A stretch of 64,000 bases of DNA from Tetrahymena thermophila SB210 (taxonomy: Eukaryota > Ciliophora > Oligohymenophorea > Hymenostomatida > Tetrahymenidae): NCBI RefSeq assembly GCF_000189635.1, contig NW_002476212.1, forward strand, positions 806,001-870,000, given 5' to 3'. Position 1 is the first letter of the stretch; each line of letters opens with the position of its first letter. The position numbers and the translations under genes were made by a program. Positions 1 through 64,000 of the stretch are shown one piece after another. The notes below the pieces were generated by a model. The model was not told the origin of the DNA and did not search any database. It saw only the letters and a list, made by a program, of their open reading frames with translations.

Positions 1-644
1 ATGGTATTTCTGCAAGTCGTTTTGGTAATGTTAATCCAAATGCATTTGGAAATAATTTTAACTTAGAAGATTTCTTAAACAATCACCAACAATTAGCAGC
101 ATCAAATGCTTTCAATAATTTTGGTGATTTGAATGAAGCTAATAACATCAATAATAAGGCATCATTAGATTTTAGTAAACTTTTCAACAACAATGAATAC
201 CCACCTTTAGCTCTTCCCCATTCAACAACAAACTAGCCTTCTAGTCCAATTAGAAAAAAACAAAGAAACAACGTTACCAACATGTCTTTGAATGCAGCAA
301 ATGATGCTTAACAATTAACTTCAATTCTAAATAAAAGTGTAAATATGAATGATAGTTTGCATGGTTTTAATATGAATGGAAATGCAAATGCCAGTACTCT
401 TTATAATAATCCTCACCAATAAAATTCCTAATGGGAAGACTTCCATAAATTTATAAATGAGTAAAAGATAGAAGAATCTCTAAACAATACTCAAAGTAAC
501 ACAAATAACAGTACCAATTTGAATAATAATAGTAATAACAATCATAACATGGGTAATAACCATAACCAACATTTAATCGATGGTTGCAACGATGAATTTC
601 TTGCAAAAGATACAGTTAACAAACTAAACGAATCAATGATGTGA
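1..644 (+). CDS. 3' part of an Asn/Gln-rich protein, partial at left edge
   Basis: An open frame enters at the left edge (first full codon at base 3) and runs about 213 codons to the TGA at 642-644, with several in-frame TAA/TAG codons read as Gln. The protein is low-complexity, rich in Asn, Gln, Ser and His, with short more ordered stretches such as the segment around NEYPPLALPHSTT and the near-terminal segment DEFLAKDTVNKLNES. No catalytic or binding motif is visible. The upstream part is outside the window, so the family cannot be named. Such Asn-rich tails are common on Tetrahymena regulatory and RNA-binding proteins, but that is only a general tendency and not evidence of function here. 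The coding call rests on the long TGA-free frame and on its GC content, which is higher than in the flank. Confidence 0.75.
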
Positions 645-1757
645 GAAAGTAACCAATCAAATAAATAGCAATTTTAATATAAAAAAGCATTCAAAACGAA
701 AGCAAAAACAAGCAAGCAAACAAACAAACAAACAAACAAAGAAAAAACCAAATATTAATTATTGAAACAATTCAATATTTATTTTTATAATGGATATAAA
801 AAGCTGAAACATAAATTAATTACAAAGAAGAAAAAAATAATTAATTAATGAAATTCATAAAATCACTCACTAAAATGATTACCACAAAATAATTAAATAA
901 ATAAATAATTCATTTATCACTAATTATATATCTAATGTAATTTTCAAAATAGTTATATTTACCCTATCTATAAATAATACTAAAACAAAATGAATAATTA
1001 AAATAATAATCTATATATCTATTTACCTATATACCAACCAATTAATTGTTAAATCACAATTTTTTTATTCTATTAAATTTATACATAAAATGTTATATAT
1101 AAAAATCTTCGTTTTAGTTATATTTTTTGTTATTTTGTTTTGTGAAATTAATTTAAATAGTTAATCTAAATAAATCATTGATTTAATTTAATTATTCAAT
1201 AAATTATTTTTCAATTCATTTTATAACCCATATTCATTAGATATTTATATATTTAAAAATGATCATAGTTGGCAATATACTTATGATAAATAAGAAATAA
1301 ACATTATATCATCTATTGAATTATTAACAATAAACAATAGTACTGATAGCTTGTTAATTATATGTAAGATAAATTTAAATAAACAAAAAAAATTTTATAT
1401 TTTAACCATTAATTTTTAAAATTTTAATTATATTTATAGTAAACAAGCTTAATTTAATTTTGAAATTTTTAATAAATTAGTTTATTTTAAAATCAATCAA
1501 TAATCTTTAAACTTTAAATTATTTTTATGACTGAATTAAGCTGAAAAGTCTGCCAAACATAATTATTTGAATATAATTTCTTTTTAAAATAAATTAGCCT
1601 AAAACAGATAAAAAATAGGTTTACAAATAAATAAATAATATTATTTTAAAATAAATAGATTGTTGATAATATAAATATTGTTTTGCTCATATTTAAAAAT
1701 ATAAGTTTAGAATTTAATTAAAATTACATTTTATATAAAAGGGCAGTTTTATTATTT
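645..1757. other. Intergenic, convergent 3' regions; CAAA simple repeat
   Basis: AT-rich spacer between two genes that converge (plus-strand stop at 644, minus-strand stop at 1758). A short run of CAAA/CAAACAAA repeats lies at about 705-740, just after the stop, and is probably in the 3' UTR. I see no gene or RNA in the rest. Confidence 0.6.
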
Positions 1758-3562
<1,805 letters not shown>

Positions 3563-3851
3563 GGTTTCTTCTTTTGAGAAAAAATTTATTCACTCTGAAA
3601 TTAATTTACTACTTATTATCAAAAATTATATTAAATACAGAAATTGAAATTGAGAATTTACCACATCATATAAATTAATAAATCAGAAATGATGGACCAA
3701 TCAACAAAAATTGTTAAATAGTTATTACCTTTAACTTAACTTTGAAATGTTTGCTTTAAAGATAATTTTTTTATACAAAAAATTAGATTCTTAAAAATCA
3801 TTAATGAATTAATTTTTATAAAAAATGAAAATAATAATAGATATTATTTAA

Positions 3852-3981
3852 AAATGTCCTTATCTTGGTATCTTTTCACATATGAACATATGATAAGAGC
3901 CTAAGAGAAGTTTCACTATAGATAACGCAAGCATTAACAACATATGGAGATATAGTTAATGACTCTGTTACCCTTACCTAT
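3852..3981 (-). ncRNA. Candidate H/ACA-type small nucleolar RNA
   Basis: A GC-richer island in AT-rich spacer folds as two hairpins on the minus strand. Hairpin 1 has a lower stem GGTAAC/GTTATC, internal bulges and an upper stem CATTAAC/GTTAATG. Hairpin 2 has a lower stem CTTATC/GATAAG and a possible inner ATATG pairing. ACA sits at 3857-3855, three bases before a T run, as expected for an ACA box at the 3' end. The hinge (about 3890-3905) has no perfect ANANNA H box, which is the weak point. No open frame covers the island. The 5' end is set approximately from the start of the outer stem. The target uridine is unknown. It could instead be another structured pol III or snRNA-type transcript. 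Confidence 0.5.
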
Positions 3982-4024
3982 TTATTAAATACACAACCTT
4001 ATATTTATTAATTAATAATATCAT

Positions 4025-4045
4025 TAAATTATGGGTTTACTTAAT
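4025..4045 (-). promoter_or_regulatory. snRNA-type upstream sequence element for the small RNA
   Basis: On the minus strand the sequence AACCCATAA lies about 50-57 bases upstream of the inferred 5' end of the candidate small RNA. From memory, Tetrahymena U-snRNA genes share an element close to GACCCATAA at about -55, and this differs by one base. A TATA-like stretch (TATTTAATAAATA) follows nearer the start. The match supports the RNA call but is short. Confidence 0.45.
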
Positions 4046-4178
4046 TTGAATAATTAATTTATTAAACTAAAATGACAAAAAATAAATAAAAAATTTAATT
4101 AACAAAGAATATTTTAATTTCAAGTTTTTTATTTAATTAATTAATAATTAATTTAATTTTGTTTGATCAAATTAATAA

Positions 4179-7100
4179 TCAAATATAAAGCTTAGATTTA
4201 TTATTATAAATAAATCTATTATATTCGTTGGTCTTAGAAGGCATTGTCGCTATCCATTTATATTTCTCTGCTCTATTTATTTCAATATTAAAATTAAATA
4301 CATTTACTTTATTAATTAATTATTTACTTTAATCCAATAGAAATATTAGCTTAGGTATCTTCAAGTTCATCAAATATTTCTTCCTATTAAACTTACTTTA
4401 ATTTAGCTAATTCTTCATCATCTTCCTCTATCTGTTTTAAAAACTAAGCAACATTTTCTACATTTTTCTCCTATTAAAAAAAAAATAATTTATAGAGGTT
4501 ACTAAATTGGTAAGTTAAATATTTAGAAAATAAATTATTACCTTAGGGTTCTTTTTTTACTTTTCATTTTTATTTTATTATGCTTTTATTTAAGAATCTA
4601 TTATATATTCTTCATCATCACTTAAATGATCTTCATAGTCAGGTTATCCCTTGAAAATAGATAAACCATAATCAACCTCCTTTATGTTACCACAATCTAT
4701 GCATTTATTTATTTATTTAGTAAAAAATAAAAATAAACTTTAAAATAGCAATCAGTTTTTAAATTACCTGAAGGAATTTACAATTTATTTCTGAAATATG
4801 AATATAACTCAACTTATAAGTGCTTTGTTATATGTGATGAATTAAGTCCAGGAATCTTAGAGAGATAGTCATGTTCAATGACTTCATTTTAGTAACCTGT
4901 GGATGCTTAGGTAGAAATATTTGTTTCTCCACTTATAGTAACTTCTGACTCATTCGGGTCTAGCTCATCTTGTAAAGAAAAGGGTGAAGGATTTAAATAA
5001 AAGTCTGGATCTATTTCAGTAATTGGAATCATTTTATCATAAGTTCTCAGTGTGCTATGGGGTAATAATAAAGAATAAGGTGGTATGTCAAATTTATATG
5101 TAAATGTTTTTGGCATATTTTTCTCTTTTTTATCTTCTATTTTGTCATGATTTCCTATTCTTCCTTTTGTTGAGTATTCTTCTTCTGCTCCTGTTCGATA
5201 GACACGCTATTCTTCAATAGGAGGATAATGAATCAAAGGAGGAACTTCCCAATCTATAATAACCAAAGTGAAATAATTTTTTGGATTTAAATATTAAAGT
5301 TAAAAAAAATTAAAAAATAAATATATCTTATAGAATATTACTCCTATATTGCATAACTTCAGAATCACATTAACTAATTATTTCTATAGGAGCATAATCA
5401 TCAAAACCTGTCCTTGGATTAACTTCATATTTAAAACTTGAAAATGTGTTGTAGCTTTCATACTATATAGGATAAAATGTCCTAGCCACGTTATGCTCTT
5501 CAAATTCAAATTAAAAGTTTCCCTTTCCTCCTGATTTTTTATTGAAATTTGTGTATTCTACTTTCTACCAATCTTCGATAACTAATTTTCTGACATACTC
5601 TTTTAAATCAGCTCGATGTTCTTTTCTGCCCAAGTAATTAGTGGATTTTATATGCTTTTCTTTTTCTTCAAATTAAATTCTGGCCAATTTTAGAGATTCA
5701 CTTTAATTAATTTATTTAAACATATCAAAAAAAAAGAAAATTCATAATTTTCAAATTACCTGTAAGCTCCTTCTACTGACAATAACTAAAATTGTAAATC
5801 TCTTTCTTTCTACTCTATTCTATAGTTTAAAAGATAAATTAGTTAGTTAATCTTTCTTAAATATTATTGAATAAATACGTAGCATCTTTTGGTAAGTTTT
5901 TAGTTGTTTCTATTTCTAATTTTACTTTATTTTTTTCTTACCTAAAAAATAATAAAATAAATTTATTTCATTTTTTAAATATCCATTAAATAAATTAAGA
6001 ATTACTAATATGTTTCGTTTAAGATTTTAGCTTACTCATGATATTACTTTTTTGCTTTCTCTATCTCAATAGATTATTGCTCTTTACTAAAATTTGATTA
6101 TTAAATAAGTTAATAATATTAAATAAATTAATAAAAAAATTTACTTGAATTTATATTTTATGTTTTTGACAAGATCTGAAATGGCATTACAGTTATCTTT
6201 TAGTCTTGTCATAAGAATAAGCTTTGCTACATAACTAAGTAACCTCTTTAGTACTATGTTTTTTCTTTTCTCTTTATCATTTTTACTTAAATCCCATTTA
6301 CAATCGAAGTTTGGAACAATCTATTCTATGATTGGAGCATCTTTATTTAATTCTAAATCAAATCTAGTTCATTTATAAAACATGTTTTTATTTGCTTATA
6401 TTAGTTAATGTAATTAATACCTCTTAATACCTTTTTATTCTAATTCATTTCTTTTCTTATTAAGGAAATCAACTCTTTACTCTCTAACTTAATTCACTTC
6501 TACTTTAGTTATATTTTTATCACCAATGCAAGAAAAAAATTTAAGAGATTTTTTCTCGTCTTAGTTGCTGATTCTAGAAAACCTTTCTAGAAAAATATTT
6601 TCAAATTAAGCACGATTGCTTGAATCAGCTTAAATCTTTGCTTTCATAATTACTTTAAACATTTTGGTTCCATCATGTTTTTTATCTTCTGACTAATATT
6701 TAAGTACTTAAGTAAATATGAATCTTTATCATAAATTATTTTACTAAATCTGAATATAAGTCTGATTTCTTTTTGAATAAGTTAGTAACTCTCTTAATCA
6801 TTTGTTTCTTTCCATCATCTAAATCAAAGAAATTTTTTGGCATCAAAGTCCTAGATAGCTACAAATGGCTACTTTAATGCAAAGATTGGTTATCATCATC
6901 ATCACTCCTCTATGAGATTGCAAGTGGATTTTAAATTTAACTCTAATCATTTAATGTTGACAAAGGCAATATGGAATTATTCTATTTCTATGTACTGACC
7001 ATTAGTGGTACCTTTTCTTTGGTAGATCTTAGATTATCCAAACTAGGAATTTTTTATTATTTTTCTTCTTTTTCACCAACAGAAATCATAGATTCTTCAG

Positions 7101-8503
7101 GGGTTCTATCTTTTTATGAAGAGAGCAGATTCTCCTTTAACCCATCTTTATCATTATTTTTATTGTAAATAAGATTTCTTCCCACTTTTACACATTATCC
7201 TTTGACTGTAATTTTAAGAGGTTCAAAATCAAATTAAGAGGTTCTAAGCTTTAATAATAAAATAATATATTTATTCTTTTATACCATAGAGGGATTTATA
7301 AATTAAATGAAAGAATAAATCATTTAATAACCTCGTATTTTGCTACATACTCATCATCATCTTTTTCATCTTTTAAATTTTTTTCATCTCTATCTTCTCT
7401 AATTATTTTATTTTCATTAGCTATTTTTTATGGTGTAAACCAAACTTCTATATCAATATAACCATTTCCAGGAATAGTTCCTTTTGTAGGATAAATATTT
7501 ATGCATTCGTTTTATTCAAGCATAAAAAACTCAAATGAGAAATTCAAAGGTATTTTGCATCTGATTGGAATTCTCTATTTTAATTATTAATTTAAAAAAT
7601 TATTTAAGTTGCTTATTATTATATTAGCATTTTTAAATTTAAGTAGAATAAATATATGCTGCAAAATATTCATTAAAAATTAAAGTTTTCATAAGTATCA
7701 AAGCATTAATTCTAATATAAAAAACAATAAATATTTAATACCTAAATTTCTTTTTCATTCAAATAGACTTTTCCAAAGTTAATTACACGAGGAAATATTT
7801 CTTAAATATTATCCCTATCTATGACAGGATAAGCATGAATAGGAAGTATAACAATATCTTAATCTATGTTGATTCTTGCTTCATCATAATAAATTCTATG
7901 CTTGTAAAAATAATTTAATTATTTATCTTACTTAGAATATGATATTATAATGAATATAGAAGCCGATTTAAAATGAATTAAAATATTTGCTGAAGGAATA
8001 CTTCAAGTTTGTTTTAAGAAGAATAAAGAATTACTTATATTAAGTAGGCCTAAAATATATAAATAAATCATCAGATGATCGAGGAAGTAGTAATCCTCTT
8101 TTGTTAATTTTTGTTTAAAAAAATTAATTGTTGAAGGGTAGAACATGTATTCTAACTGGATCAACTGTTTTATTTTATAATTTGATTCTAACAATATTAA
8201 GTTTATTTATTTCGTATCCTGCAAACTTGGCTACAGAGGGAGTCATAATTATTTTATCATTTTAAATAGGTTCTTTTTCTATTTCTGTTAAAAAAATAAC
8301 AATTTTAAATATTAAGACATTGCAATAATTGGCAAATATAATATTATGTATGATTGATCTCAGAGAGCACATAAATTTATTTTAAGTAAATTTTATAATA
8401 GAATGGATGATATCAATTTACTTAGATTTTGGACAGAATTAGTTAATGGATTTTTAGGTTTTCTAACAATAAAATTAGCAGCGGATGCATTTGAACTAAG
8501 CAT
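4179..8503 (-). CDS. CFAP221: CFAP221 / Pcdp1, ciliary central-pair C1d protein
   Basis: Starts at ATG 8503 (MLSSNASAANFIVRKPK) and is split by about ten short introns. The N-terminal third matches the conserved block of CFAP221: a segment like TPSVAKFAGYEINK followed by LPIHAYPVIDRDN and CKIPLNFSFEFFM, then YPTKGTIPGNGYIDIEVWFT. This is the ASH/MSP-type beta-sandwich region expected in this family. Later exons are charged and helical, with acidic stretches. CFAP221 sits with CFAP46, CFAP54, CFAP74 and calmodulin on the C1d projection of the ciliary central pair and affects waveform and beating. The last exon is inferred: a 55-base intron (4273-4327) would join to 4272-4179, ending in a GC-richer segment (IATMPSKTNEYNRFIYNN) and TGA at 4179. 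If that intron is not used, the frame ends at 4282. Inner exon borders were not all fixed. Confidence 0.87.
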
Positions 8504-10175
8504 ATTTGAAATAAAATGATTAAAAAACTTTAAAATATGGAGTTGAATATTAATTAAAATTATTGATATATAATATTTATTAAATCATTAATTAAGTAAG
8601 TAAGTAATTAATTATTTACTACTTGTTATAACTTCTTAGCCAGTCTTTAAATTTAATTTTTTTATATGACATAAAATATCAAAAAATAATTGTAAATATT
8701 TTATATTTATTTATTAATTAATGGTCTAAGCATTTTGCTTTCTAATTAAAATATTTTGCAACTTAAAGTAGCATTAAAATAACGAAAGATTTTTCTTGTT
8801 TTAATTTAAAAAACTAATTAATTTTTTTATTAAATTGTATGTTTAGCGGATAATACTTAGATTTTTATTGAAATTTCTTTCAAAAAGTATTCATAAGTAT
8901 AATTAAAGTTTAGATCTGATCAATCAAAGCATCAATAAATGTAATATATAGATAAACATTATTTTATTACTATTGAAATTGTTTTTAGTAAATAAACATA
9001 CAATTTTGATTCTGTGCAAGAAAGATCCTAATACTTTTGAAAATATTTTAAATGTTTTAAATTAAACTCTGAAAATTTATTTAATCATATATAAAATTTA
9101 AAATATTTTTTATCATATAAATATAATTTTAACTGAAAATAAAAAAAGAAGCAATTTATCATAAAAACAGGAGTTTTAAATGAATTATTATAAAAAAATA
9201 AATGTAATAAATAAACAAATAATTTGATTTTTGAATTAACATAAAGATGATATTTAATTTTGTCATTTTAATTTACATTAAGTTAAAAAAAATAATTATT
9301 TATTTATTTATTGATTTGATAAAAAATAAAAAATATTTTCAAATTAAAATATAATTTTAACAGAAAAAAATAAATGTGAATTAAATTTATTATTAACAAA
9401 TGGTAATATTTATTTATTTATTTGAGAAGCGATTTCCAGCAAAAAAATTGGAGTTTTAAAATTAATAATTACATTAGACTATTTATAGATAATAAAGAAG
9501 GATTATCAATTTTCAAATTAACACTACCTTAAGATTGAACTTAATTAATAATGAAAAAATTTGAATAAGTAAGATACTAAATAAGTAATGTATATACTAT
9601 TTTAAGATTAAAAAAATATATAATTAAATAGGTATTGATTGAAAAAGCTTTGAAAAATTAATTGGCCTTTAAAATGACAAAGTTGTTCATGCTTTCATTG
9701 ATAATTGAGGGAAATGTTATTTATTTTTATTTTTTTGTTATTCATTTGATAGTTGTTTAATATCTTGGTCTAAGATGTATTAAATAAAAATTTTTCCATA
9801 AATTAATTGATTATTATCAGCATAGTTAAAAATTAATTAACTATCTATCTATTTATCTATCTATCTATCAATCTGCTTGGAAGATAAAGTGAAATTTAAA
9901 AGAAAAAGTTTAGAAATTCAAAAAGAAAAATAATTGATAGATATAAACTAAAGATAAAGAAAAATCAATCAATCTCAGTAAAAAAAATTCCTGTCAGAAT
10001 TGTTAAATAAAATAAAAGCGCGAGTTAACAGTTTAGATAAAGGGGCAAATTAAATAAAGCAAAAATTATTTTTTAAAGAATTAGTGTGTCTTTTGCAATA
10101 AAAACAAGCAGATTTATTGTAACAAACTTCAACAGTAGAGAATAACAAAATTAAGCTAGAATTTGAGAAGATAAT
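8504..10175. other. Divergent intergenic region with CTAT tetranucleotide repeat
   Basis: AT-rich spacer between the divergent starts of CFAP221 (-) and the CLASP gene (+); it must hold both promoters. A (CTAT)n run with interruptions lies at about 9840-9872. Several TTAT/TTTA repeats occur near 9295-9425. No gene seen. Confidence 0.6.
9840..9872. repeat. (CTAT)n tetranucleotide repeat
   Basis: Imperfect CTAT repeat ending in CAATCTG, in the divergent spacer between CFAP221 and CLASP. Similar short runs occur near 30588 and 48308. Probably simple slippage sequence with no assigned role. Confidence 0.8.
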
Positions 10176-13100
10176 ATGGGGAGTAATAAAGATGATATCA
10201 AGCCCATCAATTTGAAAACAGAAAAAGAAATAACAGTAGAATTTCAAAAGATCTCTTCAGTTCTTGAGAATCCAAGTAAATTTATGCTTATTTTAAAAAA
10301 ATGAAAGTTATGAAAGCAATTTATATGGCATACATTCACTAAATATATGGATTTTTACTTGTAAGCTAAACTTACATTTAATTATACTGACCTAATGAAT
10401 TAAATTATAAAACAGCAAATCAAATCAATAAATATTTAAAATATGGCTAAATTCTTTTAAAATTTGGTTTTAAATTAAGTTTAAATTACCAAAAATGCAA
10501 ACAATATCATTGTTGATAATTTTAATAATTAGATGCTGACTGGAACAAAAGATTAGAAGCCCTTAAGACGCTTTAAGGAATGGTAGTAGGAAATACATGG
10601 ACTCATGAAGTCTTTATGCCAAATTACTAAAAGCTATACAATTATATAAATTATTAGGTAATTATTTTATTTTTGATGATGAAGCTTATTGAAAGTTTAT
10701 AGATTTTTTTTTATGCTTGTCATTTAAGTATGGAGAATTCTGCAATAAATATTTATATTTGAATGAAATAAAAATTATATAATTTATATATACTTATTAA
10801 TTTTAAAAGCTCAAAGACCTACGTTCAGCAGTATAAAAGGAAGCTTGTAAGTTACTATCAATAAGTGCCGAAAAAATGCAAAAATCATTTGAAGTAATAA
10901 ATATTTACATTTGTTTAAAAAAGATCAAGATACATATTTTTTGCATGCGCAGTAAACAAGTATTTATAAATAAAAGCAAAAACATTTTTTTAAATACTAG
11001 CATATGTAAAGCAAACAAGAACAGTTAAAAAAAGTTAAAAAATTTGTTTATAAAGCTACAAGCTATATTTTGAAAATGCTTGTTCTACTTATTTATGCAT
11101 GCATGCAAGCCAAATATAATATTTTATATGACTTGGTTTTCTAGAATTTGTTGAAATAAATGACATTTGTAATTTAGTTAAATTTTTTATAAAATTCTAC
11201 AGTTTATTTGAAATATCAAAAATATTCAAAAAATCAAATATATAACTATCTGTTAAAAATCTTCATTTTTCAAAAAATTTTTAATTAAATCTCATAAATT
11301 AATTTCGAAAAATGTTACATAAATTATTTTTAATTTTTTTTTTGTATGATTTTAATAATTTTATGATTGGTTAACATGAAAGTTTATTTCTAATTAACCT
11401 TCATATTTATAAGTTTTTTAACTAAGAAATTCTTTTCTTTTACATTAAATACATTTTTATTTTAAGCTGATTATTTTATTTTAAAAATAGTCTATTGCTA
11501 TTAAATATGTATCAAAAGAGAGTTTACTTAATATTATAAACTCTGGTAATAAAACTCTCTGTGAAAATGCCCATTATTGTATATAAAGTATTATTGAATA
11601 TTGCCCAAGCTCATCGTTTATGCCTCAGCTACTAGAAGAATGCTCTTCAAAAAGTTAGTAAGTGAGATCTCGAGTATCTTAATACCTTGTTTAGATTTTA
11701 CCAGAATTAAATTAAGCTCAATTAGATAGATTCTTACCACAATTAGATTCATCAATTAGCAAGGGAGTTCAGGATGCCAACCCAGAAGTTAGGTTGAATT
11801 TTCGTTAGGTATTTGGAATATATTACAGTCTCTATCCTTAGAAAGCCGAGAGAATCTTAGCTAACCAAGATACTTCAATAAAAAAATTACTATAAGAAGA
11901 AATAAGCAACTTTGATAATCATTAAAGCACAGCTAATACTTCAAATAATCGACTATTACAATAAAAATCTATGGATGCAAACATTGGAAACTACTTAACT
12001 ACTTCAAACAATACTAGTCACACTCAAAAACTTTAGCAAAGCGTTTCTATGGGCAATGACGATAACCACTTTGTATTTGCTACATCTTCTTCTTCATTAC
12101 AATAAAATAACTTAACTGTTTCATCTCTTGCAGTCGGTCCTACTTCACGTAATTTAAATAAGACTCCAACTGCTTAGCAAAAGGCAAATAATATCGTAGC
12201 TCCGAGTAATCAATAAGCAGGCATGAGTGCAAGTACATCAAACAATAATCTAAATAAAAGTAGAAATGGATCTAATCACCACCTTTCATAAGAAAGAGGT
12301 ATAGTAAATAATCTTAAACAAGTATCTGACTAAATGGTATTCTAATCAAACAACAAAGAAAAACCTTCTAATGGAAACAGCAGAGTTAGTCCATTAAGGG
12401 GAGGTAAATTATAAAAAAAGAGAAAATTAATTTCTTTTTTTTTTGTTTGATTTTAGTAAATAAATCACATATTTTTTCAATGATGACTGTTTTTTTATTC
12501 ATTAATTAAGTTAGTTTTTTTTTTAAATTAGGAAATAGAACTGATACAGTTTCACCAATTAAGGGAAATAATTCTACATTAGTTTCTCGTTCTATAGGTA
12601 ATGCAGATACTTCTAAACCTCCTGTCTAAACCTAGTTCAATAAAAATACTTCGTAAGGATAAAGTTATGCCTCTTCAAATTTTGTTAATCCTGCAAGTGA
12701 ATAAGCTAATTACACAATTGATTTAAACAAACAAAAGAAAAATTTAAATTCTTAATAATCTGGTAATGCAACTAGTAACTTGAGATAAAATAATCATCAG
12801 CTAGGATAAAATGATAACTCAGCTTCATCATTTGGTAACAATTCAAAGATATAAAACTATGATGCCACTGATGCAGATGCATCAAGTACCTCAAGAAAAG
12901 TCAATGCTTATAGATCATAAGATCCTAAAAAAAATTAGTATAATGATAACTAAACTTAATAATAAATGTAAGGCTCTAGGATAAACAGTAGTTTAACAAG
13001 ACCTCCAACCTAAGCTCTATAAAAAAAACCTATTTATTAGAAACGCAATTCTTTGACCGAAGAAAATCAAAATTCATAAGATAGCAGTTAAGATGGTGAA

Positions 13101-16100
13101 AAGATTAAAAATCAACCTAAAAAGTATTAAAATACTTAATTAAAATAAAATAACCAAAGTAGTAAAGTATAAAATGCAAAAAATAAATTGCCTCTTTAAA
13201 ATAATAAATAAAAATTGTAATACCGTGATGAAGACAATTTAAATAAATAAAATGATCTTGATGATGAAGATTATGAATAATATGACAGGAGAAGTAATTA
13301 TGATTAAGAAGAAAGTGAAGAACATTATTAAGATAAAAAATTGGGTGTATAATAAGATGAAGAGGAAGAAGACAATGAAGATGAGTAGTATAACTAAGTT
13401 TATGAAGAGGATGAAGACTAGTCTTCAAATTCTTATTAAAAAATTACCTAAAATTAATATTTTAAGAATTAAAATCAGCTTTAGAGCTCTTAAATAAATA
13501 AAAATACAAAGTAAAGAAGGGGAAATTACTCAAGCACAAACATCAGAGGAGAATATGAAGAACATGAAAATTAAAATTTATCTGAAGAAGACGAATATGT
13601 TAAGCATAAGAAATAAACTAAAAGTAAAATATCTGGTTAAGGTTTAGAGGACGAAGATATGATTGAAAAGCTAGCACCTAAATCATTGGGTACATAATCT
13701 GGATAAAATTATTTTAATAATGCTAATAGAGTACCTGCAGGTGATGGAGGTAAAAGAATAGTTAAAAGTGCTATGAACTCTTTAAAAAATAGTGATTAAA
13801 AAAATCCAACTCTGGGTAGACAGTAATAATAATAGTAGCAACAACAATAACAATTGTAGCAATCAACTAGTAATAACTTTTAGAACTTTAAACCTAATAC
13901 AATTTCTTCTTAGGCATAAATTTTATCAGGAAGTACTTCAACCAAGCACAACAATTATATGGCAGCAACAACTGCTTAATAGATTGAAGGTGATGACAAG
14001 TACCTGCGTTTAAATATTTCACCTTCAGTTGATGATGACTAAGTGATGAGATATACTAACAACTTTAAGAATAAACAATAAAAGGGAATGACCAAAAGTT
14101 CACAGACTTTACCAAAGGGATAGTAAATGCCATAATAAATGAAGCCAAATTAAGACTAGAATATAACTTAGCCATAACAAGGCTACAGCTGGAGAGAGGA
14201 TGACCTTGAGCTACTGCTTGATAAAATCAACAACAATAATAGCTGGTCTACAAGAGTAAGTGCTTTCGAGTCAATGAAAGAAGTCATAGGAGAATTAAGT
14301 GCTTAAAATATATCAGCTTCAAATTAAGGATTTAAATAGAATATTGAGAATGAAAAAGTAAATCCAACTCTTATGAAGAGAATAGTTCATGCACATATCG
14401 ATCATCTCTCAGATTCACATTTTAAAGTGATTAGTGTTTGCTTAGATTCTCTTATTTCAATCGTATCGTATGATACAACACATGTTCTTCCAAAACTAGA
14501 TTAAATAATCTTTAAAGTAAATTTTTAATTAATTAATTTTGATAATAAAAATTTCTTTATTCATCCATTTTATTTATAATTTTTGCAATATTAAAGATGA
14601 ATAAATTTAGAATAACATTTTTTAATTTAATTTTAGGTATTAAATAATTTGATTGATTAGAAAGATGTAGTTTCAAGTAAAGCTAACTTCCTTATCAATA
14701 TCTTATCAAAAATATTCCCAGCTGAGAGACTTATTGAGCCTATACAGAAAGTCCTTGAATAAACGAACAAAAATCTGCTAAAAATATGTTCTTTAGAAGT
14801 TCTAATGGTGACTGTCAAAAAGTAATTAAAATTTATTATTATGAACCTAAATTTGATAATCCTACCAAAATTAGTTAGTAGATTGAACATAAAATTTTTT
14901 TTTGATGCTTGTTCAAAATTTTATTCTATTAAAATAAAAACCTAACAATAAATTCAAAAAATAAACACGCATTATTGATATTAATGCGACTATAAAAGTT
15001 TTATCAAATTTTTGAAGTGTTGTTTATTTATTTGGTGATTAATCTATTTAGATTTAAATTTTTTGTCATTTTTTATAAAAATGTTCTATTTTTGCAAGCA
15101 AGATAAAATATTATTTATCTTCTTTCAATTATTTTCTAGAATTTTATAAAATTTTATTTCGTTATAAAAAAATTTAAAGTGCCGAAGAGTATTATCAAAC
15201 TATTTCGAATGTACGTCATACTGTATAATTAATGTGCATGATCATATAGGAGAACTAAAATTAAAAATAAATGGTTCTTCCTTGTCTTGGTATAATTCTC
15301 GCTCTAAGAGATCACAATCAGCAAGGTACTCTTCATTCTATCCTATCACTTACAAATTAGAATTAAATAACTGCTTTGAGGAATTTATCATATGAATATG
15401 CTTAAGATTTAGAAGAAGATTTGAGAAAGTATGTTCAAAAAGAAAACATAAAACCAACTGATAAATTAACAAAATCTAATATGAAATAATTTTAAATTGA
15501 TTCAAATCCACCTGCTTTAGCAATTAATGGAACTTAGGGATAGCAATAATTGATACAAGTAGGAAATAGTGCTACTCCTAATGCAAGTTAAGTAAACTAA
15601 ATGAATGCAACATAAAATGGAGGAGGTATGTTTAATACTAAACAGTAGCAGCAACAACCTCAATATAATACTTAAAAGAGTTAAAACAATAATAATTAAC
15701 AAAATGGAACTCTTTAAAACTAAAAAAATAGAATGGTTTAGAATGGAGGTAAAATCTCTGAAAATTTATAGGCTCCTATACAAAATTTTGATATTCAACG
15801 TATTGAAGAAATATGTGCTTGTGTGAGTGAATTTGAATAAAATGAGTCATTTATTATTCAAAATATCAACGAGATTTTACTTAATACAATTGAATTCTTC
15901 AAATAAAATAGCCGTAAAACAAAAGAGTAGTCTTTAAAAATTTTCTAAAGCTTATTTATAAGAAACTATTTTTATTTGACCATATAGCCTCATACAGTAA
16001 TAGAATGCTTGAGCATCTATCCATACATTCCAAAAGACATGGTACACATTTACTTGAAAAAAAAATTTTAAATACAATTAAAAAAATATAAAAATGAAAA

Positions 16101-17478
16101 ATACTTCTAAATTTGAATTAATTCAAACTATTTTATTGGAAAAGATATGCAAATTTTTTATCAAAAAGAGATTAAATTAGAATAATTTTTAAAGTAAAAG
16201 CAAAATAATAAATCTAAATTGAATAAACAGCAAAATCTTTCAAATAAAAAAATTTTAATTTTATTTTTATCTTTGATAGAAATGGAATTCATAAATATTT
16301 AGTTAATATATATAACATGCTATTATTTATCAAAAAGCTGAAAAATTAATAAATAATTTAATTTAGATTTAAAATTTTTAATGGATATTTTTAAAAATAA
16401 GGATTTTTACCAAATTGATGAAGTTATTGATGAAATGATTGATTGTGTACCGCACTTAATATTTATGAAAGCATTAGTCGAGAAGCTTAATTCAGAAAAA
16501 CCACCATAATTATAGATCATGATTAAAAAAATCTCTTATATCTTAAGGAAGGCTCGTAAAGAAGAAATACGTCCATTTTTAGATCATATAATAGATTCGT
16601 TTAAACTTGTAAGCTTTTTTCTTCATTATCATTTTTTATAAATAAAGCATAGACATTTCTCTTTTTTGATAATTTTTAGTTAGATATATTTAATATTACA
16701 GTGATTTGATATTATTTAAAGATTTTATTGATTTTAAATGAACTATTCTCATTCAACATCTAAAGAAATCAAATAAAAGAAGAAATAATATAAAATTTAT
16801 TTAAAAATGTAAATAGATTAAAATAGAAAACTTGAATTGAATCATTAAATTTTGAATAAATAACAATCGTATTTCAAAAAGGTTAATTGCGTCATTTATA
16901 CCTTTTTTAAATTATCTTATAATATAAAAAAACAAATAATCTTTTAGAATTAAGAGTGTTATCATAACCATCAATCACACACTTCTAATTTAAAAATTCC
17001 AAAATTAAAAAAAATGCCAATAAATTAACATTTTTCTATAAACAAATAAGAGCTAAATTAATATTTAAAATAAAAATTTTTTATCATTTAATTCACTTAA
17101 AAAGATCAATAGATAAATCTCATCGTTAAATGAAAACTGTTAAATGAATATATATAGAAAAAAGAAGTAGCTTTTCAAGAAAAAATTTAAATAAAATATT
17201 GCTTTTAACAGATAATTAACAGTCTTTATAAATTTGTTATTTGAAGATAAACCAATGTTTAATTTAATTAACTTTTTAATTCTATAAATAAATAGTCAAT
17301 AAATGACCAAAGCCCAGATGTTAGAAAAAGTGTGGTCTTTTGTCTTGTAGACTTAAAATTTCTTTTCTAAGAAGAAGTTGATCCTTATTTGCATTAATTT
17401 ACTGGAAACTAGTAAAAGCTTGTTGATATTTATGTCAAAAAGCGCTAATAAAATGATGGAAACGGAGGGTTAGATTGA
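10176..17478 (+). CDS. CLASP-family microtubule-associated protein (TOG domains)
   Basis: Starts at ATG 10176 (MGSNKDDIKP). Exon 1 ends at 10275 and splices to 10533, giving a TOG-like array: ADWNKRLEALKTLQGMV, then LKDLRSAVQKEACKLLS, then CSSKSQQVRSRVSQYL and KGVQDANPEVRLNFRQVFG. These match the CLASP-N (TOG2) HEAT repeats in order. Exons from about 11490 to 14520 hold a long Ser/Asn/Gln-rich linker with an acidic segment near 13240-13440. A second TOG-like domain follows (YSWREDDLELLLDKINNN... from about 14180), then more linker and the CLIP-binding-type C-terminus. The end (DVRKSVVFCLVDLKF, then LHQFTGNQQKLVDIYVKK) matches the C-terminal helices of animal CLASPs. TGA is at 17476-17478. The product should bind microtubule plus ends and tubulin lattice and slow catastrophe. 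Roughly ten introns; not all borders fixed. Confidence 0.9.
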
Positions 17479-19521
17479 AGAAATATAAAAAATAAACTTT
17501 TTATAAATAAATTATTTTACTTTAATTAAATTAAAACAACAAATCTACTTTCTTTCTTTCTTACTTACTATTTATAAGAAGCAAACAAAAAGTTGTTTCA
17601 AAAATAGTAACTTAATAATATTCAATTTAAATTTAAATAAGATTAATAATAATTAAAATAAAATTTTGTATTATATTTATTTTAAAACTGTATAAATTTA
17701 ATTAAAAAATATGTTATAACAATTTTATCTGATTTGATAGGTTTAACCATACTAATTTATTTAATTAATTGATTTTATAATAAAAAACTAATTATTATGC
17801 TAAATCATATTTCAATTCTATGATTGATGATCATATATTTTGTTAATTATAATATATCTAATACCATAAATATAATTATAATTTTAATACGTTAACATTT
17901 AGGTAAGTAAATCAAATTTTGATTGTATAATCCTATAATTTTTTGATTATAATAATTATTACTTTTTTTGTGTTTTGAATACTAAAAAAGGAGTATTTTG
18001 CTTAGATATAATAATTATTATATTTATAATAAATTCTAATTTATTTTTTAAAAATTATTAGAAATTAATTTAATGGGAAGAAGGTGACAAATATATTATC
18101 TTTGATAAAAATTCCTTTTAAACATTTAAATTATTTCTAGTAATGTATAATGTAATTACTATAATTTTAAGGAAATAAAAATATTTCTTTGTATTTAATG
18201 AAGGAAGTATTTAGAATTTTTTGCTACTTGTAAAAGCAAATCATTTTTTGGAGTTGTGAGTAATATTTGAATCAAATTATTTTTTTATCTTAATGAGTCA
18301 ACCGAAAATTATTGTGTAGAAAAAATTTACAAAATATAAATAGTTATATTAATTAAATAAATGAGTTTGTTTGTTTGTTTGTTTGTTTTAAGTATTGTGG
18401 TTGAAACTTTCAATAGAAAAAAATTAAAAGTTTTATTAATTAGTGCAAAATAAAATCAAAATTGAACAATATTTGAAGTCACTTTATTAGTTTTGTAATG
18501 ACGAAAAATAAGTAAGTTAAGGCTTGATTTTTTTTTAATTTTACAGATCTATTTTTAGTTTATTAATTTAATAAGATTGAAAAAATCTATTATCTTTTTA
18601 ATCAAATTTTCTATTTCCAATTTAAAAATTAGAAAAAAATAGAAAAGTAATTCAAAATAAAGAAAAAAAGAAATAAACAACATGTTTACCATCAAATTCT
18701 ATTCAATCATACATACGTGCTGAAAATTAATACGTCCTTTTTGGAACAAATTTTAAATATAAATTGTTCTTTTTCGTCTTCGTTTTAATCTGGGTTTTGT
18801 TAGATTGAACAAAAAATTGCAATTTTTCAACAATAAATAGTAAATATAATTTAAGAGAACAAAAATGAGAATTTCCTCATATTTTTAAATTTTGATAAAT
18901 TGTTGATCTATTATTAATATAATATTGATACCTTTCTATTTTTATTACGATATTTTGTGACGCTTCCTATTAATTAATACAAATTATTGTATTTTTGTCA
19001 GACTCTTGTTTATTAATGTGAAGACTTTAATACAAATAATAGGCAAGCAAAAAACAAACAAAAAAAATAATTAAATTTTGTAATTAATTTACTTCATAAC
19101 TACTCTAATATTGTGACTTTTGTTAGATTATTAGAGTTAGCATAGTTGTATTCTAATTTACTCATACAAATCAAATTTACTCAATTATTAAAATAATCAA
19201 ATTGTTTTGATTGAAAAGTAGTCTTTACATACACACACACTAATAAATAATTAAATATTTGTCTTGATGATTTCTTTCATTGTGATTATTTATTATTAAT
19301 TTTGCTGTTTACCGTATATTCAAAAGTCATTTTATACGTCATAGAGTCAATCAAAAAAATGCAAAAATTAATTAAGAAAAAAAAGTCTTTTGGAGCTAAA
19401 TAGCGCAATTAAAAAAAGAAAAAACAAAAGAAAGCTATAACAAAAAGGACTTTATACATTAACTTTAAAAACTATCAAACAAATATTATTGTATTACTTT
19501 CAAAAAATCTGAATTAAATTG
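17479..19521. other. Intergenic, tandem genes; TTTG repeat
   Basis: About 2 kb of AT-rich DNA between two plus-strand genes. A (TTTG)n run lies near 18365-18388 and a short (CA)n near 19231-19240. No open frame with coding character and no structured RNA seen. Confidence 0.55.
18363..18390. repeat. (TTTG)n tetranucleotide repeat
   Basis: Perfect run of about six TTTG units in the spacer after the CLASP gene. The complementary CAAA run appears near 710-740 and other TTTG/CTTG runs near 27175-27215. Confidence 0.8.
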
Positions 19522-21294
19522 ATGGATTAAAAGCCTTCTTGTATAATATAATCATCCTTCCTTGATTAGGAAGCCTCGTCTGATAACATTCCTCTGAAAT
19601 TACACTACACAAAAGTCATTTAAAGTGATGTTAAAAACCCTATTGCATCAATTATTATAATACATGGATTGGGTTAATATTCAGAACTATACTATGACTT
19701 GGCAGAGTATTTCTCATCATACAAATATGTATGTCACCTTATCGACTTAAGAGGATTTGGGTAAGCAAAGTTATTGCATTTATCTAGTTAAACTTTTGAC
19801 ATTTATTAGCTTTAAAGATTTAAAACGAAAATGAATCCATAAAATAATTTACTCTATCATTCTATCTATTTATTATTAATTGGATTATTGATAGTATCTA
19901 ATATTTTCAAAACTGAGCCATATAATTTCAATATATTTCTTGAACCTATTGAATTATTTATAAACTAATTAATTAAGCTACTGAAATAGTATTAAAAAAT
20001 ACCAATGAGTTGATTGATTTTGATAGATTAATAATTTTAATTACATTTTTTTTCAATTTAATGATACAATTAAATTTCGCTAACAAGCAATCCAACAAAC
20101 GTACTGATATCAGCTTCTGTCTAATCCATAAAATTAATATATTTTTAATTCAGCTTTACTTAAGTCTTTTTTAATAATTTCATGATTATTTAACAAATAG
20201 ATATTCTGGAGGTGTAAAAGGACTTTCTAATTTTGAGGATATGATTAAAGACATTGAACTACTTTTGCAGTAAGTACGTAAAGACATCCCTTTATTCGTA
20301 TGTGGTCATTCACTAGGAGCATCTTTGCTTCTATCAATTGGTGTAAGAAATCCTAGGCTAAACATCAGTGGTTTTATTGCACTAGCACCGCTTGTCGATC
20401 CTGATAGACATGGCTATGAAAGAAAAAATGGAATTATATCTAAATTCACATAATATGGAGTTAGAATACTTGGAGAGTTTTTAGGCGTAAATATTTTGCT
20501 TAATTAGCAATATTTTTAACTAAATTCAGTTAATTCAAAAAAAAAAAAAAATCAAATTTGGAAATAAGAATTTATTTTGAGATTTAATAATTTTACTCAC
20601 AAAATGTTTGTTAATCCAAAAATAATTTCAAAATTGATATTTCAATATTTCTTTTAAGTAATTATTTTTAAAAAATAAAAAATTGCTTGAAAAGACATAG
20701 CTGAATATTTAATCAATTCTTGCATATAAAAAGAATTTACCATAAAAAATCTAAATTTTTTTATTATGTACAATAAATAGGATATTCTTTAATCTAATTG
20801 GGCCATTTAGCAAAATTTAAAAAAGGGGAAAAACCTCATGGTACAAAATATAGGGTAATTAACTTACTTACTGAATAACTCATTATTTTTAATTGTTACT
20901 TTCTCAAAGAAATACCAAAATAGTAAAAAATATTTTTTGTAATATAATACATAGTCTTTAAATGGTAAAAAGTCTTTTGAAGGGAATAAGGTAATTAAAT
21001 GATTAAGCTTGCAGCTTCAACTACCCTATCTTCATTGTTCAAGGAAGCTAAGACTGTGTTTGTAATCTTAAAAAAACAGAAGGCTTTTTTGATATGATTA
21101 ATAGCTCGGACAAAGCAATGCAAGTTATTCCTAGTATTTCACATGAAATAATTTAAGATGATAACAGTGGCAGAGTTAAGTTAGAAATCCTTGCATGGAT
21201 GTAACTTAGACTTCAAAATGCACGTCCATTCTCAGAGACTTAAATCTAGATAAAAATTTACAAATAAACAAGCCCGAAGGTAAAATCATACTGA
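19522..21294 (+). CDS. Monoacylglycerol-lipase-like alpha/beta hydrolase
   Basis: Four exons, 19522-19760, 20201-20486, 20781-20854 and 20955-21294, keep one frame and give 312 residues, close to the roughly 300 of monoglyceride lipases. Family marks appear in order: oxyanion-side IIIIHGLGQYSELY (about 50), DLRGFG-YSGG across the first splice, the nucleophile elbow VCGHSLGAS (Ser in GHSLG), the acid in IVQGSQDCV, and the catalytic His in PSISHEI. The Ser-Asp-His triad is therefore complete. It likely hydrolyses monoacylglycerol or a related ester (serine aminopeptidase S33 clan). No signal peptide or membrane segment is evident. The stop at 21292-21294 follows an AAG-GTAAAA that could serve as a splice donor to small downstream exons, so the last few residues are uncertain. 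Confidence 0.9.
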
Positions 21295-23084
21295 ATTTTT
21301 AAATATTAAATTTATATTTTAATAAAAAATAAATTAGTGGAGACTATTAAAAATGATATTAGGAATGCTGTTTGCAAAAACTATATCTAATATTTCACTG
21401 TAAATATTTTTTTTTTTAATAATCCTTTTTTATATTCTTATTATAAATTTAATAGGTTTTATAATAAGGGAATACTCTTCTAGAAAGTTTACAAAATGTT
21501 TATGATTATCAAATCTTTCTTAATTTTCTGAAGCGATCTTAATTAGAAAACAAATGAGGCAATCTATTTGACAAAACAATTAGTCATCCAATCAATTATT
21601 TATTGTTGATCAAGATTTTAAATATTTTTCAAATGCACTTCATAATTTATTTAAAAAGGATAATTTAAATATTGATTATCAAAATCTTTTGAAACAAAAC
21701 AAAAAATTTTAAATAACTGAAGTGGGCATACATACTAACTAACTAACTATCTAAATAATAACATATAAAATTAATTAATTTAAACAAAGAACTCATCAAA
21801 AATTAACCTTCAAAAAAAGAGAAGGATTGATAATAATAACTTACTTAATCAAAATATGAATAAAATTCAAAAATTATTTCTCAACAAAATATTTAAAAAT
21901 AAAATTATTTATAGCTCTAAAATAAATTTATTGTTTTTTATTTCAATTAAAATACATACTGTAACAAATGTCTTATTCTTTTAACTATTTATTTTATTTT
22001 ACTTGCAGGAATCATAATGAATTTTTATATTTTACTAGTCTCTTTATAAGATTTAAAAATTAACTTAAAGAAAGTAATCTGTCTAAAGTAATTATTTATA
22101 AAATTAATTTGTTAAGTAAAGAGGAATAGTAAAGCAAATAATAAATAACTTCCCACTCTCAATTTGTGTTACTCTGAATTAAAATAGTCAATAATACTCT
22201 GCAATTTTTCTAAGTTAAGAACTAAAACAAAACGCACCAAAAATAATTTAAAAATATTATTTACTTACTTACCCACCCACAATATACAATTAAAATACTT
22301 TGAATTGAATTAATCTCCTTAGGATGAGAATTTTAACCAGTATTTTAACTTAATTTAAAGAAAATTGATTTAAATCAAAATAAATGAAATAATAAATATA
22401 TTGATAAAGTTGTATAAAAATGAGGATTTTTATGAATAAAATATTAGAAGTATTGATATAGAAATACGCATTGCATTTTATATATATACAGAAAGATTTA
22501 CATAGGATATAAAATTAATTTTAATAAAAATGTAGTCTTGTTGTGTGTGTGTGTTAACTAGTTATAAGAAATAATTAATTTAATATTAAAGTAATTCAAA
22601 ATGCTCTTTCATTTATATACTTTTAGTAGAATTATCAGAAATAAATTCTTATTTTATTTATTTACTTTTGCTTAATGTTTTATTTTTTTATATTGTTTGG
22701 TAATAAATTTAGAGAATAATTTATTATCTATTTATTTAATTATAATTTTACTATAAAGCTTAAATACTTTAATTGATATTTATTTTTAACCAATTGAGTT
22801 AAATTTTTAAAAAGTTAAATTAGTTGAAGGGTTATTAATTAATTAATTTATTTTTTAATAATTTTAGTACATTTTAAAATGTTTCTTACTTTATAATTTT
22901 AGTATCATTCATTATATTTTAATTCATGTTTCTGTTTTTGCAATTAAATTAATTTTAGTTTTTTCTATTAATTATTTGGTTAATTAGTACGTTTTTTTAT
23001 TGTGTTTGTTGAATGTAAACAATTTTATAAAGATTTTAGCTTTACTTTACTATTAATATTAGCTAGCTAAATATCTCCTCACTT
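21295..23084. other. Intergenic, convergent genes
   Basis: AT-rich spacer between two convergent genes, with a (TG)n stretch near 22540-22554 and CTAA/ACTA repeats near 21735-21750. Possible small extra 3' exons of the hydrolase lie at about 21339-21400 and 21457-21530 but are not supported beyond splice-like ends. Confidence 0.5.
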
Positions 23085-25205
23085 TCAAGATTATATTTAC
23101 AGGTAAGGATTAAACGAATTTAAATTTTAGTTACTAGAATTCTACTCATTGTTTTTTCCATTGTTGTTGCTGTTATTGCTACCTATCCTTGTAGATAAGT
23201 TGCTTGTCATCATGGCTATGTTGCTTCCAAAACCTTAGGCAAAATTTTGATTTGAATTACTATTATTGCTTGAAGTTTAATTTGTTGATCCGTTTAAATT
23301 CTAGGAGGAGAAAACACCATTAAGTTATTGATTTAAAGGATGCTAGTTAGTTTAATATTTTTAGTGCTATTTGTGCATCACAAAAGGAGAATGTGGAGAC
23401 AACAATAGTTATTTATTATGACGGTTTGATGATACTTCTATATACATTTTACTTGCATCATTATAGGTTTCTTCGATTAAATCTATGTCTAAACACATTT
23501 CATCATTATTGGTATTCTGATTATTGTTATTATTATTATTTGAATTAGAGTTATGAGCTGCATTTCCATTAGATTCTTGACGAATTGAGTTATTCTAAGC
23601 CTTATTATTATAACCATTTTAACTATTGCTTGACAAACCTCCCACATTGTTATTTAGTTAAATTATTTAAGTCTATTTCTTTTTGAATTTCTAATCGTTA
23701 GCCTAGATTTCATTCTTTACTTCATTTGCTATTTTTGTAAGATATTGCTCATCTTTTGTAATGGAACCAAAATTAGATTTTATAAATTTGCTATTACTGT
23801 TATTATGTAAACTTTAGCTGCTCTAGTGCTAATCTTAGCTCTCATTACTATTACTATTTTTTAAGCTCTTAATCTAATTGTTACTGTTAAATGCTTAGCT
23901 TTCATCAAATTGGCTCTTTCCAATTCCTTAAATAATCTTGTTTCTTGGGGTAAATCCAGTACCATTTTATTTCATATGATATTATGGAGTCTAAGGGAAA
24001 GGATTGTATAAATACCTAAAGCTCGATCCAGGGCTTTATATGTTTTAGAAATTTGGAGATTCGTTTGCATTAAAAAGTAGTTATTCTATTATGATAGTTT
24101 AAAATAAATGGTTAAAAATATTTTAGTCAATAAAACAAAATCAATAAAAGAATAATTTAATTCTTTTTTATGAAGTAGATCAAAAAATTTATTTAAGACT
24201 GAATTTTAAAATATTTATTTTTATTTAGTTAAGAGCTTATTAAAATTATTTGAAAAATGTTTGATTGATAGTTTGCTTACATTAATTTAAGAAGCTTGGC
24301 ATGCCAAAATTTGGATCTAAAGGTTGGTGATCATATCTTCTAGATTAAGGTAAGCTGTAGTTAATATGGTGATCATTCTAATCTGATTCAAATTCTTTTT
24401 TAGGAATTCCATTTCCATTAGGTGTAAATGGACTTTTCTTTCTATTTTAAAAGCCATCATATTAGTATCCTTGATCATTAAAATCTTAATTTTAATCTTC
24501 GAAAAAGGATTAATAGTTTTCCATATCAGCACCACCTGAATAAAGACCCATAAGATACGGTTATTGGGCTAAGATGGCTTAATCAAACAGCTAATTAAGT
24601 GCAGGATTTAAAAATTTACTCTGTTATTATTTAAAAATATAGAAATTTTTTAATATTTTACTAATTACTATAAAATTTTTAAGATAGCAAATAATACTTT
24701 TTTTAAGAAATAATTTAATATAAAATAAGTTATTACAGGGTCAAGAATAAATTCTGGAAGGAAGTTTAATGCCTATGCTGGGTTGATAGAATAAAGTTGT
24801 GGCATCACCATTTGTCTATTTAGCTAATCTTGCTTTTAGTTTTTATTATTGACTATTTTAAAAATATTTTTATCACCACTTCTTATTTTGCTTTTCAAAA
24901 TATCATCAAGCTACTACTCTTTTTTGCTACTTTTTCCATTTTGAGAGTTGCTACTTTTTTCTTTGGATGCGCCATTCAATTATAATTTTGATTTTGCATT
25001 ACTGTTAGCATTATCATTTGCTTGATTTTTATTTGTATTATTTGAATTGCTATTTTCTGCAGCTTCATTTTCTTCTTCAGCCTAGCTTTCATCATCGTCA
25101 TCCTAATCAAATAAATCGTCATCACTTTAATCATCCTTTCTGCCTTTACTAGATCCACCACTACGTTTAGTAACTATTATTTTAATACAGACATTTTAGA
25201 AACTG
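23085..25205 (-). CDS. Asn/Gln-rich protein with acidic N-terminal region, function unknown
   Basis: At least three exons are clear on the minus strand: about 25180-24740, about 24620-24285, and about 24090-23085 with TGA at 23085-23087. The N-terminal part is basic, then strongly acidic (a KRSGGSSKGRKDD segment followed by DDDLFDQDDDDES), then Lys/Ser-rich. The middle includes RQMVMPQLYSINPAQAL and PEFILDP, which look ordered and hydrophobic. The C-terminal half is Asn/Ser/Gln-rich with an acidic helix-like piece (DEMCLDIDLIEETYNDAS). The start is not resolved: the coding frame has no ATG nearby, and an upstream exon, perhaps near 25310-25430, is probable. The ATG at 25191 belongs to a different frame that stops at 24976. 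I do not recognise the family. The composition suggests a nuclear or RNA-granule protein, which is a guess. Confidence 0.65.
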
Positions 25206-25909
25206 ATCAGAAATAAAAAATCCTGAAATAATTTATTTAAAATTTGATAAAAGAAGACAAAAGAAAACATAAAATGCTTTTTTTAAAACAAATGCAATCT
25301 AAATAATTACGAATTTTTTTTTCTTTTTCCTTGAGCTTTTATTCTCTCTTCTTCTTGTATAGTGAACTATTTTATTAATATTTAAATTTACTAAATGAAT
25401 AATTAAAATAAATAATGTCATTAAATTATTTAGTTTTTTATGATTAATTTATAAAAGTGTTTGTTTAATAGTAATATTCTTTGAGATTATCTATTTATCG
25501 CTTTAATTAAAATAATCAATCATCATTTGAATTTCTATATTTAAAGTTTGAATGAACAATTTGTAAAATAAGATCTATAAAATAATAATTGAATATTCTT
25601 TTTTTTCTCTCTGTTTATAATGTGTGATGAGCTTTTAAACATTCTTAATTAGATGCGTTCAGCTAAAATTTAAAAATTCTATTATCAAAAAATCTTCTTT
25701 TTTTTCTTTCCGAAAATATGCTCAATATCAATATGTGATTTGAAATTTTGAATGAAAATAGCTAACAGGGAGATTTATATTGATAATGTTAATTTCTTCA
25801 TTTCACTATTATGGATTTATGCTAAGCTCTTTGTTTATTTTTTTTTCTGCCATTTAAAAACAACTTACTAATTTAATCTTACATCAAAAATTTTTCATTT
25901 GATATAGAA
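25206..25909. other. Spacer, possibly with an unplaced 5' exon
   Basis: AT-rich region upstream of the Asn/Gln-rich gene and downstream of the Myb gene. A short GC-richer minus-strand piece at about 25365-25310 encodes Lys/Arg/Glu-rich residues in more than one frame and could be the missing first exon of the gene to the left. Confidence 0.4.
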
Positions 25910-27095
25910 TCAATCAATCAATAACACTAAAATTAATCGTAGTGGATTTATTAATATTTTATGAGCGAATACTATCAAATTATCTATACAATTTTTTTTC
26001 ATGTTAAAATTTAAATTTTATAATTACTTAAATTCTAAAATCTTCTCAATCAATGTTTTGAAGGACTATTCTTGAAAGACATTCTTATTCTCGCCATTCT
26101 TCTTGTTTGATTTAAGAGGCTTATGATTTGCAAACTCTAAAAGGGAATCCTACAAACCTTTACACGCTATACTTAATTTTCTCATATCTTCATCTTTGAT
26201 TTCATTAACATCCTTCTCTGCAAGAATAAAAATCTTTGAAAGGACCCCAGGTTTTATATCCTTAACTTATGCAGTACCTTTAAAATTTAGGAAAAATTAT
26301 TGAAAGAAAGGCCAACTTGAAAATTAATATGCTAATGAAAAATGAAAGTAATTAATTACTGTTTTTATCTCCAAGTAATTTATTGATACGTCTGAGTGAC
26401 CTTCTTAATGTAGAATAGAAGTGGTTCTTTATAGAGTTATCAGTTCTTTTAATTAATAACAATATATTAGTTATACCTAATATTTACAACGTATTCTAAA
26501 AGCTAATACATATCTAGTATAATCTTTTTCATTTATTAGCTTATTTATAATAAACTTACCTTCCTGGTAAATGACGTGCTATCTCAGCCCATTTATTTCC
26601 GCATTTTTTATGATTTTCAAATATAATTTTTTCTTCTTCTTCTGTCCAAGGCTACTTATTAATATGAGGATCTAAATGATTGTGCCATCTTTCACGACAC
26701 TGCTTTCCTGAACGACCACTCAAGTTATATAACTCTTCCATTTTTTAGGCAACTATAGTCCACTTTTTTATACCAAATGTATTCACTAGGTCTCTAATTG
26801 CCTTATCTTCCTAAATATTTTAGAATATATTTAAGTAAGGTTTCAGACTAAATGTAACAGGCTTAATGCTTAAATTAGAATTTATAGAAGAAAATCTTCT
26901 TTTTGTTGTAGTTACACTATTTAATACTAAATAGATAACTTGAATTTAAGTGTAGCAAAAACCTAGCAATACAACCTAAACAAATTGGGGGAAATTAAAA
27001 TTCTATCAGACATAATAAACTCTATTTTAGTTTCAATAAATGAAAGGAAATCAAAAAATACTGACATCATCACTCCATGCTCTGCGATCAACCAT
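25910..27095 (-). CDS. Myb-type (R2R3-like) DNA-binding protein
   Basis: Two adjacent Myb repeats are clear. The first reads EDKAIRDLVNTFGIKKWTIVA and RSGKQCRERWHNHLDP; the second reads PWTEEEEKIIFENHKKCGNK and WAEIARHLPGR, with the end of the last helix after an intron (TDNSIKNHFYSTLRR). The recognition-helix patterns RSGKQCRERWHNHL and RTDNSIKNHFYS are those of c-Myb R2 and R3, so sequence-specific DNA binding is well supported. The first Trp position of repeat 1 is replaced (the exon begins with Gln-Glu-Asp-Lys). A C-terminal charged region follows after further introns, ending at TGA 25910-25912; the last AT-rich 40 codons may be read-through of a true frame. The start is uncertain: the exon with repeat 1 lacks an ATG, and a first exon at about 27095 (MVDRRAWSDD) is a candidate because it resembles the Myb motif start. 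Confidence 0.87.
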
Positions 27096-28667
27096 GATAG
27101 CTAATATTTTTGATATATTTCTGATTCTATATAAATCAATGTTTTTGAGAGTGTAAAATTTGTATTATTGTTTTTTTTTAATTTGTTTGTTTTTTTGCTT
27201 GCTTGCTTGTTTGTATTGAGATTTTGTCTGTATCTACTATTTTCTGTTTATGCTTAATTTAATTATCTTAATATATATTATGATTGTTTAGTTTGAGTGT
27301 CTGCTTGTATTTGTTTCTTTGTTCCTCTATATGTGTCTGTCTTTCTGTATTTATTTGTTTGTTTCTTTTATGAATTACTTTTCTTTTTGACTAACTTAAA
27401 ATTAATTGAATTTTGTTTATTTATTTTACATTATAAAAAATCTTCTTACATGGGTAACTAACTATTTTTCTCTAGATTTTTGTATTATTTTCTTTTTTAA
27501 CACTTTACATATATCAAAAGCTAAGGTAGTTCATTTTAAATATGCTACTCTCTCTACAAGAAACCTTCTTTAGCTTTTGAAATAGAAACAAATGAGAGAG
27601 TAAATGAACAAATATTTTCTGAGAAATAGATTTTACAGATCTTAGCTTAATAAAATATGAATATATTTTTAATAAATATAGTTTTAAATCACTATGATTT
27701 ATATTTGATTTGTAAGCTTTGCTATCAGCACTATGAAAAAAATTTAATAATTTTTTCAGCATAAAAATAATATCCTTAAATTAAGTAATTTATCTATCTA
27801 TTTTCATTTTTTCTTAGTTTTTTCTTCAAAAAAAAAAATAATTCCATTTCAAATTTACTTTCAAAAGAAAATAAAGGAACCAGATCAGACAAAGGTTGAT
27901 TCATAATATTTTTTAAATGGTGTAATCAAGACATCCATTTAATATTTTTGCTTTTTAAATTCATTGAATTTCAAATTTTATGTTTTGCTTCAAATCTTAA
28001 GATATTGATTTAAGTCTTTGAGGATATAAAAAAGCGCTAGTAGAATTAATGGATTTTATATGTATTTCATCTTAATCAAATGTTCGTTTCATTTTCATCT
28101 CATTATTAACTTTTCAATGCAATATTTCTCTTTAATTAATTTTCGCGTAATTTGATAAATTTTTCAATCTAATTTATACCTTAATTTTAATTTCCTCCTA
28201 TGCATCTAATTCTTTATACTTTTTTACTTTAACTTTCGTCTGTAATCAATTCATTCAATTTTCTAATTTGACTAATATTTATTTTAATTACATTTCTTTT
28301 TTTTCTTTTTCTATTTTTTTAATAATATCCCCCATTTCTTCTTAATTTTTTTAAAATTGGAATAATCGATTTTTTCTTAAAGTTAAAATTTTAAATTTAT
28401 TATTATTAATTTTCTCAAATTAAATAATTTGGCGCTTTTACCTTTTTTTTTCAACTGATCTTTTGCGCTACAAAATCTATTTGCACACTAAATTAATTTA
28501 TTTATATATAAAAAGAATGATCAATATCAAATATTCAAAACTTGTATCCTACTACTTAATTCATAATTTTATGTATCTTTTTAATCTTAAAAATCAAAAT
28601 AAATTGAAAATTTTAACCAATAAAGCTATCAATAAATTAGTTAATACAAATAATCAGTCTATAAAAA
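27096..28667. other. Divergent intergenic region with TTTG/CTTG repeats
   Basis: Holds the promoters of the divergent Myb (-) and primase (+) genes. T-rich repeats (TTTG, CTTG, TTTC) lie at about 27170-27215 and 27295-27370. The long minus-strand open stretch at 27514-27762 is AT-rich and has no family resemblance, so it was not called. Confidence 0.5.
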
Positions 28668-30300
28668 ATGGAAATAGAAACAGTTGAAGTTGCACCTTAA
28701 TAGGAAGAAGAATTTAAGTTAGATTATGATTTATTAGAGGAATATTACAGAAGTTATTTCCCTGTAAGTTAAATGGTTTAATGGCTTTCTTATCCTCAAG
28801 GTACATTATTGAAGCATAAAATTAATTAATATTATATGTTTTTTTTTTTTGATTTATTAGATGGCGATGACACATACTTCACTAGAAGAGAATTTTCATT
28901 CACTTTGTAAAATGAAGTGTATCTAAGATATTAAATGTATAACAGTGAAAGAGAATTTAAAAACGCTTTGCTATAAAAAGTTCCTGAAAAAATTGATATT
29001 GGAGCTGTCTATGATAGACCTGTAAATATTAATAAAATTAATGAATTAAATTGACATATTAATAATATTTCAAATTAGGGAAAAAAAGGAGACGATATTA
29101 AAGCAAAAGAGAAGGTATATTAAATATTTAATAGGAAATAGAATGTAAAACACATGCGAAATTTATTAATTTTAGGAATTCGTTATTGATATTGATATGA
29201 CAGATTACGATCATATTAGAACTTGTTGCTCAAAAGCAAAAATTTGTGAAAAATGCTGGAAATTTATGAGAGTAGCTTGTGATTTAATTTCTAAAAGCTT
29301 AGATGAAGATTTTGGTTTTTAACATGTTTTATGGGTCTACTCTGGTAGAAGAGGTATTCATGCTTGGGTATGTGATAAAGAAATAAGAAAGGCAAACGAT
29401 TATACTAGAGCATCTATAATAGATTATTTGAATATTTTAGTTGTAAGTTAATTCTAATATCATTTTACATTATTTTATTTAAATTAAAAAAAGGATAATT
29501 CAATTGGCTCTTCCTATGTAAAGCCATCCCTATTAAAAATGGAAAAAAGTCATCTCATCGAAAGGAATGCAATGAAATAATTGAACTAAAAAAATGATGA
29601 TTTAAAAGCTGAAAAAGAAAGTGAAAAAGTATTTGTAGAAATAGTTTTAAGAGAGCAAAATTTATTTATGAAAAAACCAGAAATCATATTAGAATTTTTG
29701 GCAAAAAGAAGTGAAAGTATTTTAATTTTGTTTGAATATAATAAGAAAATAGCAAATAATTTTTATTTACTTATTTATTTATTATAAAAGATCTCTCTAA
29801 AGAAGTTGAAAAAGAATGGAAAACATTGAAAACATCCGAATAAAGATATGAAGCTTTAAAGGAATTAGTTAGCAGCGAAGACAAGTAATTTAGTTATTTT
29901 AATAAAAAATTAAACTTTTTAAAATAATTAAAATAGGAAAAAGACTCACTACCTCCTTGAAGAACTTAGAATTTGGCTTCTTTATCCTCGTTTGGACGTC
30001 AATGTCTCAAAATCAACTAATCACTTGTTAAAATCTCCCTTCTGTATCCATCCAAAAACAGGAAACGTATGTGTTCCTTTTACAACTGAAGAAATTAGCA
30101 CTTTTGATCCTTTTTCAGTGCCTAACATTTCAACTTTAACTACTGAAGAAGGTAAAAAAACATATATTTGAAAAAAATGATTTCAACTAATCTATTTAAT
30201 GTTAATAAAAATTTATTTAAAATAAACAGGAAGCAGTAAAATGAAAAACTCACTCAAAATATTCAATAAATTTTTAGAAAATTTGAAAAAAGATGTTTGA
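28668..30300 (+). CDS. PRI1: DNA primase catalytic (small) subunit
   Basis: Eight exons keep one frame: 28668-28800, 28861-29021, 29079-29114, 29176-29442, 29494-29716, 29791-29884, 29937-30151 and 30230-30300. They give 399 residues, close to the roughly 410-420 of eukaryotic PRIM1. Family blocks appear in order: [46 protein letters not shown] with the catalytic Asp pair, the zinc-site cysteines in [28 protein letters not shown] (the SGRRG-H nucleotide-binding motif), and [19 protein letters not shown] with [12 protein letters not shown]. It makes the RNA primer in the DNA polymerase alpha-primase complex. All catalytic residues I can place are present. The start fits because exon 1 begins just upstream of the conserved [11 protein letters not shown] helix. 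Confidence 0.97.
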
Positions 30301-30914
30301 AGGAGAGAAGCTAAGTAAACAAAGGAATAAAAAAATAAATAAACAAATGAATAAAAATGTAATTAAATTATCTTGCAGTGGATTGATGAGTAATTTTAAA
30401 TTTAGAAAATAATAGATGAGAATGAGAAATATTTACAAAGTTTAAATAAATATATTAAGTTATAATTTTATATACTACTTTATATACGTATAATTTATTA
30501 CTATAATTGTTGCAGAAGTATTTAACTAATAGTAAGTAAATTGAAATTTTATTAATTAATTAACTAATTTGTATCGAACTGAGAATGTCTATCTATCTAT
30601 CGATCAATCAATTTATATAGTCTTAATATAAAGTAAAACCTACATAAACACCTATTAACTTATTTACCTATCTATTTATCTACCTCAATAATTTTTCTAA
30701 GTTATGTCTTCAATTTAATCTCATTTTATTTATTTTTGCTAAAGCAATAGCACAAATAATATTTTTTTTAAAAGCTATTTTTGATGGTTTTGCTATCTGA
30801 AAACTCAAATTATTATGGTAATATAAGTAACTCGATATTTAATTAGCTAAAGTAGTATGCATATATAACAGTTGATATGACTTTAATATTTAGAGATAAA
30901 TACATAAAGTACAA
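30301..30914. other. Intergenic, convergent genes; CTAT/ATCA repeats
   Basis: AT-rich 3' spacer between convergent primase (+) and RING gene (-). Short (CTAT)n and (ATCA)n runs near 30588-30612 and 30660-30685. Nothing else seen. Confidence 0.55.
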
Positions 30915-32255
30915 TCAATTTGTTTAATCTGCTAATTAGCAGGTTGTTATGGTGAAGTTAGATAATTTGTTTCCTTTTTTTTCAGATTCTTTTTCAGTAC
31001 TAGAGTTTATAGGCGTATCGTAGGACTTCTATACTCTTTGAGAATCAGTTTCCTTTTTTTAAAGCTTTTCTCCTTCATCATTATCAATTTTACTTTTATT
31101 TTATTACTTTTATTTTTTCTTTTCTTATTATTGCTTTAAGGATTCGCAAATGTCATCTCTGCAGTTAGGGCATGTTTTTTGTTTTTTCAACCAAGGTTTT
31201 ATGCATGATAAATGGAATATATGTTTGCAAGGGAGTTTCTTGATTATTTCATCTGTTAATATAAATTAAAGTTATTTATTTATTATTAAAACGTTTAAGA
31301 ACAAATAAATTTAATTAAAATAGCTTTTCGAAGATAATAATTAATTTTGATTATAAGAATGATTACTTTTTTCGAAGCCGTTGTAACAAATAGAGCATGT
31401 TTAAGATGTATTTCCTATTCTCATAGTTGTAATTTTATCGAATATATTTTCTGACACACCATTCTTTTGCTTAAAGATTTATCTATTTTGCATATCCCAT
31501 AATTAGCGCTCAAGAACCTGTTTATAAAATATTTAGTTATTTAATAATCAAATAAAAAGTTCATTCAATAATATTTAAAGCAAATCAGCCTTTATAATTT
31601 ATTAATTTTATGTGAGAATAGAGATTGATTGATGATTATAAAACCATTAAGCTAAACATATCTGATGAAATAGATAAATTTTTTTGATTAACTTTTTCTA
31701 TCTATTTGATTTCTATCAAATTTATATTAGGTAAATATGCTATACTTTTCTTGATTTGCAAGCAGTTTGCTAATAAATCAGCTGTAATTTTGATTTGACT
31801 ATAGCTTTGGGTTGCTTATTTGTATGTTTATTTTTTTGTATATATGTTTACTTCATAAACCATAAAGAGATATCCTCTAAAAAAGATTTTATAGTTTAAG
31901 ATGTGTTTAGATATTTAAAAAAGCTGACTGCTTATATACAAATAATTTATAATATTAAAGATTTCGTTAATTTGTTACCCTTATTTCTTCAAGATATTGT
32001 CTAACCATTTCTATTTTAATATTATAAAATATGAGAAAAATATACTTTATTTAAAAAAATATTACCTTCTTGACGTTATTATAATAGTATTTCGTACTCT
32101 TGCTTTTTGTTCTCTCTTTCATTATCTGGTTTTAAGTTTTGTTCAACGTTTTAACTTGTAGCTGTTGTATTTGTGTTTATTATGTTTTACTAATTCACTT
32201 GAGTATAATTATGGTGAAAGAAGATCTCAGAGGAGGAATATTGGTTTTCTAACAT
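30915..32255 (-). CDS. RING-H2 finger protein, putative E3 ubiquitin ligase
   Basis: Four exons, 32255-32066, 32010-31979, 31517-31367 and 31252-30915, keep one frame and give 236 residues. The N-terminal 70 residues are Asn/Gln-rich, followed by a predicted helix ([21 protein letters not shown]). The RING-H2 domain spans the last splice: [10 protein letters not shown], then [17 protein letters not shown], then KTCPNCRDD. All eight zinc ligands (C-x2-C, C-x-H-x2-H-x2-C, C-x2-C) are present, and the Ile after the first Cys plus the Trp of KPW are the usual E2-contact residues. The tail is basic then Ser/Thr/Glu-rich. The spacing resembles the RNF126/RNF115 type, but there is no zinc-ribbon partner domain. 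No membrane segment, so cytosolic or nuclear action is likely; substrates cannot be inferred. Confidence 0.87.
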
Positions 32256-33501
32256 ATTTAAAATTAATAAAATTATTTTTAATTAAAGAATTTTTAAGTA
32301 ATTAATTACAATTAAAGCTTTCAATCAGAGTTTCCATGCGACTTTATTTAAATTTTTTGTATTTTTGATAAGGACTTCTCTAAAATTTTATTTGATTTCT
32401 TTTTGTTTTTGATATATATATATCTCAAGATTTTTTATTAGTAAATAATATTTATTTGTTTTGATAGACTTTAAGGTAAAGTCATTTAAAATTAATACCA
32501 ATCAACTGAATTTGAAAAGGTTTACTTTATTTTTCAGCAGCTTGGAGCTATAATAAATGTATTCCTTTTTCTATTCTTATTATAGAACAAAAAAATTTGT
32601 TTAATGTCACTTTTAAAAGAAAAAATAGATTTTAATTGATAGGTAGTTAACTAACTAACTATATTGAATACTTACAGCAGAAAAAATCTATTAAAACACC
32701 AAATTTTTTTAATTTATTATATAAATAAAATGTTTTTTGTTCATATGATTTGAAAAAATAAAAGCAAATTCTTACTTTTTGAATAACAAAGACAGTAAGT
32801 ACTTGATGGTACATACAGCTTGATTGTCTTTCTGTCTATCATAAATTAAATAATACCTAATAGAAATGAAATAAATTTAAAATCTCAGCTCATGTTTTTA
32901 ATTACTCTAAGAAGCAGTAAAAAATTGATTATGTACTTAGATTAGACAATTAATTTGTATTGATGATTCGTTTTTGTCTATTTACTAGATAGACAAATAT
33001 TACGTAAAAGTTTAAGCCAGTAGATTATTATTATTATCATCAACATTATTACGAAGTAATTTTCCTTTTAAATGTAAACTAATTTTGTTAAAAAAAGATG
33101 TTGAATAAAATTATGCTTGAGCTCTTTCTTTAGTAATATTTTTGACAAGAGTTAACAATGCAAAAATAAATATATAGATTTCTTTGTCTATTTGATTTTT
33201 TTAAAAGCATTAAAAGTGTTTTTATTAGTTGATGGAGTTTGAGTGAAATATTTTAGTTTATTTGATAAAAGAATTTTAAAGTAAAAGGAAAGTGTGTAAG
33301 TTTTTTGGAAGAATATAATGCAAAAGAAACATATAAAGAAGATATGTACGTATTAAGTTAAGTGTGAAATATATTAAATTATTGCATGAAAAGATAGAAG
33401 ATTTCAAACAAAAACTCAATACTGAAATACTCTTTATTCAAGTTTGAATATATTCATATTTTTAAAATATTATGTATTTGCAAATAAAAAAATCAGATCA
33501 A
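32256..33501. other. Intergenic, AT-rich
   Basis: Between the start of the RING gene (-) and the 3' end of the ATP synthase gene (-). It should hold the RING promoter and the ATP synthase 3' UTR. No gene or repeat of note. Confidence 0.55.
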
Positions 33502-37687
<4,186 letters not shown>

Positions 37688-39807
37688 CTCTTTACTTTTT
37701 TTAGTCTTTAAATTATTATTTTTTTATTTTTTCTTTATTAATTTTTTTTCCTTCCCTTTTATTTTATTAATGAACTTTATATGTAATTTTTCCTTGCATA
37801 TTTTTCCTCTTTTTTGTTTCAAAAGAGTCTCTTTCTCTCATTCTCATTGTAAAATCACATTCATTTTTTCATAGTTAATTTATTTTTCATATTAATCGCA
37901 TACAAGGATACTAGCTAGCTAGCAAGTTCACATTCGTTTATATATGTACAATTCGTATCCATCTATGTTTTTATTTATTAATTTGTTATTTTACATATAA
38001 AAATAACAAATTATTGACTAAATCTTTAATTTTATTATCATATTTTTTCTCTCTGCCTTTTAATCATCTTTATATTTTTAATGAATTTTATATGCCACTT
38101 TCTTTGGATACTTCACAAACCATTTTTATTTTATGTTTTAAATTAAAAATAATTAAATAAATAAATAAAATCCTTCTTCAAGATTTCCATTTCTTTATTT
38201 AATGTTTAAGTATTTAATACTTTTTAATAAAAAACAAAGATAAACAAAAAATTAATAATTTAAAATATTCCTAATCAAAATAAAACTCAAAAAAACAAAT
38301 TCTTTTTTATTTCAAATTTTATTATTAATTATCATTATTATTTCTAAAAAATATCTTTATTAACTAACTAATTGATTATTTATTATCACAAATTATAACA
38401 AATAGTTTGTTAATAATTTATATAAATCCATTTTAAATTCTAAATTATAATTAAAAATAGCCAAAATAATAATTATATTTAATTCTTAAAATAAATAGAG
38501 AAGATTTTAAATATTTTAATTCTGAATAGTTTTTATTAACTTTAAGATTATAAAAACTTAATTTGAATGAATATTTTTTTAAATGTAGAAAAATAGCTAT
38601 TTCACTTAATATTTTAAGAAATATAAAATTGGCTTTAGTAAATATAAAATACAACTAATAATAACTTATCTTACTTTTTTTAATCATGAATAAAAATCAA
38701 TATTGTTTGGTGTTTATTAAATTAGAGCTTGATAATATTAATATTAATTTTAATTTAAATATTACTTAAATGATTACTTGAAAAACCTAAATATCAAAAA
38801 TATAAAAAAATTAAATCAATTAGCAAATAACCTTAATTTTTTTTAATATCAATTAAAAAATAATATTTTTTGATGAGGTATTTAAATATAATACACTAAA
38901 TTAATTTTACTAAATTAATAAAACATAAAACAGACAAATAATTATGTAATGAAACAAATTAATTCTAATTTTTTAAATAAAGATCTCTTTAATTATTACT
39001 ATTAATTAATATTTAAAGCTGAAAGAATTTTAAGGTATTTTCTATTAGTTTTTTTAATAGTTTTTTTTGAATGACATTTTATTTTATAAAAATATCAATT
39101 ATTTTTTAATTAAAATATAGAAAAATAAATAATTTTTTGAGGTTTGATTTTCGTATTAATCGTAAACATTTAAATTCATGAATAGGATACTCTTTTTATT
39201 AACTTATAGAATAATTAAATATTTTAAATAATTTTTTTTTACTTAACATCCTTTAAATAATTAATAGTGGAATTAAAATAAATATTTCTCAATCTAAAAT
39301 TACTTTGATAAACTTTAAAAAATAAAATTAAAGAAACATATTAGTGTTTCTTTGAATTGAATTGCTATTTTGTTTTTTGTTCTCTTTATAAATATCTACT
39401 AGTTTTGAGCATATTTAATATTTTTATTCTTTAAATTATTAAATGAAAATATATACTAATATTTATATTTACTTTAACTATTTAGTTTTTATTGTTAAGA
39501 GAAAAATAACTTTTTTAATTTTTAAGTTATTTATATACTCAAGTAAAATATATTTATAATCAAATTTCGTAGGTTAAATTTCATTTTAATAAATTTTTGT
39601 TTTGATGATTGAGATCAACTTCATAATTATTATCTACAACGCTTAGAGTAGATCAACTTTTTAAATAATAAGAAAAAAACACTAAAAACTTATATTCCTA
39701 CAATATAGTACTTGAATTGAAAACATATTGGGATATTAAGTCTACTGATAATTAAAAATAATTTAAATATACTAAAATTTTTTATTAAATTATTAGTAAA
39801 TAAACAG
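37688..39807. other. Gene-free AT-rich region with CTAG palindrome
   Basis: About 2.1 kb with the ATP synthase promoter at its left end. T-rich tracts at 37690-37780 lie just upstream of the start. A (CTAG)n palindromic run is at about 37910-37924. The open stretches at 38451-38654 and 39785-39970 on the minus strand are AT-rich and look non-coding. Confidence 0.5.
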
Positions 39808-41361
39808 ATGATATCAGATAAGCAATTTTCTTAGATAAATTATCATAAAATAAGAAAAAGAAGAAGGAGAAGTAACTTAATAATACTTTGCTTTGAAGGA
39901 GCTCAAATGTCTTAATTCTAAATGTAAAACTAAACAAATAATTTAACCAATTTAGGAAATAAGGAATCAAATTTTTTCAGTGATATTCATGAAATCGATA
40001 AAATAAATTTCGAAATATCAAAAATAGGTTCTGAGATATTAAGAATTACTCTCATGGTTAAATAGCGTAATATAAAAGATATAAACAAAAATTTTTAAGC
40101 AACATTAACTAATTACTTCTTAGAGTGCTACGTCTGTACTTTGCTGTTGAAGCATATGGGTCTTTAGTACAAGAGAGAAGTAAGGAAGATAATGGAGAGT
40201 AATCTTATGGTGAGATAGATTCAAGAATAAAATTGCGATGAAATTTAATGCTCTTTTAATGAAAATGAATAATAAATAATGGAAAAAAATTGCTCCTCAT
40301 ATATATAATCTATTGAAGATGATATAATCAGCAATAAAATAATTTCTAAAAAACAAAATAAATGTAAGACTAATAAAAAATTAGCCAAATATATACTCTT
40401 AATTAAGGTATACGAAGAGCAAATTAATCAATATAAATTAAGAGAGGAATATATTGATATGTTGGTTGAAAAGATAAATGAAAAAATAGATTGTTTTTCT
40501 AAAGATAGTCAAAAATACATCACAGAATACTAAAAAAAGCTTTGTGCTGTGCTTCTTCTTCAGCATTTTCTATAAACTAGTAAAGGAAATGAAATAAATA
40601 GCTTTTGTGAACTCTGGAATTCTGTCTTTGTTAATCTTCCGCTGTACTATTTTGCTAGAGAAAATAATATTTTTTATAATAAGATTAAAATGGGAGAAGA
40701 GTCATCACAAGAATATTTAAATTAAATTTTGAGCAGTGCTGAACTAAAAATTAAAGTTTAAGAAAATTTACAAGATTAATTAATTAAAACGAATTTCAGT
40801 GAAACATAAAAATAGAAGAAAAATATAAAAATTGCAAATTATAAAAACATAAAATAAAATCCTCCAAATATTAATTTAGATTATTTTTAGATAGCAAATT
40901 AATACTATGGATAGCAAATTAAATTAGAAAAATATTCAGATTAAAATTTATTATTAAAAAACTTTCTAAAGCTAGAAGAAAATCAAAAGATAGAGTGCAA
41001 TGACATAAACAATGATGAACTTCATATGGTTGCTAATCAAATTAAAGTTGTAAATATGTTGGGTAAGTTAAAGCCAAAAATAAAAAAAAGAAATTTTAAA
41101 AGAAAATAAGAGCTTCTAAAAATAGATTCAAATTAGAATTTACCTTCTAAAAAAATAAAGATGCTTTAATAAAATGAAAGTATTTCAAGTAATCAATTAT
41201 AAAAATTTTAAAATGATTTACAGCAAGACTCCTCCTTTTAAGACATGTAATCAAGTACTAATAAAAATTAACTAAATAGTGATTTATAATATGAGATTTA
41301 AGAAAAGAATAATAATGATAATAAAAATATTAACAAACAAGTGAAATACCGTTTTATATGA
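39808..41361 (+). CDS. Unknown protein, paralogue A of a local intronless pair
   Basis: One uninterrupted frame of 517 codons from ATG 39808 to TGA 41359-41361; a later ATG near 39907 is an alternative start. Two conserved blocks are shared with the gene at 46157-48007: block 1, about residues 75-130, contains KDINKNFQATLTNYFLEC and QYKREVRKIMES; block 2, about residues 190-290, contains KYITEYQKKLCAVLLLQHF, SFCELWNSVFV and YYFARENNIFYNK. The rest is a Lys/Asn/Gln-rich linker and tail. Both blocks are predicted helical, and the pattern of block 2 loosely recalls a cyclin-box or TFIIB-like repeat, which is a weak guess. No signal peptide, membrane segment or catalytic motif. It is intronless, unlike most genes here, and lies in a gene-poor stretch. 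Confidence 0.75.
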
Positions 41362-44300
41362 ACTAAATAAAGAATTATAACTTCAAAATTATACAAACTA
41401 AAATTTTTGAAATTTATAACAAAAAAAGAAATTAATTAGCAATTATTTCAAGCATCAATAATAACTAATCTAACTTACTAATGAACTAACCTAATTTAAT
41501 ATTTATTATTAAACTACTATTCAAATTTACTATATTTATTATGTAAGTATCTTAATTTTCTTACTATTATAAAACTTTTACTAGTACAATTTATTACATT
41601 TTTATTCAAATATTAAAGAAGAATTATGAATTTATTTGAAAGGATTTATTATATATATATATATATAAAACATATTTTTATACAAAATGTAAATATTTGC
41701 ATACATTTTTTTTATTTAATTAATCCAAACTTTCCTTTTATTTGCTATATAAGTATTTATTTTACTTTTACTATTATAAACCTTTTCTTAAGTAAATTAT
41801 ATTATGCTTTTAATGGAAAATATTAAATAAAAGCTATGTTTTTTGTATTAAATGGAATAAGTTATAATTAAAAAAAAACTATTTTCTATGATTGTGCAAA
41901 AGATTTATTTAAAATTACTTATTTGTTAAAGTTAAGTAAATAATTAACTTTAATTTTATTTTAAATAAATGTAATAAACAGAATGACTTTTGAACTCATT
42001 AATTATTAAAATTTCTAACTTACTTCAAATATACGAAATAATACGTTTATATTTATTTAATTTAAAATATAGACTTGATAAATATGAAATTTTAAAAGTC
42101 TTATAAAATTAAAATACTTAAGCTAGTAGTTAAATAATTATTATTTATCTATATATCTTGCTTAACTAAAATAGATTAAGTTTGCTAAATAATTTAAATA
42201 ATTGAATTAGACATATTAAATTTAAATAATTTAATTAGATATATCAAATTGAAATAATTTAATTAAAAAATTAAAAAGACATTGTCAGCAATTTTAAATA
42301 AGCCTATCGAAATTATTATATAGTAAAATAAATAGAAATATTTATCTACTTTTATAATTTAAATAAAGGAAATAAGAATTTTCAATCAATCTTTTACCAA
42401 TTTAAAATTCTTAAATTCAATAAAATTTTTAAAATATTTCAAAAATTTATATTTTTATTTACAGCTAATTTTTTTGTTTTATACAAATTAGAAAAATAAA
42501 TAATCAATTTACTACTTTTATGAACAATTAAAATTTTTATGAAATATCTTAAATTTATTTAATTTACTTATTACACATCTACGAAAGATAAATTTGATTA
42601 TTTATTTTAATTAAAAGTAAACATTTTTTAAATTACAAGGCATATAATTCACAATTTTTAATAAAATTTTTCTATTTTAATTAATTATTTATAAAAATAT
42701 AATTTAATCCTAAAATAGTAAAAGTTTAAGTAATGAAAGTTTCTGATGTTAAAAAAATTCAGAATATTAAAAATAAACATATTAATATTTTTTTGATAAT
42801 TAATTTCAAAATTAAACATATTTTTATAATTAAATATCATTCTTAAATCAATAAAAAGTTAAAAAAGTAATATTTTATTTTATAAAAATGAAACAAATGG
42901 TACTAAGGTATTGTTTGATCTATTGCAAGCCGAACGATAGATGCATGCTAGGTTATTTCTTTAAATATATACACAATTCATTAAATAATTGTTTTTAAAA
43001 AAGCAAAATATATTCAATCAAAATTTGAATTTAAGAAAATAAAGTATTTCGTTTGCTGTTAAAAGTTTATTATTTGTTAATTTTATTAATTCAAATTTAG
43101 CTTATAAAAATATTAAATTATCAAAAATATTATCTGTATACACTAATTATTTTTTTAGTATGAGTTACTTGTTTAATTTTTAGCAAATCTTGTAGTAAAA
43201 TTATAAATTTTAAGCTTATTTTTTAGTTACTAATTTTATAATAGATAATAAAAATTACTTTATTTATTTTTATTTTTGAAACAATTAAGTAGTCAACTAA
43301 AATTTTTAAAGAACTTTAATGAATTTAAATAAATATGTTATAAAACCTCTTTTTCTTTTTAGCGTTAAGGCAAATTGTTTTAAATTTAGCTGAACATACT
43401 TTAAAATGTTTGGAATTTTTAATTAATTTCACTTCTATTAAATTAATATCAAGAATTTATCTCATAAAAGGTAATTTTTTTAATTTTTAAACAAAAAAAA
43501 ATTTTGTTGTATTAATTTGTTTTAAAATGATTCTTCAAATAGTTTTTTAAAAATTATGAATAATTAATTAGCTCCATATGTCTAAATAAATTATTTTTTT
43601 TAATTTATTTTTTATTTATTTTTTAGAATTTCTTAATTATAAGTTAGAAAAGAATATTTTATTTAAATTTTATTAAATACTGTTTTACGTAACAAATTGT
43701 GATTTATTTTTCTTTTTTGGAATAATATCAAGATATTTTAATTATAATATTAAATTTTTTTCATTTCTTATCAATTTTTATTTAGAATTCTTCATAATAC
43801 TCTAGAAAAATCATTTTGTTATAGTTTTAAAAAATGCTGGTTTAAATTTAATTTAAAAAAGTTTATCTTAACTCAGTATATTTTTAATTTGTTTTTTCTC
43901 ACAAAAAAATACTAATTTATTTTTGCATTTTTCGCCCAAATTAAGGTGCTACTTTTAAAATTATTCATCAAATAGTTTTTTTGAAGTAAAGAACATTTAG
44001 TCAGATTAAACTAACAATTTTTATAACATTGGTAAATTTAATTTTTTATTACTTCTTTTTAATTATAAAAACTGCTAAAAATATATTTAAAATAATCAAT
44101 AATTTACAACTATTTATGTAACATTATTTATACTAGTTAAATTTTAAATCCAATAGTATATTTCTAACGCATACTAATTGTAATTTTTAAAAATAATTTA
44201 AAATAAATATATATATAAAGCTGACCAATTTTAAAATCAAAATAATAACACTGTTCTTAATTTTCTAAAGCTAGCTGATTTTGATATTTACTAGCATAAT

Positions 44301-46156
44301 TTAATATCCTCTTTCGCTACTAATTATAAAAAAGTATAAATATATTTTAAGTTGAAGAGTTAAATTAGTTAAATAAAATTATATTTTTATATCCTATTGT
44401 TACAATATATTATGAAAAAATCTATGCTATTATCGATTATCAATATAATTGCTGTATTATCTCAAAATACATATAAATTTATTAATTGCTTGTTATACAT
44501 TAATTTATTTATTTAACAATGAGTATTCTTTGTTTTTTTATTAAAAATAAATCAATTTTAATTCTAAAATATTTAAAATTTGAAATATAATTAATAACTT
44601 GAGCAATGAATATATTCAGACTCAGCGAACTGCGAACTGACCTTAATTCATATTACTTTAGCCATTCTTAATTTAGCAAGAAAAATAAAAAATATCATTA
44701 CATATTTTTCATATAATTTTATTTTCTAGTGACTCTACACAAAGTTATTGACTTTGATTGATGTATGAAAAAAGTTGAAATATTTATTAATAATATAAAT
44801 GTACTTCAAGCTTATAAATTTGTTTTTAAATATTCATACTGAGAATATAAAATGTTTTTACTAAATTTCAAATAAGTAGTTTTATGTTATTTGAAAAAAT
44901 AAATTAATCTTTAAACAAACATTCTATTTTTATCTTAATATGGATTTAATCACTTTGCAAACTTAAAATATGAATGACTTTTACTAAATAATTGAATAAA
45001 TATTTATTTTATCTTTATGATGCAGTTACAATCTATCCATGGTTTTTTATGGGCTTTTCCATTTTATACAACTGAAAAATTGTTTTAATCTTAATTTGAA
45101 AGATAAAAATAATTGCTGATCTGCCATAATTTACAGGAAATTTATGTTTCTTAAGAATGAAAGTTAAAAAATTGCTAATTTATTTGTTTTTAACATAACT
45201 AAAAACAGCGCTGCTAAGCACTAAATATAAAAGCAATATTTTAAAAAACAATTTTAAAATTATTTTTGTTATATGAAATTCTTTTTTTCATTTTAAACTA
45301 AAATTGATAATTTAAAAAAGGAGTTTTACTTAATTTTATGCAATATTATTTGCAACTTTAAAGAAATTAAAATGCTGCTTAATTATGTAAGGACAATTAA
45401 TAGAAGCTTGATTTCATTTAAATAAAATAAACTGCTAGATGAGTTAAATTTTTTAAATACCATAAAAATTTTTATCTTAAACCGCTCTTGATTGTTAATT
45501 TTACTATTAACATTATTTATTTGTTCTAAAATTTTACTTATGTAATTTATTTAAATTAACCTGTTATTCAAAGGAATTGTTCAGTTTTAAATTCCATTTG
45601 AAAAATAGGTATGTATGGCTTGCTTTATTAAAGTTAAACAAAAATAATAATAATAGTTTTAAGACATTATTTTTAAAAATTAAGAAAGAATAAATTAATA
45701 TAGGCAATTAAAATAAATAATTTTTAGAATTAATCCTAAATATTTAAAAATAATTAATGCTAAAAGTATAAAACCAGAGTAAATGTTTATATGAAATGGA
45801 GATTTAATGGTTTAATAGTATACTGCATTATAGTTAATATTAATAGCAGATAAAAAACATGAATTCAAAAATTTTTAAAAAACTCAAAAGTGTAATTAAA
45901 AATTTTTTTTTATGTATAAATGATAACAATAACAACAACAATAACAATTATAATGACAATAATTATACTGACAATAAAAACATAAATAATGTTGATAATT
46001 AAAAACAATAGCAGCAAAACAATTAATACTAAAATAAGTATTGCAGAAACAACGAAGTTAATATCAATTATTAAACAATAATAATTATATTAACAAAAAA
46101 GCAATTAATTACTGTCTGATTTTAAAACAAAGGGTATATTAAATAATTTAAATAAC
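41362..46156. other. Gene desert between the two paralogues, with small GC-richer islands
   Basis: About 4.8 kb of extremely AT-rich DNA, the longest gap in the window. Small GC-richer islands occur at about 42895-42955, 44625-44675, 45025-45060 and 45195-45225. None has a long TGA-free frame or a clear fold. An Asn-codon-rich open stretch at 45859-46128 starts with ATG but is in another frame from paralogue B and ends in TGA; it may be the 5' leader of B. Confidence 0.5.
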
Positions 46157-48007
46157 ATGAACAAAATTTGTAACACTGTTGAGTAGTTCTCTGAATATAC
46201 AGAGTAGCCTTAATAGGCAGTAGTATACTCAACTGTGCATGAAATTCCTGAAATTAAGGATTAAATAGACGTTATTGCTTCCGAGATACTCCGTATCACC
46301 CTTGATGTTAAAAAAAAAAATATAAAAGACATTAACAAAAATTTTTAAGCGACTTTAACAAATTACTTCTTAGAATGTTAAGTTTGTTAGCTCTTAACTA
46401 AACCGATGAACTTGTAGTATAAAAGAGATGTAAGAAAGATTGTTGAATAGGTACTTGACAAGCTCCTCAACTAAGAAACTACAGAACTCAAAAACCCTAA
46501 ACTGTCTTCTAAGTTGGTTTAAAACTGGGATATCAATAGCATTATTCATCACATTGAGCCAATCAATCAAAACAATCATAATTATTATTGCTAAAGAAAA
46601 GAGACTTTGTCCTCTGATGTCCATAGTACGCAAATTAAATACCAAAATATGAGCCAAAATTCAGATAAATTGAATTGTAAAAGGTCATAAAATTAGATTT
46701 CGTAGCCTAAGCTATAGCGCTAAGTGCATAGCTCTTAGTATGTTAAAAAAGAGAAGATAGCCAAATACATAATGCTGATCGGTATTTACGGTGACTTTAT
46801 AGATTCTTTTGGGCTTCAAAAAGAATTCGTTTAAGCTCTTGTTGATAATATTAAAATTGGTTCAAATACCTAAATTTTTTAGGTGGACTCACAGAAATAC
46901 ATTACAATGTACTAAAAAAAACTGTGTGCCATTCTTGTATTATAACATTACTTGCGTAAGCAAGACAGATTTAACTTCAAAAGCTTTTGTGATTTATGGA
47001 ATTCAGTTTTTTTAAATCACAAATTATTTTACTTTGCCCGTGAGACAAATGTCATCTATAACAAAACATAAACATGCAGCCTGTACGAAGACTGTAACGG
47101 CAACTTTGACGCTAATTCGTAATAACAAAAAAAAAAGAAATGTAATCAGCTAATTATAAATTTTTACTAGTAAGGTTCTCAAATCAAAAAGCAAAAAATA
47201 AATGACAAAAGTGTAGGGATTGCATATCAAAAAAATTAAACGTTAATTAGAAAATACGAAGATGAAACAACAAAAAAATCAATGGCTAACTATAAAAGTA
47301 TTCCTTAAATCAGTCCTGTTGTATTTTTAAATTACTATGAATGGGCATAAAAATCATTCTTTGCAAATAACAATAATAATTTTTGGGACAATTCACAAGA
47401 ATTGTGTTAATAGTTTAGTGCTAGATAAACATAATGTTAAAATAAAAACAGTAATTTAGATAATTATGAATACGAAGCAATTTAAGAAGAAGCAGGTAAT
47501 AATTGTCTCATTAATTCACCCTTATAGTCTTCAATATCTTTAGACTAAATTTCTCATCAAACATATAAAAAATAATAACTAAATTTAACAATAATTTCAA
47601 ATAGTATAGAGAATAGAGAGAAAAACTAAACTCTTGTTATAATTCCTAGCACTTCTTATAAATATAAAGCAAAATAAAAGAAATAAAATTAATGCTAATA
47701 ACAAAAATAGCAAACAGAATTAACAGAGATCACTCAGCTGTATGAAGGCTTTAGCAGATTTGAAAACTAGTTTCAAAATAATGTAGAAAATTTCAAATAA
47801 ACTAAACAAACTACCAATTGCACTAATGAAAATAAATTTGGATTAGTTTTAAATTAGCAAAAAGCCGCTGAATGCTCTACTGCGAAATACAGATAATTAC
47901 AATTAAATAGTATAAATCATCAGCCGGCTAGCCAAATTCTAGAGTACTTATCTTAATTTTTTAGTACTACAGCTGACTGCGATTATCAAAAAATTAAGCA
48001 AAGCTGA
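46157..48007 (+). CDS. Unknown protein, paralogue B of a local intronless pair
   Basis: One frame of 616 codons from ATG 46157 to TGA 48005-48007. The frame is open further upstream to an ATG near 45989, so the start is not certain. It shares with the gene at 39808-41361 block 1 (ASEILRITLDVKKKNIKD, NKNFQATLTNYFLECQVC, LQYKRDVRKIVEQVL) and block 2 (KIAKYIMLIGIYGDFID, SQKYITMYQKKLCAILVLQH, SFCDLWNSVFLNHKLFYFAR), plus a weaker third block (MANYKSIPQISPVVFLNYY). Block 1 is about three-quarters identical by eye, block 2 roughly half. The linkers are longer and Gln/Asn-rich, with an acidic-to-basic C-terminal tail. I do not recognise the family. The order of blocks is kept between copies, so this is a gene duplication with diverged linkers. 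Confidence 0.78.
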
Positions 48008-49992
48008 AGTTGATTGATTGCCTATGCAGTAAGCTACCTTTCTTTTTTTAATTTTATTTATTTACTCTAATTAGAAAAAAATTTACTAAATTACAAAAAT
48101 TAATTAATTTGCTTTTTAAATATCAGCAAAAAATAATAATAATGATAAATATAATAATAAATAAATAAATGCCAAGCCTTTCTTTTAATTTACTAATTTA
48201 ATTAACAATATAAACAGTTAAAAATTAAGAATTACTCTTGCTTATTTATATATGCTGTTTTAATTACTGATATATTTGATTTTTCATTATCAAACAACCT
48301 TTTATATATCTATCTATCTATTTGTTAATTTATTTATCCGTATTTTTTAGGGGTTTAAGTTTATAGAAAGAAAATCGACTTATGCTTGATCTTTCTATCC
48401 CATTCATTATGTAAAATATATTTCTTAAAATAAAATTGAATTGTATCCATATTTTTAAAAATTAAAACTAATTACAAATTATTAGTTAAAACTATATTTT
48501 TATGTCATTTTTTAGAAATAAAAATAAAAGATGGAGGATTGAAATTATATTTTTAAAATAATTATCTAAATGAACAAATAAATAATCATTTATGTATTAT
48601 TGCTTTTATCAAATTAAGTAATTTTTGCTTAGACAAATTAATTAATTTACGAAATCAATTATAAGATATTTATAGAGCTGATTAAAGAGAAATTAAGGAA
48701 CAAATCAAAATAACTTAAGTTTAATTTATTTTGATATTTACTTAAGCTTATAGATGTCTTAATTGAAAAAATAACAATCCAATTAACCAAGGTTTTTAGA
48801 TTACTTATTTCTCAAAAAAAAATACTTCCTAAAAATTATTTTTCTAAATTCAATCAAAAACAGAATGAAAACATAAAATTAAAACAAAACAAATTTTTAT
48901 TAGGATAGCAATTATTATAGAATGTGAAATATAAAATGTTTTAAAAGTTTAAATAAAAAAAATTAAAAATCTTTTCCAAGTTGTAATAAACTTTATATAA
49001 TAGCAATATATCTCTACTATTTTATCTGTACTGATTGTAAAAATCCATTAATTTAGCATGAATTTTTACTTTCATTATTCTACGCATTTTAATTTAAAAA
49101 TATTTTATGAAATAATTTTTAGAATTTTTTAATTAATTTTTATTTTATGTTTGTAATGAGTGATCATTTAAAAGCAATAATATTTAAAATTATTTATAAC
49201 TAACTATTCCTATTTTGTATTTGTTATAATTCGTATTAAAATCAATTTAATTTCCATAGACAATATAGAAAAATATTTTAGAATAAAACAGATAATAATT
49301 AGAAAAATATAATTCACATTTTAATAAATATATTTATTTTTCTTATTTAAAAATAATAAACAAACAAACATACAGTGATGAAAATAAATTATTGACTTAA
49401 AAAAATTAATTATTTTTATTAATTTAAAAACATTCTAATTTGAGAAAATGATAATTAATGAGTTAACTAATTAACAGTTAAAAAAATAAAAATCTTTTCA
49501 ATGAAATTAACAAAAAAAAATTAAGTATGATCAAGTAAACAAATATTTAATTAAAAATATTGAAATAAAATTTTTGACTAAATAATAAATTTGATCGTTA
49601 TAAGCATGAGATATATTCAAAAATAAATAAATAAATAAAAAGTAGATAAATAAATTTCTGATGATCTCTTTTTAATTTACCTCGCTTTTAACTATTCAAT
49701 AAGCAAATTTAAAACAAATAGAATTTATGGTAATTATACGTAAAATATTTTTATATGGTCTCAACCACATAAAAATGCATAAATTAAATAATACTGAGCC
49801 TTTAATTAATTATCTATAAACAAAAAATAATAACAAAAGAAGTAAAAGTAATAAGATTTTGCAAAAAAAAAAATTTGTTAAATTATTAATTAAATTATCA
49901 TAAAAAAGCAACATTTAAATACCATTTAATAATCTTTAAAGAAAGCGCTTTTAATAGGTTTTTCTTAAGTTAAATATATTTAGATAGATTGC
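48008..49992. other. Intergenic, AT-rich
   Basis: About 2 kb between two plus-strand genes. A (CTAT)n run at about 48308-48330 and an (AAAT)n run at about 49621-49642. No coding frame or structured RNA seen. Confidence 0.55.
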
Positions 49993-50973
49993 ATGATAAG
50001 AATTCAAAAATCAGTAAACAATAGCAATATGATGATATGTGAAGAAGAATTCTCTCAAACTAGCCTTTAATAAAACTAATATAATTAGCAATTCTCTAAG
50101 CTAGCGATTTTATCATAAAAGAGCAGCGAATCTAAGCAATTAGGTTATCATAGATATCTAGTCAATGAATATATAAATCTTAGTAAATAGAACTTATGCG
50201 ATGAAACTTGTAGTGTTTACACTCAAGGATATTCTTTCGAAGAAAAAAACCTATAAATGAGAATTATTATTTAACCTCATAAAGGCTTTTTTGCTTCGTT
50301 TGCTTATCAAGTAAAATATTAATTTACAAATTTTTTGATAGAATATCACCAAAATACATACAATTATTTTGCTTTCTTTGGAGTTTAATAAACCTCAAAT
50401 GCTTTTAAACAATCATAGACACTAATTCTATTTTTTATAATTTTAGATTAATATAATTGCTACGAGGTAATACCCATACCATCCGCTTATAGTTTAATCA
50501 TAGAAGAAGATATTTCATCCAAATTTTGACCAAATAACAAATAATCTCTATTTAGAAGATCTGGATTTTCAGAAATGGAATCCATAGACTTCGTAAATTA
50601 TTTTAAAATTTAATGAACTTTTTTCTAACATATTATTATAATAAAAAGGTTATACATGCTTATCTTGAAAATTAAGTGGCTGTTTTTAGAACCAAAGATA
50701 GACTATATTCCAGAAAATAGTCATGATTGTTGTTTATCATACATATACGATAAAGAAGATTTCAAAAGAAAGCTTAATGATTCTCAAAATTGGGTTTCTA
50801 ACACAATGGATTAGGAAGAAAGTTAACAATACCATTAAATTTAATATAGTATCCCAAAAAATTTTAGAGCTACTAGCTGCTTGGTTAATAGAAAAAAGAG
50901 ATTAATAGGTTCCAACTACAATCTGCCTCTAATAATGAATGATTATAACCGCGAAAAAATAAAACTTTATTGA
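49993..50973 (+). CDS. UBC12/UBE2M-like E2 variant lacking the catalytic cysteine
   Basis: Three exons, 49993-50310, 50447-50592 and 50649-50973, keep one frame and give 262 residues. After about 60 Gln/Ser-rich residues the UBC fold begins: NLCDETCSVYTQGYSFEEKN then MRIIIQPHKGFF matches the UBC12 (NEDD8 E2) pattern of a TCDI strand followed by a PDEGFY turn. Next come YPYHPLIVQSQKK, the HPN motif in IFHPNFDQ (about 129-136), and WNPQTS-LYMLILKIKWLFLEP matching the WKPVL...LQYLFLEP segment. Where UBC12 has the active-site NVCLNIL, this protein has NLYLEDL, with Tyr at about residue 141 and no Cys within the loop. The C-terminal tail of about 60 residues is not E2-like. So it is probably a non-catalytic E2 variant that binds NEDD8, ubiquitin or an E3. 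Splice junctions are inferred from frame and family fit. Confidence 0.82.
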
Positions 50974-51562
50974 AAAGATTAATAAAATTCAAAAAAGATC
51001 TATCAATCATCTTCTTGCTATATGCATAAAGATCTCAAACAAATAAATAATTTGACCTAAAATAATTAAAAACTAACCTCAAAATCAATAAACACATAAT
51101 AATTTTTCAAAAGAAACTAAATTAAAAAAAACTATTTTATCAATATAAATATTATTATATTAAAATATAAATTTTAAATTTTATTTATTCTATGTTTTAT
51201 ATTAACAAATATAAAATCATTGAAATCGTTTTCAAATTAAGGAAAATATTCTTTGTCTTTTATCTAAATTAATTATCCAAAAAAAAAAACAAAGCAGTTT
51301 GATTTTAAATAAAAAAAGCGCGTTTTTTTTTCTCAGTATTTCAGGCTGAATATTTTAAATTAATTAAAGTTAATATTCAATAAATAATGTGTCCAATAAT
51401 AAACGAATCAAAAAGTATGTCTGATAAGACGAAGGCTATAAAAACAAGAAAGATTATATATCTAAAAATATAATAAAATAATCACTACTAGAAATACTAT
51501 AAAATAGCTTTTGAAAAATAAAATAAAATAGTAATATCACTCTTTTCTGACAATTCAAATAA
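50974..51562. other. Short intergenic region
   Basis: AT-rich, between two plus-strand genes. An open stretch from ATG 51387 runs to TGA 51564-51566, overlapping the chosen start of the next gene by two bases; it could be an upstream open frame in the leader. Confidence 0.45.
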
Positions 51563-53995
51563 ATGATAGGTCTGAGAGATAAAAGCCCTTTAAGCACTAA
51601 CTAATATTCCAAACAATAGTAACCTAAATATGAGTAAAAATAGCTAAAAATAAGAATGAATGACATTTCTATAAGCAACTTTTCAACTCCTCTACTTGTA
51701 ATTTTTAAAAAAAATATAAATCGAATTATATTTAATTTTATTCTATTTTAGTCTATGATGATGTCTTAAAATATAGAGTTAAGTAATATATTAGAATTAA
51801 ACTTATCAGGCAACCTCTTAACTTCTATGCCAAATTTAATCGACTTGAAATGCCTTAAGAATTTAAATGTTGCTGCAAACAAAATTTGTAAATATTTAAA
51901 AAAAAACAACAAAAAATATTTGAAAAAAATATTTTAAAAAAAATAATTTTAATGATAAAGCTTCAATAAAAGACATGAAATTACCAAACTCATTGCAGGA
52001 TTTAAATCTTTCTAAAAACTGCATAACATACTTGTTTGAAAGAGATACTAAGGGGCAGGCAATAAGTTTTTTCAAGGATCTAACAAACTTATCTAGATTG
52101 TTTTTGAGTGAAAATTCAATTGAATAACTGCATTCATGTATTTTTACATCTTCAGCAAGAACACTTAAATAAATCGACATTTCTTAAAATAAAATTAAGA
52201 AAGGCTTGATTTGTTTTTCATTCCTTACCCACCTAGAAATGTAAAATAATAAATATATTTTTGTTACAATAATGTTATTGACATTCAACAAAAATAGACT
52301 GAATTTAAGTTCAAACAAGTTAGATGATATCTAAGAGTTCAAAAAGTTAGATGCGAAACTACCTTTTCTAGAAACAATAGACATTTCTTAAACTGAATTA
52401 GATGAGTAATCTTTAAATTAAGTTTTCCATTTTTTTTATATAAAAACGATTTTTATTATTAGAAAATATGGGTAAAAATGTGAAGAGTATATCAAAAAAT
52501 TTTTCTCAGAAAAAACAAAAGTACTTATAGGCAAAAATTAAAAACTTTAAAAAAAGTTTAATGATGTCACCTGCCATCCTTTAAACAAGAAGAATAGCAT
52601 CTTTTAGAGTAGCACTGCCATCAAAAAACCTTGCTTAAATCCAAATAAAATTTTCAAAAGCTTGCTGAAGGATGAGAAAAAGAATGAAAAAAATGAAAAA
52701 AAATAAGTTGAGTTAACTTCTTATTCTCTAGAAAGGTATAATCGATAAATTTAATCAGCTCAAAACCAAAGTGAAAACAATCAAAATGAAGAAAAGCATG
52801 TTAATTAGAATCAAACTCAATCAATTAAAAATAAAAACTAATCTAAATCAACTTTGACAGATCATAATCAAATTAAAATTGAACCATCAAGACACAAAAG
52901 AATTCAATCAGCATACAGCGGAAACTAAACTAGCTATAAATTAGAAGAAAAAAATCAACAACTCACCCAACTTTAAGACAGCTAATTTTATATCAAGTAT
53001 TAACCTAACAGCTCTAGGCACTCGAGTTTTACTTTACCTGTTGTTGAAGAATAGCCAGAATTGAATCATGTTCTTGAAAATTAAAAAACCAAAAACTCTA
53101 AAATATTACTGAATGATTTTTAAAATCAAATTCCTTTTAAGTAATAAACAGAAACCACCCAGAATGATAACAGTAACTCAATGAATACCTTCCAAACACC
53201 TATAAGGTCTCATGTTAGAAGTCCTTCAGCACCCCTTTAAGATATGAAATGGAAATATTTGAGCCAAAACTCTATAAGCTCTGTCAACTACAATAATTAC
53301 AGCATTGATACATCACCATTTGAATTACCCCTAACGCAATCAAGTTAGAAAAATAAAAATTCTTAGATTGAACATAAGAATGCTGGTTTACATAACAGTT
53401 TGTAATAAGAACATCAACAATAAGTGAACTAGTAAATATAATAAATTAAAAAATTCTTATAACGCATAAATTATAATCCATTAAACGTTCTTTTTATTTC
53501 ATTATTTAATCAATTTCTGAAGCAAATTTATTAATTTAACATAAATGTAAAAATAAAATTAGGAATAATCTAATGTGTGATTTTTATTAGTAACTGAATT
53601 CTCAATTACAGATGCAGGTACAATCTAAAGAACAAATCAAGAATACCAACTAAATGCTAAACCCAGATCATGAACATTTATAAAATCAACTCAACCAAAA
53701 ATTCTTCATCCAAAATTTATGCTAAATTCTTTAAACTCATGGTAATTAATATCTAATTATTTGGATTTATATTAATGCAAAATAAAAAAAATATCTTTTT
53801 AAAAAACACAAAAATAATTTTAAAATAGTATTTAAGAATGACCCAAGCTTTAGCTTAGAAAAGTTAGAGGATGCTTTCAACAATGGACAAAAATAATTTT
53901 TGACTTAATTGAAATAGTATTTAATTAAACTAGAATGTATCAAATTTTAAGACTAAATCAATCCATATGATTTTAATATTTTTAATAATTGTTGA
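51563..53995 (+). CDS. Leucine-rich-repeat protein (SDS22-like repeats) with Gln/Asn-rich tail
   Basis: Starts at ATG 51563 (MIGLRDKSPLS). Introns separate the exons with the repeats: ILELNLSGNLLTSMPNLIDL, CLKNLNVAANKIC, then LPNSLQDLNLSKNCITYL, NLSRLFLSENSIEQLH, TLKQIDISQNKI, LNLSSNKLDDIQ and PFLETIDISQTELDE. These are the 22-24 residue LxxLxLxxNxI repeats of the SDS22/LRRC type. The second half is a long Gln/Asn/Ser/Lys-rich tail, with RHSSFTLPVVEEQPEL and SHVRSPSAPLQD as possible phosphosites. Two further exons probably follow (about 53612-53728, and from about 53829 to TGA 53993-53995, NDPSFSLEKLEDAFNNGQ), since they continue without a promoter-like gap. If the donor near 53424 is not used, the frame instead ends near 53591. 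Ligand and partner unknown; ciliate LRR proteins of this kind are often axonemal or phosphatase-linked. Confidence 0.83.
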
Positions 53996-54366
53996 TATCA
54001 AGGCAATAAAAAATATATTTTGAAATATAAATGAAATATGCAAAATAAATATTAAAGATAATTGATAAGTTTATGTCGTTAAAATTAATTATTATTTACA
54101 AATATCATGTATTTTACTCGTTTTATATAAAAATTGAAATAATTTTTGACTTTATTTTTTTATAAATTTTCACATTTTTAAGTATTTTCATATGTTTAAT
54201 GAATAAAATAAATAATAAAATTTTCCTATTTAGCTAGACTCTACCATGATCAATTTATTATTCGAATAATTTGATCTATCACAATTAAAAATAGAACGAT
54301 TTAAAGAGTTTCATATTTTGTTTTTCAAAAATCAAAATTACTGATTGATTTTTATATTAATTTTTT
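53996..54366. other. Intergenic, convergent 3' ends
   Basis: AT-rich spacer of about 370 bases between two convergent genes. Nothing recognised. Confidence 0.6.
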
Positions 54367-57300
54367 CATTAGAATGCGTTTAAGCATACTTTCACATAAT
54401 TGCTAGCAATTTTCTTCAATCTTTCAATTTCTGGATATTAAAATTATATATTTGCTGCATAAAAACTCTAAATGAAGTCCATATAAATAGGTGAATCTGG
54501 TGGTTATCCATTAGGAGGAATTAAATCTAAACATTTCTCCATTTTTTTGATTAGTGTTTAGTTAATAGTTGATGTTTCATCAACTAAAGGGATTTAAATT
54601 ACTAAATCTATCTATTTGTAATTTTACAAACTCTAAATCTTAAAATCTCTAAACATTTAAAAAAATTTAAATGCTATTTTTAATATGAGAACAGCATCGC
54701 CTTGTAGGGTTTCATGGTTATCTCTGTTTAGCGTTCTGTGGAGACAATTCAAGAAAATTTACTCAGAAAAATAATAGTTATATTTTTTATAATTAAATCC
54801 TTGTTATCTAGTAACAAGAAAAGTTGAGATTTTTAAATTAATGTTGCTTAATGAGTTCTCTTTTAAGAATGAGAAAGTCTCTTCAAGGATTTGAGGTGGA
54901 TGCATCTATTTAATATTAAAAAATAATATTTTTAAACTCATTTAAATAATATTTTTTCTTACTCTATCTAAATAGAGTATAGCCTTTTCTTTAGATTCAG
55001 AGCTGATATTCACAAGTAAATCTTTTAAAACACTAAAATATTTCACTTTTGCCTATTTTGCTGTAGCTTCGAAAAGCTAATCTACTGTATATTCTCTTTC
55101 ACTTCTTGTTTTTTTATACTATTCCATCAGCCCTAGTCTTATTTCATCACTCGAAATGCTGAAAAAGCTGCAATCTGGATATTATTCTTCAACGGTTTAC
55201 TTCAAAAGTTTCTATTTTTAATTAAATTATTATTCATTTTCTATAAAATTTTTAAATGAAGTTGTTATCTTTTATGAATTAGTTAAAAATTCATTACACA
55301 AAAAAAAGTTTTTCCTGAACCTGGAGGAGCTATTGGCATTATAACCATAAGATTTACTTTATTTAATAGTTTTTCTGTTTTACCTTCTGTTATTTCTTCT
55401 CCACTTTTTTTTGAGTTTTCATTTTATTCCACAGAACTTATTTATTTAAAATCATTTTCAATTATCTAACAAATTTCTTCAGGAGAAGATTTGCTATCAA
55501 TCAGTCTGAATTAATTAGAATAATCATTTTTAAGAAGTGTGATAAAAATTTAAATTTTTGAGAAAAGAAGCTCAACCATTTATTATTTATTTTTACTATT
55601 AATGTATTAAAACATATTAGAACAAAATTTAGATTTTCTTAGAGTTTCTACTTCATTTTCAAGATTTTTCACACATTATTATAAACCATTTTCATCAAAT
55701 CCAATTAAAGTAAAAAATATATTTTATTATTAAGACTTTTCTGATATCCTTGGCACCATATGTAAAAAGTTAAAGTGAGAGCTTTTAACATGTTATTAAA
55801 TAATTATAAAAAAATAAATTCAAAATGAAACTTACGTAGTTATCTCTTAATCTTCTCTCCAAGCAGTTTCAATCTACTCAGCTTGAATAGTTTTAGCTAT
55901 TTTATTAACTGTTTCATCTTTTAATAACCCTGGAGGAGTGATTAGTATTATCCTTGTAGGTTTTATTTAAGTCTTATTCTTAGAAGACAGCTAATTTAAA
56001 TTTGCCTCAGCTTTTCTATAAATATCTTCAATAAATGAGATAAACTCATATCTTAAAACATCTGGTGAGAGAGTATTGAAATTTTTGTCTATGTAAGCAA
56101 ACGAATGCTTTGCCAAGGCTAGATAATAATCAAGTGGTTTTGGTGGTAAATGATGTTCACTCATCTTTTCTACTTCCTATTTAAACCTTTCATTTTTTCT
56201 TCCTGATTCTGTTTTCTTTTATAAACTAAGCTTCAGCATTTCTCTTAATTTTCTATTTTGAAAACAAATATTTTATATATTATTATTATAATAAGATTAA
56301 TAAAATCATACCTATAAATGTTATATTCAGTTGTTTTGAGTTTGCAGCATGATATTGTTTTTTACTCTTAAGTTTTGAGATTTTCTGAAACAATATAAAC
56401 AACACCTCCTTCGCCTTCATCTTCTATTTTTCCTGAAGCAACTTAATCGAATTCTTTTTACAATTTAATTTTTAATTCTTCATAAGATAAGATACCCTTA
56501 ACCTCTCTTATTCTCACCATATTTAAATTATATTGTTTAAAAATTTCAAATGCTTAATCTACAGGTAAACAAACGTTTGGTGAATTGTTTTGTACAATAG
56601 AATAAAATATTATTTGCACTTTATCATACTTAAAAATATGCTGATGCTTTTAATTTCCACAGTGCTCTCCAATAAAAGTGAAATTTTGCATTTACTCTTT
56701 TAATTGTTACTATTTTAAAATAAAATAAATAAATGTTAACATATTTATTCAAGAAATTACTATTTGCTATAAATCCATTCTATCAAGTATATTAAACCAT
56801 TCATCACTGATTAACTTAGCCCAATAATATCTTAGTTTATGATAGTATTTTTCTGCATCTTCTCTTTATTTAACTAATATAGTAACATTTTTAGAAGCAA
56901 TAAGCCACATATCAAACATTTATAAGTACGAAATCTAACAATGCTCTCCGTTTTCTTTAAATAGATTGTATAAATGCACTTAGAATTATCCACTATCTAG
57001 CTTTTCTTTTGCTTCATTCAAGGTCAAAAACTTAACCTTCTGATGATAACCACTTAATTTCTTTCCCTCATTTAAGTATTCAGGTATTAAGTCATAAAAT
57101 TTTCTCATTCCTTAAAAAATAAATATTTGGTTTGTTTTCATTTCATCTATTTACTCATATTAATTAAATTACCTCTTCTACAAAAAAATGGTTCTATTTT
57201 TTCTTCGCTTTCCTCGCTATGAACAACACACACACTATTTCCTCTCTTTATATTAATTCTATATTTAGGAAAATAGGCATATTTTTTATCCTCTAATGGT

Positions 57301-57608
57301 CCTCCTCTATGAAGCGAAATATCATTTATTTACACCTTAGTATCCCATGGCATTTATTCTTCCATAACTTTTACTTTTTTTTGAGCTTTAGCCCATTCAA
57401 GATATTCTTTTGCATTATCAATATATTATTATTCTGCATTTCTAATAGCACTCTACCACTCTTCTTAATTATCTCCATCAGCTTTGTCATAACTTTCTGT
57501 TTCTGAATCGTAATCCTAATCATCTTCCACTTCTTCCTCTTACTACAATTTTACTTCTTCCTAATCTTCTTATTAATAAGATAAACTTTATCCTGATTAT
57601 TCTTCCAT
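54367..57608 (-). CDS. RNA ligase plus polynucleotide-kinase protein, tRNA-ligase (Trl1/plant RNL) type
   Basis: Starts at ATG 57608 with a Gln/Glu/Asp-rich region of about 60 residues. The adenylyltransferase domain follows: CRRGMRKFYDLIPEYL, motif I as FKENG (K-x-N-G) followed by WLIASKNVTILVK, a motif III-like FTFIGEHCGNQKH, motif IV as EGEGGVVYIV, and motif V as CKLKTTEYNIYRKL. These are the nucleotidyltransferase motifs of RNA ligases. The downstream half has IILITPPGLLKDE, a possible degenerate loop, then MVIMPIAPPGSGKTFFC, a P-loop for an RNA kinase. Near the C-terminus LHRTLNRDNHETLQGD resembles the LID region of plant tRNA ligase kinase domains. No cyclic phosphodiesterase motif (paired H-x-T) is seen before TGA at 54367. 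It probably joins tRNA or other RNA ends through 5' phosphorylation, adenylation and ligation. About seven introns; not all borders fixed. Confidence 0.8.
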
Positions 57609-58279
57609 GGTTATCAAATAAACTATTTAAATAATCTTTTAATTATATATCTAAATGTATAAATTAAATAAAATACTAATAAATAATAATAAATTTTTTT
57701 CATTCTGAATCCCAACTTTAATATCCATAAAATTGATTATTCTGAATAATTCTGCCAAATTTCCCAAGCAAGAAATATTTAAAGGATCAGTCTATCTATT
57801 TCTTGTATGCTTTAAATGAAGGAGTTAAAAAATAATTTATCTACAAGAATTATTTATTTAAATCTTAATTGTTATTTACTAAATTTTAGTAATAAATCTT
57901 TCATTCCTTTCAAGCTTAAAATAAATATTTTATTTAATAAACTTTTAGCTTATTAATAAGTCTTACTTCTAAAAGATTCATTAAATTAATTGAAAATAAA
58001 ACATCAGTATAAAATTGATTGAAAGAGGTTATCATCTTTCAAAAAAGCAATAAGAACAATGCTTATTTTTAAATGATTTACTAAATTGAGAGTGCTGAAA
58101 TAGTGAAATGTTATACAAATTAATTTAAAATAGATTCTTTAAAACGTAAGATATAAAATTTAAGTACTATCAAGGATTTATGGCATATTTATTTATTAAA
58201 ACACTAAAATACCTACAAAAATAGAAAAAATATTATGGAGTATATATACATTATTTACACTAAAATAAATTATATTATA
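57609..58279. other. Intergenic
   Basis: AT-rich spacer upstream of the RNA ligase gene and downstream of the small membrane-protein gene, both on the minus strand. Expected to hold the ligase promoter. No gene seen. Confidence 0.55.
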
Positions 58280-59178
58280 TCAAAGCATCTTTTTTTAATT
58301 GCCTGTAGCACCAAATCTAGATTTTGATTAGCTCATATCAACAAAATCAGGTCCAGCATTTTTTGAAAAGTCATTTTCTTGTTATATATTATTTCCTAGT
58401 AATTACTATTAATCATCATCTCCTTGTTCTTTTACAAGTTTAAGTAATTACTTCTATTATTAATATTCTTCTTGTTTCTTTTATTAAAAGGCTGAGGGAG
58501 CTTTACGAGCATAATGGCTGTTTAATACATCTAAACCTATACGCCAAAGGAAGCATAAAATTGCAGTTAAGATCAAAACTACTAAATAAATAATCCTCCA
58601 AACCTAATGTGTATCACAACATATTCTTGGGTCTTAACTTTTGTCAGTCACTGTCGTTTCTTTAGGATACGCATATAAAATAATAAAAGTAATAACAGGT
58701 AGCAAAGCCCCCAAGAATGATATGAGTCTATTGATAACAATTAAAAATTTAAAAACTACTTAGCATAGTTGAAATATTTATTAAACTCTTTGAATTATAA
58801 AATGATATTAAAAATTTAAAAAGTAATAGCTAAGCGTGTTTATTTCAAATTTATATTTTCTTAGCATTTTTAATGAAAGATAGCAGGTTAATTATTTGCT
58901 TTTAAGAACTCTTTTAAGGGTTTTAACATTTTATTAAATATTTATTTACAGTGGAGATGTTGTGCCTCTACTAAGAACGCAAATTACGAATGAAATTCCT
59001 ATCATAACAATAATTGCAATTGTACCACTTCCTAAAGAGGCTGAAGAACTAGAACCTATATTTATCATATTATATTGTGGCATTTAATTTTAGAGTGTCT
59101 ATGTGCGTGCATTAATTGCAAAAATATATTTTAAATTTTACTTGATGTATCAGTGTTTGAAGTAGACGTAGAGCTCAT
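58280..59178 (-). CDS. Small three-pass membrane protein, unknown function
   Basis: Three exons, 59178-59142, 59055-58950 and 58727-58280, keep one frame and give 196 residues. The N-terminus is a run of Ser/Thr (MSSTSTSNTDTSSSSSAS), followed by three hydrophobic segments: GTIAIIVMIGISFVICVL (about 23-40), LISFLGALLPVITFIILYAY (about 49-68) and IIYLVVLILTAILCFLW (about 90-106). The short loop between segments 2 and 3 has CC and acidic residues. The C-terminal 80 residues are hydrophilic and Gln/Glu-rich, ending in MSQSKSRFGATGNQKKML. I do not recognise the family. The Ser-rich N-terminus without a signal sequence and the soluble Gln-rich tail would suit a small membrane anchor or adaptor, but this is inference. 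Confidence 0.78.
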
Positions 59179-59779
59179 TTATAGTTTGTTTATATCTTTT
59201 ATTTAATTTGCGGAAATCTTATAAAAAATTCAAATTTTAGAGTATTTTTATTTAATATAAGACTAATATTTAAAACAATAAAGACTTTTGGTTGTTTTAA
59301 TGCATTTATGCAATAGTTTTTAAATTTAAAAATAGATAGTTATTTTTTATAATAAATACTAAAATTTAAATACTTTAATTTTATAATAGAAATTATTTAT
59401 TATTTACTTAAATTCATTCAAAATATATTTTATAAAAATTGCATCAAGTACAAGTTCATGAATGCAAAGAAGCAGCAGAAGAATATATTAACAAATTTAG
59501 GTATTTATAAGATGAAAAACATCAATTAATAATTATACAAAACGATTTATTTAATATTAATGATAAATGACTTGGATTACTTAATCAACAGCTGCTTTTT
59601 GACACAGAAGTATGGACATATTATTTACTACACATATAGATAGATATAATGTACTTATGATACATTTTAAGAATTTGTAAAATATAAATTTTTGGTTTTA
59701 AGGCTATTAAAAAAATAATTTATAGATAAATAATTATTAGACAATAAGTAGAGAATTAATTTTTATAACTCAGTAATCA
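59179..59779. other. Divergent promoter region
   Basis: AT-rich spacer between divergent starts of the membrane-protein gene (-) and the helicase gene (+). Nothing beyond AT-rich tracts recognised. Confidence 0.55.
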
Positions 59780-62700
59780 ATGTAGTAGCAAGGAAATACT
59801 AAATCCAACAATGGAGTTAGCACACAAAAAGAATATATGCAGTATAGCTAATAACTGTTTTCAAATGCTCATCTTCCTTCAATTGTTAATCCTGCCTAAC
59901 CAAATAATTATCTTCTTTAATAAATACCATAACAAGTTTCGAATAAGCCTAAATGTAATAGAAGAAAGGTTAATCTTAGCTAAGAATAAACTGAAGCTTT
60001 GGTTCTTTCTTGGCGAGAAAAAGGTTTTGGTGATTTTAATAATTGGATTTAAAGTGCAAAAGCTGAACAAAATATTGATTTTATTGAAAATCCACTTGAA
60101 GTTGGTGTAAGAACCTTCACATGCAAATTAGAAATTTATTTTCCAAATTATTCTAATGTTCCTAGTTTTTCAAGTGTAGGAACTGGTAGATCAAAGAAAG
60201 AAGCCAAAAAAATTGCTCAAGAGAGAATATTATTGGATATTATAAAAGATGGATATTTGAATTTAGGGTACAAAGATGATAACTTCTTAGATAAGATACC
60301 TCGCTTATCTGATGTTCATTAAATGATTATCTAAAACACTAAAACTGGTAGACCAGATCTTAAGCTTGTAGATTAGCAATAACTAGACACAACAGCAATC
60401 TCTTAAGCTTATTCCTTAGATATATAAAATAGATAGATTCTCTAAGGTAAGCAAATACCACCAACTCAAAATGAAATTAATGCATTTTATCAAGATCTTT
60501 CTTTATCAGGGATAGACAAAATAAATACAAAGTAGTCACCTTTAACAAACACTCCCATTTCCTCAAATACCTTAACAATTAGCTAGCCAGGTTCAAGTCA
60601 TATTGCTTTTTATCCTAATGATAAAAGTACTACAACTAAAGAAAAAGATGAACTATAAAAAAAAATTTTTAAGCTTTCAAAATAGATGTAAGAAAATCTA
60701 AAACAAGATAAATATTTTGAAGCTTGTTAGGTATTAGTTTAAATACTTAGTAAAAAGTCTCCAGAATGGAATGAAGTAATTTTATAAAAATGTTATTTTT
60801 ATTTGTTTTTAAGCAATTTTATCAATCGTTGTAAGCTCTTAAATTAATCAAACATATGTTTTGCAAAACAGATAAAGTAGGAAAAAATTATTATGAAAAA
60901 TGAATTCTTTATACTTTGATGTGATTAATTAATAAAGACAAAAGGAATTTTTCTAAATATTTAATTCAAAAGAGTTTTGTTTGATAGATAAATAATTATT
61001 TTAACTCATTATTTGTCATATTAATTTAATGATTTATATTAATTGAATTAAATAGATTAATCATATTTGGTCTTATGCTTTACTTTCCAAAGATATTGTT
61101 TATGTCAAAGTGTTAATTGATTTGATCATCTAAAAAACAATCACTAAACCCAAGGTAATAAATAATGTTGGCTTTTAACTTTTTATTAGAATATGCTTAA
61201 ATATATTTAGGAAGGAGAATAATCTAGTTAGAAAAAAGAAGATGGAAATTTGAATGGCTTATAAAAGTAGGAAGATGAATCTGTTGAGTAGGCTAAGAAA
61301 GAGTTAATGAAAATATATGGAAATAATATACAAAGGGTCGAGACTGATAATGTTTATGATTATTTTGATAGTTATACCCTTATGATGAATAGACCAGAAA
61401 TAGATAATTAAACAGTTTAAAACAATAAAGTTTAAGTAGATTTGGATGAATAATAATGCCTGCTTACAGATATCTCACAAACTCATTTGTAGTAAGAAAT
61501 AGAAGCTCAGATTAGCCATTAATAACCAATCAACGAAGTAATAGCTCCTTTTGATAGCCAAATTAAAAGCCTTGAAAAAAGAGAAGTGTTAAAAGAGATA
61601 GATAATTTAAAAAAATAAATTTCATATTACTAAAGTCTTTAAAATTTAGATTAAAATGCTAACTTAATCAAAGAAAATAATAATTAAGACATGTAAAACA
61701 GCATAAAATTCATTTAGTAAAAGCTCAATTCGCAAGAAAATGATGCTATTTAAGATGGATAAAATAACAAATAAGATATCATATCAGGGGAATTTCCATC
61801 GAAAAAAATCAAATTAAATGAAGAAGAAACAAAAGAGCAACAGTATCCTTAAGAAAATCAGTTAGCTTAAATTAATTAAGAGCCATAAAAAATATAGGAG
61901 TTTTCTTAAAAAATAGAAGAATTATAATAATTAGTTAAAAAAAAGGAAAAAGAAGTATTAGAAATAGACAAGTAATATGAGGAATATTTAAAATTGTAAG
62001 AGTAAAGAAAAAAGTAACTAGAAGATTAGCAAGAATAACAAAGATAGTATGAATTATAATTAATTCAATAGAGAAATAATAAGATGACAACTCCTCTAAA
62101 TTCTTATTACATTCCTCAATAATAATAGTAGCCTGGATATTAATCTTATCAACCTTATATGAATCAATAATAACAATAAAGCTTTTAATATCCTACTATG
62201 GCTTATAACCATTATGATTACTCCATGCAAAATTCAGCAATTTTCTAGTAATCGTAATACTATAGTCAATATTATTACAATTAGCATTAAGGGTATCCCT
62301 ATAACATGCAATATCCAACGCAATACGCTAATTCATCTAACGTACCATATTCTACTCCTTAATACCCTCCAAATACCTACTACAATTACTCTTAATAATA
62401 ACCTTCCAATCAATAGTAACAGTAACAATAACCTTTAGTATAAGACTAAAAGGTAAGTTAAGAAATATCTCAATTAAATCCTTCTAATAAAAATGAATCC
62501 TTAACAGATTAAACTACTATAATAGAAAAAATATATTCTTAGGCTTAGAACATCAATTATCTCAAGTAATTTTCATAATTAATTATTAAAAATGTTTAAT
62601 AATGTAACTTAAATAAAGGTACAATCTTGTTGATGAAATGTATGATTCATTACTTTATCTAGGAGATATGAACTTTTCTTTAGCAGTTGCTGAGCAAATT

Positions 62701-64000
62701 TATTCAAAAGTTAAAATAAACGTATCAGAATTTTAAAATATTTAAGCTGCCCATTACTATAGCAACAAAAAGAATATGCTAGTCGTTGAACTAATTGAGT
62801 ATATATTTTAAGTTTTCAACAGCTCAAAACCTCGTCTAAATGAAGCTTTTGCTTCAATAAATGGTTAAATAGAAAAAATAGGAAACAAAGTAATAAATTT
62901 TTTGATAATTTTTAAATTTTAAATTTTATATAAAATAAAAAATTAGTTTTCTTAGGAAGTCCTTTTGTTTAAGCCAGCAAGCACTGAGATAAATTTGGAG
63001 CAAAAAATTGCAAAAAAGGGCCTTCTTGAATAAAGAGAAAATTATAGCTTGATTGCTGAAGGAGAATTCGTTATGCTCACTTCTTTATATCAATCAAACA
63101 ATAACGATCACGGAAATTTGTACTCTGATTTGAGATCTGCTTAAAGCAAATAATATTTAATATAATTCTTAAATAATATAGCTAGCAGCTTAAATATATA
63201 ACCTCCTGTAAATAATATTATAATAATTATTATCATTTTAATTAGTTAAAATTTTCAATCAATAGGATGTTAGAGCTTTTTATAACAAAATATCAGAAAA
63301 TGGATAGCCAATAGAATTTGCAATGATTGGATATGTAAGAGAAATAAGTAAAGAAAGTGCAATTAAATTGTTTATCTTACCTACTCCATAGCAAAGCAGA
63401 GCAGTTAGTGATTCTTATCGCATATGGAAAATAACAAAACTAGTGAACAAAACAACTTATGATCGTACTTGTGAAGCATTGCTTAAATTTGTTAGCACTA
63501 AATCTGTATCAGAACCAATTATGAATATCATACTTACCCCACCTTTGTGCGATAAATAAAAAATTCAAGAGATGTCAGAAAAGATTGTATTTACACCTTC
63601 AAAAAATACTCTATTTAATCCTACATTAAATCACTCTCAATAAACTGCTCTGTAATTTGCTACAACTAGAGCTTTAACATTAATTTAAGGTCCTCCTGGA
63701 ACAGGAAAAACTACTACAGCAGTACATATAGTCTAAGAGTGGTGCAGATAATCTTCAGACCCTGTGCTAGCTTGTGCTGATTCTAATATAGCAGTTGATA
63801 TTTTACATAAAGAATTTATCAAATCAGGTATTCGTGCATGCAGGTAAATATGAATCTACATTTCTTCTTTAATCTAAACTATTTAACAACATAATAATTT
63901 TATTAACTCAAAGCCATTGCATTTGAACATTATTTTAGCTTTTATTAATTTATTTAAATTTTTATTTCTTAGAATTGGCCCTGGAAGTGAATCGAAAAAT
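59780..64000 (+). CDS. dsRNA-binding-like plus UPF1-like SF1 helicase, partial at right edge
   Basis: Starts at ATG 59780 (MQQQGNTKSNNG). About residues 105-165 resemble a dsRNA-binding domain: GVRTFTCKLEIYFPNYSN and GTGRSKKEAKKIAQERILL, with the conserved basic GRSKKEAK helix start. A phase-0 intron (about 60775-61190) links to a long Gln-rich linker with a coiled coil (KEIDNLKKQISYYQSL; KKKEKEVLEIDKQYEEYL) and a Tyr/Gln/Pro-rich low-complexity stretch near 62100-62450. The helicase region starts after 62630. SF1 motifs visible before the edge are the Q-like region LNHSQQTALQFATTRALTLI, Walker A GPPGTGKTTTA, and motif Ia VLACADSNIAVDILHKEF; the DRTCEALLKF piece matches the UPF1 1B region. 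Motifs II-VI lie outside the window. It likely unwinds RNA or RNA-DNA. The first part could be a separate gene if the intron at 60775 is not real. Confidence 0.83.

Follow-up and report, generated by a model that had tools for sequence, protein, structure and literature searches.

Two neighbouring genes of the ciliate Tetrahymena thermophila SB210 are, as far as their sequences tell, members of an undescribed and strongly expanded ciliate gene family. They lie in a stretch of 64,000 nucleotides (the window) that is part of contig C288, and the genome searched comprised 101 Mb in 445 contigs. An earlier, sequence-only reading of this DNA had taken them for two paralogues of an unrecognised family and had suggested counting the copies genome-wide. 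The paralogy stands and the number was too small: the count gave at least 41 family loci, each with a piece found at E 1.1e-7 or better in one search with a majority consensus, and searches with single members agreed in finding relatives across many contigs. Seventeen of these loci sit on contig C59 (133–267 kb, i.e., within some 134 kb); the window pair is among the 24 that lie on other contigs or positions. All locus counts are lower bounds.

Gene 1 (P0001, 517 aa) occupies positions 39808..41361 and gene 2 (P0002, 616 aa) positions 46157..48007, both on the plus strand, as are all their parts given below, and both as a single open frame in code 6. For either gene, none of 2000 base shuffles gave an equally long TGA-free frame. 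The two proteins share 37% identity over 380 columns (BLASTP, E 8e-52). Block 1 of the conserved domain covers residues 56–135 in gene 1 (39973..40212), with near-invariant NK, Y and E positions inside, and residues 23–102 in gene 2 (46223..46462). A linker follows (40213..40365 in gene 1 and a longer one, 46463..46741, in gene 2), then block 2, at residues 187–294 of gene 1 (40366..40689), with an invariant W inside, and at residues 196–306 of gene 2 (46742..47074), and finally a C-terminal tail (40696..41358, Q+N 29%, and 47081..48004, Q+N 27%, respectively). The start of gene 2 is uncertain because its frame is open up to an earlier ATG at 45920; the AAC/AAT-rich, in-frame stretch 5′ of the gene (45920–46156, plus strand) is probably a leader.

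Between the two copies, block 1 shows pS 0.78 and pN 0.26 (77 codons, 70% amino acid identity) and block 2 pS 0.94 and pN 0.32 (103 codons, 53% identity), values that show purifying selection on both; the tails are barely constrained (pS 0.63, pN 0.54). The earlier reading had also considered that one copy might be decaying. At the sequence level neither does so; both have kept open frames and constrained blocks. The duplication looks old, since almost no repeats are shared outside block 1: a search of 38–50 kb for repeats of at least 30 nt (seed 14) returned a 150-nt match in block 1 and otherwise only two AT-rich direct pairs of 31–35 nt.

The spacers at 38100–39700 and 41400–46100 have a GC of 0.14 and 0.16, so that the term “gene desert” used before is apt for these local spacers and not beyond them. 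To the left of the pair is a gene of the ATP synthase alpha/beta family (33954–36991, minus strand), in several separate frames and with a GC above its surroundings, and to the right an LRR frame. Elsewhere in the window, a stretch on the minus strand (3852–3964) matches TtnuHACA1 of Rfam, an H/ACA snoRNA of Tetrahymena (141 bits).

The family proteins have a common layout, an N-terminal basic domain of about 170 aa and then a long tail that is rich in Q/N and has acidic patches. The consensus core of the domain reads ...LNKQFQDSIKNYFLE...KYMNLLNIY...RKKLVALLLL...FYEIWNSLFP...KKK. In 35 aligned domains, rows that were themselves found by likeness so that the counts carry that selection, the K of NK and the W are present in 35, the N in 34, the Y in 33, the Q in 32 and the E in 31. 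The window pair holds most of the NK, KY, RKK, W and C-terminal basic positions in order (both block 2 sequences read QKK instead of RKK), and by this measure, and by genome matches that were reciprocal, belongs to the 35-row family. Of 30 relatives scanned, 29 have the domain uninterrupted within a single open frame, while the window pair splits it by a linker; the thirtieth locus, C214a, has an insert, its domain matching as two pieces of one frame. An insert is present in C114a too, and C13 and C442 were likewise found to have the domain in one frame. Net charge is positive in all 35 domains (+2 to +15), a K/R cluster closes most rows, and in 11 of 34 members a K[KR]x[KR] follows the domain at a distance of no more than 60 aa (in shuffles 3.9 members on average, with 1 of 1000 shuffles reaching 11). 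Membrane-like stretches are nearly absent: a 19-aa stretch with a Kyte-Doolittle mean of 1.6 or more was found in one of 35 domains and one of 34 tails. Block 2 of gene 1 came out as all-helical in a single-sequence model (mean pLDDT 56), for which the best Foldseek match in the PDB had an E of 5.2, and helices only were also obtained in the AlphaFold model of the two-row domain (mean pLDDT 35.8), both models being of low confidence.

A tree of 35 domains joined the window pair at 100/99, then C162 at 96/86 and C318 at 100/97. Its longest branches (2.5 and 4.1) belong to C114:815850-816377 and 820964-821449, two oppositely oriented loci separated by about 5 kb. The tree took in 35 of the at least 41 loci and left out five C59 copies, C139 and two weaker C59 pieces; the tail analyses, with 34, left out one more C59 copy, and many tails are cut at the edge of the locus. 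The C59 cluster, with 16 genes on one strand and one on the opposite, looks from its sequences like the product of long-running tandem duplication. Protein identity in five pairs picked by hand (mostly tree neighbours) goes from 87% to 51%, and pN is well below pS in all five. The closest pair compared, L063 and L069, has 87% protein identity with dN 0.059 and a dS of 0.37, which shows that it is no assembly duplicate. Besides the 41 loci two weaker pieces were seen on C59, one of them with an internal TGA, a 46-aa family fragment at C59:155391-155528 that is possibly a decayed copy.

The sequence-only reading had both genes lacking introns, where intronless means a TGA-free frame running through and nothing more. 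Such a frame runs through both genes; for gene 1 the absence of introns is unproven, as its linker may be an in-frame intron. The candidate (40210–40368, 159 bp, GTGAGA...TGTAAG) is in phase 0, lies inside the domain and lacks an in-frame TGA, as do 41% of spacer windows of the same length. Its GC (0.21) is high for a spacer, just below the 95th percentile (0.22), and similar to that of the gene 1 tail (0.20), so that composition does not decide between intron and coding sequence. The linker of gene 2, taken as a GT...AG candidate (46451–46738, 288 bp), has a GC of 0.33, higher than its own blocks (0.285 and 0.286) and well beyond the values of spacers (95th percentile 0.20); it is coding-like, and unlikely to be an intron. 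The domain homology of the pair holds with or without splicing of the gene 1 linker. The window pair is not distinguished by its open frame across the domain, which is common to the family.

The description as an unrecognised family held up well. Searching Pfam and NCBIfam with 24 members at E up to 1, we found no family matching more than one member; among the best 25 of 36 matched families, ordered by member count, this was already so, and the remaining ones therefore also match one member each. Tra1_central (0.0014), Prp18 (0.0023) and Cas14 (0.0037) matched one of the 24 members each and were taken as chance. Neither the two proteins of the window nor the consensus nor seven longer members had a Pfam or NCBIfam match at E 0.01 or better, and nine family proteins scanned had no Pfam domain at E 0.01 or below; STAT_linker (0.063, with the consensus as query) and DUF418 (0.21) were set aside. 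By sequence, nothing in the PDB matched below E 0.24, the profile matches at E 0.24 and 0.87 being set aside too. Scans of prokaryotes and viruses, with the pair alignment and two short peptide patterns each, gave no relative, and no description of the family was found in the open-licence literature at the level of titles and the first part of abstracts.

The tails are richer in Q+N than the domains (31% vs. 16%), and they carry a short motif, [VILMF]KxE, which corresponds to the SUMO acceptor consensus. It was counted 44 times in 32 tails (9955 aa), compared with 10.2 (sd 3.1) in shuffled tails and with none of 1000 shuffles reaching 44, and the reversed pattern seven times (10.1 in shuffles). 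Over 34 tails the figures are 45 forward and 7 reversed (p 7e-8); 19 of the 34 members have the motif forward and seven reversed, and 15 tails are without a site. The richest tails are those of L067 (C184:753 kb, 11 sites) and L072 (C59:199 kb, 6 sites), and when both are removed 28 forward sites are left vs. 6 reversed. By groups, which are partly of convenience, forward to reversed counts were 8:2 (C424/C184a/C130/C114), 4:0 (C115/C336a/C122/C214), 4:0 (C123/C336b/C78), 14:0 (C418/C38/C184b/C13/C442) and 12:2 (C59). The pattern had been picked after repeated IKQE and VKVE were noticed in the tails, so that more weight lies on the specificity controls than on the p-values. With residues other than E at +3 the forward to reversed counts were D 12:11, Q 31:22, N 15:17, S 16:18, T 2:9, K 14:21 and R 7:5. 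Sorted by the residue before K, they were 35:3 for V/I and 10:4 for L/M/F, A and P also leaning forward (5:1 and 5:2). It takes E at +3 to give the forward bias, which is most marked with V or I before K. Control ORFs from the window, which include spurious and antisense frames and are not matched for Q/N content, lean forward as well (28:19), and the family differs from them (Fisher p 0.003). When 10049 short motifs were scanned without bias, IK.E came 19th by z (present in 13 members where 3.0 were expected), with acidic motifs, e.g., EED, above it. At the family level, predicted SUMO consensus sites are above chance in the tails. In the clade of the window (both genes, C162 and C318) there is no enrichment, with three forward and three reversed matches; gene 1 has two putative sites in its tail, IKLE (40918..40929) and LKLE (40966..40977), both SUMO-consensus-like, and the tail of gene 2 has none. 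The SUMO lead thus extends to genes 1 and 2 by kinship only.

Tentatively, and at somewhat less than even chances, we favour the view that these proteins are soluble, probably nuclear regulators that combine a helical domain for docking with a disordered tail open to tuning by SUMO. Through the helical domain they would dock to protein partners or to chromatin, the tail would be modified by SUMO at [VI]KxE sites in many members, and the proteins would act as nuclear regulators the assembly of which is tuned by SUMO. The few membrane-like stretches, the K/R clusters after the domain and the positive charge of the domains fit a soluble nuclear protein; nuclear location, SUMO attachment, docking and tail disorder are what we infer, as is the whole mechanism for the window pair. 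SUMO matters during Tetrahymena conjugation, and SUMOylation of Spt6 is reported to depend on Ema2 (PMC10830130). Family members resemble such SUMO-modified nuclear factors in having the SUMO consensus in the tails of 19 of 34, and differ from them in that their sites are predicted ones and that the clade of the window lacks the enrichment.

The domain could instead be a lineage-specific DNA-binding domain, and the family a set of sequence-specific transcription factors with Q-rich activation tails, which we consider rather unlikely. The basic charge of every domain and the K/R cluster that ends most rows would suit it, as would the acidic motifs in the Q/N-rich tails. However, no DNA-binding profile was matched by more than one of the 24 members, and in an AT-rich genome proteins become rich in lysine, so that charge says little about DNA binding.

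Very improbable, in our judgement, is an origin from a mobile element that spread intron-poor copies, with the family as its relics or as parts of it that were domesticated. The one-frame domain of the members read, the scatter over many contigs together with one dense cluster, and the 46-aa fragment with its TGA are what such an element could leave behind; but none of the nine proteins scanned gave a Pfam domain, the flanks of the window pair, when compared, shared no long DNA, and the copies are under purifying selection.

About as little probability, or slightly less, is left for the middle of the domain being a diverged three-helix bundle of the KIX type, with the family acting as MED15/CBP-like coactivators with Q-rich tails. 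By eye, the series 'REVRKxIExxL ... KYMxLLNxYxxxI ... EYxxLLxxII' followed by a Q-rich tail recalls MED15 and CBP, and like the KIX coactivators (CBP/p300, MED15) the family has a helical domain near the N-terminus, a long Q-rich tail and a similar helix order. In favour of this possibility is also that Tetrahymena, as described in PMC12716044, is without most recognisable Mediator subunits and has Tetrahymena-specific proteins that interact with Med31; an earlier study, as noted there, had predicted several Mediator subunits in Tetrahymena. Yet hhalign gave a probability of 0.2% with CBP and 0.2% with MED15 (single sequences), whereas CBP and MED15 in the same setting gave 25% with each other; the likeness has no profile or HMM-HMM support, and the family domain is about twice as long. 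With PF02172 and PF16987 (KIX and KIX_2) there was no match in the genome up to an E of 1, a search without a positive control in this genome.

That block 2 recalls a cyclin or TFIIB repeat, as first suspected, is not supported and most improbable: both are helical, and the 'KKLCALLLLQHF' helix is loosely like the cyclin 'GVTALFIASKYEE' helix, where the best, non-significant hhalign match falls, but Cyclin_N (PF00134) and the TFIIB profile (PF00382), which find 25 and 4 stretches of this genome at E 0.01 or below, have none at a family locus, and hhalign of the family with seven cyclins of this genome gave a probability of 0.1%.

Lineage-specific expanded families are of a known kind in Tetrahymena. 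Its LRR genes went through lineage-specific expansion, form tandem clusters and are under purifying selection, features that the present family shares; LRR genes of the younger groups have arrays of 90-bp exons (PMC6564038), and no LRR was found in the nine family proteins scanned. The Tetrahymena-specific Mediator-associated proteins (MITS1-13, EMIT1/2 and RIB1; PMC12716044) are a possible functional class for the family, also Tetrahymena-specific, the comparison being one of descriptions and not of sequences. A more ambitious and improbable version of the SUMO-tuned regulators favoured above is that they would be a ciliate-specific class of co-regulators in the nucleus, in more than 40 copies, with a helical fold that is new and disordered tails switched by SUMO, partly replacing Mediator and coactivator subunits apparently missing from ciliates, with the 17-gene cluster providing variants specific to a stage or state.

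Should the assignment be right, more than 40 genes of a model genome form a family that carries no label and was missed by the profile libraries searched. The tails of the family would predict SUMO targets in an organism in which SUMO is already linked to the transcription of long non-coding RNA and to DNA elimination (PMC10830130), and the size of the family would offer many natural variants with which to test which residues matter.
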